Positions 1-64,000 of a stretch of 64,000 bases of DNA are shown here, one piece after another. Source of the stretch: Collimonas arenae (GTDB taxonomy: Bacteria; Pseudomonadota; Gammaproteobacteria; Burkholderiales; Burkholderiaceae_D); assembly GCF_000786695.1 (NCBI RefSeq), contig NZ_CP009962.1, positions 310,001-374,000 of the forward strand, in the 5' to 3' direction. Below the pieces are notes generated by a model that ran no database searches, was not told the DNA's origin, and worked only from the letters and a program-made list of their open reading frames with translations. Numbering within the stretch: position 1 is the stretch's first letter; each line of letters begins with the position of its first letter. The translations under genes and the position numbers were made by a program.

Positions 1-555
1 CACACGGTCGATTTGCCGGTCACGGTCGATCTCGAAAGCGGCTACGGCAGGACAGCCGCCGAGGTTGCAGGCGTGATCGAACGCAGCATCCGGGCCGGCG
101 CCATCGGTTGCAACCTGGAAGACAGCTTCCCGGAAAACCGGACACTACGCAGCGTGACGGAACAAAGCGAACGCATCCGGCACGCCAGGAATGCGGCCGA
201 CGGCCTGGACCTGCCGTACTTTATCAACGCCAGGACGGATATCTTCTTTCAGCCATCGGCGCCGCCGCATGACGACGCCCTGGTCGCCCTGGCGCTGCAG
301 CGGGCGCATGCCTATGCCGAGGCGGGCGCGGACGGCCTGTTCGTACCGGGCCTGACCGATGAGCGCCTGATTGCAAGGCTGGCGGCCGAATCGCCGCTAC
401 CGCTCAATGTCATGGTGCGCGAACAAACGCCCTCCTTGCCGCAATTGGCGCACGCCGGCGTGGCCCGGGTGAGCTACGGGCCAGGTCCATATTTAAAGCT
501 GATGAAACAACTGGAGCAGGCGGCGCGGGATGCCTTGGGAACTACCTCTGCCTGA
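1..555 (+). CDS. Isocitrate lyase / PEP mutase family protein (5' end outside window)
   Basis: The reading frame is open from base 1 and reads through the first possible start (a TTG at 13), so the true start lies upstream and about the first third of the protein is missing. The visible part begins with LPVTVDLESGYG, followed by GCNLEDS and FINARTD. These are the metal- and substrate-binding strands of the PEP mutase/isocitrate lyase TIM barrel. Members cleave or rearrange C-C or C-P bonds in small 2-oxo acid-related substrates such as methylisocitrate, oxaloacetate or phosphonopyruvate. The specificity loop is not in the window, so the substrate cannot be named. The protein is cytoplasmic. 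The family call is secure; the reaction is not assigned. Confidence 0.85.
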   Translation, partial: HTVDLPVTVDLESGYGRTAAEVAGVIERSIRAGAIGCNLEDSFPENRTLRSVTEQSERIRHARNAADGLDLPYFINARTDIFFQPSAPPHDDALVALALQRAHAYAEAGADGLFVPGLTDERLIARLAAESPLPLNVMVREQTPSLPQLAHAGVARVSYGPGPYLKLMKQLEQAARDALGTTSA

Positions 556-594
556 ATCTCAGGCAGAGGCCGGAGATGGCTTGCACACAAGCTG

Positions 595-700
595 TCACAG
601 GAACTTGTAGGTCGCTTTAATCGTAAAGAAACGGCCGCGCGGATCGCCCTGCGTGATGTCGTAGCCGGAAGCGAAGATGAGCGGAATACCGGAGATGGCG
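595..700 (-). pseudogene. Remnant: C-terminal tail of a TonB-dependent receptor
   Basis: Read on the minus strand, this stretch encodes GIPLIFASGYDITQGDPRGR, then FFTIKATYKFL and a stop at 595-597. A YD...GDPRGR segment followed by a final aromatic-ended beta strand is the usual last strand of TonB-dependent outer-membrane receptors. No start codon or upstream barrel exists: beyond about 700 the frame runs into unrelated sequence. It is a leftover of a deleted receptor gene of roughly 35 codons, too short to have a track of its own. The family call rests on the terminal strand motif alone. Confidence 0.65.
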
Positions 701-750
701 GTAGCTGTCACAGTCGAAATTTTTCGTTAATGTTCAGGGTTCCCAAGGTG

Positions 751-1165
751 CTATTGTTCCAAAATGGTCGAAGCTGCGTTTTGAAGGGCTGTGCCAATCT
801 GCTGCAAGATCTGTGATTGAACCGATGGGTGTTGCCAGTAGAGTGGGACGTCTAGCCAACGATTTGGCGCGATGCTCACAATGCGGCGTTCCTTTATTGC
901 GTTTCCAATTAGTGACTCTGGTGCCAGGCACCACCCCAATCCTTGGGCGGCAGCCTCGATAAATCCTGTTGCGGTGGGAAGATAGTGTACTGGCGAATAC
1001 AAAGTAGAGATAGGACGTATCGAAACACCCCGTTCGAGCACTATCCTCCCTACTTCCCGGTAGTCTATATCTTCGCCTAAGAGAAGGACGACGTGAGTCC
1101 CCTAGGCCAGGTTCTTTCGAATACCTTCGTTTGGCGTCGTGGCTACCGCGCACATGAAATAGCAA
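751..1165 (-). pseudogene. Remnant of an ArgP-like LysR regulator (C-terminal part, internal stop)
   Basis: Residues encoded by 751-1041 contain YLPTATGFIEAAAQGLGWC and RWLDVPLYWQHPSVQS, which are typical of the effector domain of ArgP-type LysR regulators, the group that controls arginine and lysine exporters. Upstream the same frame continues as CAVATTP... but carries a TAG at 1102-1104, and no DNA-binding domain is found further upstream. The gene is therefore dead. Its former partner is likely a LysE/ArgO exporter. A LysE-family exporter lies nearby at 2177-2806, but it faces a different regulator (Lrp type). Confidence 0.7.
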
Positions 1166-1552
1166 ACTATGGCGGTGTTACGCCAGAAGCCAGGAGAGTC
1201 ACTGCCACTTAGAGCTTGCCATCATTCCGGCATTCGCCACTGGAGTTGTCGTTGATGAGGCCAACGTCGATCCGATTCATCCCGCGCTACAAATTTAGTC
1301 CGTTCTGTCGGGAATGCTACTGCGGTCACGCTGACGAGTGAAGGAGGGCTCTTACGACAAGAAATTACGCTAATTATCCCGTGAGCAGCATTTGTCGGTG
1401 GGTTGGGGACTGATGTGAACGGGAAAGTCGCTTTGGCTGCCGCAGCCTACCTACGCCCCGACGCCAAGATCATCGATCGTAGATGTCCAATGACTTCGAC
1501 AAGGATTCGGAGCAAGGTAGCTACGATGGGAATAGCCGCGTTGCGACCGCTT
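1166..1552. other. Non-coding or decayed stretch
   Basis: No frame gives a recognisable protein. Short open frames exist on the plus strand after 1403, but half of the longest one is the antisense of the Lrp gene. It looks like continued decay of the genes on its left. Confidence 0.4.
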
Positions 1553-2017
1553 CTAGATCGGGAGACGGGTCGTTTGCTTGATTCGTCTGAGCGGGATCTC
1601 GGTTTCGACGTTGCGTATCCCTTTAATCTTTGTGAGCGTCTCCATCTGGAAGCGCTGATAGTCGTCCAGATCCGTGGCGGCGACGCGTAGGAGATAGTCG
1701 TAGCTTCCGGCCATCAGATGGCACTCAAGCACTTCTGGCGCTTTTTCCATTTCCTTTGCAAAGTGCTCGACTGTCGCTTTGTCCTGGCGCTCAAGCGTGA
1801 TTCGCACGAAGGCGGTAAAGCGCAGGTCAACGGCAGCGGGATTCAGCAGCGCGACATAGCAGTCGATGACGCCTTGCTCCTCGAGAAGGTTCACGCGGCG
1901 CAGGCACGGTGTCGCGGAGAGTCCGACGTGCTGCGCGAGTTCGGCATTGGTCCGGTTTGAATCACTCTGGAGCGCACGCAAAATGCGCTTATCTATTGCG
2001 TCGAGTTTTATTGACAT
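1553..2017 (-). CDS. Lrp/AsnC family transcriptional regulator
   Basis: This 154-residue protein begins MSIKLDAIDKRILRALQSD, the standard N-terminal winged helix of Lrp/AsnC regulators, with the recognition helix near ELAQHVGLSATPCLRRV. The C-terminal half (about 70-145) is the RAM ligand-binding fold, including the VLECHLMAGSYDYLLRV signature. Such proteins form dimers to octamers and sense amino acids. The start at 2017 is chosen because GGAG lies 6 nt before the ATG and the Lrp homology begins there; an in-frame ATG at 2092 would add 25 unrelated residues. It is divergent from a LysE-type exporter across 159 bp. This is the classic arrangement in which the Lrp protein activates the exporter when its amino acid accumulates; that regulation is inferred from context. 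Confidence 0.92.
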   Translation of the reverse strand: MSIKLDAIDKRILRALQSDSNRTNAELAQHVGLSATPCLRRVNLLEEQGVIDCYVALLNPAAVDLRFTAFVRITLERQDKATVEHFAKEMEKAPEVLECHLMAGSYDYLLRVAATDLDDYQRFQMETLTKIKGIRNVETEIPLRRIKQTTRLPI

Positions 2018-2176
2018 AATTAACTCCATATTTTTCTGATTGTGGATAATAACTCCAAAAATTGATGTTTGTATGGCCAAATACGCATCCAATCGCTACG
2101 GGGGGAGCACTATAATTTAACGACTGGCCCGCACGGAGCACGCAGTGCGGTTTTGCCCCCATTCAGGAAAAATTCC

Positions 2177-2806
2177 ATGCTTCAACTCTCGTGGCTATCA
2201 TTCATCGCCACCTCACTTCTGATCATTCTCACCCCGGGACAGGACATGGTCCTGGTGATATCGCGCACGCTGTCCGGTGGAACCCGTGCGGGCATCGTCA
2301 CTGCGGCGGGCGTCAGTACTGGCCTGCTGGTGCACACGGTGCTCGCGGCGCTAGGTGTAGGGGCGCTTCTTCAAGCATCGGAGTGGCTCTTCACGGCACT
2401 GAAGCTCGTCGGCGCGCTTTACCTGCTATACCTCGGCATCACGCTGTTGCGTTCGTCGGGCGAGTTGTCTCTGGCGAGCATTCGGGGCGCACCGGCATCG
2501 ACGCTGCGGACCTTCGCGCAGGGAGCCTTGTCCAATGCCTCGAATCCGAAGATTGTGCTCTTTTACCTTGCCTTCCTGCCGCAATTTGTCCCTGCGAATG
2601 CGACGCATCCGATGCTTTCCCTATTTGTTCTGGGTGCGACGTTTGCCGGCCTGACGTTTCTCGTTAAAGGGCCGGTCGCATTATTCGCTGGCCTGCTGTC
2701 AGCATCGATCCACCGTAATCCCCGTATTTTAACCCGCATACACCGGACCAGTGGCATCGTCCTGCTGGCGCTCGGTGTCAGACTGGCGTTCGAAGGAAAA
2801 TCATGA
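2177..2806 (+). CDS. LysE/RhtB family amino acid exporter
   Basis: This 209-residue inner-membrane protein has about six hydrophobic segments. It shows the family landmark near the start, LTPGQDMVLVISRTLSGG, which matches the TPGP(D/N) region of RhtB/LysE exporters. SNASNPKIVLFYLAFLPQF in the middle is the second conserved block. LysE/RhtB proteins export amino acids such as homoserine, threonine, leucine or lysine using the proton gradient. The start at 2177 has CAGGAAA upstream and coincides with the conserved N-terminus; the in-frame ATG at 2069 lies in the regulator's leader. The divergent Lrp-type gene suggests control by amino acid levels. The exact substrate cannot be read from sequence. 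Confidence 0.92.
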   Translation: MLQLSWLSFIATSLLIILTPGQDMVLVISRTLSGGTRAGIVTAAGVSTGLLVHTVLAALGVGALLQASEWLFTALKLVGALYLLYLGITLLRSSGELSLASIRGAPASTLRTFAQGALSNASNPKIVLFYLAFLPQFVPANATHPMLSLFVLGATFAGLTFLVKGPVALFAGLLSASIHRNPRILTRIHRTSGIVLLALGVRLAFEGKS

Positions 2807-2859
2807 TCGACAAGCTTGCAGTATTGAATGGACAAGCCTTTGATTCATCCGATCAACGC

Positions 2860-3000
2860 ATACCACATGCCCCCAGTCATCGCGGGAATCGATGTTCATG
2901 TGGGCCTGGCAATCAGCGTAGTGCTTGCGGTGTTAGCCCATTTAGGGCTGCGCTGTGCCCATTCGGGCTTCGCACTGCGCGTGGTTGGCGGCAACCTTTG
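2860..3000 (+). pseudogene. Remnant of a sugar/nucleoside-type ABC transporter permease
   Basis: One plus-strand frame reads GIDVHVGLAISVVLAVLAHL, then GFALRVVGGN, ending at a TGA at about 2998-3000. The membrane segment followed by GFALRVVGGN is characteristic of the uncharacterised ABC permeases related to the BmpA/nucleoside and simple-sugar families. Only about 40 codons remain, without a start or the rest of the permease. It sits immediately after the LysE gene among other remnants. Confidence 0.55.
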
Positions 3001-3226
3001 AAGAGTGCCTGTGTGGTCCAAATGTCTCCGGCGGAGCACTTGGCATTGCGCAATTTCGATCGTCCACCATTCCGATGCGGCGTATTTCTTCGACGCGAGC
3101 CGCATTGTCTACGAGACCGCCGCTGCAACGGCGGGCAGGCCAGTCATCGATAAGGCCATGGCTGGTTCCCATAGTTCAGCAGCCTGATTTCAAAACTTCA
3201 TTTAATTCACATATAGAGGTAATTCC

Positions 3227-3310
3227 ATGCAAACCAACACTACACCAATTGATCATTTCATTGACGGCCATATGATCGCCAAGACTTCGTTATCAAAGTG
3301 GAAGTACTAA
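3227..3310 (+). pseudogene. Remnant: start of an aldehyde dehydrogenase-type gene
   Basis: A 27-codon frame beginning at an ATG with AGAGG upstream reads MQTNTTPIDHFIDGHMIA and then ends in unrelated residues at a TAA. The IDHFIDG(x)M pattern resembles the first strand of aldehyde dehydrogenases. It ends 3 bp before the response regulator start, so the junction is probably an old deletion that placed the regulator behind a foreign leader. Confidence 0.4.
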
Positions 3311-3313
3311 AAA

Positions 3314-4015
3314 ATGAATATCGCGATTCTTGATGATGATTTTCATCAAATTAATCTTATTTCCAATATTCTCAGATCCGAAGGGCATATTTGTGCCGCG
3401 TTCCAAAGGGATGAAGACGTATTGATGCGGTTGAGCAGTGGTAACTTCGACTTGCTGATTCTGGGCGGAGCGAGTGCGCTTGATGTATTAAAAGAGATAA
3501 GGGAGCAACTCCCCCAAGCTATACCTATTTTGTTTGTCGTGGACAATTCTGACGAAGAAGGCATTGTTGAAGGACTAACTGCGGGTGCCGATAGCTGCAT
3601 GATCAAACCTATACGGGGCAATGAACTGTCTGCGCGAGTGCAGGCGTTGGTGCGGCGCGCGTATCCGATGAATGCAAATAAGAAAATCGAATTTAGCGAT
3701 TATTTATTTGATATGAGTACCCACCAGCTGACACGGGCAAGTAAACCAATTGACATCTCACCAAAGGAATTTGATCTAGCGCTGCTTTTTTTTCGCAACC
3801 TTGATTGCCCCCTTACTCGCACATATATTCTCGAGACAGTTTGGTCAAACTGCATTCCCGTTTCGTACCAAACCTTGTATACACATATTGCCAATATCAG
3901 AGACAAATTGCAGCTACAGGTAGAGAACGGATATCGGCTTTATTCAATCTATCGATATGGTTATCAACTGCAACGACTCAACACAAGTAAACAATGCGCA
4001 GCAGTTGCGACTTGA
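3314..4015 (+). CDS. OmpR-type response regulator lacking the phosphoacceptor aspartate
   Basis: This 233-residue protein has an N-terminal receiver domain (about 1-115) and a C-terminal OmpR/PhoB winged helix (about 125-225, with ISPKEFDLALLFFRN and the final YRYGYQL). The acidic pocket (LDDD, 6-9) and the conserved lysine (IKP) are present. The residue that should be phosphorylated is glycine (DLLILGG, position 51), and the switch Thr/Ser position is valine. It therefore cannot be activated by the usual phosphotransfer. It is a close paralogue of the regulator at 7022-7735, which keeps Asp51. No histidine kinase is adjacent. It lies directly downstream of a truncated leader and lacks the upstream element shared by the other two copies. 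It may be an atypical regulator working without phosphorylation, or a decaying duplicate. Confidence 0.9.
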   Translation: MNIAILDDDFHQINLISNILRSEGHICAAFQRDEDVLMRLSSGNFDLLILGGASALDVLKEIREQLPQAIPILFVVDNSDEEGIVEGLTAGADSCMIKPIRGNELSARVQALVRRAYPMNANKKIEFSDYLFDMSTHQLTRASKPIDISPKEFDLALLFFRNLDCPLTRTYILETVWSNCIPVSYQTLYTHIANIRDKLQLQVENGYRLYSIYRYGYQLQRLNTSKQCAAVAT

Positions 4016-4023
4016 TGATGCTA

Positions 4024-4525
4024 GATGGCTTTGTTGCATAAATCTTCGCCAGTCTCATCTGAATTGAGGCTCCTGCAAGCTAGCGCTATGGGTGCTCCCG
4101 TCAAACGGAAGTATCGAACGACCTACTGAGAAAAATGCAACGTGGCGTTGAAGGCCATAGTTCGCGGCTCATCTGGTCGGATATCTATGACACGAAAGGC
4201 TGTCATGAAGCCATTGCGCGGCGCGGTGTACAAGGCAGTATTCCGACACGCAATAAACGGCAAACCGTAGAAAGAGCGCAGCTCTGGCGCTGGGCGCACA
4301 AAGCCCTATTGCATGCCACGCGCCGTCTTGACTAATGATTTTGAAGAGGTGGCCGGCTATCGTCGGCGCAGTCTGGCCGAAGAAAAAATTGATTGTTTCG
4401 GGCCGCTGGGTGGCGGGCAATGACAGGCGGCTTCGATCGTCTGGTTCCCGAGTTGAGGTGCGCGTCGCCATCCTCAATCGCTTCACGCGACTTGGTATAC
4501 CTACCGCGGTGATCGTGCCGTAAAG
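4024..4525 (+). mobile_element. Degenerate IS5-family (IS427-like) insertion sequence with internal deletion
   Basis: The left end carries GGCTTTGTTGCATAAATC, which resembles the terminal sequence of IS5/IS427-group elements. Conserved transposase pieces follow in several frames: KRKYRTT near 4098, an NVALKA...RGS...IWSD stretch near 4138-4185, then directly YDTKGCHEAIARRGVQG (4189-4240), then a frameshifted GYRRRSLAE and the terminal block with VRVAILNRF. The central catalytic part is missing and several frames are needed, so the element is dead. The right terminal repeat was not found. Confidence 0.75.
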
Positions 4526-4689
4526 TCGTCTGGGATATTTTTTCACACTCAGTTTATATGTGTAGGAAAGCCATGTAGAAGCAGCAGCTGCTTCGTGATT
4601 AAGTTCACCACGACACAAATTTTGTCAGCCATATCAGCATCGGATTGAATGTGACCGATGAAATCTAAACATTTGTAAAAATTCTCAGA

Positions 4690-4734
4690 TTTAACAATTA
4701 CTAATTATTTATTAGGTCGCATGCTGCCTACAAT
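4690..4734 (+). promoter_or_regulatory. Upstream element shared by the response-regulator copies (copy in front of the broken third regulator)
   Basis: TTTAACAATT at 4690 is followed by a similar AT-rich stretch and by GCTGCCTACAAT ending at 4734. The same arrangement, with identical 39-nt spacing between the TTTAACAATT box and TACAAT, occurs at 6857-6901 before the intact regulator. TACAAT is a plausible -10 box. The conservation suggests that a promoter and a binding site were duplicated with the gene. Confidence 0.55.
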
Positions 4735-4863
4735 ACTAACGTAACAAACGCAGTAAAAAATCAAGAATCCACATGCGGAATTTCTTCGTTTTATTTTGGA
4801 TTTTTAGCATAAATTCGATGCGAAAAAAGTTGCCGATCAGCTTTCAAATCTTTGAAAAAAAAC

Positions 4864-4990
4864 GTGAAAATGGCCGTTCTTGATAATGATTGCGATCATG
4901 CCGCTATTTTACGACGTGCCTACGTGCGATGGACGTATATGCGAGTCATTTCAAAGCGGGGAAGAGATATCGAAACAGTTGTGGAGCTAG
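4864..4990 (+). pseudogene. Frameshifted N-terminal remnant of a third response regulator
   Basis: From 4870 one frame reads MAVLDNDCDHAAIL, matching MNIAILDDDFHQ and MKIAVLAEDRNQ of the two intact paralogues. About 15 codons later the homology continues in another frame as DGRICESFQSGEEISKQLWS, ending at a TAG at 4988-4990. This matches the HICAAFQ... and YVCKAFDSG... segments of the paralogues. The rest of the receiver and the DNA-binding domain are missing. The first frame stays open to a TAA at 5011-5013 that overlaps the ATG of the next gene (TAATG), so the remnant may still be translated and coupled to it. Confidence 0.7.
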
Positions 4991-5012
4991 GTGTTTTGTG
5001 CGGGAAAAGATA

Positions 5013-5801
5013 ATGAGTCTTCGAGACGACCACTGGAAAAAATTGGAGCCGCTGCTTCTTGGATCAGAAAATGAACCAGGGGTAACCGGCCGTAATAATC
5101 GATTGTTTATCGATGCAATTCTTTGGAAATTGGCAGGTTCCGGAACGTGGCCAGAACTACCATCTGAGTTTGGAAAATGGAACACAGCGTATATGCGTTT
5201 TAGACGCTGGAGTGTAAGCGGCTTCTGGCATCAACTCATGTCGCATGTAAGTGAAGATTTGGAATTGCGCGCCATAATCGAAGAAATTTCCGCCTATGGC
5301 GACAGAGTGTTAATGCGAGTTAATGAGAGATCTTTCAGAAGAGAAAGCCGCAAGATTAATGGCTCGAAAAAAGAATTTTTCAGAAGCTTCGATGAATCGA
5401 AAATTTCAGAAGATTCGCCTTTGCATTGGGTCGATTTGATGTCAGATTCCCGCGGCGCTGAAAAAAAAGTGACTGGTGACTTGGAGTACTTAAAAAGTAT
5501 CGAATGTCGCAATCTGAGGGGGATTGAAGATTCTGCTTCGCTGCAGATTCCGTCAGATGGAAAGTCTAGTAACTGTATTGCAAATACGACGTGTAATCCA
5601 AATCGATTGCTGGATACTCTGATAGTTAATTTGTGCCTCAGAAATGATGCGGAGCTGGCGCGAAAACTTAAAATTTCTCCACCCGTGATTAGCAAAATTC
5701 GAAATCATCAAATAGTGATTGGAGCATCTGTCTTGATAAAGATGCATGACGCCAGCGGACTAAGCATCAAAGAATTGCGTGCCCTGTTAGGGGAAATCTG
5801 A
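5013..5801 (+). CDS. Fusion of a transposase-type N-terminal domain (DUF4096-like) with a Cro-like HTH
   Basis: This is a 262-residue protein. Residues 1-80 follow the N-terminal domain of IS4/IS5-type transposases: DDHWKKLEPLL, then DAILWKLAGSGTWPELPSEFG, then YMRFRRWSVSGFW. The catalytic DDE domain is absent. A charged linker of about 100 residues follows. The last about 65 residues (LDTLIVNLCLRNDAELARKL and PPVISKIRNH to SIKELRALLGE) are a compact Cro/CI-like helix-turn-helix of a kind I associate with Oxalobacteraceae. The start at 5013 is chosen because transposase homology begins there; GGGAAAAG precedes it. It has two putative DNA-binding modules and no nuclease, so a domesticated regulator is the best reading. 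The function is unknown. It sits downstream of a broken response regulator and its promoter. Confidence 0.75.
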   Translation: MSLRDDHWKKLEPLLLGSENEPGVTGRNNRLFIDAILWKLAGSGTWPELPSEFGKWNTAYMRFRRWSVSGFWHQLMSHVSEDLELRAIIEEISAYGDRVLMRVNERSFRRESRKINGSKKEFFRSFDESKISEDSPLHWVDLMSDSRGAEKKVTGDLEYLKSIECRNLRGIEDSASLQIPSDGKSSNCIANTTCNPNRLLDTLIVNLCLRNDAELARKLKISPPVISKIRNHQIVIGASVLIKMHDASGLSIKELRALLGEI

Positions 5802-5849
5802 AATGCATTTTTATGCACACAAAGTAAAATCATGAGGCCTTTGACGTTC

Positions 5850-6440
5850 ATTACAAGCCTCTGATTGGTAGCAGGAACCTGTACTTGTTCACGCTGATGG
5901 GATGGTCAATTGCCACGATTTTGGTGTGCTTCATGGCGAAGTGACGACCAATCCTACTGACGCTTGGCTTGTCGTTTGCATTGCGCTTTGCACTGAGATT
6001 CATCGAAGCCCGGCGCTTTCCTGCCAATAGCTGGGTCACTGCCATGTGGTGTCCGAAGCAATAGCGCGGATGGGAAATGGCACTCCTTTCTTCTGCTTCG
6101 TACTTCGTGACGACTATTTTCACGCCCATTGCGGAATGGCTGAGTGGCAGGTTCGGCTGACCCACATCGTTTTTCACCATCGGTATTTTCGGGGGCGCAG
6201 CGGCCGGTGTGCGGCTGACTCTGTCTCGCTCTCGTGGACAGTAGCACGTGATCAATCGTATTGATGACGCTGACCGTTTTTGGCAAAAGCATTACGACCG
6301 AGATTGATACCTGGTTGCAAGACGGCGCTGGGGAAACCATGAGGTTGGTCAGTTTGATATTCAACTACGTCGGCAATATCGCAGGCGTTACCACGCCGAT
6401 TGCTTTCGGCTATAGATCCGCAATCAGTTTCTTGAACTTC
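5850..6440 (+). pseudogene. Decayed MFS transporter (sugar-acid permease type)
   Basis: Fragments of one major-facilitator protein can be read in several plus-strand frames, in order. They are RNLYLFTLMGWSIATILVCF near 5873, ARRFPANSWVTAMW near 6010, a piece with SYFVTTIFTPIAEWLSGRFG near 6095, and SLIFNYVGNIAGVTTPIAFG near 6350. The order and motifs resemble the D-glucarate/galactonate anion:cation symporter group. At least three frame changes and stops separate them, and part of the middle is missing. It cannot make a transporter. Confidence 0.65.
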
Positions 6441-6449
6441 GTATTATTT

Positions 6450-6647
6450 TCTTCCAAATGACGAAGCCGACGTAGTTCGGAAGGTCCTCGGTCGCAATCT
6501 TCGTCCTGGTGCAAAACGTCGCCTCAGATATCCCAAGCTTGCGACATACCTATCTATCGTCATTCCCAATTCCGCTCGCTTCAAAGCAAAAGTCATTTGC
6601 CGCTCTGTGAATTTACTTCTCCTCACGGCTACTCTCCTTTTTCTCAT
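6450..6647 (-). mobile_element. Remnant of an IS3-family element (orfA start, frameshifted)
   Basis: Read on the minus strand from 6647, the peptide contains RRSKFTERQMTFALKRAELG, the start of the small DNA-binding protein OrfA of IS3-family elements. After MTIDR one base appears to be lost and the homology resumes in the next frame as VCRKLGISEATF. The remainder of orfA and all of orfB (the integrase) are absent. It interrupts or abuts the decayed MFS gene. Confidence 0.75.
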
Positions 6648-6856
6648 TAGAAAAGTTATGCCGGATTCTTTTCTTTTAATTGAGGTTGTTTATTGCGACA
6701 GGGTTATCTCTACGTGACCAGATAGCAAAAAAACGAACGACGTAGGGCGTCTGCAGAATATTTTCCTCATCGATTTTTTTCATATTCCTCACTCTTTACA
6801 TCATTGCGTTGTTGTCGATGGTCGACACAATCTCAACAATTGTTAGCGACCCGGAA

Positions 6857-6901
6857 TTTAACAATTGATGATTATTTTTTTGCTTATCGGCTGCTTACAA
6901 T
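6857..6901 (+). promoter_or_regulatory. Upstream element of the intact response regulator
   Basis: TTTAACAATT at 6857 and TACAAT at 6896-6901 are separated exactly as in the copy at 4690-4734, with similar AT-rich sequence and a GCTGC in front of TACAAT in both. This suggests a promoter with its -10 at TACAAT and a leader of about 110 nt before the regulator start at 7022. Confidence 0.55.
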
Positions 6902-7021
6902 CGCGTCATCAGTGGCTTAGACGGGGGATTTCAATCTCGTCTGAATTTTTAAGTTCCAAAATTTTAGACGAATTTCAAGGATGTCAAAAGCGCGCAAGGC
7001 TGAAGTCCCGGTTGGAGAAAT

Positions 7022-7735
7022 ATGAAAATTGCTGTTCTTGCCGAGGATCGAAATCAAGCCGGTATCGTTTGCGAAATTCTCGAATCTGAAAGATACGTTT
7101 GTAAGGCGTTTGATAGTGGGATGGAGATGTTGAGTCAGCTGCGCGGAGGAAATTACGAAATGTTGATTATCGATTGGCGAGTTGCGGATCTGACTGCGGT
7201 TGAGCTATTTCGTTGGATAAGAAGCGAATTTTCCAAGGTCATTCCAATTATGTGTATTGCCAATCATGCGGACGAACATGAGGCCGTTGAAGGTTTGAGC
7301 GCCGGTGCTGATAGTTATCTCATTAAACCAATCCGTCGCAATGAATTGGTGGCGCGCGTGAAGGCACTTATACGGCTCGCTTATCCGAGTCAGAACGTGG
7401 CTGAAAAATTTGCTTTTGGTGATTATTTATTCGACACACGTGCCTGTCGTTTGACCGTGGCAGAGGAGTTGATTGATATCAAGCCAAAGGAATTTTCTCT
7501 TGCGCTCATGTTGTTTCGCAACCTTGGTGTCTCCGTCTCTCGTGCGCAGATTTTGGAGGAGGTATGGTCGCGAGGGACTGTGATTTCGTCTCAAACCTTG
7601 AACACACATATCTCGCGCATACGTGAAAAATTGCGATTGCGGCCAGAAGGTGGTTTTAGGCTTTGTTCGATTTATCGGTATGGCTATCGATTGGATCAAC
7701 TAAGCGTGGAAAAGGATGCCGAGAAATCTCCTTGA
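7022..7735 (+). CDS. OmpR-type response regulator (intact phosphoacceptor)
   Basis: This 237-residue protein has a receiver domain (about 1-118) followed by an OmpR/PhoB winged helix (about 128-232, IKPKEFSLALMLFRNL to YRYGYRL). Asp51 (EMLIIDW) is the expected phosphorylation site, Asp9 belongs to the acidic pocket, and the lysine lies in LIKPIRR. The usual switch Thr/Ser is alanine. The start at 7022 has GGAGAA just upstream. No sensor kinase lies within the window, so it is an orphan here. Its position about 300 bp before the large adhesin gene makes that gene a plausible target; this is inference. It is the best-preserved member of a local three-copy family (3314-4015 and the remnant at 4864-4990). 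Confidence 0.93.
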   Translation: MKIAVLAEDRNQAGIVCEILESERYVCKAFDSGMEMLSQLRGGNYEMLIIDWRVADLTAVELFRWIRSEFSKVIPIMCIANHADEHEAVEGLSAGADSYLIKPIRRNELVARVKALIRLAYPSQNVAEKFAFGDYLFDTRACRLTVAEELIDIKPKEFSLALMLFRNLGVSVSRAQILEEVWSRGTVISSQTLNTHISRIREKLRLRPEGGFRLCSIYRYGYRLDQLSVEKDAEKSP

Positions 7736-8045
7736 TGCCAAATTTGTTGGACGGAGTCTCCGGAATCTTTACTTGAATTATCTGAAATTGAAAATAGAAG
7801 ATCAACGACGCACTTCATTGATCCTATGGGCATTAATGATCTTAAGCATGGACATGTCGCAATTGGCATTTTCCTAGCCGGTGGTAACAGCTGAAAAGCT
7901 GTCTGTTTCTGTAGTTTTTATCTAAAAACGTCACCGCGAATCTCGCACAATTCAAAGTGGCCAAAGTTGCATCGAGGGCGCCGGACAATCGGTTAACGCG
8001 ACATTGGGCAAACCGTGCGACATCATCGAATTAGGGAATGAGGAA
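7736..8045 (+). other. Intergenic region upstream of the adhesin, with a small hairpin
   Basis: No gene is seen. At 7887-7902 ACAGCT-GAAA-AGCTGT forms a perfect 6-bp stem with a GAAA tetraloop, followed shortly by a T-rich tract; it may end the regulator transcript. The adhesin promoter should lie in the remaining sequence, but I cannot pick it with confidence. Confidence 0.4.
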
Positions 8046-11000
8046 ATGAACAAGATATATGCAACAGTTTGGAGCGAATTCCATCGTCAATGGGTTGTGG
8101 TGTCAGAAGGTGTTCGCAGTAGCAAGAAAAAAAGTACGCGCGGGGCTGGTACGATTCTGCGCCTGACAGGATTTGATAGCTTGAAGCCTATAGCAGCGGG
8201 AATTATTTCCGCTCTGTCTATAATTTCCTTTGCTGATATCGCACGGTCCGGAAAAGTGACCGTTCGCAGCGGTAAGCCGAGTAAAAGTAAAGTTGCCGCT
8301 GCAGTTGCCTTGGGCGCTTTGATTTTCTTTGACGGAGCTGCTTTGCTGCCAGAGGCGCAGGCTGCGGTCCAAGCTCCGGGGCTCTGCGCAAGCAACATCA
8401 GTAACAGCAGTTCGGCCTCGTATCTCGTGGGAGGGTCGGCTAACGGCGCTGGTAACGCTTGCAGCCAGGCTGATACACCTATTGTCGGAACTCCAGGGAG
8501 CTCGACTTTTGCGAGCGTTAGCGCTAATGGAACGCAGGTTGAAGTCAATGGTGACACCGGGCTAATATATTTCCGGCCCGGGGGTACGAGCGGCAATATC
8601 TTGACCATGACTAACGTGCCAGGGGCCGGCCCCACAGGCGGTGTTCAGCTTTCAGGAGTGGCAGCCGGCGCGATAAACGCGACAAGTACTCAAGCCGTGA
8701 ACGGCTTTCAACTCTACACGTTGTCGACGTCGACCTCAACCGGCATCAGCACGGCACAAAGCGGCGTGAATTCTCTGTCGACTGGCCTGAGTACCACCAA
8801 CAGCAACGTGACGTCGTTGTCGACATCGGCGTCGATAGGCATCAGCACAGCACAAAGCGGCGTGAATTCACTGTCCACTGGCTTGAGCACAACGAATAGC
8901 AACGTGACGTCGTTGTCGACATCGGCCTCGAGCGGCATCAGCACAGCACAAAGCGGCGTGAATTCGCTGTCGACTGGCTTGAGCACAACCAACAGCAATG
9001 TGACTTCGCTGTCGACATCGGCATCGACCGGTATTTCATCGCTGTCGACTGGCCTGAGCGCTACCAACAGCAATATGACTTCGTTGTCGACTTCTGCTTC
9101 AACTGGAATTGCTAATTCAGTTCAGTATGATAATCCTGGTCACACGAGCGTTACATTGGGAGGTGCAGGTGCTACAGCACCAGTTACCCTTACCAATGTT
9201 GCACCAGGGGCGGCTCCAACTGATGCCGTCAACTTCAGCCAATTGTCATCTTTATCGTCATCCACCTCAACTGGCATCAGCACCAACGCCAGCAATATTG
9301 GTTCGCTGTCCACTAGCTTGAGCACGACCAATAGCAACGTGACCTCGTTGTCGACTTCGGCATCGACAGGGATTAGCACCAACGCCAGCAACATCGGATC
9401 GCTGTCGACGGGCCTGAGCACGACCAATAGCAACGTGACATCGCTATCGACTTCAGCGTCGACCGGCATCAGCACCAACGCCAGCAACATCGGTTCCTTG
9501 TCGACTGGTCTGAGCACGACCAACAGCAACGTGTCGTCGCTGTCGACTGGTCTGAGCACGACCAACAGTAATGTCTCCTCGCTGTCGACTTCTGCATCGA
9601 CAGGTATTTCATCACTGTCAACCGGTTTGAGCACGACGAATAGCAATGTGTCGTCGTTGTCGACATCTGCATCGACCGGTATTTCGTCGCTGTCGACCGG
9701 CTTGAGTACGACCAACAGCAATGTCTCCTCGCTGTCAACCTCGGCCTCGACCGGCATTACTTCACTGTCGACTGGCTTGAGCACGACCAACAGCAACGTG
9801 ACCTCGCTGTCGACTTCAACGTCAACCGGCATCAGCACGGCACAAAGCGGCGTGAATTCACTGTCGACTGGCCTGAGCACCACCAACAGCAATGTGACTT
9901 CGCTGTCGACTTCAGCCTCGACGGGCATCAGCACAGCACAAAGCGGCGTGAATTCACTGTCGACCGGCCTGAGCACGACCAATAGCAATGTGACTTCCTT
10001 GTCGACATCGACTTCGACCGGCATTTCATCGCTGTCGACTGGTCTGAGCACGACCAACAGCAACGTGTCGTCGCTGTCGACATCTGCATCGACCGGTATT
10101 TCATCGCTGTCAACCGGTTTGAGCACGACCGATAGCAATGTGTCGTCGTTGTCGACATCTGCATCGACCGGTATTTCATCGCTGTCAACTGGTTTGAGCA
10201 CGACCAGCAGCAATGTGTCGTCGCTGTCGACATCTGCATCGACCGGTATTTCATCGCTGTCAACCGGTTTGAGCACGACCAGCAGCAATGTGTCGTCGCT
10301 GTCGACCGGCTTGAGTACGACCAACAGCAATGTCTCCTCGCTGTCGACGTCTGCATCGACCGGTATTTCATCGCTGTCAACTGGTTTGAGCACGACCGAT
10401 AGCAATGTGTCGTCGTTGTCGACATCTGCATCGACCGGTATTTCATCGCTGTCAACCGGTTTGAGCACGACCAGCAGCAATGTGTCGTCGCTGTCGACCG
10501 GCTTGAGTACGACCAACAGCAATGTCTCCTCGCTGTCGACGTCTGCATCGACCGGTATTTCATCGCTGTCAACTGGTTTGAGCACGACCGATAGCAATGT
10601 GTCGTCGTTGTCGACTTCCGCATCGACCGGTATTTCATCGCTGTCAACTGGTTTGAGCACGACCGATAGCAATGTGTCGTCGTTGTCGACTTCCGCATCG
10701 ACCGGTATTTCATCGCTGTCAACCGGTTTGAGCACGACCAACAGCAATGTGTCGTCGTTGTCGACCGGCTTGAGTACGACCAACAGCAATGTCTCCTCGC
10801 TGTCGACGTCTGCATCGACCGGTATTTCATCGCTGTCAACTGGTTTGAGCACGACGAATAGCAATGTGTCGTCGTTGTCGACATCTGCATCGACCGGCAT
10901 TTCATCGCTGTCGACTGGTCTGAGCACGACGAATAGCAACGTGTCGTCGCTGTCGACATCTGCATCGACCGGTATTTCATCGCTGTCAACCGGTTTGAGC

Positions 11001-13265
11001 ACGACCGATAGCAATGTGTCGTCGTTGTCGACATCTGCATCGACCGGCATTTCATCGCTGTCGACTGGTCTGAGCACGACGAATAGCAATGTCTCCTCGC
11101 TGTCGACTTCCGCATCGACCGGTATTTCGTCACTGTCAACCGGTTTGAGCACGACCAACAGCAATGTCTCCTCGCTGTCGACGTCTGCATCGACCGGTAT
11201 TTCATCGCTGTCAACTGGTTTGAGCACGACCGATAGCAATGTGTCGTCGTTGTCGACATCTGCATCGACCGGTATTTCATCGCTGTCAACCGGTTTGAGC
11301 ACGACCAACAGCAATGTCTCCTCGCTGTCGACGTCTGCATCGACCGGTATTTCATCGCTGTCAACTGGTTTGAGCACGACCGATAGCAATGTGTCGTCGT
11401 TGTCGACATCTGCATCGACCGGCATTTCATCGCTGTCGACTGGTCTGAGCACGACGAATAGCAATGTCTCCTCGCTGTCGACTTCCGCATCGACCGGTAT
11501 TTCGTCACTGTCAACCGGTTTGAGCACGACCAACAGCAATGTCTCCTCGCTGTCGACGTCTGCATCGACCGGTATTTCATCGCTGTCGACAGGGTTAAGC
11601 ACGACCAATAGCAATGTGTCGTCGTTGTCGACATCTGCATCGACCGGCATTTCATCGCTGTCGACTGGTCTGAGCACGACGAATAGCAATGTCTCCTCGC
11701 TGTCGACTTCCGCATCGACCGGTATTTCGTCGCTGTCGACCGGTTTGAGCACGACCGATAGCAATGTGTCGTCGTTGTCGACATCTGCATCGACCGGCAT
11801 TTCATCGCTGTCGACTGGTCTGAGCACGACGAATAGCAATGTCTCCTCGCTGTCGACTTCCGCATCGACCGGTATTTCGTCACTGTCAACCGGTTTGAGC
11901 ACGACCAACAGCAATGTCTCCTCGCTGTCGACGTCTGCATCGACCGGTATTTCATCGCTGTCGACTGGTCTGAGCACGACGAATAGCAATGTCTCCTCGC
12001 TGTCGACTTCCGCATCGACCGGTATTTCGTCACTGTCAACCGGTTTGAGCACGACCAACAGCAATGTCTCCTCGCTGTCGACGTCTGCATCGACCGGTAT
12101 TTCGTCGCTGTCGACTGGTCTGAGCACCACCAACACAAATGTGTCATCGCTGTCGACAGGCTTGAGCACTACCAACAGCAATATGACGTCGTTGTCGACA
12201 TCGGCTTCGACCGGGATCAGCACGACGCAAAGCGGTGTGATTTCACTGTCGACCGGCCTGAGCACGACAAATAGCAATGTCGGTTCGCTGTCGACTTCCG
12301 TGTCGACCGGTCTGAGTACGGTGAGCAGCAACGTATCGTCGTTGTCGACCGGGTTGAGTACAACGAATAGCAGTGTGTCGTCACTGTCAACCGGCCTGAG
12401 CACTACCAACAGCAACGTGTCGTCGTTGTCTACAACTATTGCACCGCTGGTAGCGAGCAGCACATATGCCGCGAATTCCGGAATGGGTATCGGCGCCACC
12501 CTGATCGGTGCCGTCAACGCCAACGGAATGGCGGAAACACGAGGCATATCAGGCAACACGATTACATCGGTGGTCGTGGCGACTTGCGGTTCTGCCAATG
12601 GCATCGACAGCACAGCGTCCGGATTGTGCGCCAAGGCCACCCAGGACGGCGCAAGCGCCTATGGTTCCAATGCGCGGGCAACGGCAGTCAATACCACGGC
12701 TGTGGGCTTCCGGGCGCTTGCCTCCCAGGAAGGCGCGGTCGCCATCGGCTATAACGCTCAGGCTACCGGCGACCCAACCGTCGCAGTTGGCTATAACTCG
12801 GTTGCCGCCGGTAATAACTCTGTGGCAATGGGGGCGGGAGCGCAAGCGATTGCTAACAACACTGTTGCGCTGGGTGCAGGTTCTGTGGCGGATCAGGACA
12901 ATACGGTGTCTGTAGGTGCTCATGGTAGCGAACGTCGCATTACCAATGTGGCTCCAGGTGTCAATCCGACTGATGCTGTGAATGTATCCCAACTCAACAA
13001 CGTGCAAAACCAGATTGGTAATGTGCAACGGATTGCTTACTCGGGTATCGCCATGAGTATGGCGATGTCGGGGGCAGTGATGCCGGCTCTGGATGCGGGT
13101 GAAAAAGGTGTGGGTGTCGGTGTTGGCTCATATCAGGGTTATGGTGCGCTGGCCCTGCAGTTCAAGTCCATCAGCAAGACCGGCATGAGCGCTTGGGGGG
13201 CTGGGGTCAGCACTACCGGCCACAATGCCGGTTTAAGTCTTGGCTACGGTTTCAAGTGGAAATAA
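8046..13265 (+). CDS. Trimeric autotransporter adhesin (YadA/Hia type) with highly repetitive stalk
   Basis: This is a 1739-residue outer-membrane adhesin. The start at 8046 gives MNKIYATVWSEFHRQWVVVS, the extended signal peptide region typical of large trimeric autotransporters; an upstream ATG at 8004 lacks this. Hydrophobic segments follow at about 49-63 and 83-106, with likely cleavage after AQA. Residues about 224-1465 form a Ser/Thr-rich stalk of repeats beginning SLSTGLSTTNSNV, broken near residue 360-400 by a neck-like segment (NVAPGAAPTDAVNFSQL). Near the C-terminus are YadA head-type repeats (AVAIGYNAQA, SVAMGAGAQA, NTVALGAGS; about 1535-1628), a second neck (ITNVAPGVNPTDAVNVSQL) and the four-strand anchor ending GLSLGYGFKWK. 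It should mediate attachment or aggregation. The ligand is unknown. A long open frame on the opposite strand is a by-product of the repeats. Confidence 0.95.
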   Translation: MNKIYATVWSEFHRQWVVVSEGVRSSKKKSTRGAGTILRLTGFDSLKPIAAGIISALSIISFADIARSGKVTVRSGKPSKSKVAAAVALGALIFFDGAALLPEAQAAVQAPGLCASNISNSSSASYLVGGSANGAGNACSQADTPIVGTPGSSTFASVSANGTQVEVNGDTGLIYFRPGGTSGNILTMTNVPGAGPTGGVQLSGVAAGAINATSTQAVNGFQLYTLSTSTSTGISTAQSGVNSLSTGLSTTNSNVTSLSTSASIGISTAQSGVNSLSTGLSTTNSNVTSLSTSASSGISTAQSGVNSLSTGLSTTNSNVTSLSTSASTGISSLSTGLSATNSNMTSLSTSASTGIANSVQYDNPGHTSVTLGGAGATAPVTLTNVAPGAAPTDAVNFSQLSSLSSSTSTGISTNASNIGSLSTSLSTTNSNVTSLSTSASTGISTNASNIGSLSTGLSTTNSNVTSLSTSASTGISTNASNIGSLSTGLSTTNSNVSSLSTGLSTTNSNVSSLSTSASTGISSLSTGLSTTNSNVSSLSTSASTGISSLSTGLSTTNSNVSSLSTSASTGITSLSTGLSTTNSNVTSLSTSTSTGISTAQSGVNSLSTGLSTTNSNVTSLSTSASTGISTAQSGVNSLSTGLSTTNSNVTSLSTSTSTGISSLSTGLSTTNSNVSSLSTSASTGISSLSTGLSTTDSNVSSLSTSASTGISSLSTGLSTTSSNVSSLSTSASTGISSLSTGLSTTSSNVSSLSTGLSTTNSNVSSLSTSASTGISSLSTGLSTTDSNVSSLSTSASTGISSLSTGLSTTSSNVSSLSTGLSTTNSNVSSLSTSASTGISSLSTGLSTTDSNVSSLSTSASTGISSLSTGLSTTDSNVSSLSTSASTGISSLSTGLSTTNSNVSSLSTGLSTTNSNVSSLSTSASTGISSLSTGLSTTNSNVSSLSTSASTGISSLSTGLSTTNSNVSSLSTSASTGISSLSTGLSTTDSNVSSLSTSASTGISSLSTGLSTTNSNVSSLSTSASTGISSLSTGLSTTNSNVSSLSTSASTGISSLSTGLSTTDSNVSSLSTSASTGISSLSTGLSTTNSNVSSLSTSASTGISSLSTGLSTTDSNVSSLSTSASTGISSLSTGLSTTNSNVSSLSTSASTGISSLSTGLSTTNSNVSSLSTSASTGISSLSTGLSTTNSNVSSLSTSASTGISSLSTGLSTTNSNVSSLSTSASTGISSLSTGLSTTDSNVSSLSTSASTGISSLSTGLSTTNSNVSSLSTSASTGISSLSTGLSTTNSNVSSLSTSASTGISSLSTGLSTTNSNVSSLSTSASTGISSLSTGLSTTNSNVSSLSTSASTGISSLSTGLSTTNTNVSSLSTGLSTTNSNMTSLSTSASTGISTTQSGVISLSTGLSTTNSNVGSLSTSVSTGLSTVSSNVSSLSTGLSTTNSSVSSLSTGLSTTNSNVSSLSTTIAPLVASSTYAANSGMGIGATLIGAVNANGMAETRGISGNTITSVVVATCGSANGIDSTASGLCAKATQDGASAYGSNARATAVNTTAVGFRALASQEGAVAIGYNAQATGDPTVAVGYNSVAAGNNSVAMGAGAQAIANNTVALGAGSVADQDNTVSVGAHGSERRITNVAPGVNPTDAVNVSQLNNVQNQIGNVQRIAYSGIAMSMAMSGAVMPALDAGEKGVGVGVGSYQGYGALALQFKSISKTGMSAWGAGVSTTGHNAGLSLGYGFKWK
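8716..12440 (+). repeat. Coding tandem repeats of the adhesin stalk (75-bp unit plus shorter 42-bp units)
   Basis: The dominant unit is 25 codons (75 bp): SLSTGLSTTNSNV followed by SSLSTSASTGIS. It is repeated about forty times between 9480 and 12440, with several 42-bp half-type units (SLSTGLSTTNSNVS) between. Earlier units (8716-9480) carry longer inserts such as TAQSGVN and TNASNIG. Many units are nearly identical at the DNA level and share the GTCGAC core, so the array should be prone to slippage or recombination in multiples of three bases, which changes stalk length without breaking the frame. Confidence 0.95.
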
Positions 13266-13316
13266 GCACTTGGCCTAGATATCCGGAGTAATGCATTTCG
13301 TCGGATAGCTAATGAA

Positions 13317-13353
13317 AACGCAATGACTTCGAATGAGTGTCATTGCGTTTTTT
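13317..13353 (+). terminator. Rho-independent terminator of the adhesin gene
   Basis: AACGCAATGAC (13317-13327) and GTCATTGCGTT (13339-13349) form a perfect 11-bp stem with an 11-nt loop, followed directly by a run of T. It lies about 50 bp after the adhesin stop codon. Confidence 0.9.
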
Positions 13354-13876
13354 ATTGACAATTCATTCGATATATTTCAACCCGTTCAATGGGGCAAAGT
13401 CGCCAAAATTCTATTGTTGAGTCCCGCTATGGAATGTTTTACGGTCGGTCGCTCAGCAACTCGCTGCGCTTTATGCCAGCGGTTGGTTTGGAAGATACAT
13501 TGGGCGCAAGATAAAAACTGATTGCATGATTTTTCTAGCTTCGCGATACGTTGCAGTGCGTCCAAGCACGCGACCTGGGCCAGGTTTTTTTGTGCCCCGT
13601 TGATTGTATTGTCTATCGAGGTAGCCGGTTCAGACGAGTGATTGGCATTCATTCGCGCATTCTTTGGGTTGCATCCCCGTCGCTCCTGAAGACGAGTGCA
13701 GTTGGAGGCATCCTAAGCAGGACGCACTGCACCCTAAATACAGGTCACCGGTGACGCTTGGAAGGATAAGGTGTAGTAAAAATTTCCGACTCCATAGCCA
13801 GTAAGGCAAGGCGTTTTTCCTTGCCTGCCGGGCTTGCTCACTGTAATGCAGAATGGGGTAACTCTCTCGTCGCTTC
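13354..13876. other. Intergenic region without a supported gene
   Basis: A minus-strand frame at 13386-13652 (88 codons) has no ribosome binding site and no recognisable family. At 13805-13825 GGCAAGG...CCTTGCC forms a 7-bp stem that could end the minus-strand XRE transcript, although no T-run follows in that direction. Nothing else is apparent. Confidence 0.4.
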
Positions 13877-14236
13877 TTATTTGTCTGTCTTTAAAATCAT
13901 TGCCAACTCTGTTGCAGTGCGAAGAACCAAGGCACGCTTTTTCTCGGGTAAATCTTCAATTGCCGCAATCAGGCTTGCCGCCTGATCGCTAGGATGAGCT
14001 GATACATCGCGCAGCAGGCTTTCCATCGAAAGATCCAGCGCATCAGCCAGAGTCGAAAGCCTTCCCAGAGAGGCAGATATAACGCCCGTTTCCAGACGTG
14101 AAACGCTTTCCTTCTCGATTCCCAGTTTTTCTGCCAGGTCCGCTTGCGTAAGTTTCAGTTCCTTGCGCCTCGCCGCCAAACGAGCGCCAACCAGTTTGGA
14201 AAGTGTTTTGTCGCGCAGTTTTGCCTGATCGTCCAA
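13877..14236 (-). CDS. XRE-family HTH regulator, divergent from SDR gene (copy 1 of module)
   Basis: This 119-residue protein has an N-terminal helix-turn-helix at about 17-70: ARRKELKLTQADLAEKLGIE, then SVSRLETG, then LADALDLSMESLL. A helical C-terminal tail of about 45 residues probably serves dimerisation. The best start is a TTG at 14236 preceded by GGAGG at a spacing of 6. The gene points away from the SDR-like gene at 14516 across 279 bp, which contains an AATGAC/GTCATT inverted repeat. The related regulator at 61216-61596 lies in the same position next to a near-identical SDR gene. This suggests each regulator controls its SDR gene and itself; this is inferred from arrangement only. 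Confidence 0.88.
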   Translation of the reverse strand: MDDQAKLRDKTLSKLVGARLAARRKELKLTQADLAEKLGIEKESVSRLETGVISASLGRLSTLADALDLSMESLLRDVSAHPSDQAASLIAAIEDLPEKKRALVLRTATELAMILKTDK

Positions 14237-14313
14237 GGAGGAGCCTCCATATCATTAGATGACATGAAGTGTCGATCTATCCCTCCTCGACGAAAATGAT
14301 GTATATTGCAACT

Positions 14314-14332
14314 AATGACATAATAAGTCATT
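14314..14332. promoter_or_regulatory. Inverted repeat between XRE and SDR genes (possible operator)
   Basis: AATGAC and GTCATT flank a 7-bp AT-rich spacer in the middle of the divergent intergenic region. Position and symmetry fit an operator for the neighbouring XRE protein. No such match was noticed in the second module, so the assignment is tentative. Confidence 0.4.
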
Positions 14333-14515
14333 TTTATGATTTTTATTCCAACTACATGCGTAATAATTTTTAGGCATGGTTTAACGCACAACATCTGCAA
14401 TATCGATGAATGGCAACGGCTCTTTCCCGGCGCGGCACATGGCTTACCTCTGCCGGGATCAATCAACAAACAGAAGCCCCATGATTTGGGAGCAATGCAT
14501 GTCGCGAGGACCAAC

Positions 14516-15298
14516 ATGAACCAACTCAACGCCTACTTCTCCCTCAAAAACAAAGTCGCCCTGGTCACCGGCGCTGCACGCGGTATTGCGCTTCACATCG
14601 CCTGCGCTCTCTCCACCGCCGGTGCTCGGCTGGCGATCCTGGATGTGCGCGAGCAGGAGGGGCAGGTCGTCGCCTGGCTGCTTGGCAGCACCCAGGGCCG
14701 GGCCAGGTTCTGGTCGCTTGATGTCAGCGACCGCAAAGCGGTGCAACAAGTGATGGCAGCGGTTGAGGGACATTTCGGTCGTATCGATATTCTGGTTAAC
14801 AGCGCCGGCATTGATGCTGATAATCCGTCGGCACAAGGGCTCTCGCTGACGCAGTGGGAGAAGGCCATGTCGGCCAACGTCAACGGCAGCATCTTGTGCT
14901 CCAAGCATGTGATCGCAGCAATGGAGCGGGCTGGTGGCGGCTCTATCGTCAATGTGCTGTCCTTATGCGCTCTGGAGGATGAGCGGCATGAAGCGGCTGA
15001 CCATGCGGCGAAGGCGGCGCTGCGGATGGCCAGCATGAATGCGATGCGCTATGCGGCGCGCAATATCCGTGTCAATACGATTCATCCTGGGTTTTCACGG
15101 CCACCGGCGCTGGTGGAGGCTTTACGCAAGCAAGGGGACCTGACGCAGAGGCTGGTTGATCTGGCGGAGGTGCAGATGCTGACGGGCCGGGGTTCGGCGA
15201 CGGATGTGGCGGCGGGGATTTTGTATCTGGTGTCGGATGCAAGCCGGTTTGTCAGCGGGACGGAGCTGGTGATTGAGGCTGGGTATGGTTGCCGGTGA
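14516..15298 (+). CDS. SDR-fold protein with altered active site (copy 1)
   Basis: This is a 260-residue short-chain dehydrogenase/reductase-fold protein. It has a Rossmann start VALVTGAARGIA, the adenine-ring motif LDVSD, NSAG near residue 96, and the C-terminal ...SDASRFVSGTELVIEAGYG. The catalytic Tyr of the YxxxK motif is replaced by Asp (DHAAK), 13 residues after the usual Ser; the Lys remains. Normal hydride-transfer chemistry is therefore doubtful, and a cofactor-binding or regulatory role is possible. The start at 14516 has GAGGA upstream; the longer frame from 14336 is not supported. The protein at 60223-61005 differs at only about 14 residues by my count and carries the same Asp. 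Both genes stand divergent from an XRE regulator. Confidence 0.88.
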   Translation: MNQLNAYFSLKNKVALVTGAARGIALHIACALSTAGARLAILDVREQEGQVVAWLLGSTQGRARFWSLDVSDRKAVQQVMAAVEGHFGRIDILVNSAGIDADNPSAQGLSLTQWEKAMSANVNGSILCSKHVIAAMERAGGGSIVNVLSLCALEDERHEAADHAAKAALRMASMNAMRYAARNIRVNTIHPGFSRPPALVEALRKQGDLTQRLVDLAEVQMLTGRGSATDVAAGILYLVSDASRFVSGTELVIEAGYGCR

Positions 15299-15599
15299 TA
15301 CGGAAAGAGGGGCGAGGGCAAGTTTCTGCAACGACACGCAAGTGCAGAATATTTATATGCGTGCACTCAAGGTTTTTCTGAGTCTTTGCTAAATTGGATA
15401 GAGTCATGGTCCCAGATCTGGCGCTTAAATGTGCTTGTGCGAGCCTGATCCTATGCTCATCCGTTTGTAAGCTCCGATGTGGATAAATTCAGATAGGGGG
15501 TGATGTGTCTGATGCGATCGGATGCAAACGACCCAGACCAGACCAGACCCTCGAGTCGCTTGGAAGCGGTCGTTCAATTAAGTCTGGAAAAAAGCGTCG
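15299..15599. other. Intergenic region, nothing recognised
   Basis: This is the junction between the SDR gene and the convergent hypothetical gene. Short open frames have no ribosome sites. No repeat or clear terminator is visible. Confidence 0.35.
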
Positions 15600-16034
15600 T
15601 CAAATATGTATGCCGTGTTTGCGAACGAGGAACTGGTAATAATGAAGAACATTGTCTTCACCCCCGTTTAAAATCCGCTTCTCAACGCGTGCAATAGGCC
15701 AGAACAGCCCATTAGGCTTGCTGTCAGACTTGCTTTGCAATCCAACTGCTTTCGCGCCATCACTCGTGACGAGCCCCCAATCGGCACAGTGATTTCGGCG
15801 GTATGTTTCACCGATATAGGAACCGATAAACTGCGCCTGCTTTTGAACATCCTCAGCTGCCAGTTGTCCATTGCGGTAGGCGGCATGGGCGCTTTCCAGC
15901 ATCCTCTCCACTATTCCGATGCTGGCGTCCGAATAATCGAGATGCTCTCCGAAGTTTTGTTGTGCAAAGGCTACCACTGCTGTCGCACTCTCGGTAGCAA
16001 TGCGCTGAATATCGGCAATCGCTGTAAATTCCAT
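15600..16034 (-). CDS. Hypothetical cytoplasmic protein, 144 residues
   Basis: I do not recognise a named family. The start at 16034 is supported by AGGAG 7 nt upstream; an in-frame ATG at 16106 is not. The protein is mixed alpha/beta, without signal peptide or membrane segment. It contains GIVERMLESAHAAYRNGQ, then FIGSYIGETYRRNHCADWG, and a C-terminal VEKRILNGGEDNVLHYYQFL. The GxYxGExxRRN segment resembles small bacterial proteins of unknown role that are sometimes found beside toxins or secretion effectors, but nothing here supports that role. Confidence 0.65.
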   Translation of the reverse strand: MEFTAIADIQRIATESATAVVAFAQQNFGEHLDYSDASIGIVERMLESAHAAYRNGQLAAEDVQKQAQFIGSYIGETYRRNHCADWGLVTSDGAKAVGLQSKSDSKPNGLFWPIARVEKRILNGGEDNVLHYYQFLVRKHGIHI

Positions 16035-16461
16035 AGCTATACTCCTTTGCAATAGGGCTATTGGTCTTCTAAAAAAATTCTTTTGCGCAGCATTACCGAT
16101 ATTCACCGTCGCATATGTGCTGCGAAAATATCGACGGTATCCAAGGGGCTGCGGAGTGACTAGATTTATATAAATATAATAGTAAGCTGCTTGCCGTCAT
16201 CACCACGAAATACGCTATCGTTGGCCACATCCGGCTTTGCGTCCAACAGGGCACAACAACCTCTGACGGCATTTGGATCTCGGAATTTATTTTTTTTGTT
16301 GCCACACCGTAGTTCGCACGGCGGCTTCGCAATTTTATGCATCGGTCCACAAATGGGGAACATCTGCCGAATGCTGCCACACATAAGTTGCCGCAGCAAT
16401 ATCGAATTGCTGGAATGCGTTAAGGCCGCTTGTGGCCGATATCAGCCAGCCATCAACCTAC
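16035..16461. other. Intergenic region, no supported gene
   Basis: Open frames on the minus strand (up to 95 codons) are Cys- and Lys-rich and lack ribosome binding sites or homology that I can see. Some sequence is AT-rich. It may contain decayed coding sequence. Confidence 0.35.
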
Positions 16462-16815
16462 CTAACTGCTATGTTTGGCCAATACCGACTGCAAGCCTGG
16501 TACGAGCACGCCCGTTAAAGTACGATAGTCGATATGCGCTGACAATCCCGCCAAGGCAACTTTCAACGCACTCTCGCCATCTTCTTTTTTTATTCTGGCA
16601 AGAAAGTAATCCGTTGCATCAATCGTCAATGCTCGACGATAGCGTTCACCATTAATCATATGCCGCAGCGAACGAATCGACATTGTTGCCGAATTGGGGT
16701 TGATGCCATACAAGCGTACTAGCTCATTTTTTCCTTCAGTCAGCGTCATGTTGTTCTTACTAACCTGACGTGTAATCTGAAAAATATCTTCAAGAATCTC
16801 TTTAGTTAATTCCAT
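16462..16815 (-). CDS. Small protein resembling the N-terminal domain of HNH-type endonucleases
   Basis: This is a 117-residue protein with AGGA 6 nt before the ATG. The pattern LVRLYGINPNSATMSIRSLR, then MINGERYRRALTI.ATDYFL, then ALKVALAGLSAHIDY matches, from memory, the helical region found in front of HNH nuclease domains of restriction-type and related proteins. The nuclease part is absent and no stop-separated continuation is visible. It may be a stand-alone domain or the remainder of a longer gene. It could be part of an accessory or defence function, but no partner is present. Confidence 0.6.
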   Translation of the reverse strand: MELTKEILEDIFQITRQVSKNNMTLTEGKNELVRLYGINPNSATMSIRSLRHMINGERYRRALTIDATDYFLARIKKEDGESALKVALAGLSAHIDYRTLTGVLVPGLQSVLAKHSS

Positions 16816-16994
16816 ATATTCCTTTATGGATTACTTGGTTGGCGACCGGCTGCTCTTGGCCGATAGTCATCCACGGATCGTCTCTTGAGCTCGGGCCTAT
16901 CCGATATACAGGGTTAGGCTATCTCTGAATTGCGACAACTGAAAACGGCCACCCGGCCACAACAAAATCCGGGCAGCCCTTTGCAGACAAACCG

Positions 16995-18059
16995 TTACCG
17001 ACGCGGCACCCCGTCACGCCATTCACCCCAATGCGTCGCAATATCCTGCACCAGCGGATTGCCAGCGCGGTACAGATTTTCCGTCGCCGGTACAAAGCCG
17101 CCCTGGTCCGCATAGTTGAGCAGATTATCGGCGCTGGTCTGGCCCTGGTAGGGCCGGTCGAAATCGGAGCCGGTGCGTAGCGCCGCCACGCGGCTCAGAT
17201 CTACGCGTTTGATGCTCGCGGCGCGCTTCAGGGCTTCGAAGGTGGCGTTGTCTTCTTGCGCTGTCATGCAATACACGCCCTTGCCGTCGGTCAGGATCTT
17301 GGTCCAGTCGCGGGCGCGTTGGCCGAGCAGCGTGCCTGACCACCAGGTATTGCCGGAAGCGATATCGCATTGCACTACCGAAGGCGGCTGGTTGGCTGGT
17401 GCGTAGCTGAATTTCGAGCGTGCTACCTGTGCTTGTGCGCTGTCTGCCAGCACGACGTTACGTGATAGCACATAGGCGGTATTGGCCAGTTTGGCGTTCA
17501 GCTGGAATACTTCGTTGCGATAATCGAGCGGCGGCTTTTCGGTGGGGCTCTTGGTGTTGATACCGAGATAGCCGGTGTTCCAGCCGGCCGGAATTTCGCG
17601 CGCATCGAGTTCCCACTGGATGCCGAAGTCAACCAGGTATTTTGCCCATGCTGCGGAACCGACTGTGCCTTGCGCCGGATCGACGCCGGCAATGCCGGAG
17701 ATCAGGAAATAGGTGTGGCGCAGATCGAAGCGCGAGGAGAACGTCAGCGCCATGATCGAGGCTGATGCATTGGCGTAGCCCATGCCGGTGGTGACCACGC
17801 AGACATCTTGTTTGTTGCAGTGCACGTCCGGGTAGTCCGGCGACAGGCCGGGCACCGGAATGCTTTTCCATGGACCGATGTGGTCCAGCCATGCCTGGCC
17901 TTCGGGGCCGAACATGGTGATGATCATTACCTTGACCGGATGGCCTTGTCCATTGGCATCGGCGAGTGCGTCGTTGCTGGTGGTCTGTGCAATCGACGGG
18001 ACGGCGGTGCAGGCGGCGAGAGATAACGCGGCTGCGGAAAATACAGAACGGATCAGCAT
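16995..18059 (-). CDS. Exported purine nucleoside permease (NUP) family protein
   Basis: This 354-residue protein has a signal peptide (MLIRSVFSAAALSLAACTA..IAQ), so it is probably periplasmic. The mature part begins VKVMIITMFGPEGQAW and contains VVTTGMGYANASASIMAL, FLISGIAGVDP and CMTAQEDNATFEAL. These are conserved blocks of the NUP family, known from Candida purine nucleoside permease and its bacterial homologues. The fold resembles nucleoside phosphorylases, so nucleoside binding or uptake is likely; the bacterial role is poorly known. The upstream S9 peptidase gene ends in its own terminator, so this gene should have its own promoter in 18060-18245. Confidence 0.85.
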   Translation of the reverse strand: MLIRSVFSAAALSLAACTAVPSIAQTTSNDALADANGQGHPVKVMIITMFGPEGQAWLDHIGPWKSIPVPGLSPDYPDVHCNKQDVCVVTTGMGYANASASIMALTFSSRFDLRHTYFLISGIAGVDPAQGTVGSAAWAKYLVDFGIQWELDAREIPAGWNTGYLGINTKSPTEKPPLDYRNEVFQLNAKLANTAYVLSRNVVLADSAQAQVARSKFSYAPANQPPSVVQCDIASGNTWWSGTLLGQRARDWTKILTDGKGVYCMTAQEDNATFEALKRAASIKRVDLSRVAALRTGSDFDRPYQGQTSADNLLNYADQGGFVPATENLYRAGNPLVQDIATHWGEWRDGVPRR

Positions 18060-18245
18060 TGGTTTTCCTTATGGGAGCGAGGTGGATGAGAACAATCGCC
18101 GGAGATGTCCGGCATTGTTCCGGCCATTTATACCTAAGGTCGGGTTTTGATTTTACGACATTAAATGCCACAGAGAAATTAATTTGGCATTTTTGCCGGC
18201 GTGTGTCGGCAGTTGCGCCGTCGTAGCCGGACGCTATGGATCTGC

Positions 18246-18275
18246 AAAAAAAAGCCCAACCTTGCGGGTTGGGCT
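18246..18275 (-). terminator. Rho-independent terminator of the S9 peptidase gene
   Basis: AGCCCAAC and GTTGGGCT form a perfect stem around a short loop. On the minus strand the stem is followed by a run of eight T. It separates the peptidase transcript from the NUP gene. Confidence 0.88.
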
Positions 18276-18325
18276 GAGGGTCTTGCCGGATGCCGTTTCG
18301 GTGACCGGCTATCCGGCCGAGTTGA

Positions 18326-20974
18326 CTAACGCGGCGTTGTCTCCGCAGTTGCTGTGGCTGTTGTGGTTGCTGTGGTTGCTGTGGTTGCTGCGGTTGCAGT
18401 AGTTGCAGCAGTTGCTGCAGTTGACGTGCGCGGCGGCGCATTCTTCACATAGGTGTCGAACCAGCGCAGCATTTCATACACCAGCTGCTCGTTCGATTCC
18501 ATCGCCGCGTACCAGTGCGGTTCGTGCGGCAGCAGCACCAGGCGCGTGGTGCCGCCGTTGCCGCGGATGGCTTCGTAGAGCTTGCTCGATTGCAGCGGTG
18601 TGGTGCCAGGGTTGGCGTCGTCGGCGCCGTGCACGATCAGCAGCGGCGTCTTGATCTTGTCGGCGTAAAAGAATGGCGACACCTTCAGATAGACATCCTG
18701 CGCTTCCCATACCGAGCGTTGTTCGCTCTGGAAGCCGAACGGCGTCAGCGTTTTATTATAGGAGCCGCTGGTGGCGACGCCGGCGCGGAACAGATCGGAA
18801 TGGGTCACCAGATTCGCCGTCATCAACGCACCGTGGCTATGGCCGGTGACGCCGATGCGCTCGGGATCGGCGACGCCTAGCCGGACTGCCTCATCTACCG
18901 CAGCCTTGGCGTCGGCCACCAGTTGTTCCATGTAGGTGTCATAGGCTTTTTTCGGATCGCCGACGATGGGGAAGGCCGCGTTGTCGATGATGGCGTAGCC
19001 GGCCAGCAGCAGCAATTTGTATTGCCGCAGCCGCGTGAAGGTTTCTTGCGAACCGGTAGTCTGGCCCGCCTTCGAGGCGTCGGCGTAATCGAGCGGATAA
19101 GCGTACAGGATGGTCGGCACTCGCGTGCCTTCCTGGTAGCCGGGCGGCGTGTACAAGGTAAACGACAAGTCGAGGCCGTCGTTGCGTTTGTATTTCACCA
19201 GGCGCTTCTTGATCTGGCGCACTTCCGGCGTCGGATCGGGAATGTGCGTGATGGCCACGCTGTTCGATGCAAAGACGGGTTCGCCAGCAGCGGCTTCGAC
19301 TGGTGCGCCGAGAGTGCGGACAAACGCGTTCGGCGCGTCGCTCACCGATTGCCGCCAGGTCAGGAACTTGCTCGCATCCGCGCCGGTGAAGGCAACGAAT
19401 TGCTCGTAGGAGGTTTTATCGCTGCGGAACAGGCGTTCCGATTTCAGCGTCTTCAGATCGAGCTGGTCAAGGAACGGACGGTCACCGCCCGGCGATGCGC
19501 CGGCGCCGCTGAGGAAGATGGCGTCGCCATCCTGGCGCAGCACCAACGCGCCGTTCGGCAACTGACGCCTGACGGCGGTACCCGGATTCGCATACTTCTC
19601 ATCGGTCGACAAATCCCACAGCAGGCGCGGCGACTGCTGCGGATCATCGACATTGATCACAAAGGTCTTGCGCCAGTGCCGGTTGCGATCGTATTCGGTC
19701 ATCAGCGCCAGGCCGGGCTGCTCGGCCCATGCGATGCCGACATAGCGTTGTTCGGTGCGCATGAGTTCCACCGGGGCGGTATTGAATGGCGCCTTTTGCA
19801 GCATCAGCTTGTCGCGCGCCGGGACTTTGGCCTTCCAGTCGCCGCCGTCAAGCGCTTCAGCCCAGACCAGAGTTGCCGGTTCCGTCGCACGCCAGGAAAA
19901 ATCGCGCGGCCCCAGCGGCACGCCGCCGATCGGCACGCGGTCCGCCAATGGCAGCGAGGCGATGTGATGCACCGCCATGTTCTGGCGTTTGGACAGGTCC
20001 CAGATCTCTACTTCTTGCGGAAAGCGGTCGAAGGTCGTGACGTAGGAGTAAGGCTTGCGGATCGACGTCACCAACAGGTGCTGCCCATCCGGCGCAGCGC
20101 CCAGCGACTCGTAACGGCCCACTGCGCCGATTGGCGTGACCGCGCCGCTATTGGCGTCGACCAGCGCCAGTTGCGCGCTTGCGTAGTAATCGAACAGGTC
20201 TTCGTCGTGCTGGTTACCCAGCGTGTCGCGGTTTTCGTAGGTGCTGCTCTGTCCTTTGCTGCCGTCCGATTCCTGGATGCTAGGACCGGTCGGAATCGTC
20301 GGTTCCGCAGGCGGCGGACCGAGCCGCGGAGGCACCAGCTTGACCAGCAAGGTTTTCTGGTCCGGCATCCATTGCAGCTCGTCTTCCAGCATCGGGTTCA
20401 GGCGCACGCTAGGAATCTTGCGTATGGCGCCGGTGCTGGCATCGCCCACCCAGAGATCAACCGAGCTGGCGGTGGTGTTTTCAAAAGCGAAGCGCTTGCC
20501 GTCGGCGCTCCACAGCGGCCGGTTCGGGCAGGCATCCGCAGGCAGCGCGATACGCGTCTGCGCGCCATCGGCGATACGCACCAGCTCGAAACTGCTGGCG
20601 CAAGGGGTAATGCCGTAGCCGCCCGGGGTATCGTGCTTGCTGTGATTGCCGGGTTCGACCCGTACCCCGGCCAGGCGCAGGAAGGGCGTCGCTACCCGGG
20701 AAATGGACGGATAGTCTTGCCAGGACACCAGCAGCATCCGCTCGCGCGTCGGGCTAATGACCGGCACCGGCGGCGATGGCGCGTGCATGACGTCGAGGAT
20801 GTTCTTGGGCGGCTGGTTGTAGCCAGAAGCGCCAGAGGCGGCAGCCGCAGCCGTTGAGGGAGCTGAGTTGGCGGCAGGTTGCGGCGAAGCTGCTTGCGCG
20901 GCAAGCGGAATCGACGTGACGCCGGCCGCAAGCAGGGTGACCCAGAAACAGGTCAGGGAGGATTTCATTGCCAT
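18326..20974 (-). CDS. Exported S9-family serine peptidase (glutamyl endopeptidase-like)
   Basis: This is an 882-residue protein. The start at 20974 (MAMKSSLTCFW) has AAGGAAA upstream and a signal peptide ending near AAQA. A beta-propeller-like region fills about 60-600. The alpha/beta hydrolase domain follows: YTPPGYQEG..., the nucleophile in GVTGHSHGALMTANL, the Asp in VHGADDANPG and the His in LPHEPHWY. These form the catalytic triad of prolyl oligopeptidase-type enzymes, closest to S9C/S9D glutamyl endopeptidases of bacteria and plastids. It probably degrades peptides in the periplasm. After VKNAPPRTS the last about 35 residues are an Ala/Thr run produced by a short DNA repeat and are likely disordered. 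Confidence 0.92.
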   Translation of the reverse strand: MAMKSSLTCFWVTLLAAGVTSIPLAAQAASPQPAANSAPSTAAAAASGASGYNQPPKNILDVMHAPSPPVPVISPTRERMLLVSWQDYPSISRVATPFLRLAGVRVEPGNHSKHDTPGGYGITPCASSFELVRIADGAQTRIALPADACPNRPLWSADGKRFAFENTTASSVDLWVGDASTGAIRKIPSVRLNPMLEDELQWMPDQKTLLVKLVPPRLGPPPAEPTIPTGPSIQESDGSKGQSSTYENRDTLGNQHDEDLFDYYASAQLALVDANSGAVTPIGAVGRYESLGAAPDGQHLLVTSIRKPYSYVTTFDRFPQEVEIWDLSKRQNMAVHHIASLPLADRVPIGGVPLGPRDFSWRATEPATLVWAEALDGGDWKAKVPARDKLMLQKAPFNTAPVELMRTEQRYVGIAWAEQPGLALMTEYDRNRHWRKTFVINVDDPQQSPRLLWDLSTDEKYANPGTAVRRQLPNGALVLRQDGDAIFLSGAGASPGGDRPFLDQLDLKTLKSERLFRSDKTSYEQFVAFTGADASKFLTWRQSVSDAPNAFVRTLGAPVEAAAGEPVFASNSVAITHIPDPTPEVRQIKKRLVKYKRNDGLDLSFTLYTPPGYQEGTRVPTILYAYPLDYADASKAGQTTGSQETFTRLRQYKLLLLAGYAIIDNAAFPIVGDPKKAYDTYMEQLVADAKAAVDEAVRLGVADPERIGVTGHSHGALMTANLVTHSDLFRAGVATSGSYNKTLTPFGFQSEQRSVWEAQDVYLKVSPFFYADKIKTPLLIVHGADDANPGTTPLQSSKLYEAIRGNGGTTRLVLLPHEPHWYAAMESNEQLVYEMLRWFDTYVKNAPPRTSTAATAATTATAATTATTATTTATATAETTPR
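18345..18422. repeat. Low-complexity short repeat in the 3' end of the S9 peptidase gene
   Basis: The plus strand shows imperfect repeats of GTTGCTGTG and related trinucleotide steps. In the coding strand they give an Ala/Thr tail. The repeat is in frame, so copy changes would alter tail length only. Confidence 0.8.
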
Positions 20975-21143
20975 CGGTTTCCTTGGTGTTGATTCGTCTG
21001 GAACTGGTTTTTTGTCAGGTTGGTAAGTGACCCTACCAATATTGCCATTCGAGATCAAAAAAGGGGCCACTTTTTGGCAATTTTTTTTACATTTCCGGCG
21101 AGATCTGCGGCAGGGGGCATAACCATCCCGGTATCCATAAGCG

Positions 21144-21175
21144 GAAAAACCTCCGTCCCTGGCTCGGACGGAGGT
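21144..21175 (-). terminator. Probable terminator of the porin gene, displaced by a repeat element
   Basis: ACCTCCGTCC and GGACGGAGGT pair perfectly around CTGGCTC, and on the minus strand TTTTT follows. Read from the porin gene it lies beyond the 181-bp element at 21234-21414. Confidence 0.8.
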
Positions 21176-21233
21176 TGATCGGGTGGCGCTCAAACCAGCG
21201 CATGAATGCGCTCGATGACTGCTCGCGGCGTTT

Positions 21234-21414
21234 AGAGGCTGTTGCAAACACACCTGGCGTTGTTGCCCTTGCAGGGCGCACCCGGGCTTGCAAGCCCGGG
21301 CCGTTCCGCAGGCAGACGACAGTGTCGTCTGAAATCCCTGCTACACCCTCCTAGCCGTACTGTTCGTACTGTCTTCGTCGGAGCGCCTAGCCATCTGTGT
21401 TCGCAACAGCCTCT
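21234..21414. repeat. 181-bp element with terminal inverted repeats, copy 1
   Basis: It begins AGAGGCTGTTGC and ends GCAACAGCCTCT, with an internal GCCCGGGCTTGCAAGCCCGG-type palindrome. The same 181-bp unit occurs in the opposite orientation at 23158-23338. The right end touches the porin stop codon (21414-21416). It has no coding capacity. Size and ends fit a MITE-like or REP-like element. Confidence 0.85.
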
Positions 21415-22988
21415 TAGAAGATGTACTTCATTCCGGCCGAAACGCCTTGCAGCTTGCCGCCGGCGAAACAGTGCGGCGAGCCGCCATTCGGGTCGAATCC
21501 GCTGGTGTCCGGATTTGACGCATCATGGCAATCGGTGGTGACGCCTCGCCCACCGGCGCCCAGGTCGTAATGCGCTGAGCCGTGATTGGCGGTCATCGCA
21601 TAGTCGACGTAGGTGCTGAAATTCTTGTCGACCTGGTGTTTCCACGCCACGGTGTACAGATTGGCGACATTATCGGAGTTCAGTCCGCCAGGAGTATTGT
21701 GCTGGCCGGGATCGCCGGTAGCCTGGTTGGCATGTCCCCAGCCAAAATGCACGCTGTCTTTTGCGGACAGCTCCTGGCTGAGTGCGAGCCAATAGCCTGA
21801 ACGGCTGCGTTCGTTTTGATAGTCCAGGTAGGCGGGGACATGTCTTTTCATGTTTTCATAAATTGCGCTGATGGTGGTCTTTGTCGGGAATTTGTACTGG
21901 ACGCCAATTTTTGCAGCGTCCTCGTCGGCGATGTCATTCGGATCGTAGGTAGGAAGATCGCTGGTCCGGTTGACGTCTTTATGCTTTTCATAGGCGGCGG
22001 TCAGGTACAGCGGACCATTGGTGTAGGACAGGCTGGCGCTGTATGCGCTGCCATACGAGCCGTCGTTGCAGGCTGCCGGCGTCGCGCCGCTGCCCGGAAT
22101 ATTGCCGCCGGTGCAATCGCTTTCACCGGCAGCGATATTGCTGTTGTCATAGCCCCGGTTCTGGCCTGGAGAGATCAGCGCATTGAACGAGAAGCCATGC
22201 ATATTGGGCGATTCGTACCACAGGGCGTGATCGAGCCGGGTGCCGAATTCGACCCGGTTGTCGCCGCCGGTATTACCCATGATGACGGAATAGTCGCCAA
22301 GCATGCCGCTGAAGGGATTCATCCGTGCGGTAGATGTCTTGTAAGGCGCATCCGTCTTGCCGATCTTGAATGCGCCCATGGCCGCTGACTGTATGCCGAT
22401 GAAGCTGTTCCTGGATGTGAGGCCGCCCTTGACGGTATTGCTGGTGTTGCTGTTGGTGTCGCCGGTGCCGGAAGTGGCGCTCACGTCGATTTGGGTTTCG
22501 AGCTGATACAGGAATTTGAACGGGGAATCGGAAATATCCTGGAAGCCACGTATGCCGACATAAGACATATTGGTCGAGATCGCCGGCAGCCAGCCGCCTT
22601 TGCCCGCTACGTCTTGCACGCCGCTGATGCCCTTGGTGGTGTCGTCGATGGAGATGTCGAGATTGCCATACAGCGATACCTCGCCGCCACGGGTCAGGAA
22701 GGTAATGCCGTCGCCCGCTTTGCGTTCGAGGAATTGATGGCTGTCGGAGACTGGCGGTGCTGCCGCGACCTTTTGTTCCATCAACGCCTGCTTGTCAGAA
22801 GTGCTCGCCTGTTTGGCGGATAGTTCATCGACCTTTTTCATCAACAGCTGGATCTGTTCTTTCAGTGCATCGATATCTTGTTTTTCCTTGCTGGAAGTGC
22901 TTTGTGCATAAGCTCCTCCAGAATATAGACCGCCGATTGCCGTACATGCCAGAGCGCAGCTGAGCGCCATTTTTCTGAGGGTTGCCAT
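21414..22988 (-). CDS. Gram-negative general porin (OmpC/DcaP type)
   Basis: This 524-residue outer-membrane porin has a signal peptide ending GGAYA|QS. Next comes a short predicted coiled coil (about 33-65, KEKQDIDALKEQIQLLMKKV), then a long series of beta strands starting at GGEVSLYGNLDISIDD and ending with the terminal aromatic GMKYIF needed for outer-membrane insertion. Conserved pieces include SYVGIRGFQDISDSPFKFLY and GIQSAAMGAFKIGKTDAPYK. The N-terminal coiled coil suggests the DcaP-like subgroup of trimeric porins. The solute is unknown. The gene is flanked on both sides by inverted copies of a 181-bp repeat. One copy lies between its stop and its likely terminator. Confidence 0.93.
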   Translation of the reverse strand: MATLRKMALSCALACTAIGGLYSGGAYAQSTSSKEKQDIDALKEQIQLLMKKVDELSAKQASTSDKQALMEQKVAAAPPVSDSHQFLERKAGDGITFLTRGGEVSLYGNLDISIDDTTKGISGVQDVAGKGGWLPAISTNMSYVGIRGFQDISDSPFKFLYQLETQIDVSATSGTGDTNSNTSNTVKGGLTSRNSFIGIQSAAMGAFKIGKTDAPYKTSTARMNPFSGMLGDYSVIMGNTGGDNRVEFGTRLDHALWYESPNMHGFSFNALISPGQNRGYDNSNIAAGESDCTGGNIPGSGATPAACNDGSYGSAYSASLSYTNGPLYLTAAYEKHKDVNRTSDLPTYDPNDIADEDAAKIGVQYKFPTKTTISAIYENMKRHVPAYLDYQNERSRSGYWLALSQELSAKDSVHFGWGHANQATGDPGQHNTPGGLNSDNVANLYTVAWKHQVDKNFSTYVDYAMTANHGSAHYDLGAGGRGVTTDCHDASNPDTSGFDPNGGSPHCFAGGKLQGVSAGMKYIF

Positions 22989-23157
22989 GCGTTTGTCTCC
23001 TTTTGTTTTTGTGTAAGGAGGCTTAACACTAGAAACCTTTCGCGGTCATGTACTTAACCGCGATCAAGATTTTAAAAAGAAGCTGGAAATAGTGATTGCG
23101 CGTTTTCTTCTGGCGCATGCGCCGTTGTTTTTACGCAGTCAGGCGAAGTTGATTTTA

Positions 23158-23338
23158 AGAGACTGTTGCAAACATAGATGGCTAGGCGCTTCGACGAAGA
23201 CAGTACGAGTAGTGCGGCCAGGAGGGTGTAGCAGGGGTTTCAGACGACGCTGTCGTCTGCCTGCGGAACGATCCGGGCTTGCAAGCCCGGGCGCGCCCTG
23301 CAAGGGCAACAACGCCAGGTGTGTTTACAACAGCCTCT
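23158..23338. repeat. 181-bp element with terminal inverted repeats, copy 2 (inverted)
   Basis: It begins AGAGACTGTTGC and ends ACAACAGCCTCT. The internal sequence is the reverse complement of copy 1, including the GACGAAGACAGTACGA core. It ends a few bases before the stop codon of the gene at 23343. Confidence 0.85.
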
Positions 23339-23342
23339 AAGA

Positions 23343-24032
23343 TCACCATCCCGGATAAGCCGCCATCAGCCGTAGCCACTGGGAAAGGCATCCGGCATGC
23401 CGCAGGCAGTGCAGCGCTTCGGTCGCGGGCCAGGTGCACGGAACGCGGCGCAGCCATGTGGAGTCAGGGCCGCATTGATAGAGCCAGATGATGGTTGCGG
23501 CCATTATTTGACGCTCGGGGACCATGGCGCGAAAATCCGCTCGCCAGCGCGCCATCTCATCTGCGTCGATCTCGCCTGTGCGTTCGTTGTACGCAGTTGG
23601 CACGATGCCGCGATGGTGGTTGCCGCTCGCGCCGGGGCAAAACAGATTCCGCAAGCAATGCTGGAAAAGCACTTCATGCAAGACAACATTGAATGCCGCC
23701 GGTGTCTGCTCGTTCTGCATCGGGCAATCGCCGGCGAGCGCCGACATCAGTTGCGCCTCCGCCGGATCCATGTCGAGGCAATGCCACACCAGGGCGCTTA
23801 ATCGGATATGCCCAAAATGAGCGCAGAGATCGGGCGCTCCATCCAGCGCCGCCAGAATCAGGGCGAGTCCATGGTGAGGATCGTTCGTGTGTATCTCCTT
23901 CAAGGCTTGTGGCGTTGTCAGTGTAGGCACTTCATCCAGGACACCCGCGCCCAACCGGGTGAGCAGATTGAAGTACGAGTTACGGCCAGCGGAGGAGAGT
24001 TGCGACGGAGAGGGATGAACATGCGAAGGCAT
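23343..24032 (-). CDS. Hypothetical protein, about 229 residues
   Basis: I do not recognise the family. The start at 24032 (MPSHVHPSPSQL) is preferred, since upstream residues look like translated intergenic sequence; the frame is open to 24191 and no ribosome site is strong for either. The protein is rich in His, Cys, Trp and Leu. It is mainly helical, with HHGLALILAALDGAPDLCAHF, ALVWHCLDMDPAEAQLMSAL and ALHCLRHAGCLSQWLRLM. No signal peptide or catalytic motif is seen. Its 3' end abuts a repeat element. Confidence 0.6.
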   Translation of the reverse strand: MPSHVHPSPSQLSSAGRNSYFNLLTRLGAGVLDEVPTLTTPQALKEIHTNDPHHGLALILAALDGAPDLCAHFGHIRLSALVWHCLDMDPAEAQLMSALAGDCPMQNEQTPAAFNVVLHEVLFQHCLRNLFCPGASGNHHRGIVPTAYNERTGEIDADEMARWRADFRAMVPERQIMAATIIWLYQCGPDSTWLRRVPCTWPATEALHCLRHAGCLSQWLRLMAAYPGW

Positions 24033-24256
24033 ATCGGGTATCCGGAAGTTGAGAAACAATTCGCAGGCTAGCGATGCCGCATCGCCATGGCACTCCGTTT
24101 CTTGCGCCGGATGGCGGCATTCACAATCCGGACATGATCTGAATAAATGCAGACACCGCGTTGAGAAGATCAATGGGACTTTATGCCGCAATTATTTTTG
24201 TGCGCCCAAGTATTTGTTGCCTCAGGGAATTTTTTCTGGAAAAGATAGATAATCAG

Positions 24257-24354
24257 GACTTACGCAAAATCGTCCTGGCAAGGCGCATCGACGAAGACAG
24301 TACGAATGGTCGGCCAGGAGATGCAACGCGGCCAGGGCGGCTTTGCGTAAGTCC
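24257..24354. repeat. 98-bp element with perfect 13-bp terminal inverted repeats, related core
   Basis: GGACTTACGCAAA at the left and TTTGCGTAAGTCC at the right are exact inverted repeats. The inside contains GACGAAGACAGTACGA and CGGCCAGGAG, also present in the 181-bp elements at 21.2 and 23.2 kb, but the ends differ. It lies upstream of the metallo-hydrolase gene and could influence its promoter. Confidence 0.8.
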
Positions 24355-24488
24355 CGATAATGAACCGCGCCGGATTTTGTGGAGCCGGCACGAAAGAATC
24401 GGGTTCACCGGACAAGCTGCGCTCAATGCCCGCCGGCAGCGGGTTGAAGCCACTCTACCGAAGTTATTTTATTTGTGATTGGATCAAC

Positions 24489-25478
24489 ATGACTTATAGC
24501 CGAATGTACAAGCCCTTTCAGATTGCCGCTTTGTTTGCTTGCGCCGTCATCATGGCCTTCAACGTAGGGCCGGCACTAGCCGCGGCGCCTATGGCGAAAG
24601 CCCCTGCGCCGGGTTTCTACCGCATCATGCTGGGCGATTTTGAAATTACCGCGCTCAACGATGGCACGCTCGATTTGCCGGTCGATAAAATACTCACCAA
24701 CACCACCCCGGACAAGGTTGAACAGGCCCTGGCCAAATCCTATCTGGCAAGCCCGGTGGAAACCTCGTTCAATGGCTTCCTTGTCAATACCGGCAACAAG
24801 CTGGTCCTGGTCGATACCGGCGCCGGCACAGGCTTCGGCCCGAATCTGGGCAAGCTCGTAGCCAACCTCAAAGCCGCGGGCTACCAGCCGGAACAAGTCG
24901 ATGAAATCTACCTCACGCACATGCATGCCGACCACATCGGCGGCTTGATCGCAGATGGCAAGCTGGCATTTCCCAACGCGATTGTGCGCGCGGACAAGCG
25001 TGAATCCGACTATTGGCTGAGCGAGGAAAACATGAACAAGGCGCCAGAAGGTGAAAAAGGGGCGACCAAAAGCACGTTCAAAAAGGTGGCAACCTTGCTG
25101 ACCCCGTATATCCAGGCCGGAAAATACAAGCCGTTCGAAGGCTCGGTCGAGCTGACGCCAGGCATCCGATCCTATGAAAGTCCCGGCCATACGCCAGGCC
25201 ACAGCGGCTACGTGGTTGAAAGCAAAGGTCAGAAACTGATGCTGGCGGGGGACGTGATTCACGTGGCGGCGGTGCAATTCGAACAGCCGACCGTGACGGT
25301 CACATTCGACAGCGATAGCAAAGAGGCGGAAGCCGAGCGCATCAAGGAATTCAGCGATGCGTCCAGAAAGGGTTACCTGTTCGCCGCAGCGCATTTGCCG
25401 TTTCCTGCCCTGGGACATATCCGGGAAATGGGCAAGGGCTTCCAGTGGTTGCCGGTCAACTTTACGCAAATGCATTGA
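24489..25478 (+). CDS. Exported metallo-beta-lactamase-fold hydrolase
   Basis: This 329-residue protein has a signal peptide (about 1-32, ending GPALA). The metal site is clear: the HxHxDH motif in LTHMHADHIGG, the next His in SPGHTPGHSGYV, the Asp in LMLAGDVIH, and a final His in AAHLPFP. This arrangement is that of the AttM/AiiB-like and related MBL-fold hydrolases, which act on lactones, esters or similar substrates. The export signal argues against a plain cytoplasmic lactonase. The start at 24489 begins the signal peptide; GGAT lies upstream. It precedes a PL7 gene by 72 bp on the same strand and may be co-transcribed with it. Confidence 0.9.
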   Translation: MTYSRMYKPFQIAALFACAVIMAFNVGPALAAAPMAKAPAPGFYRIMLGDFEITALNDGTLDLPVDKILTNTTPDKVEQALAKSYLASPVETSFNGFLVNTGNKLVLVDTGAGTGFGPNLGKLVANLKAAGYQPEQVDEIYLTHMHADHIGGLIADGKLAFPNAIVRADKRESDYWLSEENMNKAPEGEKGATKSTFKKVATLLTPYIQAGKYKPFEGSVELTPGIRSYESPGHTPGHSGYVVESKGQKLMLAGDVIHVAAVQFEQPTVTVTFDSDSKEAEAERIKEFSDASRKGYLFAAAHLPFPALGHIREMGKGFQWLPVNFTQMH

Positions 25479-25550
25479 TGCACGTCAGCACCCGCCCCGC
25501 CAATACCGACAGGGCGCCGTCCTGTTTCAAGCAATCGCGGAGGAAAAATA

Positions 25551-26342
25551 ATGCGCGTTCAACTATGTCCAATGTTTATTGCAGGCGTGATCGGGATAAC
25601 GGTATCGGGTGGCGCCTGCGCTACAACAGCCATGGAAGCAGCCGCAAACACGGTAGCAACCGCCGTGGCTCTCAACCCCGCCAATCCGCCAGGGAAGAAT
25701 TTCAATCTCGCGCCTTATACGCTCCAGCTGCCGACCGGTTCCTCCGGTTCGGTTGACACGGTGAGCGGCGCGAATCTGGCGGCAGGCTATACCAACCAGT
25801 TCTATTTCTATACCGACAGCGCCGATGGCTCGCTGATCATGATGGACCCCAGAACCGGCTGGACCACATCCGGTTCGCAGCATCCACGCACGGAACTGCG
25901 TGAAAACGCCGTCTGGCCTGCTACCGGAACCAATCTCCTGAACGCCACGGTAAAAGTATCGCAAGTGTCCGACCATACGACCATCGGCCAGATTTTCCAA
26001 GGCAGCGGACCCAGCAAGCCGTTATGCGAATTGCAGGTCACGTCAAAGGGAAAGGTCCAGCTTTTGCTTGAAAATACGAATCAAGGAGGGAGTGCAAAAG
26101 TCTTCCCTGTCACCAGCGTGCCGCTGGGAACCAGGTTTGACTATCAACTGCAGCTATTGAATCGCACGGTGACGGTGACTGCAAATGGCGTCGTAAAAAC
26201 TTTTACGGCAGATGCAAGCTTCGCTGGAGAGAAATTCTATTTCAAGGCTGGCGATTACGATCAAACCGCCGTGTCCGGCACACCTGATACGAATGCCGGG
26301 ACCATTGTGCATTTTTATGCGTTAGCTATTACGCATAAATAA
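25551..26342 (+). CDS. Polysaccharide lyase family 7 (alginate lyase-like) protein
   Basis: This 263-residue secreted protein starts with GGAGGAAAAATA directly before the ATG. A signal region (about 1-25) is followed by a beta-jelly-roll. PL7 landmarks are HPRTELRE (about residue 105) and FYFKAGDYDQ (about 227), the outer substrate-binding strands with the catalytic Arg and Tyr. The third landmark, Q(I/V)H, reads QIF here (TIGQIFQGSG), so the usual active-site His is missing. The protein may bind uronate polymers, use altered chemistry, or be inactive. Family members cut alginate or polyglucuronate by beta-elimination. Confidence 0.85.
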   Translation: MRVQLCPMFIAGVIGITVSGGACATTAMEAAANTVATAVALNPANPPGKNFNLAPYTLQLPTGSSGSVDTVSGANLAAGYTNQFYFYTDSADGSLIMMDPRTGWTTSGSQHPRTELRENAVWPATGTNLLNATVKVSQVSDHTTIGQIFQGSGPSKPLCELQVTSKGKVQLLLENTNQGGSAKVFPVTSVPLGTRFDYQLQLLNRTVTVTANGVVKTFTADASFAGEKFYFKAGDYDQTAVSGTPDTNAGTIVHFYALAITHK

Positions 26343-26371
26343 TCGGTGATTCCAATTGATTGCGGCGGCGA

Positions 26372-26387
26372 ACCGGCCATGGCCGGT
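26372..26387. repeat. Perfect 16-bp palindrome between convergent genes
   Basis: ACCGGCCATGGCCGGT lies 30 bp after the PL7 stop and just before the end of the truncated methyltransferase. It could form a cruciform or hairpin; no T-run follows. Confidence 0.6.
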
Positions 26388-26402
26388 CAGGCGACCTCTG
26401 GC

Positions 26403-27047
26403 TTATCTGAAGAAACGCTTTTCCCCGGTTTTGATATCCAGGGTAAAGCGCACGCCATTGTCGGTGCACGGCATGTCGTCCGGCGGTTCGTCGCCTGCCA
26501 GTGCGCCGGATACTATCGGCAAGCCTTCGCCTTTGCGTAGCAGTTCGTCCGATCGTTCATACACATTCGGGCAGCCGGTTTCGGCGATCAAGGCCTGCAC
26601 GATAGGCACTTTCCACGCATCGACGCCAGCCGCCTGGAACTGGCACACCAGAAAACCGTTCTTTCCGCCGAACCAGTCAACCACCAGGCCGGACAAGCCG
26701 TCCTCATCGCCCAGAACCAGATGCAGCGGCTGGCCGGAACCGGCGGCGGGTTTCTTGCCTTTGGTGCTGCGTGCCGCCACCGCCGTCTTGACCCGACGTT
26801 TGATCAGCGCATGGTCAACCGCTTCGTTTTGATCGAAAGTCCAGACACGGGCGCGGATCTGCGATTTCGCGTTGTAGGCGGCGCGCGCCAGAAATTGCAT
26901 GGAAGACGATTGCACCAGCGCCGTCGCTCCCGGCTTCATGTGTTCCCCGGGTTTGCCGTCAACCCGCTCAACCGCGGACGCGTAAATCCAGGGTTGACGA
27001 TTCAGCAGGCTTTTTTCTTTGCCTTGTTTGATGGTGACGATAAGCAT
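26403..27047 (-). pseudogene. Truncated RlmI-type 23S rRNA (cytosine-C5) methyltransferase
   Basis: The protein starts MLIVTIKQGKEKSLLNRQPW, a PUA domain, and continues through LHLVLGDEDGLSGLVVDWFG and NVYERSDELLRKGEGLPIV, all typical of RlmI/RlmK. It stops at 214 residues in NGVRFTLDIKTGEKRFFR, where family members continue (HKTGFYLDQR...) into the Rossmann methyltransferase domain, about 180 residues more. The SAM-binding part is gone, so it cannot methylate rRNA. The break lies next to the end of the PL7 gene, suggesting a deletion or insertion at this junction. Confidence 0.85.
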
Positions 27048-27365
27048 GGGGGATGACTTCCAGATTTGACTAATGAGGGATGTTGAAACATCGATGGATG
27101 ACGCCGTGTGTGCAAAAGCACAACGACAAAACAGCAATTACGCGCATTGTAAAGCGAAACACCGGATCCTTCTGTTTTCTGCGACGCAGGAATTGCACCA
27201 ATGCGAATCTTTGACAATGCTCGCTACCGGTGGAAGATGCAAGTTGAAGGTGGCGAGATGACACTACGCTCTGATACGCCTTTATGGCCGCAACGAGCGT
27301 ATCGCAGCGGCCATAATGGTATTTTTATTAATGAAATTGCCTGCTGTATAAATCAGCTACCGCAG
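27048..27365. other. Intergenic region with nested inverted repeats
   Basis: At 27283-27315 TATGGCCGC and GCGGCCATA form a 9-bp stem, and GATACGC/GCGTATC pair around an overlapping part. It lies after the 3' end of the hydrolase gene at 27366 and may serve as a weak terminator. No gene is visible. Confidence 0.45.
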
Positions 27366-28190
27366 TCAGCCTGCTTTGCCCAGCTCCGCGAAGTGGAGGA
27401 TATCCCCGAGCACCTGCGACATATGCGTGTGATAGATGCCATGCGGCGCACCGGCATATTCCCGATATTGACTATTCCTGATCAGTTGCGCGGTAAGCCG
27501 CCCGCCCTCGACAGGTTCGCTGACGTCGCGGTCGCCATGAATGACCAAGGCAGGGACGGTGATCTCTGCAAGCCAGCCGCGAAGATCGGTTGTCATTTTG
27601 GTGTGGAGGCAGGTCATTGCAGCATTGAATACCGTGGACAGCATCATGTCGATAGTATGTTGCGTAAATTCCGGCGTGGTCCCCCAAGATGTCGGCAAGA
27701 AGAAATCGTCCGCATTATCGGCCAGCCATTTTGGAAAATCCTTGCGCAGCACTTCCTGCAAGCCCTCAATCACGTTCATCTCCACGCCGTCGGGATTGCT
27801 TGCCGATTTCAGGAAGCACGGCATGACCGGAGCAATCAGGACGACGCGCGCAATGCGGCTCGCGCCATGGCGCGCCAGGTAACGCACGATCTCTGCGCAA
27901 CCCATCGAATGTCCAACCAGGGTCAGGTTGTGCAGATCGCAATGTTCGATCAATTCGGCCAGGTCGTCTGCAAGCCTGTCGTAGTGGTAGCCGGTTCCCG
28001 GCGCGTCGGAGCGGCCGTGACCGCGGCGATCCATCGCCAGGGTACGCAAGCCCAAGCGGTTGAAGTGCGCCATATGCGGATCCCACATGGTGGAATTCAT
28101 GGCCCAGCTGTGTACGAACAGGACGGGCTGGCCGCTGCCCCAGTCCTGGAAAAACAAAGTGGTTTTATCGGTAGTTTGGAAGGTGGACAT
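27366..28190 (-). CDS. Alpha/beta hydrolase (non-haem haloperoxidase-like)
   Basis: This is a 274-residue cytoplasmic protein with AAGGAG 8 nt before the ATG. It has the oxyanion region FVHSWAMNSTMW, the nucleophile in LVGHSMGCAEIVRYLARHG, the acid in VIHGDRDVSEP and the catalytic His in GAPHGIYHTH. The RRGHGRSDAPGTGYHYD block is typical of the haloperoxidase/esterase group. The in vivo reaction is usually ester hydrolysis or perhydrolysis; the substrate is unknown. A nested palindrome at 28258-28274 lies in its upstream region. Confidence 0.9.
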   Translation of the reverse strand: MSTFQTTDKTTLFFQDWGSGQPVLFVHSWAMNSTMWDPHMAHFNRLGLRTLAMDRRGHGRSDAPGTGYHYDRLADDLAELIEHCDLHNLTLVGHSMGCAEIVRYLARHGASRIARVVLIAPVMPCFLKSASNPDGVEMNVIEGLQEVLRKDFPKWLADNADDFFLPTSWGTTPEFTQHTIDMMLSTVFNAAMTCLHTKMTTDLRGWLAEITVPALVIHGDRDVSEPVEGGRLTAQLIRNSQYREYAGAPHGIYHTHMSQVLGDILHFAELGKAG

Positions 28191-28242
28191 GGTCTGGATC
28201 TCCTTGGTTGATCGCTTGAACGATGTCCTACGATATCGATTC

Positions 28243-28281
28243 AGGTGATTACGGACAATTACCTGTCAGGTAATCACCAGG
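28243..28281. promoter_or_regulatory. Nested inverted repeats upstream of the hydrolase gene (possible operator)
   Basis: ATTACCTG-T-CAGGTAAT (28258-28274) is a perfect palindrome. The outer arms CAGGTGATTA and TAATCACC also pair. The symmetry around AGGTGATTA/TAATCACC-type half sites suggests a dimeric regulator site in front of the gene ending at 27366, or a terminator hairpin for msrB. No regulator gene is adjacent. Confidence 0.45.
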
Positions 28282-28300
28282 GATCCAACCCCGTACCTTC

Positions 28301-28906
28301 CTAAGCGCGCGCCACAAACCGCATCGATGCCGAATTCATGCAGTAGCGCAGACCGGTCGGCTTGGGGCCGTCGTCAAACACGTGGCCCAGATGCGCATCG
28401 CACAAACGGCAGGCAATCGCGGTGCGCGTCATGCCAAAGGTGCTGTCGCTTTCTGCATTGACATTAGACGCAGAAATCGGCTGCCAGAAACTCGGCCAGC
28501 CGGTGCCGGACTCAAACTTGGTCTTTGAATCGAACAGCGCTGTATCGCAGCAAATGCAGCGATACAGCCCATCCTGGTGATTGTTCCAATCCTTGCCGGT
28601 GAAGGGCCGTTCGGTCCCTGCCTTGCGCGCTACTTGATAGGATATGTCGGACAACTGCCTGCGCCAGTCTGCATCCGACTTGACCAGCCTGGGCAGCCGC
28701 ACGGTCTTGTCGATTTTGCCAGAGGGCAGGAACAGGTCGATCATGACCTCCTTCTCTTTCTCTTGCTCTTGCTTGGGATCAGCCAGGCTGCCGGCCACGG
28801 TACGGCCGAAGAGGCCGCCCAGCACCAGCATGCCCAGGCCGTATTTGATCGCGGTGCGGCGTGGCAATGCAGCGCGGGTTTTTGCTTTGATGGATGGGGT
28901 CTGCAT
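28301..28906 (-). CDS. msrB: Exported methionine-R-sulfoxide reductase MsrB
   Basis: This is a 201-residue protein. The N-terminus carries a twin-Arg signal (PRRTAIKYGLGMLVLGG), so it is likely exported folded by Tat. The core shows the two zinc pairs (CICC near 120 and CRLC near 168), the substrate block FESGTGWPSFWQP and the catalytic Cys in GLRYCMNSASM. It reduces methionine-R-sulfoxide in oxidised proteins. It follows dipZ after 8 bp, so the two are one operon. DipZ can pass electrons from cytoplasmic thioredoxin across the membrane to regenerate MsrB. This is a periplasmic protein-repair pair. Confidence 0.94.
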   Translation of the reverse strand: MQTPSIKAKTRAALPRRTAIKYGLGMLVLGGLFGRTVAGSLADPKQEQEKEKEVMIDLFLPSGKIDKTVRLPRLVKSDADWRRQLSDISYQVARKAGTERPFTGKDWNNHQDGLYRCICCDTALFDSKTKFESGTGWPSFWQPISASNVNAESDSTFGMTRTAIACRLCDAHLGHVFDDGPKPTGLRYCMNSASMRFVARA

Positions 28907-28914
28907 GATATCTC

Positions 28915-30645
28915 CTAGCCGAAAGTAAAGGCGAACGCCTGCGCGCCGCCGTCGAGGAACTCGATGGAAAAGGTGTGCTGGCGCACATCCTTCGATTGCC
29001 GGATCAACTGATACAGCCGTTGTTCACGCACGATGCCGTTACCGTTCTCGTCAGTGTCAACGCCGTGTGCATCTGCCGGCGACTGCCCATCCAGCAGTAC
29101 GCGGAAGCGCACCGGTTTGCCGTCCGCGCCTGGCCCTATCACCAGATGCAGGTCGCGTGCATAAAAGCGGAAGGCGATTTTCCCCGTCGCGCCGGCCAGC
29201 ATCGCCTTCTCTTTGTCCGCTTGCCATTTTCCTTGCAGGCCCCACTGGTTCAGCGCCAGCGTCGCCGGCAACGTATAGTCGGTCGGCTGGTCGGCTTGCA
29301 GACCGGGCTTGGCCGCGAAGTTGTCGGCGCGCGCATAACCGACGTAGGTCTCGGGAGACTGCATGTCGGCATTGTCGGCAGCAACCTGGATGCCGCTGGC
29401 TTTGACTAGAGTGTCGGCCGCCGGTAAATTCTTAGCGCCGGCTTCCACCAGTAGCTTGCGGATCAATTGCTCTGATTCGTCATAATTTCCTTCGCCAAAA
29501 TGGTGTCCGCGAATCCTGCCTTGTGCGTCGATGAAATAATGCGCCGGCCAGTACTGGTTATTGAAGGCTTGCCAGATACTGAAGTTGTTATCCAGCGCGA
29601 CCGGATAAGTCACGCCTAAATCCTGTACAGCGTGCTGCACGTTTTTCAGTTCCTTCTCGAAAGCGAATTCGGGTGCATGCACGCCGATCACCACCAGGCC
29701 TGCATCCTTGTACTTCTCGCTCCATGATTTGACATACGGCAGGGTGCGCAGGCAGTTGATGCAGGAGTAAGTCCAGAAGTCGATCAGCACCACCTTGCCG
29801 CGCAAGGCTTGCGGGGTCAGCGGTTCCGAATTCAACCAGGCGGTAGCGCCCGCGAGGCTTGGCAAGTCGCCTTCCGAAGCGACATCGCCTGTGGCCCCGC
29901 CGGTGCTCGTTGCCGCCTGTGCCGGCTTGATGCGCGCGATCAGGGACTGCTCCAGCTGATTGGTGCTGTTGAGCGAGAGCCGCGTCAGCACATTCGTATC
30001 CCAGCCGGCGGCGATGACGACGACAGCAAACAAGATCGCCACGCCAAAGGCGCGTCGGATCCATTCACCGGCGCCCAGCGATTTCTTCATCAGGGCGAAC
30101 ACCTTACCGCCGATCAGCAACGCCGCGCCAAGCGACGTGGCTGCACCTGCCGCGTAGGCAAACAGCAGAAGCGAGGTATGCGTATTTGGCCCCGAGATGG
30201 CCGCGCCGGTCAGGACCAGGCCAAGAATGGGGCCGGCGCAAGGCGCCCACAGCAGGCCGGTAGCGATGCCCAGCAAAAACGAACGCGACGGACTGGCGCC
30301 ATTGCCACCGTCGGAAGCGCCTTCAACCAGGCGGTTTCCCACAGAAACAAAAGGCTTGGCGATGAAGTCAGCCAGCCGCTTTGACAGCAAGGTCAGTGCA
30401 AATGCTGCAAGCAGCATCAGCGCCAGGACGCGTCCATATTGATTGATGTGAACGGCCCACGCGCCGCCTACCGCAGCCAGAGAGGCTACCGCAGCAAAGG
30501 TCAGCGCCATCCCGCCCAGCATCGGCAAGCCGGCGCGCAGGAAAGGCTGTTCCGCCCGAGCGAAAACAAAGGGGAGTACCGGCAAGATGCATGGGCTGAG
30601 TATGGTCAGTACGCCGCCGAGATAGACTAGTAGAAGCAAGATCAT
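28915..30645 (-). CDS. dipZ: Transmembrane thiol reductase DipZ (CcdA-like, thioredoxin-like and C-terminal beta domain)
   Basis: This is a 576-residue protein. Residues 1-235 are a CcdA/DsbD-like membrane part with the two redox cysteines in LSPCILPVLPF and LWAPCAGPILG. Residues about 270-400 are a periplasmic TlpA/thioredoxin-like domain with WTYSCINCLRTLPY (CxxC). The rest (about 430-576) is a beta domain typical of DipZ proteins. It moves reducing power from the cytoplasm to the periplasm. The partner is almost certainly the MsrB encoded 8 bp downstream. The gene diverges from the GH5 gene at 31054. Confidence 0.93.
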   Translation of the reverse strand: MILLLLVYLGGVLTILSPCILPVLPFVFARAEQPFLRAGLPMLGGMALTFAAVASLAAVGGAWAVHINQYGRVLALMLLAAFALTLLSKRLADFIAKPFVSVGNRLVEGASDGGNGASPSRSFLLGIATGLLWAPCAGPILGLVLTGAAISGPNTHTSLLLFAYAAGAATSLGAALLIGGKVFALMKKSLGAGEWIRRAFGVAILFAVVVIAAGWDTNVLTRLSLNSTNQLEQSLIARIKPAQAATSTGGATGDVASEGDLPSLAGATAWLNSEPLTPQALRGKVVLIDFWTYSCINCLRTLPYVKSWSEKYKDAGLVVIGVHAPEFAFEKELKNVQHAVQDLGVTYPVALDNNFSIWQAFNNQYWPAHYFIDAQGRIRGHHFGEGNYDESEQLIRKLLVEAGAKNLPAADTLVKASGIQVAADNADMQSPETYVGYARADNFAAKPGLQADQPTDYTLPATLALNQWGLQGKWQADKEKAMLAGATGKIAFRFYARDLHLVIGPGADGKPVRFRVLLDGQSPADAHGVDTDENGNGIVREQRLYQLIRQSKDVRQHTFSIEFLDGGAQAFAFTFG

Positions 30646-31053
30646 GTTTTATCCGTTTTTCTCTGTTTTTATCTATTGATGCTGCGTTAAAAGAGTTGGC
30701 CGATAGTCCGGGATGATTCACATCGAGCCTGTTTTCAGGTGTTGGTCGTTTCTGATGACAAAATCTTACAAAGAGGGATTCAATTTTCTGCGTGGCGCTC
30801 GATCGGACCGTCAACAAGGCAAGTTCGATGCCCGGGAGCGGCACGATGAAGATGAATGTACGCCATGCAGGAGAGCATTCGCGTGACAAAAAAATGACAA
30901 AGATGTCATCTTCGATAGAGCGTTTAGGGAATAATCGCGGTTTGACTTCTTATTTTCCCCCTGCGTCCTGTTTTCAAGCTGATGCACAACGACAATTCGC
31001 TTGATCTCGACAGCCGATAATCTTGACCGCATATCTGGTGAGGGCATTAATCC
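30646..31053. other. Divergent intergenic region between dipZ and the GH5 gene
   Basis: The 408 bp hold no supported gene. They must contain promoters for both flanking genes. AT-rich stretches lie near 30660 and 30880-30960, but I cannot name -10/-35 boxes with confidence. Confidence 0.4.
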
Positions 31054-32256
31054 ATGCGCGTATTTCTGTATAAAATTCTGGTGCTACTGACTTTCCTGAC
31101 CGGCTTGGCGTCTAACGCCAGCGCGGCTGACCTGATCAATTTCTGGGGCAAGCCCCAGCATGGCGGCAACAGTTTCAACCGCCTGCCTCCGGACCAGGCT
31201 TATTTCAACGCCCTGAAAGCCTACGGCGCCAGCTGGGTGCGCTTGTCTTACGACAAATGGCAGCCTGCGCAGCGCGACTTTCTTTTGGGCGATGCCGATC
31301 ACTACACGGGCCTGGTGCCCAGCGATCTGGCCGTGTTGAAAACGGTCCTCGACCGTGCACACGCGGCAGGGCTGAAAGTCGTCATCACGCCGCTCTCTCT
31401 GCCGGGCATGCGCTGGTCGCAAAACAATGGCGGGCGCTTCGACGGCCGGCTATGGCAAGACAAGGCTTACTGGATCCAAGCTGCCGCGTTTTGGCACGAT
31501 CTTGCCACAGCGCTCAAAGACCATCCGGCAGTCGCTGCCTACAACCTGATTAACGAACCGGCTCCGGAAAAACAGGGAACGCTTCCTGAACATGCAGACG
31601 CCGCGCAGATGCAAGCCTGGTATCAGAAGCAGGCGGGCAGTGCGCGCGATTTACCCGCGTTCTACACATCCATCCTGCAAGCGCTGCGCATGGTCGACCT
31701 ACTGACGCCGGTCATGGTCGACGCCGGCTGGTATGCCGCAGCCGATGCGTTTTCCTACTGGTCCAAGCCGCTGGCCGACTCCCGCGTCCTGTACAGTTTC
31801 CATATGTATGAGCCCTATGCCGCCACCAGCGCGCCCAACCTGAAGCGCGCCAAGCCCTACAGTTATCCCGGCCTTGTGCCGTTCGGCGCAGGCAAGGAGA
31901 AGTGGGACGCGGCCCGGGTTGCAGCCTACCTGCAGCTCCCGCTTGACTGGGCCGGCAAGCATGGCGTCCCGGCCAATCGGCTGGTCGCCGGAGAGTTCGG
32001 ATGCATGCGCCGCTTACCCGGTTGCCGCCAGTACCTAGATAACGTGCTGACGGTGCTGGATGACGCCCGCGTGCACTGGGCGTTCTACAGTTTTCGGGAG
32101 GACAGCTGGGACGGCATGGACTACGAACTCGGCAGCGCCAAGGTGCCCTGGGCTTATTGGAAAGCCATTGACGAGCGCAAGCCGGATCCGCTGGAGCGCC
32201 ACGCCACGCCGGAGTTCGAGCCGATTCGCAAACGCCTGGGCACCGGTGCAAATTGA
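31054..32256 (+). CDS. Secreted glycoside hydrolase family 5 protein (cellulase-like)
   Basis: This 400-residue protein has a signal peptide ending SNASA|AD. It is a TIM barrel with the GH5 catalytic acid in YNLINEPAPE (about residue 170) and the nucleophile Glu in LVAGEFGCMRR (about 313). The conserved HMYEP segment lies between, and the aromatic WAFYSFRED strand is near the end. GH5 enzymes cleave beta-1,4 or related glycosidic bonds. The exact polysaccharide is not readable. No carbohydrate-binding module is attached. Confidence 0.9.
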   Translation: MRVFLYKILVLLTFLTGLASNASAADLINFWGKPQHGGNSFNRLPPDQAYFNALKAYGASWVRLSYDKWQPAQRDFLLGDADHYTGLVPSDLAVLKTVLDRAHAAGLKVVITPLSLPGMRWSQNNGGRFDGRLWQDKAYWIQAAAFWHDLATALKDHPAVAAYNLINEPAPEKQGTLPEHADAAQMQAWYQKQAGSARDLPAFYTSILQALRMVDLLTPVMVDAGWYAAADAFSYWSKPLADSRVLYSFHMYEPYAATSAPNLKRAKPYSYPGLVPFGAGKEKWDAARVAAYLQLPLDWAGKHGVPANRLVAGEFGCMRRLPGCRQYLDNVLTVLDDARVHWAFYSFREDSWDGMDYELGSAKVPWAYWKAIDERKPDPLERHATPEFEPIRKRLGTGAN

Positions 32257-32552
32257 TCCGGTTTGCTGTGAGGAGGCTGTATGCAGTTGCATCTTCAACG
32301 CTAAGATTTTTTGTGGCTCCGATCCAATGAAGTTTAGCTACGCCGTTAAAAAACGATTGACCTTCCTATGGGGGGAATGTCTAGACTCGGCTATCTCGCG
32401 TAATCCGGCACAAAATGAGATCAAAGCGAGATCAAAGCAAGATCAAATTTGGATCAAAAATAATGAATAAGGGAAAAATCAACCTATACTAAGCCAAGTT
32501 GACACTTGGCTTAGTCCGTCGATATCATGCTTCGTCAAAGAAAACCAATCCA
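32257..32552. other. Intergenic region before the copper efflux operon
   Basis: At 32418-32455 a GATCAAA-containing motif is repeated several times (AGATCAAAGCG, AGATCAAAGCA, AGATCAAAT, GGATCAAAA). A 48-codon frame at 32327-32470 has no convincing ribosome site. The promoter and inverted repeat are listed separately. Confidence 0.5.
32489..32528 (+). promoter_or_regulatory. Promoter with inverted repeat around the -35 box of the cus operon
   Basis: CTAAGCCAAG (32489-32498) and CTTGGCTTAG (32505-32514) are exact 10-bp inverted repeats. The 6 bp between them are TTGACA, a consensus -35. TATCAT at 32523-32528 is a fair -10 at 18-bp spacing. The first ORF of the operon starts at 32553. A dimeric regulator binding the repeat would cover the -35 box, which fits a repressor, or an activator on a suboptimal promoter. 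No CusR/CusS or CueR gene is in the window. Confidence 0.75.
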
Positions 32553-32957
32553 ATGAAACTGTTCCGTCGATCACGACTCACCGTAGCGCTTGTCGCACTG
32601 TTCAGCATGCTGTTCATGCAGCTCGCCGTGGCCGGTTACGTGTGTCCGGAACATGCTGTGGAACAAATTTCCGAGATGGCAGGAATGTCTGTCATGGCGG
32701 ACAGCCAGGCGATGCCTGGGTGCGAGCAGATCGACCATGCTCAGCCCAGCTTGTGCAAGGTACATACCCAAGCCGGGCAACAGTCGCTCGACAAGCCGAA
32801 TTTGCCGCATGTGCAGCCATTTGTTCCAGCCACGCTGGTGCTGCTGAGCGTTATCGCTGTCGTTGATTACCCAATAGCCTTGTTGCCTGAGTCGACATGG
32901 CTGCAACGGGCCACTGCGCCCCCGCTTTCCATCCAACACTGCTGCTTCCGCATTTAA
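32553..32957 (+). CDS. Small exported Cys/Met/His-containing protein of the copper operon
   Basis: This 134-residue protein has a signal peptide (MKLFRRSRLTVALVALFSML...LAVA|GY). The mature part contains YVCPEHAV, EMAGMSVMADSQAMPGCEQID, LCKVH and a final QHCCFRI, i.e. several potential copper ligands. A hydrophobic stretch near 95-110 may be a membrane anchor. Similar unnamed proteins precede Cus-type efflux genes in other betaproteobacteria, as far as I recall. Its role as periplasmic metal binder is inferred. It is first in the operon, directly behind the palindromic promoter. Confidence 0.75.
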   Translation: MKLFRRSRLTVALVALFSMLFMQLAVAGYVCPEHAVEQISEMAGMSVMADSQAMPGCEQIDHAQPSLCKVHTQAGQQSLDKPNLPHVQPFVPATLVLLSVIAVVDYPIALLPESTWLQRATAPPLSIQHCCFRI

Positions 32958-33032
32958 TCCCCCAGATCGCTTAGCCCGTCATCGTTGCGCCGTGTGCGCA
33001 AACGATGTGTTCAATGCTATCTGGAGGTAAGC

Positions 33033-34379
33033 ATGTTTTTCCTTTTTAGCGCGTTCATCCGGACGCGCGGTGCGATACTTCGGCATCCCCGAGGTATCCG
33101 CGTGCTCGCGCTGGCTGGCGCAGCCGTTTTCTCCGCCAATACTTTTGCAACCGACCCACCGCTCACGCTGGCAGAGGCACAACGCCGCGCAGTGGAGCGC
33201 TCCCGGCAGCTAAGCGCACAGGACTATGCCGTCGCCGCGTCGCGTGACATGGCGGTGGCTGCCGGCCAATTGCCTGATCCCGTCCTCAAGGTTGGCATCG
33301 ACAACCTGCCTGTCAACGGCCAGGATCGTTACAGCACCACGCGCGACTTCATGACCATGCGGCGGATCGGCCTGATGCAGGAAATTACGCGTGGCGACAA
33401 GCGCCAGTTGCGCTCTGAACGGTATGAACTGGAAGCGCAAAAAACGCTGGCCCAGAAAACCGTGACGACTGCCGCCATTGAGCGCGACACGGCGCTGGCC
33501 TGGCTCGACCTGTATTACGCACAAGCGATGGCGGCCGTCGTTGCCGAACAAAGCGGCCAGGCGAAGCTTGAAATTCAGGCGGCCGAAGGCGCATATCGTG
33601 CCGGCCGCGGTAACCAGGCCGATGTTGTCGCTGCGCGCAGTGCGCTGGCGATGTTTGATGATCGCGCCAGTGAGATTCAACGCCGTGTGCAAAATGCCAG
33701 GACCATGCTGGTGCGCTGGATTGGCGGCGGCGACGCCGATGTGCTCCTGGCCGCCAGGCCGGCGACCGACAAGATCCGCCTGGACCCCGCTACGCTCGAT
33801 ACGCAACTGGCCCACCATCCGGAAATCGCCGTGCTGAGCCGGCAGGAAGATATCGCCGCGAATGAGGCCAGACTCGCCAAAGCCAACGAGAAAGCCGACT
33901 GGAGCGTCGAAGTGGCCTATCAACAGCGTGGCTCCGCCTATTCGAACATGATATCGGTCGGTCTTTCGATTCCCTTGCAATGGAATCATAAGAACCGCCA
34001 GGACCGTGAGCTTTCTTCAAAACTGGCGATGGTTGAACAGGCCCGGGCCGAGCGCGACGAAATGTTGCGTGACCACGTTGCGCAGACCCGCTCGATGATC
34101 AATGAATGGGATAACGACCGTGAACGCAGCGTACGCTACGAACGCGAACTGATTCCCCTGGCCAGCGAACGGATCCTTGCCATGTTGACGGCCTACCGCG
34201 GCGGCAAAGCGACCCTGGCGGAAGTGCTGGCAGCGCGGCGCAACGAAATTGACGTGCGGCTTCAGGCATTGCAACTGACCACCGAATCCGACCGCCTGTG
34301 GGCGCAACTCAATTTCCTGGTTCCGACAGAAGACGCTGATGCGCATTCGGCCATGACCATCAACAAGGATGCCCCATGA
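33033..34379 (+). CDS. cusC: Outer-membrane efflux channel of the Cus system (TolC-type)
   Basis: This 448-residue protein starts at 33033 with GGAGG upstream, and has a signal region up to about 45 (NTFA|TD). It shows the TolC/outer membrane factor pattern: PLTLAEAQRRAVERS, LPDPVLKVGIDNLPV, long helices with AYRAGRGNQADVVAARSAL, and GGKATLAEVLAARRNEIDVR in the second repeat. It forms a trimeric channel through the outer membrane that docks on CusA/CusB. Its stop overlaps the cusB start by 4 bp (ATGA), so translation is coupled. Confidence 0.9.
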   Translation: MFFLFSAFIRTRGAILRHPRGIRVLALAGAAVFSANTFATDPPLTLAEAQRRAVERSRQLSAQDYAVAASRDMAVAAGQLPDPVLKVGIDNLPVNGQDRYSTTRDFMTMRRIGLMQEITRGDKRQLRSERYELEAQKTLAQKTVTTAAIERDTALAWLDLYYAQAMAAVVAEQSGQAKLEIQAAEGAYRAGRGNQADVVAARSALAMFDDRASEIQRRVQNARTMLVRWIGGGDADVLLAARPATDKIRLDPATLDTQLAHHPEIAVLSRQEDIAANEARLAKANEKADWSVEVAYQQRGSAYSNMISVGLSIPLQWNHKNRQDRELSSKLAMVEQARAERDEMLRDHVAQTRSMINEWDNDRERSVRYERELIPLASERILAMLTAYRGGKATLAEVLAARRNEIDVRLQALQLTTESDRLWAQLNFLVPTEDADAHSAMTINKDAP

Positions 34380-35992
34380 AAAACCAGAAGATCCTCTTCG
34401 CCCTGATGGCTATCGGGCTGCTTACTGCCGGCGGCTATGGCCTCTATCGTCTCGGCGTCAGTCGCGGCATGCATAGCGGCATGACTATGTCGGCGCCGGT
34501 GGCGAGTGCGGCTGCGTCAGGAGACGCAGCGAAAGCCGACAGCGCCGGCAAGAAAGTATTGTATTGGCATGACCCGATGGTGCCTGGCCAGAAATTCGAC
34601 AAGCCCGGCAAGTCGCCGTTCATGGACATGCAACTGGTACCGGTGTATGCGGGCGACGCCGGCGATGAAGGCAAGGTCAGCGTCAGTTCCCGTGTCCAGG
34701 AGAATCTGGGCATCCGGACCGCTGAAGTCATCAAGGGCAACCTGGGGCAAGCCATCGTTGCCGTCGGCAGCGTGGCCTACAACGAACGCGACGTGGCGCA
34801 ATTGCAGGCCCGCAGCAATGGCTTTGTGGAGCATCTCTACGTCAAGGCAACCCTGGATGCGGTCCATAAGGGCCAGGCATTGGTCGATTTGTATGTCCCT
34901 GAATGGGTCGCCGCGCAGGAAGAATATCTGACCGCCAAACGCTTGCACGGCGCGGGTGCGGACGGCTTGGCCGACGCCGCGCGGCAGCGGATGCGCCTGG
35001 TCGGTATGAGCGACGCCCAAATCCGCCAGGTCGATACCAGCGGCAAGGTGCAAGCACGTGCAACAGTGACGGCTCCGACCGGTGGCGTTGTGACCGAACT
35101 GGCGGTACACGAGGGCATGACGGTGGCAATGGGCGCGCCGCTGTTTCGCATCAATGGCTTGGGCACGGTGTGGGTCAACGCGGAAATCCCGGAAAGTCTC
35201 GCTGCGCAAATCAGTATCGGCAATGCGGTCGAGGCGCATGCGGCCGCCTTGCCCGGAACGATTTTCAAAGGCAAGATCAGCGCAATCCTGCCTGACGTCA
35301 ATCCGGTCACCCGCACGCTCAAGGCACGCATCGAGCTGGCCAATCCTTCAGGACAGCTGATCCCCGGCATGTTTGTGACGGCGAACTTCGTCTCGCCTGC
35401 GCGCAAAGATGTCCTGCTGGTGCCGATGGAAGCGGTGATTCAGACGGGGACCCGCAGCGTCGTGATGGTGGATCAGGGTGACGGCAAGTTCGCGCCGGTC
35501 GATGTTGACCTCGGTACCGAGACGAACGGCCAGAGCGAGATCCGGGCTGGATTGAGGGCAGGACAAAAAGTTGTCGTCTCCGGCCAATTCCTGATCGACT
35601 CGGAAGCCAGCCTGAAAGGTACGGCGACACGCATGGGCGACATGACGGCGGCCTCGCCCAATATTGAGGCTTCGAGCGCGGCAGGGCCAATATCGGGACC
35701 AACGCACCACGGCGTCGGTAAAGTTGAAAGTATCGGCAAAGATGAAATTACCATCTCCCATGGCCCGATAGCGACCTTGCAATGGGGAGCGATGACGATG
35801 GGCTTTGCGGCGCCGGCCGGCGGTCTTCCCAAGAATATCGCTGTGGGCGACACGGTCGCCTTTGATATCCGCCCGATGAGCGACGGGATGTTTGCAATCG
35901 CACGCATTGTCCCGACTGTTGACGTACCTGCACCTGCATCTGCGCCGGCAGCAAGGCATCCGGCCAAGTCAGGCAATGGAGTCGCCAAATGA
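34376..35992 (+). CDS. cusB: Periplasmic adaptor CusB with fused CusF-like domain
   Basis: This is a 538-residue membrane-fusion protein. After an N-terminal membrane anchor come a heavy-metal binding segment ([14 protein letters not shown] and [13 protein letters not shown], about 60-95), then the lipoyl/helical-hairpin/beta-barrel adaptor core (about 100-415). The last about 75 residues are a complete CusF-like domain: [20 protein letters not shown] keeps the His, Trp and two Met that bind Cu(I) or Ag(I) in CusF. Stand-alone CusF is also encoded at 39231. The adaptor links CusA to CusC; the fused domain should hand metal directly to the pump. The stop overlaps the cusA start by 4 bp. Confidence 0.93.
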
Positions 35993-38900
35993 TCGCCAAA
36001 CTGATCCGCTGGTCGATTGCCAACCGCTTTCTGGTGTTGCTGGCAACGCTGATGGTTGTCGCCTGGGGTATCTGGTCGCTGGCGCGCACACCGCTCGACG
36101 CCATTCCGGACCTGTCCGATGTGCAGGTGATTATCCGCACCAGCTATCCGGGCCAGGCGCCGCAAATTGTCGAGAACCAGGTCACCTATCCGCTCACCAC
36201 CACCATGTTGTCGGTGCCGGGAGCGAAGACGGTGCGTGGCTACTCGTTTTTCGGCGATTCCTTTGTCTATATCTTGTTTGAGGACGGCACCGATCCCTAC
36301 TGGGCGCGCTCGCGCGTGCTGGAATATTTGAATCAGATGCAGTCACGTTTGCCGCCGCAGGCGAAGGCGTCGCTCGGGCCGGATGCGACCGGCGTCGGCT
36401 GGGTCTATGAATACGCATTGACCGACAAGAGCGGAAAAATGGATTTGTCTCAGCTGCGCGCATTGCAGGACTGGTTCCTCAAGTATGAACTGAAGACAGT
36501 GCCCAACGTCTCCGAGGTGGCCAGCATTGGCGGTATGGTGAGGCAGTATCAGATCGTGCTCGACCCAGCCAAACTGCGCGCCTACAACATCCCGCAGAGC
36601 AGAGTGATCGATGCCGTACAGAAGGCCAACCAGGAAACCGGCGGTTCGGTACTGGAGCTCGGCGAAGCCGAGTATATGGTGCGCGCATCCGGCTACTTGA
36701 AATCGCTGGACGATTTCCGCAAGATTCCACTCATGACGACCGAGGCCGGCGTATCGGTCAGGGTGGGCGATGTTGCGCGGGTCCAGGTCGGGCCGGAAAT
36801 GCGGCGCGGCATTGCTGAACTCAATGGCGAAGGGGAGGTGGCCGGCGGCGTCATCATCATGCGATCCGGCAAGAATGCGCTGGAAACCATCGATGCGGTC
36901 AAAGCCAGGCTGGAAACGTTAAAAGCGAGTTTGCCGCCCGGCGTCGAAATCATTCCGACCTACGACCGCTCGAAGCTGATCGAACGCGCGGTCACCAACC
37001 TGAAGGAAAAGCTGATCGAAGAGTTCATCGTCGTTGCCGTGGTCTGTGCCATTTTCCTGTTTCATATGCGCTCGGCTCTGGTCGCTATCATTACGCTGCC
37101 GATCGGCATATTGATTGCCTTCATCATCATGTACTACCAGGGCGTGAACGCCAACATCATGTCGCTGGGCGGGATTGCGATTGCCGTTGGCGCCATGGTC
37201 GATGCGGCGGTAGTCATGATCGAGAATGCCCACAAGCATATCGAGGCCTGGAACCATGCGCATCCCGGCGTAAAGCTGCAGGGCAATGAGCATTGGCGCG
37301 TGATTGGCGATGCGGCGGCCGAAGTCGGTCCGGCATTGTTTTTCTCATTGCTGATTATCGTCTTGTCCTTCATCCCGGTATTTACCCTGGAAGCGCAGGA
37401 GGGGCGGATGTTCTCGCCGCTGGCGTTTACCAAAACCTACGCGATGGCGGCTGCGGCCGGGCTGGCTGTGACGCTGATACCGGTGTTGATGGGCTATCTG
37501 ATCCGTGGCCGCATTCCCGATGAGCAGAAAAATCCTCTCAATCGCTTTCTGATTGCCCTCTATCGTCCTCTGTTGAATGGCGTACTGCGTTTCCCGAAGA
37601 CGACACTGCTGGTTGCCGGTCTGGTTGCGGTGGTGACGATCTGGCCAATATCACGGCTGGGAGGTGAGTTCATGCCGCCACTGGACGAAGGTGATTTGCT
37701 GTATATGCCGTCGGCGCTTCCCGGGCTGTCGGTGGGCAAGGCATCGCAGTTGTTGCAGCAGACAGACCGGCTGATTAAAACCGTGCCTGAAGTACAGACA
37801 GTCTTTGGCAAGGCCGGCCGTGCAGAGTCGGCGACCGATCCCGCGCCCATGGAAATGTTTGAAACGACGATCCAGCTCAAGCCCCGCGACCAGTGGCGAG
37901 CCGGCATGACCACGGACAAGCTGATTGAAGAACTGGATCGTACCGTGAAGGTGCCGGGACTATCGAATATCTGGGTGCCGCCGATCCGCAACCGGATCGA
38001 CATGCTGGCCACCGGCATCAAGAGTCCGGTCGGCGTCAAGGTGGCCGGGACGAGCCTGCAGGAGATCGACCGCATCACTGCTGAGATCGAGCGCGTCGTC
38101 AAACAGGTACCCGGCGTGTCATCGGCGCTCGCAGAGCGGCTCAATGGCGGACGATATGTGGATGTGAATATCGACCGTGACGCGGCAGCGCGCTATGGCC
38201 TGAATATCGCCGACGTACAAAGCGTCGTCTCTGCGGCTATTGGTGGCGACAACATCGGCGAAACCGTCGAAGGGTTGCAACGCTTTCCGATCAACGTGCG
38301 TTATCCGCGTGAAATCCGCGACTCGGTCGAGAACTTGCGCCAATTGCCCCTATTGACAGAGCGTGGCGCGCAAATAAACCTGGGCGACGTGGCAGCCATC
38401 CGGATCAATGACGGACCGCCGATGCTGAAGAGCGAGAATGCCCGTTTGTCGGGCTGGGTGTATGTCGATATTCGCGGCCGCGATCTCAGCTCCGCGGTGC
38501 GCGATATGCAACAAGCCGTCGCCAGACAGGTGAAACTGCCCGCCGGCTATTCGATTGCCTGGTCCGGACAGTTTGAGTACCTGGAGCGCGCCACTGAAAA
38601 ACTCAAGGTAGTGGTGCCGGCGACCTTGCTCATTATCTTTGTGCTGCTGTATCTGACCTTCAAGCGTTTCGATGAAGCGGCATTGATCATGGCGACGCTG
38701 CCGTTCGCACTCGCAGGGGGCATCTGGCTGCTTTGGCTGCTGGGACACGATCTATCCGTTGCCAGTGGCGTCGGCTTCATTGCGCTGGCCGGTGTATCTG
38801 CGGAATTCGGCGTGATCATGTTGCTCTATCTGAAGCATGCATGGGATGAGCGTGTCTCGCATGGCAAGACCGGCGAAGCGGATTTGCTGGACGCCATTCG

Positions 38901-39144
38901 CGAAGGTGCGGTGTTGCGGGTACGCCCGAAGGCAATGACGGTCGCAGTCATCATCGCCGGTCTGGTGCCGATCATGCTGGGCGCCGGTACCGGTTCGGAA
39001 GTGATGAAGCGCATCGCCGCGCCGATGGTCGGCGGCATGATCACGGCGCCGTTGCTGTCGATGTTTGTGGTGCCTGTCGTATATCTGCTCTTGCGCCGGC
39101 GGCAGTTGCGGGTAACGCCTGTCGTTCCTGAACTGGTGGAATAG
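35989..39144 (+). CDS. cusA: Copper/silver RND efflux pump CusA
   Basis: This 1051-residue inner-membrane proton antiporter has the two six-helix halves and periplasmic loops of heavy-metal RND pumps. Three methionines sit in [13 protein letters not shown] and RNRIDML, spaced 50 and 49 residues apart, exactly as Met573/623/672 of E. coli CusA that form the copper relay. This marks it as a Cu(I)/Ag(I) pump rather than a Zn/Co pump. The proton-relay helix contains [17 protein letters not shown]. It is translationally coupled to cusB and is the core of the operon. Confidence 0.96.
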
Positions 39145-39230
39145 TAGTTTTATGAGGGACGCAAATTAGGGACGCAAATAAGACAAGCAATTTTTTAATC
39201 TGACTTACCCAACCAACGAAGGGAAACACC

Positions 39231-39605
39231 ATGAAACGTACTGCTACGCTGTCCTTGATCCTTGCTTTGTCCGCTTCCGGCATTGCTTTTGCGCAGTCTG
39301 GAACTGGAAAAGACATGGCCATGAAAGATATGGACATGAAAGGCATGGACATGAACAAGACCACTAACGACGCCGCTGCGAAATCCGCTATCCATCAGGC
39401 CACCGGCGTAGTGAAAGCCGTCGACTCGACGAAAGGAACTGTAACGCTGGCACACGGACCGATCAACACGTTGAAATGGCCAGCCATGACGATGACCTTC
39501 ATGGTGAACGACAAAATGCTTTTCGATAAACTCGCCGTCGACAAAAAGGTCAACGTCGAGATCAGGCAGCAAGGCGCCAATTACGTTGTGACTGCGGTGA
39601 AGTAA
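39231..39605 (+). CDS. cusF: Periplasmic copper chaperone CusF
   Basis: This 124-residue protein has a signal peptide ending SGIAFA|QS. A Met/Asp/Lys-rich linker (KDMAMKDMDMKGMDMNK) follows, an extra metal-binding tract not found in short CusF proteins. The OB-fold core has LAHGPINTLKWPAMTMTF with the His, Trp and two Met ligands. It carries Cu(I)/Ag(I) to CusB/CusA. It follows cusA by 86 bp on the same strand and is probably the last gene of the operon. Confidence 0.93.
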   Translation: MKRTATLSLILALSASGIAFAQSGTGKDMAMKDMDMKGMDMNKTTNDAAAKSAIHQATGVVKAVDSTKGTVTLAHGPINTLKWPAMTMTFMVNDKMLFDKLAVDKKVNVEIRQQGANYVVTAVK

Positions 39606-39625
39606 GAGAAAAGGCGGGGCGGATA

Positions 39626-39655
39626 TGGGGCATTATGGCGTGACATAATGCCCCA
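39626..39655 (+). terminator. Hairpin after cusF (possible terminator)
   Basis: TGGGGCATTATG and CATAATGCCCCA form a perfect 12-bp stem with a GCGTGA loop, 20 bp after the cusF stop. No T-run follows, so it may be factor-dependent or an RNA-protecting hairpin. Confidence 0.6.
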
Positions 39656-40209
39656 GTTGATGTGGCGAAAACTGTCAATATTTTTCCGCATCATCTCATC
39701 TAAAATCGCGCGGCCGTGAGCATGACCGCGCGGATATGATTTTCCGGTATCAGGAAAATCTGGCAGCAAAAGCAGCATCTCTTGGGTGATGCCTTTTCAA
39801 GGGAATTTCAACTATAGGTAGCAGGAAGACTGGATCACAGCAGTGCGATCCAGTCTTCACGAATCGCCAGCATCCGTTCCGGATGACGTTACCCCGATGC
39901 ATATATTGTCCACGCTATTGCCCGCGCTATCGCGTCTGGCGAAGATCTTCATGTCGTGCGTCCTGTTGGTCAGATACCTCGCAGAGCAGAGGTATCTTGA
40001 AAGACCGTCGCTCGAAAAGCACAGCGCGACAATATGTCGCACTTTCGATTATCCGTTGTCCCTTAAACTGGCCGCCGAAAAATTCCGTTCGCGATGACGA
40101 AATTCATGTGCCGGCTTACGTTCTGCCTTCGGCTTGCGCCTGACGGTATGCGTCGCGGCAGATATCTTTTTCGCGGCGCTTACAACGACAATCGATAGGA
40201 CTCCCCCCA
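39656..40209. other. Intergenic region before the copper receptor, with hairpins
   Basis: GATTTTCC-GGTATCA-GGAAAATC (39738-39760) is a perfect 8-bp hairpin. Just upstream CGCGCGG...CCGCGCG (39708-39733) forms another. Two hairpins in tandem could be a terminator pair or a structured leader. No protein gene is supported between 39761 and 40209. Confidence 0.45.
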
Positions 40210-42333
40210 ATGAAACTGACACGCTGCGCTTTTGCGATTTCGCTCACCTTCGCCATGGGCGGAAAAACCTATGCACAAGCCGCCGATCTCCCTGCCGACA
40301 ACAAGCTGCCGCTGATCACAGTCGTCGGCGCCAAAAGCAATGAGCCGCAGCAAAGCAGCGCCGACAGCGCACTGTTGCTGAACCGGGAACCGGGCTATGC
40401 GGCGCAAGCGGCGGGTGGCGTCTCCTCACTGCCGACCCTCAACGGCTTTGCCGCCGACCGCCTGAAAGTGCGGCTGGACGGCATGGAAGTGACCGCTGCC
40501 TGTGGTAACCAGATGAATGCGCCGATGTCCTATATGCCGCCGTCGCAAATAGGGGTAACAAGGGTGATTGCCGGCATCACTCCGGTCAGTATCGGCGGCG
40601 ACAGCATTGGCGGCACCATCGAACTGTCTTCGCCGGCCCCGCAGTTCGCCGACGGCAAAGGTAAATTGCTGACCAAAGGCGGATTTTCGGTATCGGCGCG
40701 TAGTGTTAATTCCGAGGTGACGGCGTCCGCGAACGCCACAGTGGCTACCGACAACTTCTCGGTGGGTTACGTTGCCAGCCACTCTGAGGCTCAGAGCTAC
40801 AAGGCCGGCAATGGAGAGAAGGTGCTGGCCAGCCAGTACGAAAGCAATAACCACGCGCTGACCATCGCCGCCCGTGGCAACGACCAGCAACTGGTGTTCA
40901 AGATCGGGCAACAGTACATTCCCCACCAGGGCTTTCCGAACCAGTATATGGACATGACCGGCAACCGCGCCACCACCGCCAATCTCGGTTACGACCGTGG
41001 GTTCGACTGGGGCAGGCTGTACGCCAAGCTGTACTGGCAGCAGACTGAGCATGAGATGGGTTTCTTTTCATCCGAACGCCGCGGCGCCATGCCCATGAAC
41101 ACGCGTGGCCGTGACATGGGCTATACCGTGCGCGCCGACATCGCCGTCGGCCAGGGTGACAGCGGCACGCTGCGCCTGGGTAATGAATTCCACAGCTTCC
41201 GTCTCAACGATTACTGGCCGCCGGTTCCTGGCTCGATGATGATGGGACCGAATACCTATGTGAACATCAACAACGGCACCCGTGATCGCGCTGCCCTGTT
41301 TGCCGAGTGGGAGCAGAAGCTGGGCGCGCAATGGACCACCTTGGTCGGCGTGCGTGACGAGCTGGTCAAGACCGATACCGGCAACGTGCAGCCATACGGC
41401 AGCGGCATGATGAACGCCACCGATGTGGCAGCGGCGGCCGCCTTCAACGCACGCGGCCACGGCAAGACCGATAACAACATCGATCTCACTGCACTGGCGC
41501 GCTTCGAGCCGGATGCCAGCCGGCGCATCGAATTTGGCTATGCGCGCAAGACGCGCTCGCCCAACCTGTATGAGCGCTATACCTGGGGCCGCGGCACCAT
41601 GGCAATGACCATGACCAACTGGTTTGGCGACGGCAACGGTTATGTCGGCAATATCGATCTCAAGCCGGAGGTGGCCAACACCCTGAGCGGCACCGTCGAC
41701 TGGCACAGTGAGGGCAGCGAAAACGGCGCCCGCGACTGGTTCGTCAAGGTCACGCCTTACTACAGCTATGTGCAGAATTACATCGATGCCGATGTCATTG
41801 GCAGCTTCCGCCCTTATGGCGTGAAATCGGCGAACGGCAACCTGCTGCAGTTCGCCAATCATGATGCCCAGCTGTACGGCGTCAATCTGTCGTGGAAGAT
41901 GCCCGTATTGAAAGGGCTCAGCCTGGGCGATATCGACTTTACCGGCAAAGTCGACGTCACACGCGGCAAGCGCGTCGGTGGCGGCAACCTGTATCACATG
42001 ATGCCGCTCAATGCGCTGGCGGCGCTTGAACAGCACTCCGGCGCCTGGATCAACCGCGTCGAGGCAAACTACGTTGCGCGCAAGACGCTGGTCGATGCAC
42101 AACGCCTGGAACCGGTGACAGCGAGCTACACCGTGGTTAATCTCAAAAGTACCTACCAGGCGAACAAGAACATCTCCGTCTTCGCTGGCATCAGCAATCT
42201 GTTTAACCGAAATTACGCCGATGCATTGGGCGGCGTTTACTTGTCTGGCCTCGCCAGCGCCAGGTCGGACAGCTTGCAGGCATTGCCTGGCTATGGCCGG
42301 TCGCTTGATGCCGGTGTGGCGGTTAGTTTCTGA
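40210..42333 (+). CDS. TonB-dependent copper receptor (OprC/NosA type)
   Basis: This 707-residue outer-membrane receptor has a signal peptide (MKLTRCAFAISLTFAMGG..YAQA). The plug domain follows, with LKVRLDGMEVTAACGNQMNAPMSYMPPSQI; the CxxxM and nearby Met residues match the copper site of OprC. A 22-strand barrel ends in DAGVAVSF. Family members bind Cu(II)/Cu(I) and import copper, partly for nitrous oxide reductase and other cuproenzymes. A copper importer immediately after a copper efflux operon suggests joint copper homeostasis. It is separated from cusF by 604 bp and has its own leader. Confidence 0.9.
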   Translation: MKLTRCAFAISLTFAMGGKTYAQAADLPADNKLPLITVVGAKSNEPQQSSADSALLLNREPGYAAQAAGGVSSLPTLNGFAADRLKVRLDGMEVTAACGNQMNAPMSYMPPSQIGVTRVIAGITPVSIGGDSIGGTIELSSPAPQFADGKGKLLTKGGFSVSARSVNSEVTASANATVATDNFSVGYVASHSEAQSYKAGNGEKVLASQYESNNHALTIAARGNDQQLVFKIGQQYIPHQGFPNQYMDMTGNRATTANLGYDRGFDWGRLYAKLYWQQTEHEMGFFSSERRGAMPMNTRGRDMGYTVRADIAVGQGDSGTLRLGNEFHSFRLNDYWPPVPGSMMMGPNTYVNINNGTRDRAALFAEWEQKLGAQWTTLVGVRDELVKTDTGNVQPYGSGMMNATDVAAAAAFNARGHGKTDNNIDLTALARFEPDASRRIEFGYARKTRSPNLYERYTWGRGTMAMTMTNWFGDGNGYVGNIDLKPEVANTLSGTVDWHSEGSENGARDWFVKVTPYYSYVQNYIDADVIGSFRPYGVKSANGNLLQFANHDAQLYGVNLSWKMPVLKGLSLGDIDFTGKVDVTRGKRVGGGNLYHMMPLNALAALEQHSGAWINRVEANYVARKTLVDAQRLEPVTASYTVVNLKSTYQANKNISVFAGISNLFNRNYADALGGVYLSGLASARSDSLQALPGYGRSLDAGVAVSF

Positions 42334-42733
42334 TTCCACGGTTTTAGCGCAACGCGAAGCCCCGGATGCACGCATGCATCCGCTTCAGGGGCAAGTGCAA
42401 CCCCACGTCTCCTTCGCTACGCTGGTGAACGTACCGGCGTTGGTCATCGCAGAATCTCCGGGCGCCCGAGAGCGTCCGGTACGCTCATCGCCTGTCTGCC
42501 CCCTGCCGCACCTCCGCCTGAAGAGGAGCCTGTCTCCACTACCGGCCTGGCCTATACTTGAATTTGGCGGAACGGATCAAGCGTTGATCTGTGGCTCACT
42601 GTCGCGTCAACTAATGGCTTAAGTAGAGCTTATGATTATATATAGCTATCGATTTGATGAATAAAATTAATTTTATCTATCATTAAATTGAAATTACTAT
42701 GAATACGCCAATTTGATAATCAGGAGACGCCTC
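42334..42733. other. Intergenic region before katG
   Basis: GCCCC-GGATGC...GCATCC...GGGGC (about 42359-42393) forms a bulged hairpin after the receptor gene, possibly its terminator. From about 42620 the sequence turns AT-rich, where a promoter for the katG unit is likely. No gene is seen. Confidence 0.45.
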
Positions 42734-42931
42734 ATGGGAAATGCCTCGCTACTCAATCGCTATATCGGGCTCCCAGCCTTATGCCTGGCGACTATCGCGG
42801 TGGCGGTCATTGTCCTTGGCAGCGGTCCAAGTATTGCAGCAGCGCCCACTCAGGATAGGGGCGCAGCAATAGGCGATAATCAACGTTCGCAAACTGTTGG
42901 CCCGAACGGCCTGATTAAAGAGATGTTGTAG
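42734..42931 (+). CDS. Small exported or membrane protein upstream of katG
   Basis: This 65-residue frame has CAGGAG at good distance before its ATG. It contains one hydrophobic segment, LPALCLATIAVAVIVLGSGP, followed by a polar tail (TQDRGAAIGDNQRSQTVGP). It ends 33 bp before katG on the same strand, so it is probably in the katG transcript. No family is recognised. It may be a secreted peptide, a small membrane protein or a leader ORF. Confidence 0.55.
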   Translation: MGNASLLNRYIGLPALCLATIAVAVIVLGSGPSIAAAPTQDRGAAIGDNQRSQTVGPNGLIKEML

Positions 42932-45109
<2,178 letters not shown>

Positions 45110-45122
45110 TACTGACTGGCTG

Positions 45123-45155
45123 AGGCCTTGTCTGGTTCAAGCACAGACAAGGCCT
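45123..45155 (+). terminator. Hairpin after katG
   Basis: AGGCCTTGTCTG and CAGACAAGGCCT form a perfect 12-bp stem with a 9-nt loop, 14 bp after the stop. There is no clear T-run. Confidence 0.65.
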
Positions 45156-45215
45156 GCTCTTCCCGGTTAGCCGATTAGCGGTTTTCCGGCGAAGGGTGTC
45201 TTGTCAGTTCCAAGG

Positions 45216-45254
45216 TAATCCGCCTTAATAATCCACTTTAATAGTCCGCTTTAA
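45216..45254. repeat. Three tandem 13-bp repeats between katG and the hydrolase gene
   Basis: TAATCCGCCTTAA, TAATCCACTTTAA and TAGTCCGCTTTAA lie head to tail. They are non-coding. Slippage or protein binding are both possible. Confidence 0.75.
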
Positions 45255-45337
45255 CAGGCCGCTGGCCCGCATAGTTTCACGATGCAGGCCAGCGTACTTC
45301 CGCTTATTGCTTATTGTTGATTGCTCATCTCTCGTTG

Positions 45338-46429
45338 TTATTGCTTGCTGAGCTTTGGCGTCGCACTCTCATCTTCCGTCGGGAAAAAATCCTTCAGCAA
45401 TTTGAAATACGCATCCGACTCTTCCACCCATGGCCGGTGTCCGCTGCGCTCGAAGACGACAAGTTTGCTGCTCGCCGCAGGAAGCGCCGCCTTGATTTCA
45501 CCTGCAATCTTTGGCGTGCCGACACGGTCGTAACGTCCCACGAAAACCAATGTCGGTACAGTGAGGTTTTTCATGCGAGGGCTCGGATCATATCCCTTCA
45601 TGGTGCCGCCCACTTGCCACTCCGGATCGTCGCCGATGAAACTCAGATACACATTGGAATTAGAGCCATCTGCCGGGTCGTCGGACCGGTACAGCTTGCT
45701 TTCCATGTCGGGATCGCGCCAGTAGATGTCGAGCTCTGTCTCTCCATAGAGGTCGCCATATTCAGGAGCGCCCGATTTAACCCCGCGCGCCCGCATCTGC
45801 ATCAATTTTTCCCATATCTCGGGGAATTGATTGCGCGCAGTGAAATTGGCGCTGTCGATATTTTCTTGCCAGCTTTGCGCATTGAGCAAGGTGTCGGACA
45901 AGACCAGCCTGGAAACATGTTGCGGATACTTCAATGCGTAGGCGAGTGCCGGCATGCCGCCGTATGAATGGCCGATCACCGAAATCCGGTCATAGCCGAG
46001 CGCCGTACGCAGCGCTTCGATGTCTTCGGCGTCGCGTTCAACCGTATACTCCGACGAGCGCTGCGCAGGCAGCCGGTCCGAGCGGCCTCTGCCGATGTTA
46101 TCCAGGTACACGACAGTATGTTCAGCGGCGAGCCTGGAAAACCAGGGATGGAACGATGCGTGGCTGGAGCCAGGCCCGCCTGCGATCAGGAACACCGGAG
46201 GACCGGAACCCTCTGTTTCATAATAGATTTTGCCGAATTTCGACGGCGCATAGTGTCCTTTTCCGTGCATCTCTATGCCGGTTTTTGCAGCGGTGTTTGC
46301 CGCAGTTTTTGCAGCGGTTTCCGGAGCGGCTTGCGCCAGGGCGCCTGAAGGAAGCCAGGAAAACATCATTGCAGTCAACAGTAGTGAGCCGATTTTTAAA
46401 GCGCTGTATTGGTTGAATTGCGATTTCAT
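45338..46429 (-). CDS. Exported alpha/beta hydrolase (prolyl iminopeptidase-like)
   Basis: This is a 363-residue protein. The start at 46429 (MKSQFNQYSALKIG) opens a signal peptide ending GALAQA; an ATG at 46525 would precede it with unrelated residues. The S33-type signature is FLIAGGPGSSHASFHPWF. The nucleophile is in VIGHSYGGMPALAYALKYP, the acid in FVGRYDRVG and the His in ERSGHRPWVEE. Members cleave N-terminal proline or hydrolyse esters and amides. The export signal suggests a periplasmic role. It follows another exported hydrolase (46535-47479) by 105 bp on the same strand and may be co-transcribed with it. Confidence 0.88.
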   Translation of the reverse strand: MKSQFNQYSALKIGSLLLTAMMFSWLPSGALAQAAPETAAKTAANTAAKTGIEMHGKGHYAPSKFGKIYYETEGSGPPVFLIAGGPGSSHASFHPWFSRLAAEHTVVYLDNIGRGRSDRLPAQRSSEYTVERDAEDIEALRTALGYDRISVIGHSYGGMPALAYALKYPQHVSRLVLSDTLLNAQSWQENIDSANFTARNQFPEIWEKLMQMRARGVKSGAPEYGDLYGETELDIYWRDPDMESKLYRSDDPADGSNSNVYLSFIGDDPEWQVGGTMKGYDPSPRMKNLTVPTLVFVGRYDRVGTPKIAGEIKAALPAASSKLVVFERSGHRPWVEESDAYFKLLKDFFPTEDESATPKLSKQ

Positions 46430-46534
46430 TTTTTTCTTTCTTTTATCGAAATTGTTGATCATTGTTGATAAGTGTTGATGGGGGGGCTGGCCGCGGCCAG
46501 CCTCGGTTCCGGCATTACTTAGCACTACTTGGCA

Positions 46535-47479
46535 TTACTTCACAACATTCACAAGCGCAGGGCGAGCCGCGAAGAAGCTGGTGATGCGGGCGGCGATCTC
46601 CGCAGAATCCTCTTCCAGAGCGAAGTGGCCGCTATCGAGAAGATGAAGCTCGGCATTCTTGATATCCCGCAGATAAGCATTGGCGCCAGCCTCGATAAAC
46701 AACGGGTCGTTCTTGCCCCACACGATCAGGGTAGGCGGCTGGCTCTTGCGGAAATAGTCGTGCCAGGCAGGATATTGTTCGACGTTCGAATGGTAATCAG
46801 CCAGCAGATTCATCTGGATCTTGCGGTTCACGTCGTTCTGCAAGCCCTCTTCGTCATGCGTCCATGCATCCGGATTCAGACGTTCAGGATTGCGGGCGCC
46901 GGTTTTATACATGTATTGCACGCCCTGCGGACTCAGCACCTGCGACATGGCGCGCTCGGTGTCTGGATTGATGCCGACGCTGAGCTGCTTGATGTCGCTT
47001 GCCACCTGCGAAGACAGGCCTTCTTTGTAGGCATTGGCATTCTGGATCACCAGTGCGGAAATCCATTCGGGGTGGCTGGCAGCCATGCGAAAACCGACCG
47101 GTCCGCCAAAGTCCTGGACATAGAGAGCAAATTTTGTGAGGCCCTTCTTTTCCACGAAGCGCGTCATGACATCGGCCAGTCCGTCAAACGTCGGCGTGAA
47201 GGGCACGCCGTCCGGCACTTCGCTATAACCGCTGCCCGGATAGTCAGGCGCAATGACGTGGAATTTACCCATCAGGGCAGGAATCAAATCCCGGTACATA
47301 TGCGATGACGATGGAAAACCGTGCAGCAGCACGATGGTCGGATTGGCCGGATTGCCTGCCTCGCGGTAAAAAATCTTGATGCCGTCCACATCCTGGATGC
47401 GGTAGGACACTTGTGGCGCCGCCTGCACGTCGAGTGCGGAAAGCATCGTGATAAATAAGCCTAGTAGCGTCGATTTCAT
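46535..47479 (-). CDS. Exported alpha/beta hydrolase (epoxide hydrolase/haloalkane dehalogenase-like)
   Basis: This 314-residue protein has a signal peptide (MKSTLLGLFITMLSALDVQA) and AAGGAAA before the ATG. The nucleophile is Asp in LYVQDFGGPVGFRMA, not Ser. With the Asp in IVWGKNDPLF and the His in LDSGHFALEED this gives the triad of epoxide hydrolases and haloalkane dehalogenases. The HGFPSSSHMYRDLIPAL block is typical. The second halide-binding Trp is not obvious, so epoxide hydrolase is favoured. The divergent LysR gene at 47705 is the likely regulator of this gene and the next hydrolase. Confidence 0.88.
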   Translation of the reverse strand: MKSTLLGLFITMLSALDVQAAPQVSYRIQDVDGIKIFYREAGNPANPTIVLLHGFPSSSHMYRDLIPALMGKFHVIAPDYPGSGYSEVPDGVPFTPTFDGLADVMTRFVEKKGLTKFALYVQDFGGPVGFRMAASHPEWISALVIQNANAYKEGLSSQVASDIKQLSVGINPDTERAMSQVLSPQGVQYMYKTGARNPERLNPDAWTHDEEGLQNDVNRKIQMNLLADYHSNVEQYPAWHDYFRKSQPPTLIVWGKNDPLFIEAGANAYLRDIKNAELHLLDSGHFALEEDSAEIAARITSFFAARPALVNVVK

Positions 47480-47526
47480 GTTGTTTTCCTTGTTGTTGAA
47501 ATATCAAATAGGGTTGACGAACGAAA

Positions 47527-47574
47527 ATTGCTTTAATCATTGCTTCAATCATTGCTTCAATCATTGTTTCAATC
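47527..47574. repeat. Four tandem 12-bp repeats in the LysR/hydrolase intergenic region
   Basis: ATTGCTTTAATC, ATTGCTTCAATC (twice) and ATTGTTTCAATC lie head to tail in the divergent promoter region. Copy changes could alter spacing between regulator site and promoter. Confidence 0.8.
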
Positions 47575-47704
47575 CGGGATAGTCGCTTGCCGCTGCTTTC
47601 AAACCATCCATGACTCAAAGATACCTGCAATCATTAGTATCGATAAGATGGACAGTTAGATAAAATGTGTTCATCAATAATGGACAATGAGGCGAACCCC
47701 TGAC

Positions 47705-48610
47705 ATGGCAGATATTTCTTCAATCAATCTCAATCGCCTGGTGGTGTTTGTCATGGTGGTGGAGGCCGGCTCGCTGACTGCGGCGGCGGGCCGGCTAGGC
47801 CTGACCAAGACCATGGTGAGCACGCACATGCAGCGGCTGGAGGCCGAAATTGGCGCCAGTCTGCTGGTGCGCACTACGCGGCGTCTCAGCCTGACCGATG
47901 CGGGAGAAATTTTTTACGAAGCCAGCCGCCGCATCGTCGGCGATGCGCAGGCCGCCATATCGGCCGCAGGGCAAGAGACGGCGGAGCCGCGCGGCACTTT
48001 ACGCGTCACCGCACCGATCGACTATGGTGCAACCGTCGTCGCCCCGGTTGCCGTTGCACTGCAACGGCGTTATCCGATGTTGAAAATAGAGTTGCTGACC
48101 GGCGACCGGCTGTTCGATCTTGTCGCAGACGGCATCGATGTCGCCATCCGTGTCGGGCGGCTGGCCGATTCCAGTTACCAGGCCGTTCGCGTCGGCAGCT
48201 TTGACCACTGGCTAGTGGCAAGTCCGCAGCTTCTCAGCCAGATCGGCGAGCCGAAGACCCCGGATGACCTCGCTGACCTGCCGTTTATCGCACTATCGGT
48301 ATTGTCGCAGCCCCTGACATGGACTTTTAAGACAGAGGGCGGTGCAGAACGCACAGTCCGCTTCAAATCGGCGTTTTCCGCAAACACGGCCTATGCCGCC
48401 CGTACCTCTGCAGTGGCCGGAGGCGGCTTGACTGTACTCACTGATTTTTCCGTGGAAGACGATCTGGCGGCGGGCCGCCTGGTCCGCATACTGCCCGAAT
48501 GGCATCTGCATAGCGGCGGCATTCATGCGCTATACCCGGCCACACGGCATCGGCCGAAAAAGACCCGCGTGTTCGTTGATGAGTTGAGAAGCTACATCGA
48601 CAAAGAGTAA
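47705..48610 (+). CDS. LysR family transcriptional regulator
   Basis: This is a 301-residue protein. The start at 47705 (MADISSINLNRLVVFVMVVE) fits the family and has GAGGCG upstream; an ATG 18 bp earlier is less likely. The winged HTH spans about 5-65 (SLTAAAGRLGLTKTMVSTHMQ). The effector domain follows, with RGTLRVTAPIDYGATVVAP and DVAIRVGRLADSSYQAV, as in the large CrgA-like group that often controls oxidoreductases and hydrolases. It is divergent from the exported hydrolase at 46535-47479 over 225 bp holding tandem repeats; that gene pair is the probable target. Confidence 0.92.
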   Translation: MADISSINLNRLVVFVMVVEAGSLTAAAGRLGLTKTMVSTHMQRLEAEIGASLLVRTTRRLSLTDAGEIFYEASRRIVGDAQAAISAAGQETAEPRGTLRVTAPIDYGATVVAPVAVALQRRYPMLKIELLTGDRLFDLVADGIDVAIRVGRLADSSYQAVRVGSFDHWLVASPQLLSQIGEPKTPDDLADLPFIALSVLSQPLTWTFKTEGGAERTVRFKSAFSANTAYAARTSAVAGGGLTVLTDFSVEDDLAAGRLVRILPEWHLHSGGIHALYPATRHRPKKTRVFVDELRSYIDKE

Positions 48611-48820
48611 TCTCCGGCCCTCTCAACAATATGCCGGCACATGCCGTCGGGAGAAATCTGCTGCAACAATCTGTTTCAACAAGCTGCTTCAATAATGCGT
48701 ATCGGGTGCAGCCAAATGTGCGACAAAGTGCTTGTCAAGCCAATGCCGTTTTCGTAAAAGTACATTGACTTTTACGCGCTCGCTTTGTATGGTCGTTTAA
48801 TCTATATAAGAGGAAAAGAA

Positions 48821-49201
48821 ATGTACAAAAAATCTTTGAAAATCATTTCCGCCGCAGCGGTTTTGTTACTGGCTGCATCGTCCGTGCAGGCCGCGAACAT
48901 GCGTTTTCTCGATGCCACGCCCATCACGTATTTGAAGAAAAAAGACCATGCGGATCTCCACAAGGCCGCCGCTGCCGTCCTGGATGACAAAAAGGATGGA
49001 GAGTCTGCAAACTGGACCAACGAGGGTTTGGGTAATTCAGTGCGCATCAATGCAGAGATCAGCGTGGCGAATACCACGAACGACAATGCCACGACCTGCC
49101 GCAGTTTGACTGTGGTGCTGCATGCCAAGGGACAAGACCAGACCTTGACGCTTCCGCTGTGCAAAAAGGCGGCCGGCGCATGGGCCATTGAAAAGAAATA
49201 G
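48821..49201 (+). CDS. Exported surface-antigen-like small protein
   Basis: This 126-residue protein starts at 48821 with AGAGGAAAAG directly upstream, and has a signal peptide ending SVQA|AN. The C-terminal half has two cysteines in CRSLTVVLHAKGQDQTLTLPLC followed by GAWAIEKK. This pattern resembles the bacterial 17-kDa surface antigen-type domain and related periplasmic proteins, where the second Cys strand is followed by (D/G)GxW. A disulfide is likely. Function is unknown. It stands alone with a terminator-like hairpin after it. Confidence 0.75.
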   Translation: MYKKSLKIISAAAVLLLAASSVQAANMRFLDATPITYLKKKDHADLHKAAAAVLDDKKDGESANWTNEGLGNSVRINAEISVANTTNDNATTCRSLTVVLHAKGQDQTLTLPLCKKAAGAWAIEKK

Positions 49202-49236
49202 AGGTAGAAATAGACACAATCACGATAGAGATTATC

Positions 49237-49261
49237 CCCGCTCGCTGTTGCTGCGAGCGGG
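49237..49261 (+). terminator. Hairpin terminator after the surface-antigen-like gene
   Basis: CCCGCTCGC and GCGAGCGGG form a 9-bp stem with a 7-nt loop, followed by ATGTTTCGTT. It is 35 bp after the stop. Confidence 0.75.
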
Positions 49262-49305
49262 ATGTTTCGTTACTCAGGATGTAGGCGTAACTGTTAAATG
49301 AGCTG

Positions 49306-49326
49306 TTAATTTAGCAGCTAAATTAA
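49306..49326. repeat. AT-rich near-perfect palindrome with repeated GCTAAATTA motifs
   Basis: TTAATTTAGC-A-GCTAAATTAA is a 10-bp inverted repeat, and further TGCTAAATTAG and CGTTAAATT copies follow up to the stop of the next gene. It may end the minus-strand transcript. Confidence 0.6.
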
Positions 49327-49334
49327 CTGCTAAA

Positions 49335-51200
49335 TTAGCCGTTAAATTTCACTACCTGATGCAACTGCTCCCCACAACTGCGCGCTTCGTTGATCATCGT
49401 TTCGAAAGGCGCGCTGACGATTTCATCGTGGCTTAGCCAGCGCATTTTTTGCGTCAGCGTGTAGTGGTAGCGATAATCGCCCTTGACGCGTTCGCTGCGC
49501 AAATCCATGTCATACCACGGCGAACGCACCTGGCAGCTTTGAATATCCTTGTCCAGTTTGCCGCCGGAAAGCGTGATCTCGTGGACGGTTGTTTCCGGAT
49601 TACCCATGTACAGATCTGCCAGCTGGCCGTTGCGCCGGTAATTGATCAGATCGCTCCATTTTTCGCGCAGCGCCTCAGCGGTATAAAAATAATCCCCGTT
49701 CATTTTTTCCAAGGGCCGCAGATCCGTCAGCTTGACTTTGATCTTGTATGTCTTGGGCACGACGAATCCACTGGCTTCGCGAGTGACGGCGCAATCGGTA
49801 ATCTCTTTGCCGAAATTGTTGCAAAGGTCTTGATCGGTACTGGAGGCGCCCTGTTGACGGTCGGCGACGCTAACCCCCACTGCGGGCAGCGCGCGCATGT
49901 CGATATCGGCCGAAATCCGTGCTTTGCCGCTGTCTTCAAAATGCACACGTTTGTTCATGCCGATACTGGTAGCAGGGCTTTGCAGTGGAATATGTTCCTC
50001 CCGGACCATGCCCTTGGAATCGATCACCATCACCCAGCGATCTTGAATATCCGGTAAGGTTTGGCCCGGATCGAATACCGGATTGGTTGGATCCAGCCAC
50101 CACACCTGACCATTGATGACGGCACGGACAATGGCGTGGTTCGGAGCAGCCGTCCCCGGGATCAGCAATGATCTCGCCACATCGCCACGGCTGACCCACG
50201 CAACGTCGGCGGAAATGCCGCTCGCCTTGAGCATGGCCGCAAGCAGTACCGAGAGATCTTTACAATCGCCGTAACCGTGCTGCTCGATCTGCGCAAGACT
50301 GAACGGCAGGTAGCCGCGATCCGAGGCACGCCAGTCACCCAGGTAGCGATAGTTGTCATTGATGTGCTGCATTAATCCGGAAACTTTCCGCTCAACGGAC
50401 AGATCATGCAATGCCGCTACGGCCGCGGCGCTCTTGGCTGGCAACGCTGCGCCGACGATCTGGTTGTAACGCGAAGCGACATCGCCAAAGTAGTGTTGTA
50501 TATCCAGAGAGTTGCCCAATTCCAGGCGCGGGATCAGACGGATATAAGCGTTGTCGGCTTCGTTGATGTAGTTCACATAGGTCGCCTTGTTTTGTTCCAC
50601 GACCAATTCTTTGCGGTCAGAAGATGGCGTAATGGTGAATCCATCCATTAACTCACTGCGCCACTGAATCGGTTGTTCGGCGCTGAAACTGGCTTTGTAG
50701 GCGTCACGGCGCACAGGATTGGGGGCAAATGTCAGAACGTGATGGAAGCCGTTGATCCCGGGTTGCGCAGCATAGTGGATACGTACGGAATAGCTGATGC
50801 GCGTGCCTTCCTTGAGGTTGGGAAAAGCCAGGGAAGTTTGCTTTTTACGAGAAAACCCCTGGTCCGGGTTAGGCGCGGTACGCGTATCGATCTGTGACGC
50901 TGCTAAAGGGATTGGCTTTCCACCAGGCTGAATCGACTCGGCGCGAATCAGTTCCACCTTGTCCGTCTCCGGATAATTAAAATCAATCCGCGAAAGCATT
51001 TCCCTGCCATTGGGTTTGAGAATCGTGTACTGGTAGGTTTCGACACAGTCGGTGCTGCCATTGCTATTGAAATGGCAGCGGGTTTCAAAATCGCTCGCCA
51101 ACGGCGCTTCAGAAGTCGGCTGATACGCTGCGAAAACGGTCGATGTGGCAAGCCCCAGGCTTGTACAGATCAATGGACGATAAAACGGGAAACGTTGCAT
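49335..51200 (-). CDS. Exported DUF3857/transglutaminase-like protein
   Basis: This is a 621-residue protein. A signal peptide (to about 24, TVFA|AY) is followed by a DUF3857-type beta domain (about 40-250, ILKPNGREMLSRIDF, GTRISYSVRIHY). A transglutaminase-like papain-fold domain spans about 270-400, with the Cys in GYGDCKDLSVLLAAML, the His in PNHAIVRAVI and the Asp in WWLDPTNP. A C-terminal beta domain completes it. Family members are periplasmic or surface proteins whose protease or transamidase activity is mostly unproven. The gene appears to be monocistronic. Confidence 0.9.
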   Translation of the reverse strand: MQRFPFYRPLICTSLGLATSTVFAAYQPTSEAPLASDFETRCHFNSNGSTDCVETYQYTILKPNGREMLSRIDFNYPETDKVELIRAESIQPGGKPIPLAASQIDTRTAPNPDQGFSRKKQTSLAFPNLKEGTRISYSVRIHYAAQPGINGFHHVLTFAPNPVRRDAYKASFSAEQPIQWRSELMDGFTITPSSDRKELVVEQNKATYVNYINEADNAYIRLIPRLELGNSLDIQHYFGDVASRYNQIVGAALPAKSAAAVAALHDLSVERKVSGLMQHINDNYRYLGDWRASDRGYLPFSLAQIEQHGYGDCKDLSVLLAAMLKASGISADVAWVSRGDVARSLLIPGTAAPNHAIVRAVINGQVWWLDPTNPVFDPGQTLPDIQDRWVMVIDSKGMVREEHIPLQSPATSIGMNKRVHFEDSGKARISADIDMRALPAVGVSVADRQQGASSTDQDLCNNFGKEITDCAVTREASGFVVPKTYKIKVKLTDLRPLEKMNGDYFYTAEALREKWSDLINYRRNGQLADLYMGNPETTVHEITLSGGKLDKDIQSCQVRSPWYDMDLRSERVKGDYRYHYTLTQKMRWLSHDEIVSAPFETMINEARSCGEQLHQVVKFNG

Positions 51201-51500
51201 AGATGCCTAGACGTGAATCGTTGAACACAAGTACCGCATGCAGGCCCGACACATTACAACGTTGAAGGCCCACGGTACGTCGAAGGCCTGAAATTATAAA
51301 TAGGAATTATTCTCAATACTAATATTGTTAATAAATTAATGTCAAAATGTTACAGACAGAGTTTCGCGGCAGAGACTTTCAGCCACTATGCGGGCCATGT
51401 CGGAAGGGAGGGGAGAGATACGCGGTCGCTTTTCAAGAAGTCCGATTATGTCGGCCACGGCACGGATGATGACCGTGCCGTTCACTGCACTACCGGGTAA
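51201..51500. other. Intergenic region between the transglutaminase-like gene and ohr
   Basis: ACGGCACGG and CCGTGCCGT (51457-51481) form a perfect 9-bp stem 20 bp after the ohr stop and may end that transcript. AT-rich sequence near 51295-51350 probably holds the promoter of the transglutaminase-like gene. No gene is seen. Confidence 0.5.
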
Positions 51501-51926
51501 TCAAACCAAGGTCACAGTCACGTCGATATTGCCACGTGTCGCGTTGGAGTAAGGGCAAACGATATGTGCCGCAGCGATCAGCTTTTCTGCCGTAGCGCGC
51601 TCCATGCCTGGCAGAGAGATCTTAAGGTCCACCTCGATTCCGAAACCAGTCGGGATCAGACCGATGCCTACCGTCGCATCGATCGACGCATCTGCAGGCA
51701 CAACGATCTTGTCGCGGCCGCCGACGAATTTCATTGAGCCGATGAAGCAAGCCGCATAACCGGCTGCAAACAATTGCTCAGGGTTGATGCCCACAGCGCC
51801 GGATCCGCCCAGTTCTTTAGGGGTAGTCAGCTTGACGTCCAGCACATTGTCGGAGGAAACAGCGCGGCCTTCACGGCCACCGGTTGCTTTTGCATTGGCG
51901 CGATACAGAACTTTTTCGAGTGACAT
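51501..51926 (-). CDS. ohr: Organic hydroperoxide resistance protein Ohr
   Basis: This is a 141-residue OsmC/Ohr-fold peroxidase. The peroxidatic Cys lies in [16 protein letters not shown] and the resolving Cys in [19 protein letters not shown], both in their standard places. [17 protein letters not shown] is the N-terminal family block. It reduces fatty acid and other organic hydroperoxides with lipoamide-linked electrons. It lies 109 bp downstream of an exported hydrolase and behind ohrR, all on the same strand. OhrR-type sites lie before the hydrolase and ohrR but none just before ohr, so ohr is probably read from the hydrolase promoter. Confidence 0.95.
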
Positions 51927-52035
51927 GATGATTTCCTTTAAGTGGTTAAACGAATGAATGAATGAGTGAATGAGTTACTGATTTAACTGGTGCAGGGGTT
52001 TGCCATGCCGGCAGCAAGTGCTGCCGGCGAAAGCA

Positions 52036-52803
52036 TCAGCGATTTACAGCGGCCATGATGACGTCCGCAACTTGCTTCGGCCGGGACAGCATCGGTACAT
52101 GGCTGGTTGGTAGAACGGTGGTAATGGCATGCATTTTCTTGGCGAAATCGCGTTCCAGGCCAGGGTCGATCATGCGGTCATTGCTGGCGACGATGTAATA
52201 GTTGGGTTTGTTTTTCCAGGCAGCGAAAGTGATCGGTTCGCCGAATGCCTTCGCCGGGAACAAGCCTTGAGTCGCAGCCATCGCTTTTGCTGTTGTAGCC
52301 GGAAGATCCTGCGCGAAGTTCGTTGCATAGGATTCATCGGACAGCGTCACATAGCCGCCAGCATCAGGCTTCAGGGTAGGAATGCCTGGTGGCAGCGGGT
52401 AGTCCTTGCCGACGGTGCCTAATGCCTCGCCTTCGGAAGGCGCGAAAGCGGCAACATATACCAGCGCTTTGATCTTGTCGCTCACGCCGGCCTGGGTAAT
52501 CACAGCGCCGCCCCATGAGTGGCCCACCAGTACAACCTTGCCGGTTTGCGCATCAATGACGCGCTGTGCCGCCGTTACGTCATCCGCAAGGGAAGACAGC
52601 GGATTTTGAACAGCGATGACTTTAACGCCTTTCGCTTGAAGCAGAGGAATGACGCGGCCCCAGCTCGAACCATCGGCGAAAGCGCCATGAACGAGAACGA
52701 CAGTGACGTCGTTAGTCGGGGTTGTTTGAGCAAAGGCTGGAGCAACAGCTGCTGCGGACAAGATTGCAGAAGCCAGCAGGGCGCGTTTGACGGACTTATT
52801 CAT
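52036..52803 (-). CDS. Exported alpha/beta hydrolase in the ohr locus
   Basis: This 255-residue protein has a signal peptide ending APAFA|QT. The fold is that of small alpha/beta hydrolases: VVLVHGAFADGSSWGRVIPLL, the Ser nucleophile in VVLVGHSWGGAVITQAG, the acid region in YIVASNDRMIDP and the His in VLPTSHVPMLSRP. Similar proteins are induced by oxidants in other bacteria, but the substrate is unknown. Two OhrR-like palindromes lie within 130 bp upstream (52837-52859 and 52910-52930), so it should be induced by organic hydroperoxides together with ohr. Confidence 0.9.
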   Translation of the reverse strand: MNKSVKRALLASAILSAAAVAPAFAQTTPTNDVTVVLVHGAFADGSSWGRVIPLLQAKGVKVIAVQNPLSSLADDVTAAQRVIDAQTGKVVLVGHSWGGAVITQAGVSDKIKALVYVAAFAPSEGEALGTVGKDYPLPPGIPTLKPDAGGYVTLSDESYATNFAQDLPATTAKAMAATQGLFPAKAFGEPITFAAWKNKPNYYIVASNDRMIDPGLERDFAKKMHAITTVLPTSHVPMLSRPKQVADVIMAAVNR

Positions 52804-52836
52804 GATATTTCCTTTTGAGATGGTATTTATATTTAT

Positions 52837-52859
52837 GCGCTAATTATTAGCGCGCTAAG
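52837..52859. promoter_or_regulatory. OhrR-type operator, proximal site
   Basis: GCGCTAATTATTAGCGC is a perfect 8-1-8 palindrome, overlapped by TTAGCGCGCTAA, a perfect 12-bp palindrome. It lies 34 bp before the hydrolase start. The same core recurs at 52910 and 53443. Confidence 0.75.
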
Positions 52860-52909
52860 TAAATAAATGGCATTTCGCCGAATTGCGCCCTGCCATGTCG
52901 TCAATATAG

Positions 52910-52930
52910 TGCGCTAATTATTAGTGCGCA
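52910..52930. promoter_or_regulatory. OhrR-type operator, distal site
   Basis: GCGCTAATTATTAGTGCGC repeats the motif of the proximal site with one changed base, about 73 bp further upstream, i.e. seven helical turns away. Confidence 0.72.
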
Positions 52931-52977
52931 AGTTAATTTTAAAAATATTTTTACGGCCTGTTGCACATGCTTGACGC

Positions 52978-53415
52978 CTAGCTATCCAGGTTTTTACTGA
53001 GTTTTGTCATTCCGCTCATTATCTGCTCCGCTTCCTGTGCGGTAATGCCAGAGGCTTCAGCAATGCATTTACTGATCCGAACGCCATCTGCGCGCAATGC
53101 CTTGCCGGCTTCCGTCAAGGTCAGAACCCGATTTCGCTCATCCATGGCGTCACGGCTGCGGATGACATAGCCGACAGCCTCCAGTCGTTTCACCAATGGC
53201 GTAATCGAGCCAGGATCCTGCTGCAGGCGTGCCGCCAGGTCTTTGATGCCGATACCTTCTTCTTCCCACAAGACCACCATGACCAGATATTGCGGATAAG
53301 TCAGGTGCAGTTCGGCCAGCATCGGCTTATACAGCTGAGTCATCTTGAGGGATGTGGAATACAGCTTGAAGCACAGATGCTCATCAAGCGAAGGTGGGCG
53401 AGGGCCGGTAGTCAT
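52978..53415 (-). CDS. ohrR: MarR-family organic peroxide sensor OhrR
   Basis: This is a 145-residue winged-helix repressor. The sensing Cys sits in HLCFKLYSTSLKMTQLYKP, as in Bacillus and Xanthomonas OhrR (Cys near residue 15-22). The Tyr residues that hold the reduced Cys appear in LTYPQYLVMVVLW. The DNA-binding part is IGIKDLAARLQQDPGSITPL. Organic hydroperoxides oxidise the Cys and release DNA. A TTAGCGCACTAA site 28 bp before its start suggests autoregulation. The hydrolase and ohr genes downstream are its probable targets. Confidence 0.93.
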   Translation of the reverse strand: MTTGPRPPSLDEHLCFKLYSTSLKMTQLYKPMLAELHLTYPQYLVMVVLWEEEGIGIKDLAARLQQDPGSITPLVKRLEAVGYVIRSRDAMDERNRVLTLTEAGKALRADGVRISKCIAEASGITAQEAEQIMSGMTKLSKNLDS

Positions 53416-53718
53416 TTGCGTTGTCCTTGAAAGTAATTAAGCTTAGCGCACTAACGATTCCGCGGCAACCATCAATCCACGCGATTAATCTGTGTTCGGC
53501 GGCAGACGTCTTTGGTTGTTTGAACGGCTTTGCGGTTGCTGACACCGAGCGATAAGAACCGGGCCTGCCCTTGCGTACTGGCGCGTTCTTTCAATGGAAA
53601 GCCCACCGCATGATGTATCAGCTCATCCTGGCGATCAGGCGGAAGCCAGAATCAGGGTATCAAAATGGCAGATCCCGTAATTTGGCGCGAGCGGATATCT
53701 TCATGAGCACGCTTCACA
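53416..53718. other. Intergenic region between ohrR and a LysR gene
   Basis: A TTAGCGCACTAA palindrome at 53443-53454 resembles the two ohr-locus operators and probably controls ohrR. The rest holds no supported gene. A short plus-strand frame at 53571 has no family. Confidence 0.55.
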
Positions 53719-54627
53719 TCACTCAAGCGGTCGCGCGGATCCTTGCTTCAATTGGCTGACGAACCAGCGTCCGGCCGGGCCTGGCGGCATATCCTTGCGG
53801 TATATCGCATGCATGGAAAAGGCTGAACCCAAGGTCGAATGGGGCTCCAGTTCAATCGTCACCAATCTACCGCGTGCGATATCGTCTTCAACCATGTGTT
53901 GCGGCATGATGCCCCAGCCCAGGCCGGCACGCAAAAATGCATGCTTGGCGCCCAGGTCGGCAAGTCGCCACACCAGCGGCGATACGACCCCGAAATTGCG
54001 GCCTTCGGTGAGGCTGGAGCGATCTGTCAGCACAAGTTGCACATGGCTGGCGGCGGCAGCGCGAGGAATGGGTTGGTCAATGCTTGCGAGGGGGTGCGTT
54101 GGCGCAACCATCGTTACTGCAGGAACGCTCAGCAAGTATTCGGATTCACAATTGCTCGGCACCTCAGGTAAAGATCCGATGATGCCGATGCGGCTGCGGC
54201 CGTCGAGCACTGGCTGGATTACCGCGCCAAGCGCCTCGACATATAACCTTAGCGGGGTGATAGGGAAGGCTTCATGAAAAGCGCGCACGGCTTCGGTGAG
54301 CGCCTCAATCGGGTACATCACGTCTACCGCCACGGAGAGTTCCGGTTCAAGCCCTTCCGCCAAGGTCCGCGCCTTCGCCTTGAAGCCATCCATGCTGTCA
54401 GCCGCCGCACGCGCATTGGCCAGCAATGCCTTGCCGGCCTCCGTCAGTTGCGGATAACGGCCGGTTCTTTCAAACAACGGAAATCCCACCTGCTGTTCCA
54501 GATTGGCGAGCGTCTGGCTGACAACCGATTGCGCGCGCCGCAGCTTGCGTCCGGCGGCGGAAAAGCTCCCCTCGTCTGCTGCAGCAATAAAGGTGCGCAG
54601 CTGGTCCATGGACATCGCATCTAGCAT
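53719..54627 (-). CDS. LysR family transcriptional regulator
   Basis: This 302-residue protein starts at 54627 with AGGAG 7 nt upstream. The winged HTH is at about 6-65 (GSFSAAGRKLRRAQSVVSQTL, FERTGRYPQLTEAGKALL), followed by an effector domain with VAVDVMYPIEALTEAVRAFH. It is divergent from the pirin-DoxX-oxidoreductase genes over 126 bp, which are its likely targets. Such groups are commonly induced by electrophiles or quinones; that is an inference from the target types. Confidence 0.92.
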   Translation of the reverse strand: MLDAMSMDQLRTFIAAADEGSFSAAGRKLRRAQSVVSQTLANLEQQVGFPLFERTGRYPQLTEAGKALLANARAAADSMDGFKAKARTLAEGLEPELSVAVDVMYPIEALTEAVRAFHEAFPITPLRLYVEALGAVIQPVLDGRSRIGIIGSLPEVPSNCESEYLLSVPAVTMVAPTHPLASIDQPIPRAAAASHVQLVLTDRSSLTEGRNFGVVSPLVWRLADLGAKHAFLRAGLGWGIMPQHMVEDDIARGRLVTIELEPHSTLGSAFSMHAIYRKDMPPGPAGRWFVSQLKQGSARPLE

Positions 54628-54753
54628 GTATCGCTCCTGACGATTGATTCCATCGAAATATATAGGCTTCCGCGATAGCAGTCCAGTGCCTACCATGCAG
54701 TCATTGCTTCAACACGTCATCAACACCCTACACCCTCACTCAGGAGAAGAATC

Positions 54754-55617
54754 ATGCACGCAATTGACAACAAAGCCGTTGCCCTTCCCGAAACAGCAAC
54801 GCCCAATGCTCGCCAGGTAATTTATCGTACCCATGGACGACGCCAGGAATGGTTCACCCGTCTTGCCAGCCCATCGGGCATAGGCGAAAAAATCAAGCCC
54901 TTCGTTTTCCTGGACGATTTTGATGTCCGCTCCACCGGCAAGCCGCTCTCCGGCATGCATCCGCACTCAGGCATTGCCACCATCACCGTCGTCCTCTCCG
55001 GCAATATGGAATACCAGGACAGCACAGGTAAAAGCGGCACGTTGTCAGCCGGAAGCGTCGAATGGATGAAGGCCGGCGGCGGTGTCTGGCATGGCGGCGG
55101 CGCCGCCGAAGGCGACCACGTCCGTGGCTTTCAACTGTGGATCGCATTGCCGCCGGAAGATGAAAATGGTCCCGCACACAGTCAGTACCTCGCACCGGAA
55201 CAAGTTCAGACGCACGGCCCTGCCCGGGTCGTTCTAGGCCGCTACGGAAATGCAGCGAGCGCAATCGTCACCCGCGCATCGATCAATTATCTGCATGTCA
55301 CATTGAAAAATGGCCAGCGCTGGCGTTACCAACCCCCGGAAGGGCACACAGTAGGCTGGGTCGCCACTAGCGTGGGCAAGCTGCACGCAGCAGGAACGGT
55401 GTTGCAGAAAGAACTCGCTGTATTCGAAGAGTCGACAGACGCCCTGGATTTTTACGCAGAAGGCGACACTGAATTCGTTCTCGGGTCCGCAGTCAAGCAT
55501 CCCCACGATCTTGTGTTGGGATATTACTCGGTGCACACGAATGGTGAAGCGCTGGAGCGTGGCGAAACCGAGATTGAAAACATCAGAAAGCAATTGGAAG
55601 CAAATCGCAGTGTGTAA
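54754..55617 (+). CDS. Pirin family protein
   Basis: This is a 287-residue two-cupin protein with AGGAG before the ATG. The metal-binding residues are in SGMHPHSGIATITVVLSG (two His) and GGGVWHGGGAAEGDHV. Pirins bind Fe(II); some act as quercetin 2,3-dioxygenases, others as regulators. The C-terminal cupin (FVLGSAVKHPHDLVLGYYSVH) is complete. It heads a group of three genes on this strand. Confidence 0.93.
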   Translation: MHAIDNKAVALPETATPNARQVIYRTHGRRQEWFTRLASPSGIGEKIKPFVFLDDFDVRSTGKPLSGMHPHSGIATITVVLSGNMEYQDSTGKSGTLSAGSVEWMKAGGGVWHGGGAAEGDHVRGFQLWIALPPEDENGPAHSQYLAPEQVQTHGPARVVLGRYGNAASAIVTRASINYLHVTLKNGQRWRYQPPEGHTVGWVATSVGKLHAAGTVLQKELAVFEESTDALDFYAEGDTEFVLGSAVKHPHDLVLGYYSVHTNGEALERGETEIENIRKQLEANRSV

Positions 55618-55642
55618 TTCCCGAGCAGTATTTTTATCTTTA

Positions 55643-55675
55643 TTTTCTACTCATTTTCTACTCATTTTCTACTCA
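55643..55675. repeat. Three tandem 11-bp repeats between pirin and DoxX genes
   Basis: TTTTCTACTCA occurs three times head to tail, followed by a T-rich tract. It is non-coding. It could weaken co-transcription of the two genes. Confidence 0.75.
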
Positions 55676-55734
55676 TTTTTAATTTATTTTTTTAACTTAC
55701 TTTCAACGTATTTCCAACTAAATCAGGAGCTAAC

Positions 55735-56157
55735 ATGCAAAACGTAACTAACCCATCATCTACTTTTCCACTGGTCGGCCGACTCATGATGGCGGCGATT
55801 TTTCTGATCAGTGGTTTCGGCAAAATCGCCGCTCCCGCCATGACCATCGGCTACATCGGCGCCATGGGATTGCCGTTCCCGACTTTGGGGTTTGCTCTGG
55901 CTGTTGTGGTTGAAGTCGGTGGCGGCTTGCTGCTGGCGTTCGGTTTCCAAACGCGTATCGTCGCGCTGGTACTGGCCGTATTTTCAGTAGTCACCGGCCT
56001 GGTATTCCATCACGCCATCGGCGATCAGAATCAATTGTTCAATCTGCTCAAGAACATCGCCATGGCTGGCGGTCTGCTGCAAATCATGAGCTTCGGCCCT
56101 AGCGCATTGAGTCTCGATGCGCGCAAGCTGGCAAAAGCCACGCCTCGCGCAGCCTGA
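55735..56157 (+). CDS. DoxX family membrane protein
   Basis: This 140-residue inner-membrane protein with four hydrophobic segments has CAGGAG before the ATG. The family signature is GRLMMAAIFLISGFGKIA near the start and GYIGAMGLPFPTLGFALAVV, then VEVGGGLLLAFGFQTRIVAL. DoxX proteins are linked to quinone, thiosulfate or thiol redox chemistry; individual roles are rarely known. It lies in the pirin group. Confidence 0.92.
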   Translation: MQNVTNPSSTFPLVGRLMMAAIFLISGFGKIAAPAMTIGYIGAMGLPFPTLGFALAVVVEVGGGLLLAFGFQTRIVALVLAVFSVVTGLVFHHAIGDQNQLFNLLKNIAMAGGLLQIMSFGPSALSLDARKLAKATPRAA

Positions 56158-56258
56158 ACTGCAACACGAACATCCACATGCATTGCAAGAACTCATGGTA
56201 AGTCACCGTGAGTTCCATTTATCCGTATTGACCACGACAACAAATGAAAGGATTCATC

Positions 56259-56906
56259 ATGTCTGACAACTCACAAAACACACAAGCTAATAAAGAAAGC
56301 TTTCAACATATCGGCATCATCGGCGCCGGTGCAATCGGCCAGGCGATGGCGAAGCAGGCCGTCCGGGCTGGCCTGAAGGTCACGCTCAGCAATAGCCGCG
56401 GCCCGGAATCGCTCGCCGCAGTGATCGACCAGTTGGGGCCCAACGCCCACGCCGGCAGCGTCCGCGATGCGGCAGCGGCGGACATTGTCGTCCTGAGCGT
56501 GAACTGGGCGCAATTGCCGTCGGCATTGGCCGGCCTTCCATCGTGGGACGGCCGTATTGTCATCGACGCCACCAATCCGGTCATCCAGCCCGGCTATCAA
56601 CTGGCCGAACTTGGCGGACGTAACTCCGGCGAGGTCGTGACCGATATGCTGCCCGGCGCCCGGCTCGTAAAATCATTCAACACCTTGCTTGCTGCAGTTC
56701 TGGCCAGCGATCCAAAGCAAGCCGGCGGCAAGCGCGTGGTGTTTTTATCGGGCGACGATGCAGTAGCCAAATCCACCGTAGAACAGCTCATAGAACGGTT
56801 GGGCTTTGCCAGCATCGATCTTGGCAGCCTGGCCGTCGGCGGCAAGCTGCAACAGTTTCCGGGCGGCCCGTTACCCGCAGTGAACCTGATCAAAGTTTCT
56901 AACTGA
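56259..56906 (+). CDS. NADPH-dependent F420 reductase-like protein
   Basis: This is a 215-residue Rossmann protein. The start at 56259 (MSDNSQNTQ) has AAAGGA upstream. The nucleotide loop is GIIGAGAIGQAMAKQAVRAG, followed by LSNSRGPESL, the ADIVVLSVNW strand and VIDATNPV. It resembles the small NADP-binding FNO-like proteins found widely in bacteria that lack F420; these probably use other acceptors. The gene is the last intact member of the pirin group. Confidence 0.9.
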   Translation: MSDNSQNTQANKESFQHIGIIGAGAIGQAMAKQAVRAGLKVTLSNSRGPESLAAVIDQLGPNAHAGSVRDAAAADIVVLSVNWAQLPSALAGLPSWDGRIVIDATNPVIQPGYQLAELGGRNSGEVVTDMLPGARLVKSFNTLLAAVLASDPKQAGGKRVVFLSGDDAVAKSTVEQLIERLGFASIDLGSLAVGGKLQQFPGGPLPAVNLIKVSN

Positions 56907-56988
56907 AGCCGGAGTTAAGTCTGGCGTGTGGTGAGCTGTATCGCAGGTGTGATTGCGGAATCAATTGCTAATGAAAACAGGAGTTCCC

Positions 56989-57057
56989 ATGAACAATCTT
57001 GAATTCACTTTACCCACGCCAACCGGGCCCACCCGCGGTAGCGGCCATCGCACGTGA
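56989..57057 (+). pseudogene. Truncated ORF with intact ribosome site
   Basis: ACAGGAG stands correctly before an ATG, and the frame reads MNNLEFTLPTPTGPTRGSGH before a TGA. This looks like the first codons of a further gene of the pirin group whose body was lost. The family cannot be told from 22 codons. Confidence 0.4.
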
Positions 57058-57348
57058 TGTTCTGTAAGGCCAGTGTCAACAGGCGTTCGACGCATCCATC
57101 TATAGATACGCCCAGGTACGTCCAGATACGTCTAGATACGCCCGGGAATGAAGAAGCTAGTGGCCGTGAGCGAAAAATGCCGATGAGCAATTTATTTTGA
57201 TTTCAAATATAGTAGGCAATCACGGCTTTTTGTAGAGATGCCATTTGCGCTGCCTGATCGCCGTGTCTAACAACATGCAAAGAGCCCGCACTTCGATGCG
57301 CCTGCTGTAAAAAAATCTAAATGCCCACCGATGTAATCAGGAGAAAAA
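57058..57348. other. Intergenic region with four 10-bp repeats
   Basis: AGATACGCCC, AGGTACGTCC, AGATACGTCT and AGATACGCCC lie in tandem at 57104-57143. The rest up to the thiolase start shows no gene. Confidence 0.6.
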
Positions 57349-58641
57349 ATGAATTCCAAGTCTGCGCCTCGAAACGATATCTGGCTGGCTTCAGGCGTTC
57401 GCACGCCTTTCTCCAAAATTGATGGCGCACTGAGCGACTATGACGCGATCCAATTGTCAGTACCCCTGGCGCAGCAAATGGTCGGCAGCTTACGAAACGG
57501 GGCGCTCCCGGATTTCACCGTCTGGGGAACCGTCGTTCCCAATCTGACCTGGAGCAACATTGCCCGGGAAATCCTGATGGATGCCGGCGTTGCGCCAACG
57601 GTCCCCGCATTCTCAACAATCATGGCGTGCTCAACGAGCATGGTCGGCGCCATCGAAGCCGCCGGCATGATTGGCAATGGCAGCAACCAACTTGCTTTGG
57701 TTGGCGGCGTCGAAAGCATGAGCAATGTCCAAATCGGACTCCCCATGAAATTGTCCGAATGGGTCAAAAAATTTCAGCAGGCGAGGTCCATCGGCAAAAA
57801 ATTGTCGCAGCTCGCCGACCTCGCGCTGCGTGACGTGCGTTTGTACATCCCAGCGGTAACTAATCGCACCAGCGGGCTGAGCATGGGAGAACATACGGAA
57901 ATCACGGTCAAGGAATGGGAGATAGGAAGAGCCGAGCAAGACGCACTGTCGCTCCGCGGGCATCAACGCGCCGTGGCCGGTTGGGAAAGCGGCTTCTTCG
58001 ATGACCTCGTCATTCCCGTGGGCGGAGCTACCCGCGATACCATTCCGCGCGCCGATACATCACTGGAAAGGCTCGGCAAATTACAACCCGCATTTGACAA
58101 GACCAGCGGCAAAGGTACGCTGACAGCAGGCAATTCGTCCCCTCTCACCGACGGCGCATCATCGATCTGGGTCGCTTCGACCGAAGGTTTGAACAGGTTG
58201 CCATCGACCGTGCCGAAAGTACGGCTAGTCGACTTTGAGTTGGCAGCGGTAGATTTTCGTACCGAAGGTTTGTTGATGGCGCCGGCATTCGCCATTCCGC
58301 GCCTGCTGGCGCGGCATCAACTCGCGTATGAAGATGTCGGCTTGTGGGAGATACATGAGGCGTTCTCAGGACAAGTGCTTTTCCACATCAAGGCGATGGA
58401 AGACGCAATATTCCTCAAAGAAAAAGCAAAGGTTGACCAGTCATTTGGCAAATTCCCGTTTGAGCGCCTCAATCCGAACGGCGGCAGCGTCGCACTCGGC
58501 CATCCGTTTGGCGCAACTGGCGGACGTATTCTCAGCCAGGCGGTAAAGGAATTGGCATTGATGCCGATCGGTACATACGCAATTGTCAGCATATGTGCGG
58601 ATGGGGGGCAGGGCAGCGTCATGCTTTTGCAAAACGCTTAG
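57349..58641 (+). CDS. Thiolase (acetyl-CoA acyltransferase, FadI-like)
   Basis: This is a 430-residue protein with AGGAG before the ATG. The nucleophile is in STIMACSTSMVGAIEAAGMI, the His region in LWEIHEAFSGQVLFH and NPNGGSVALGHPFGATGGR, and the second Cys in AIVSICADGGQGSVMLL. All four thiolase landmarks are present. The WEIHEAF form and the length are closer to FadI-type degradative thiolases than to PhaA. It cleaves 3-ketoacyl-CoA in fatty acid breakdown, or runs in reverse. No FadJ-like partner is adjacent. Confidence 0.92.
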   Translation: MNSKSAPRNDIWLASGVRTPFSKIDGALSDYDAIQLSVPLAQQMVGSLRNGALPDFTVWGTVVPNLTWSNIAREILMDAGVAPTVPAFSTIMACSTSMVGAIEAAGMIGNGSNQLALVGGVESMSNVQIGLPMKLSEWVKKFQQARSIGKKLSQLADLALRDVRLYIPAVTNRTSGLSMGEHTEITVKEWEIGRAEQDALSLRGHQRAVAGWESGFFDDLVIPVGGATRDTIPRADTSLERLGKLQPAFDKTSGKGTLTAGNSSPLTDGASSIWVASTEGLNRLPSTVPKVRLVDFELAAVDFRTEGLLMAPAFAIPRLLARHQLAYEDVGLWEIHEAFSGQVLFHIKAMEDAIFLKEKAKVDQSFGKFPFERLNPNGGSVALGHPFGATGGRILSQAVKELALMPIGTYAIVSICADGGQGSVMLLQNA

Positions 58642-58816
58642 TGAATGCTTGTCATGAGCTGAGTTATCAACCGGAGTAAACCAGACTCGGCCTGCCATCC
58701 GGTGTCAGATTTTGTCGGAACTTGAACCGGTCTGATAGGCCGGGATCGGCCAGGAGCAGCCATCCAACAATGATGACAATAATTTTCGGTGAGACTAACG
58801 ATTAGAGGGCATAAGG

Positions 58817-59530
58817 ATGCTGGGAAAATTGTTTGGAACTAAGCAGAAGGCAAAGCCATTTCAAGTGGCCAACGCTAGTATGGAATTTTTCGGAGAGCCA
58901 AGCGGCCCCGGTCTATCCGAGTTACGAATCGAGATGACAAGTCGTTTACTGCGTTTTCCTATCGTTAAGAATGCCTATCTGACGAGACTCAAGCACCAAG
59001 GCGAGGACGTTATCCGGATTGGTCTAGCAATTGATACTGACGCTGCCACTGCGGACCAAATGCAGGAAATCGCGAATTCTTGTGCTGGCTTTTTGCCGAT
59101 GGACATCCTGTTTTTGGATTCGCTCGATGTTGAAATTAGTACGAGACTGAGAAGCCAGTGTAGGCCATTGCTTTTCTCCAGCTTAAGCTTATTTGAATGC
59201 CCAATTGTAGTTAGCAAGGGAGTAAATGTTGAAATGCCAGAAAGTTGGGAATCTGCTGTCATTTGCATGTATGTTGCCTCGCCTGACATTGAAAACGCAC
59301 TACTGACTGCTGTCCAGATAATTCGTGAGAATGGATATGAGTTCAAAGCAGTTCATGATGGGAAAGTGCATCTCATAGATGCGCAAAGCTGGTGGAATGG
59401 TTTTGTTTTGGAAACCTGGCCCAATCATTCGTCATATTTCCCATCGCAGGAACGAATTATGGCATTGGTGGCCACTGGAGGCCATTTCAAAGGGCCTATC
59501 TTAGAATGGAAAACGTGCCGCTCAGGGTGA
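58817..59530 (+). CDS. Hypothetical protein with SseB C-terminal-like region
   Basis: This is a 237-residue soluble protein. Residues about 55-120 (EDVIRIGLAIDTDAATADQM, FLPMDILFLDSLDVE) resemble the C-terminal domain of SseB, the enhanced serine sensitivity protein. The rest (VICMYVASPDIENALLTAVQ, SWWNGFVLETWPNHS) is unfamiliar. There is no signal peptide. The start has a weak AGGG upstream. SseB-like proteins are often found among polymorphic toxin immunity genes, but no toxin is adjacent here. Confidence 0.6.
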   Translation: MLGKLFGTKQKAKPFQVANASMEFFGEPSGPGLSELRIEMTSRLLRFPIVKNAYLTRLKHQGEDVIRIGLAIDTDAATADQMQEIANSCAGFLPMDILFLDSLDVEISTRLRSQCRPLLFSSLSLFECPIVVSKGVNVEMPESWESAVICMYVASPDIENALLTAVQIIRENGYEFKAVHDGKVHLIDAQSWWNGFVLETWPNHSSYFPSQERIMALVATGGHFKGPILEWKTCRSG

Positions 59531-59690
59531 CGCCATGCATCGTTAAGTCCGCTATTTCAAGAGACTCAAAACGGCCATCAGCGCTCTGTGGCCCATCCCG
59601 CGAATTTGATGGTGTTTTTGCAATTTGCATGGTGGCATACCCTGGCTTCGATAGGTGGGTACATTTAGGCAAACTCCTACAGGAGAGAAT

Positions 59691-60116
59691 ATGTCTGAAC
59701 ACGACACCAAGCTCCACGGTTGCTGGCGGTTGGTTTCTTTTGATACCGAGCGTCAGGACACAAAGGAGCGCACGCAACCGTGGGGCGCGGCCCCCAATGG
59801 GCGCCTTATTTTCGGCTCTGACGGGCGAATGATGGTAATGATTACCGCAGAGACGCGGGAGCCCGGAGATACGGATGAGAAGCTGCTAGCACTTTTCCGT
59901 ACCATGATGTGCTACACAGGACGGTATCGGATAGACGGGGATAGATTCATCACAAAAATTGACTCCTCCTGGAATGAAGCCTGGAATGGCAGTGAGCAGG
60001 AACGATCCTACAAGCTTGAAGGAGACACGCTCTACGTCATGACGGCCTGGATGCCGAATCCGTTGATATCAGGAAATCCAATAGGAAGAGCTATTCTTCG
60101 TTTTAGACGCGAGTAA
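59691..60116 (+). CDS. Lipocalin-like domain protein
   Basis: This 141-residue protein starts at 59691 with AGGAGAG upstream. It has the compact beta-barrel pattern of the bacterial lipocalin-like family: LHGCWRLVSFD, GRLIFGSDGRMMVMI, YTGRYRIDGDRFITKID and RSYKLEGDTLYVM. It probably binds a small hydrophobic ligand. There is no signal peptide, so it should be cytoplasmic. It stands between unrelated genes. Confidence 0.85.
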   Translation: MSEHDTKLHGCWRLVSFDTERQDTKERTQPWGAAPNGRLIFGSDGRMMVMITAETREPGDTDEKLLALFRTMMCYTGRYRIDGDRFITKIDSSWNEAWNGSEQERSYKLEGDTLYVMTAWMPNPLISGNPIGRAILRFRRE

Positions 60117-60222
60117 TTTCCCCTACGCTGAGTTCGCAACTAGTCGTTCGTTTGCAGGTGATCAATTCCCGGCTGCATCCTGCGGGGAATGAAGGCAATG
60201 CATTCGGCGACAATTGCGCACG

Positions 60223-61005
60223 TCAGCGGCAACCATAGCCAGCCTCGATCACCAGCTCCGCCCCGCTGACAAACCGACTCGCATCCGACGCCAGATACAA
60301 AATCCCCGCCGCCACATCCGTCGCCGAACCACGGCCTGTCAGCATTTGCACCTCCGCCAGATCGACCAGCGTCTGCGTCAGGTCGCCCTGCTTACGCAAA
60401 GCCTCCACCTGCGCCGGTGGCCGTGAAAAACCCGGATGGATCGTATTGACACGGATATTGCGCGCCGCATAGCGCATCGCATTCATATTGGCCATCCGCA
60501 GCGCCGCCTTCGCCGCATGGTCGGCCGCTTCATGCCGCTCATCCTCTAGCGCACACAAAGACAGCACATTGACGATAGAGCCGCCACCGGCCCGCTCCAT
60601 CGCCGCGATGACGTGCTTGGTACACAGGATGCTGCCATTGACGTTGGCCGACATGGCCTTCTCCCACTGCGCCAGCGAAAGCCCCTGCGCTGACGGATTG
60701 TCGGCATCGATGCCGGCGCTGTTGACCAGGATATCAATACGGCCGAAATGCCCCTCAACCGCACCCATCACCCGCAGCACTGCATTGCGGTCGCTGACAT
60801 CCAGCGACCAGAATCTCGCCCGGCCCTGTGCGCTGCCGAGCAGCCAGGCGACGACCTGGCCCTCCTCCTCACGCACATCCAGGATCGCCAGCTTGGCGCC
60901 GGCGGTGGAGAGGGCACAGGCGATGTGCAGCGCGATGCCGCGTGCTGCGCCGGTGACTAGGGCGACTTTGTTTTTGAGGGAGAAGTAGGCGTTGAGTTGG
61001 TTCAT
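60223..61005 (-). CDS. SDR-fold protein with altered active site (copy 2)
   Basis: This 260-residue near-duplicate of the protein at 14516-15298 shows about 14 differences, mostly conservative (for example K/R at 38, N/K at 74, A/T at 248). VALVTGAARGIA and NSAGIDADNPS are unchanged. The catalytic Tyr is again Asp (DHAAK). The start at 61005 has AGGA upstream; the longer frame to 61080 is not needed. The gene points away from an XRE regulator at 61216, the mirror image of copy 1. Conservation of the odd residue in both copies suggests it is functional rather than a random defect. Confidence 0.88.
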   Translation of the reverse strand: MNQLNAYFSLKNKVALVTGAARGIALHIACALSTAGAKLAILDVREEEGQVVAWLLGSAQGRARFWSLDVSDRNAVLRVMGAVEGHFGRIDILVNSAGIDADNPSAQGLSLAQWEKAMSANVNGSILCTKHVIAAMERAGGGSIVNVLSLCALEDERHEAADHAAKAALRMANMNAMRYAARNIRVNTIHPGFSRPPAQVEALRKQGDLTQTLVDLAEVQMLTGRGSATDVAAGILYLASDASRFVSGAELVIEAGYGCR

Positions 61006-61215
61006 GGGGGTCCTGACACGTTCGCGTGTTAGCAATGGTTTACATATATCTTTTGTCGCTTCGGCCTGAGTATAAAACAAATAATTTGGTTGATAAGCAA
61101 CCTTAAACTATATTTAATTCATTGTATAGAGTTGAATTTCACACTTTAGGTGTGTTATGCGTATAAGGTGGATGATCAACTATCTACGTGTTGTCCAACG
61201 TGGAGGTATTGTGTC
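61006..61215. promoter_or_regulatory. Divergent promoter region of SDR copy 2 and its XRE gene
   Basis: ACACG-TTCG-CGTGT near 61016-61029 is a perfect hairpin with a TTCG loop close to the SDR start. CACAC-TTTAG-GTGTG at 61140-61154 is another small dyad. One of them may be an operator. The sequence is AT-rich between them. Confidence 0.45.
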
Positions 61216-61596
61216 GTGCCCACCAAAGAAGAACTCATCAATACAAAAATAGGCAAAACCGTAGCTAAGAAACGGAAGATTGCAGGCTTTACTCAGGAAG
61301 AAGTTGCAGAGCATCTTGGTATTGGCAACGAAGCGTTTTCTCGAATTGAGCGTGGGCTGGTCAGCCCTGGAATATTCAAGCTTTACGAGATGGCCGACAT
61401 GTTCGAATGCGGCGTAGAAACGTTTCTTATCGAAGGTAGTCGGCGGCCAACCGATCAGGTTGAGTACATGACTAAGCTACTCTCAAATGTGCCCACTACA
61501 GATCGCCAATTGATTATTGGGATGGTGGAAAAGCTTGCGCGACGTTTTGCTAGAAAAGATAGTAAAGCACAGCAAAAGGAAGAGTTTGAAGGTTAG
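61216..61596 (+). CDS. XRE-family HTH regulator, divergent from SDR gene (copy 2 of module)
   Basis: This is a 126-residue protein. The start is a GTG at 61216 with GGAGG 9 nt upstream; an ATG at 61150 is in frame but has no ribosome site. The HTH is at about 12-65: KTVAKKRKIAGFTQEEVAEH, then GIGNEAFSRIERGLVSPG. The tail includes RRPTDQVEYMTKLLS. Layout and several positions match the regulator at 13877-14236 (TQ..LAE.LGI..E..SR.E.G), but the two are clearly more diverged than the SDR proteins they face. Confidence 0.9.
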   Translation: MPTKEELINTKIGKTVAKKRKIAGFTQEEVAEHLGIGNEAFSRIERGLVSPGIFKLYEMADMFECGVETFLIEGSRRPTDQVEYMTKLLSNVPTTDRQLIIGMVEKLARRFARKDSKAQQKEEFEG

Positions 61597-61720
61597 AAGT
61601 TCTGGCTGTAATAGGACCCAATATCAGGCTGCGATTCCGAATGACTCCGCTGGATCACAGCTTGAGAAAAAAGTGGGGTAATTGATGGCGCAAATCAGCT
61701 ATCAATCTATTCTGAGCAGT

Positions 61721-62521
61721 TCACTTTTTGAGAGTATTTTCTTCAGATTTTTTAAGAGGGATGACTGTCTTTGCAATTTTGTGAACGATGAGCTCTGTGT
61801 CTTTTCGCTCGATAACGCGAGATATTTGGTTCTGTGAATCAAATATCGCAATGTAAGTAGGTGAACTATCCAGAATGAAACCTGTAGCAATTTTCTGGCC
61901 GTTCTTTAAAATTTCATGGCACTGCGAATCAGTCGAGCCGGCCTCACAACCTTTGGCATATATTGCTCGCTTCTTTGCAGCAAAAATTTCTCCTTGGCTT
62001 ACTGCGATATATAGTGGCAGACCTAAAATTATTCCTATCAGAATTAGTATGATAGGTACAGTCAGGGCAAGGCTACCAGTTATGAAAATACTGCCAAATA
62101 GTTCTAGTAACCATTCGGGAATATTCCGTATTTTGCTAGGCGATTTTTTTGCAAGCTTTCTGGTTGTAACTTGCATACCCCAAATATAGAGAATAATGGC
62201 CAGAACGCCAGCGAGCAGGAATCCTAGATATTTATTTATCCCATTTATTCCTGTGTTAGCAAAATTCCAAAGAGTCACCGCACCATATATCTGAGTTTCA
62301 TACGTGCCTTTCGGAAAATCGGTGGAGCTCACACCAAATTTATCCAAATAGATACTTTGGTAAATATATCCCAGGAAATAGAGCAAAATCCCGCCACCGA
62401 TAATTGTGGCAGCAAAGATTTTTGCCAATAGTCCAAGAAAACTCGAGATCCCATTTTCAGAGAAAGACTTATTGTTGTCGATCTTGGCTGGCAGTCTATT
62501 TTTTGACAGAGCTTTTACCAT
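61721..62521 (-). CDS. Hypothetical inner-membrane protein
   Basis: This 266-residue protein has four hydrophobic segments: AKIFAATIIGGGILLYFLGY, LGFLLAGVLAIILYIWG, SIFITGSLALTVPIILILIG and GIILGLPLYIAVS. The C-terminal about 80 residues are soluble, with two Cys (KGCEAGSTDSQCHEI). No family is recognised. The gene is AT-rich compared with the 16-60 kb region and lies at the edge of an accessory segment. The next gene on the same strand ends 267 bp upstream, so co-transcription is uncertain. Confidence 0.65.
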   Translation of the reverse strand: MVKALSKNRLPAKIDNNKSFSENGISSFLGLLAKIFAATIIGGGILLYFLGYIYQSIYLDKFGVSSTDFPKGTYETQIYGAVTLWNFANTGINGINKYLGFLLAGVLAIILYIWGMQVTTRKLAKKSPSKIRNIPEWLLELFGSIFITGSLALTVPIILILIGIILGLPLYIAVSQGEIFAAKKRAIYAKGCEAGSTDSQCHEILKNGQKIATGFILDSSPTYIAIFDSQNQISRVIERKDTELIVHKIAKTVIPLKKSEENTLKK

Positions 62522-62787
62522 ATAACGATCAAAAGTGAATGAAAATCGGAAGTCGTGGATGTGCTGGCTGCTCTATTTTTAGATCAAATCACAAGCTGAG
62601 GCACTCACTAAGAAACGATTTCATTAACCGTTCGATGCATTCTTAGCGATGCGCCGTCGCAAGTATGGGGGCGGTAAAATTCAGTCTAATAACAGTAGGC
62701 AAATAGTATGGTGATGCTGAGCTTCAAGATCCTGCATGACAGTGTTGAGATAAATAATCACTTCAAAGAACTGTAGACGTGGCTTGG
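62522..62787. other. Intergenic region, nothing recognised
   Basis: Between two minus-strand genes of the accessory segment. It should hold the promoter of the membrane protein gene. No repeat or ORF is supported. Confidence 0.35.
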
Positions 62788-63759
62788 TTACCGGAGCAGT
62801 GCTAATGGTCCGGCTTTAAGGAAGTGCTTTGCACCACCATTAGACTGCTCCGAAATTTTATTCACAGAGCATAGCATCCATGCAAGCAAATAAGAACAGC
62901 TATCAGTTGATCTAGATAACTCATTTGCTTTTGCATCTGTAACTTGAAATCGTGGCTCTCCTAAAAAAGAACAGGAAATTAATTCAATTAGCTCACGGGC
63001 TTCTGTTTGATTACCGTCATACGGGTGCCACGCCCCGTGTTCAAGTCTGTAATTTACCGAGTTACGAATCTCTGACAGCCAATTTCCATTGGGATGATTC
63101 TCTTGGCATAGGGTAGACAGCAAAAACTTGACAGAGCTACGAGCTTTCTCCATCTGTGATTTCGAAAGAACGCATTGACTTAAGTCATGTTGAAAAGAGT
63201 CCAGGAATTCTTTGAACGCAAACCAGAATTGTTTATGCGCTCCACCCCCAATGGAGTGCAAGGATTTCAGAACAACAGCACCATTGTGTGAGTTGGTAAT
63301 GTACCGTCCGCTATACGTTCCTGATGCAAGTTTGGACTTCTCATTTGTAGGGAGTGGTATTTCATAGAGATGTGCAATCTGATGAATGGCTGCGACATGT
63401 CGTTGATCAATATTTGTACAGAAATAGCCGAACAAGCGCATAAGGGAATTTGCGGCGAAATAGGCCGAATAATATGACCGTATGATGATCCAACCACTTG
63501 CTAAAGGCCTATCGATCAATGCCTCAACTCTCTGAGCACTTTCTATCGCGGCAGAACTATAGCGAACAATGTCGTGCGCCAAGGCTTCAACAATATCTGT
63601 TGAAGCATCGAGCAATAGTGTCACATTTTTTTTCTTAGGCGATTGTTCAACTCGGTAGGATGCGGAAAGTATCCAGTCCTGCACCCCAAGAATTTTTGGA
63701 CGACGCTGATTGCGCAGATCTCTAAGCAAAAGCTGCTGTGATGCATCGATGAGGCTCAT
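62788..63759 (-). CDS. HEPN-like hypothetical protein
   Basis: This is a 323-residue helical protein. SGWIIIRSYYSAYFAANSLM near residue 88 is the (R/K)xYYxAYxAA pattern of HEPN-type helical domains. IRNSVNYRLEHGAWHPYDG near 232 is a second conserved block seen in large HEPN-like proteins of defence and accessory loci. A strict R-x4-6-H RNase motif may be formed by RLEHGAWH, but this is not certain. Upstream on the same strand, 2 bp away, ends another gene (cut by the window), so the two are one operon. Function is unknown; a role in phage or plasmid defence is possible. Confidence 0.6.
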   Translation of the reverse strand: MSLIDASQQLLLRDLRNQRRPKILGVQDWILSASYRVEQSPKKKNVTLLLDASTDIVEALAHDIVRYSSAAIESAQRVEALIDRPLASGWIIIRSYYSAYFAANSLMRLFGYFCTNIDQRHVAAIHQIAHLYEIPLPTNEKSKLASGTYSGRYITNSHNGAVVLKSLHSIGGGAHKQFWFAFKEFLDSFQHDLSQCVLSKSQMEKARSSVKFLLSTLCQENHPNGNWLSEIRNSVNYRLEHGAWHPYDGNQTEARELIELISCSFLGEPRFQVTDAKANELSRSTDSCSYLLAWMLCSVNKISEQSNGGAKHFLKAGPLALLR

Positions 63760-63761
63760 CT

Positions 63762-64000
63762 TTAAAGACTAAAGTTAGATTTAAGTTGTTGTCTAAAATG
63801 TTCCGCGAGATCCGCCTGATTCATTCTTGGATTGGTAAACGTACTTTGCTTGATATTTGCAAATATCGGTTGTGACACGGCTTCAAAATTGTCAACGGTA
63901 TATTTTTTTGAAAATCTAAGTTTTACACGTTCAGCGCAATCTAGAAATACGTCACAAAATGCCCGGAAAACGGTTTTATTGGTTATGGATTTTTCAGATT
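63762..64000 (-). CDS. Partial gene upstream of the HEPN-like gene (5' end outside window)
   Basis: A minus-strand frame is open from the window edge to a TAA at 63762-63764. It reads SEKSITNKTVFRAFCDVFLD, then RVKLRFSKKYTVDNF, and ends MNQADLAEHFRQQLKSNF. The C-terminal 78 codons show no known motif. The stop lies 2 bp before the ATG of the HEPN-like gene, so both should be translated from one mRNA. Confidence 0.6.
   Translation of the reverse strand, partial: SEKSITNKTVFRAFCDVFLDCAERVKLRFSKKYTVDNFEAVSQPIFANIKQSTFTNPRMNQADLAEHFRQQLKSNFSL

Follow-up and report, generated by a model that had tools for sequence, protein, structure and literature searches.

The window analysed here is a stretch of 64,000 nucleotides of Collimonas arenae (contig NZ_CP009962.1). 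The gene of interest is a fusion gene located between two intact response-regulator genes (RR1 and RR2), 2.2 kb before a giant YadA-type adhesin gene. Residues 1–148 of its product are a member of a family of stand-alone proteins of about 150 residues, which is defined in this analysis and referred to as "minis"; the C-terminal part is a helix-turn-helix (HTH) domain. The features of the locus are:

3314..4015 (+): intact OmpR-type response regulator RR1 (Pfam Response_reg and Trans_reg_C, above cut-off)
4662..4982 (+): remains of a decayed response-regulator gene (its upstream DNA and about 40 initial codons), with homology to the DNA that leads up to and enters RR2
4689..4699 (+): ATTTAACAATT box, candidate operator, before the remnant (pattern search)
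4864..5013 (+): reading frame of the regulator remnant, with GTG start and a stop overlapping the ATG of the fusion (ORF reading, DNA alignment)
5013..5456 (+): mini part of the fusion, with DUF4096 region, basic segment and HWVDLM tail (residues 1–148; Pfam, mini profile, alignment)
5457..5576 (+): true linker of the fusion (residues 149–188; no single match spans the whole)
5577..5801 (+): XRE/Cro-like HTH part of the fusion (residues 189–262) and stop (38–55% identity to nine stand-alone HTH proteins)
6856..6866 (+): another ATTTAACAATT box, before RR2 (pattern search)
7022..7735 (+): intact OmpR-type response regulator RR2 (Pfam)
8004..13265 (+): giant Ser/Thr-rich YadA-type trimeric autotransporter adhesin (ESPR and YadA_stalk above cut-off)

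The YadA_anchor domain of this adhesin is above cut-off in one search (26 bits) and below it in another (18.7 vs 22.7 bits).

The reading frame of the fusion (5013–5801, + strand) encodes 262 amino acids and is uninterrupted by stops in the ORF reading of the window; upstream of the ATG it stays open as far as a TTG at position 4890. Pfam analysis assigns residues 3–76 to DUF4096 (PF13340) with 74.1 bits (above the cut-off of 34.3) and yields a weak match of residues 213–255 to HTH_3 (PF01381) with 17.2 bits (below the cut-off of 23). L051, a clear stand-alone relative of the HTH part, is likewise without a Pfam family. Pfam and NCBIfam searches of the fusion displayed DUF4096 and HTH alone, and no DDE nuclease domain; the NCBIfam model of IS5 transposases (NF033580) aligns to residues 2–105 with its profile positions 4–103 of 258 and reaches 76.4 bits, below its cut-off of 110. 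A preliminary description, made from the sequence alone, had proposed a DUF4096-like region without the DDE nuclease joined to a Cro-like HTH, and the intact frame, the Pfam score and the kinship of the HTH with a large stand-alone family bear this out. The linker seems to have been drawn too wide: residues ~77–148 belong to the N-terminal family and are conserved in it, and the junction lies at about residues 149–188. Some mini and HTH matches extend part way into this linker of ~40 residues, in some cases through stops. Residues 1–147 score 180.1 bits on a mini profile built without the fusion, and in the alignment the basic segment and the W139/L142 tail of minis are present; with 262 residues and a second head, the fusion lacks the stand-alone trait of ~150 residues. 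The HTH part scores 139 bits against an HTH profile in which the fusion itself is included, and 17 alignment columns are invariant in the fusion and the nine stand-alone HTH proteins (10 of 10 sequences).

The stretch from 4662 to about 4982 can be aligned with the DNA from 6829 on, which covers the region before RR2 and the beginning of this gene, at a score of 79, as compared to a maximum of 45 in 200 base shuffles; the response-regulator remnant described before the fusion, and the inherited upstream region, are therefore real. The stop of the remnant frame overlaps the start codon of the fusion in a TAATG at 5011–5015, as had been noted, and no Pfam match was found in the remnant (4852–5010). 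The suggestion that the fusion has inherited the promoter of the regulator holds as sequence homology of the upstream DNA only. A scan of the coding strand from 4500 to 7100, which covered promoters of the sigma-70-like type only, found none. Rfam families gave zero matches in window positions 3000–8200, which does not by itself rule out a guide RNA.

The left flank of the locus (1000–2900, Lrp/LysE-type) has a 93% identical inverted copy just past the right end of the window (G000:C1:375198–376500). No DNA match to this flank at E ≤ 1e-30 was found in the 14 other genomes of the genus, and together with the inverted copy this makes it likely that the region is strain-specific and rearranged. 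Scraps at 4123–4523 and 6444–6647 resemble transposase fragments by eye, and we take them to be of IS4/IS5 type and IS3 OrfA type; Pfam analysis of two pieces displayed no match.

A search with the fusion as query found 42 proteins, namely the fusion itself, 2 HTH proteins and 39 DUF4096 proteins of 145–187 residues (one of 220). The organisms named for the latter are only Collimonas and Paraherbaspirillum, and since the records mostly label these genes "transposase", they are easily discarded as IS debris. Minis share the DUF4096 region and a basic segment, and 50 of 74 extracted copies display an HWVxLV-like tail. Seven Collimonas genomes with long contigs harbour 6–15 copies each, and the genome of the fusion holds 13 further minis and one remnant. 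DUF4096 matches are present in 14 of 15 genomes of the genus, and the remaining small genome has the HTH alone. On the level of the bacterial family, the mini profile matches 28 of 195 genomes, 11 from the same genus and 17 from outside. Full-length minis are found in the 11 and in G028, the sole such case among the 17; the other matches outside the genus are confined to about residues 1–113, like the OrfA of a multi-copy IS in G015. Among the best 80 of 116 named relatives, the matches that extend at least to residue 144, with E of 3e-33 or lower, belong to Collimonas species, Herbaspirillum rhizosphaerae and Glaciimonas soli, genera which are all Oxalobacteraceae according to taxonomy look-up. 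Solved structures yielded no match to the mini profile at E ≤ 0.1. An origin from phages or plasmids was considered and dismissed: viral contigs gave just 3 weak relatives, and among 879 plasmid records none reached 60% identity and none covered 80% of the query in one place.

For closer analysis, 74 minis from nine genomes of the genus and from G028 were placed on a tree, with G008 (4 copies) and G009 (2 copies) taken in part. In an alignment with 13 IS OrfA proteins, the minis retain the DNA-binding pattern of OrfA. The catalytic D(S/G/A)T motif is kept by 12 of the 13 OrfA proteins (the 13th reads DGK) and by none of the 74 minis at residues 81–108; a single mini has an Asp at the column aligned to the catalytic Asp. 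A count over whole sequences finds D(S/G/A)T in 10 of 74 minis, at least part of which is the C-terminal D-S-T-L-H-W tail, and was set aside. Judging by the neighbouring genes, many minis are orthologous and occupy fixed loci. For 16 groups of orthologs or paralogs, which comprise 62 of the 74 minis, median dN/dS (NG86) ranges from 0.092 to 0.289, five groups being single pairs, and single pairs with dS < 1.5 range from 0.041 to 0.522. The mini family is under purifying selection, inclusive of groups without a type V secretion gene as neighbour. The idea of a domesticated, nuclease-less transposase relative is well supported, but domestication belongs to the whole mini family and was not an invention of this gene.

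The second head had been associated with this bacterial family, and stand-alone relatives are indeed widespread in Oxalobacteraceae. The HTH profile yields 4210 matches at E ≤ 1e-6 among 8000 candidates scored; the genera named among the 120 matches listed are Collimonas, Glaciimonas, Herbaspirillum and Noviherbaspirillum, all Oxalobacteraceae, and each of the 15 genomes of the genus has at least one copy. Relatives elsewhere occur as single domains, in tandem (P0124, P0171) or, in P0126, together with another domain, so the head is modular. Among the matches listed, only the fusion joins it to DUF4096. The HTH family itself does not appear to be adhesin-linked, as raw counts for 38 of the 65 HTH entries place 2 within 3 kb of an adhesin, one of these being the fusion, and 4 within 6 kb. 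One match of a solved structure to the HTH profile (21 positions, E 0.0005) is taken as chance.

Minis are linked to adhesins. Of the 70 minis in the seven long-contig genomes, 25 have one of the 64 YadA-type adhesins within 3 kb, with 1.58 expected (Poisson, 1e-21). The expected number rests on placement that is random and uniform, and the Poisson statistic treats copies as independent, which they are not. A partial check on this non-independence is given by the mini tree, which requires a minimum of 8 changes of linkage (33 of 74 tips are linked), with no shuffle comparison alongside. The count is based on 64 of 77 adhesins with YadA_anchor, 56 of 57 autotransporters (one fragment dropped) and 70 minis, those of G002 and G011 taken from the search of the genus genomes and the others from the mini-profile search. 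Short IS-like partial matches, the second half of a tandem in G007 and ESPR matches were left out, and one degenerate mini is included in the 25; the tree tips L268 and L271 received their linkage label from other searches and not from this count. All 25 adhesin-linked minis, the fusion included, are on the strand of the adhesin. They involve 23 of the 64 adhesins, and 13 stand before and 12 behind the adhesin, 10 of the latter starting 41–353 bp from its end. A further 7 of 70 minis adjoin classical autotransporters (0.95 expected), all 7 on the same strand, and 38 of 70 are without either kind of type V gene within 3 kb.

Other neighbours of minis are diverse. In Herbaspirillum rhizosphaerae (L127:4012–8480) the mini follows a CS1-type usher cluster: on one strand, the usher and a further gene without Pfam match come first and the mini comes last. 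The mini of G028 stands before an adhesin-like ORF that is truncated at the contig end, with a regulator gene in between. By eye, some ortholog groups adjoin genes that resemble metabolic or efflux genes. At eight loci (L046, L216, L224, L236, L246, L256, L262, L270) a mini ortholog is followed after ~0.4–0.5 kb by two related genes; of these, the one tested is glycosyltransferase-like at the Pfam cut-off. AraC-type regulators diverge from the mini in L036, L044, L220 and L251 (Arabinose_bd, tested in L036 only), and relatives are found on the strand of the mini in L242, L252 and L268. Regulators with winged-helix and TPR domains recur near adhesin-linked minis (L039, L043, L048, L229, L232, L271; in L048, the one case tested, Trans_reg_C at cut-off plus TPR). 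In G007, a double mini (298 amino acids, head-to-tail tandem) directly follows a YadA-type adhesin (L248:6959–7855).

The ATTTAACAATT box is found at 26 sites in the seven genomes, as compared to 11 sites for the reversed control pattern. Eight of the 26 sites precede a YadA adhesin by at most 4 kb (6 adhesins are concerned; 0.17 sites expected), an enrichment that is partly circular as the box was first spotted at adhesin loci. It is common to several adhesin loci in G000, G006 and G011; G003 has zero sites, and none of the three in G007 is adhesin-linked. In view of its discovery at adhesin loci and of these two genomes, the box is only a lead towards a candidate operator. A search for a shared operator (word or dyad) upstream of 28 representative minis found none above 20 shuffled sets; an AT-rich 7-mer is marginal (10 of 28 sequences, null maximum 9).

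Based on this dataset, we hypothesize, with a probability of roughly one half, that the fusion is a lineage-specific join of two small DNA-binding families, in which minis act as regulators of adjoining surface-protein genes and the fusion acts as a two-headed regulator at the adhesin locus. According to this model, minis would derive from OrfA, the DNA-binding part of an IS5-type transposase, with loss of the nuclease, would bind DNA at their own loci via the transposase-type N-terminal domain, and when bound would tune the adjoining surface-protein gene, above all type V adhesins. The fusion would add a second DNA-reading head of XRE/Cro-like type on its linker; it would be transcribed from the inherited regulator-type upstream region and translated by coupling to the remnant frame. 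We also propose, tentatively and with somewhat less than even confidence, a wider reading in which Collimonas turned the DNA-binding half of a DDE transposase into cis-encoded regulator paralogs beside many of its giant adhesins, and the fusion is a second-generation, two-headed form reading two sites simultaneously.

The main rival, which we regard as rather unlikely, is a chance junction: a recent rearrangement would have joined a mini gene to an HTH gene within a strain-specific region that also contains decayed genes, the product being unselected or decaying. The rarity of the fusion is in its favour. When the full-length architecture was sought in other genomes, as the preliminary description had advised, none was found beyond its own: it occurs in 1 of 15 Collimonas genomes, and in a large protein set (where the profile search scored only the 8000 candidates sharing most words) none of the 120 listed of 206 matches is another protein of more than 220 amino acids. 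The regulator remnant upstream and the left flank without a DNA match at that threshold in the 14 other genomes of the genus are likewise what this explanation would expect, as is the weak codon-position signature of the mini part, where GC at the three codon positions is 0.47/0.43/0.43 as compared to medians of 0.58/0.43/0.69 in the 73 other minis. This signature counts mildly against the fusion; other AT-rich adhesin-linked minis such as L036 and L039 partly share it. On the other hand, the frame of 262 codons is intact, and of the 32 columns with conservation of ≥85% among the 73 other minis, the fusion retains 31 (19 of 19 at ≥95%, 12 of 13 at 85–95%), in addition to the 17 invariant columns of the HTH, although much of this may predate the fusion. 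Columns conserved at 70–85% are kept in 11 of 15 cases and those below 70% in 27 of 100. Retention of the conserved columns indicates that the branch of the fusion evolved under constraint and speaks against long-relaxed selection, but it does not date the fusion event.

Two further explanations concern minis in general. One, which we consider improbable, is that they are passengers or structural partners that travel with adhesin cassettes by duplication and recombination, in some non-regulatory role. The short distances between adhesin ends and most of the minis behind them fit this explanation, and so do two pairs of near relatives in the genome of the fusion (L039/L043 and L040/L042). However, linked minis are scattered over the tree, about half of them precede the adhesin, others adjoin classical autotransporters and a pilus cluster, and groups without type V neighbour are under selection as well. 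The other, to which we assign a slightly lower probability still, sees minis as repressors of transposition, i.e. nuclease-free OrfA decoys that bind the ends of IS5-type elements and silence them. Alignment of the DUF4096 region with IS OrfA over residues 1 to ~110 is compatible with such a role, but neither the many divergent, locus-fixed orthologs per genome nor the adhesin linkage with its strand bias would be expected of an IS decoy. Taken together, the fusion is a one-off variant of conserved nuclease-free relatives of transposases, often found beside giant adhesins in the soil bacteria Collimonas, where they probably act as regulators. If minis set which adhesin is made, they would provide a handle on surface attachment of Collimonas. 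The fusion would illustrate, in a case from nature, how a regulator with two heads originates.

In searches of the open-licence literature at the level of titles and abstract openings, no multi-copy bacterial family came up that stems from the DNA-binding portion of a DDE transposase and is associated with adhesin genes; articles with DUF4096 in their open-licence full text do not mention such a family in title or start of the abstract. Several known systems are related in part. The OrfA of IS5-family transposases (IS427/IS402-like; PF13340, NF033580) shares DUF4096 with the minis and, in most, the NR.F..A / W..LP / Y.RF.RW pattern. Minis, in contrast, end at ~150 residues without the D(S/G/A)T motif and have a basic segment and, in many copies, an HWVxLV-like tail of their own; the fusion is not an IS5 transposase, because the defining nuclease is absent. 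Its C-terminal head is by sequence a member of the stand-alone XRE/Cro-like HTH proteins of Oxalobacteraceae (PNRLLDTLI...KNDAALSR...PPVISKIR). InsA of IS1 is an OrfA-type DNA-binding protein without catalytic domain, which can repress IS1. Minis resemble it in this make-up, but InsA resides within a living IS, whereas minis are single genes at conserved loci.

A further parallel is provided by TldR proteins, which are nuclease-dead relatives of TnpB. TldR proteins are described as RNA-guided transcription factors regulating flagellin, and regulators of this transposon-derived type are reported from phages and bacteria (PMC13418256); transposon-derived regulators are also described in animals (PMC10027918). 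Minis differ from TldR in that they are of DDE transposase OrfA and not of TnpB ancestry, and the Rfam search of the locus gave no match for a guide RNA. In outline, both would represent a mobile-element protein without nuclease that is kept as a regulator of a surface structure, as the minis may be.
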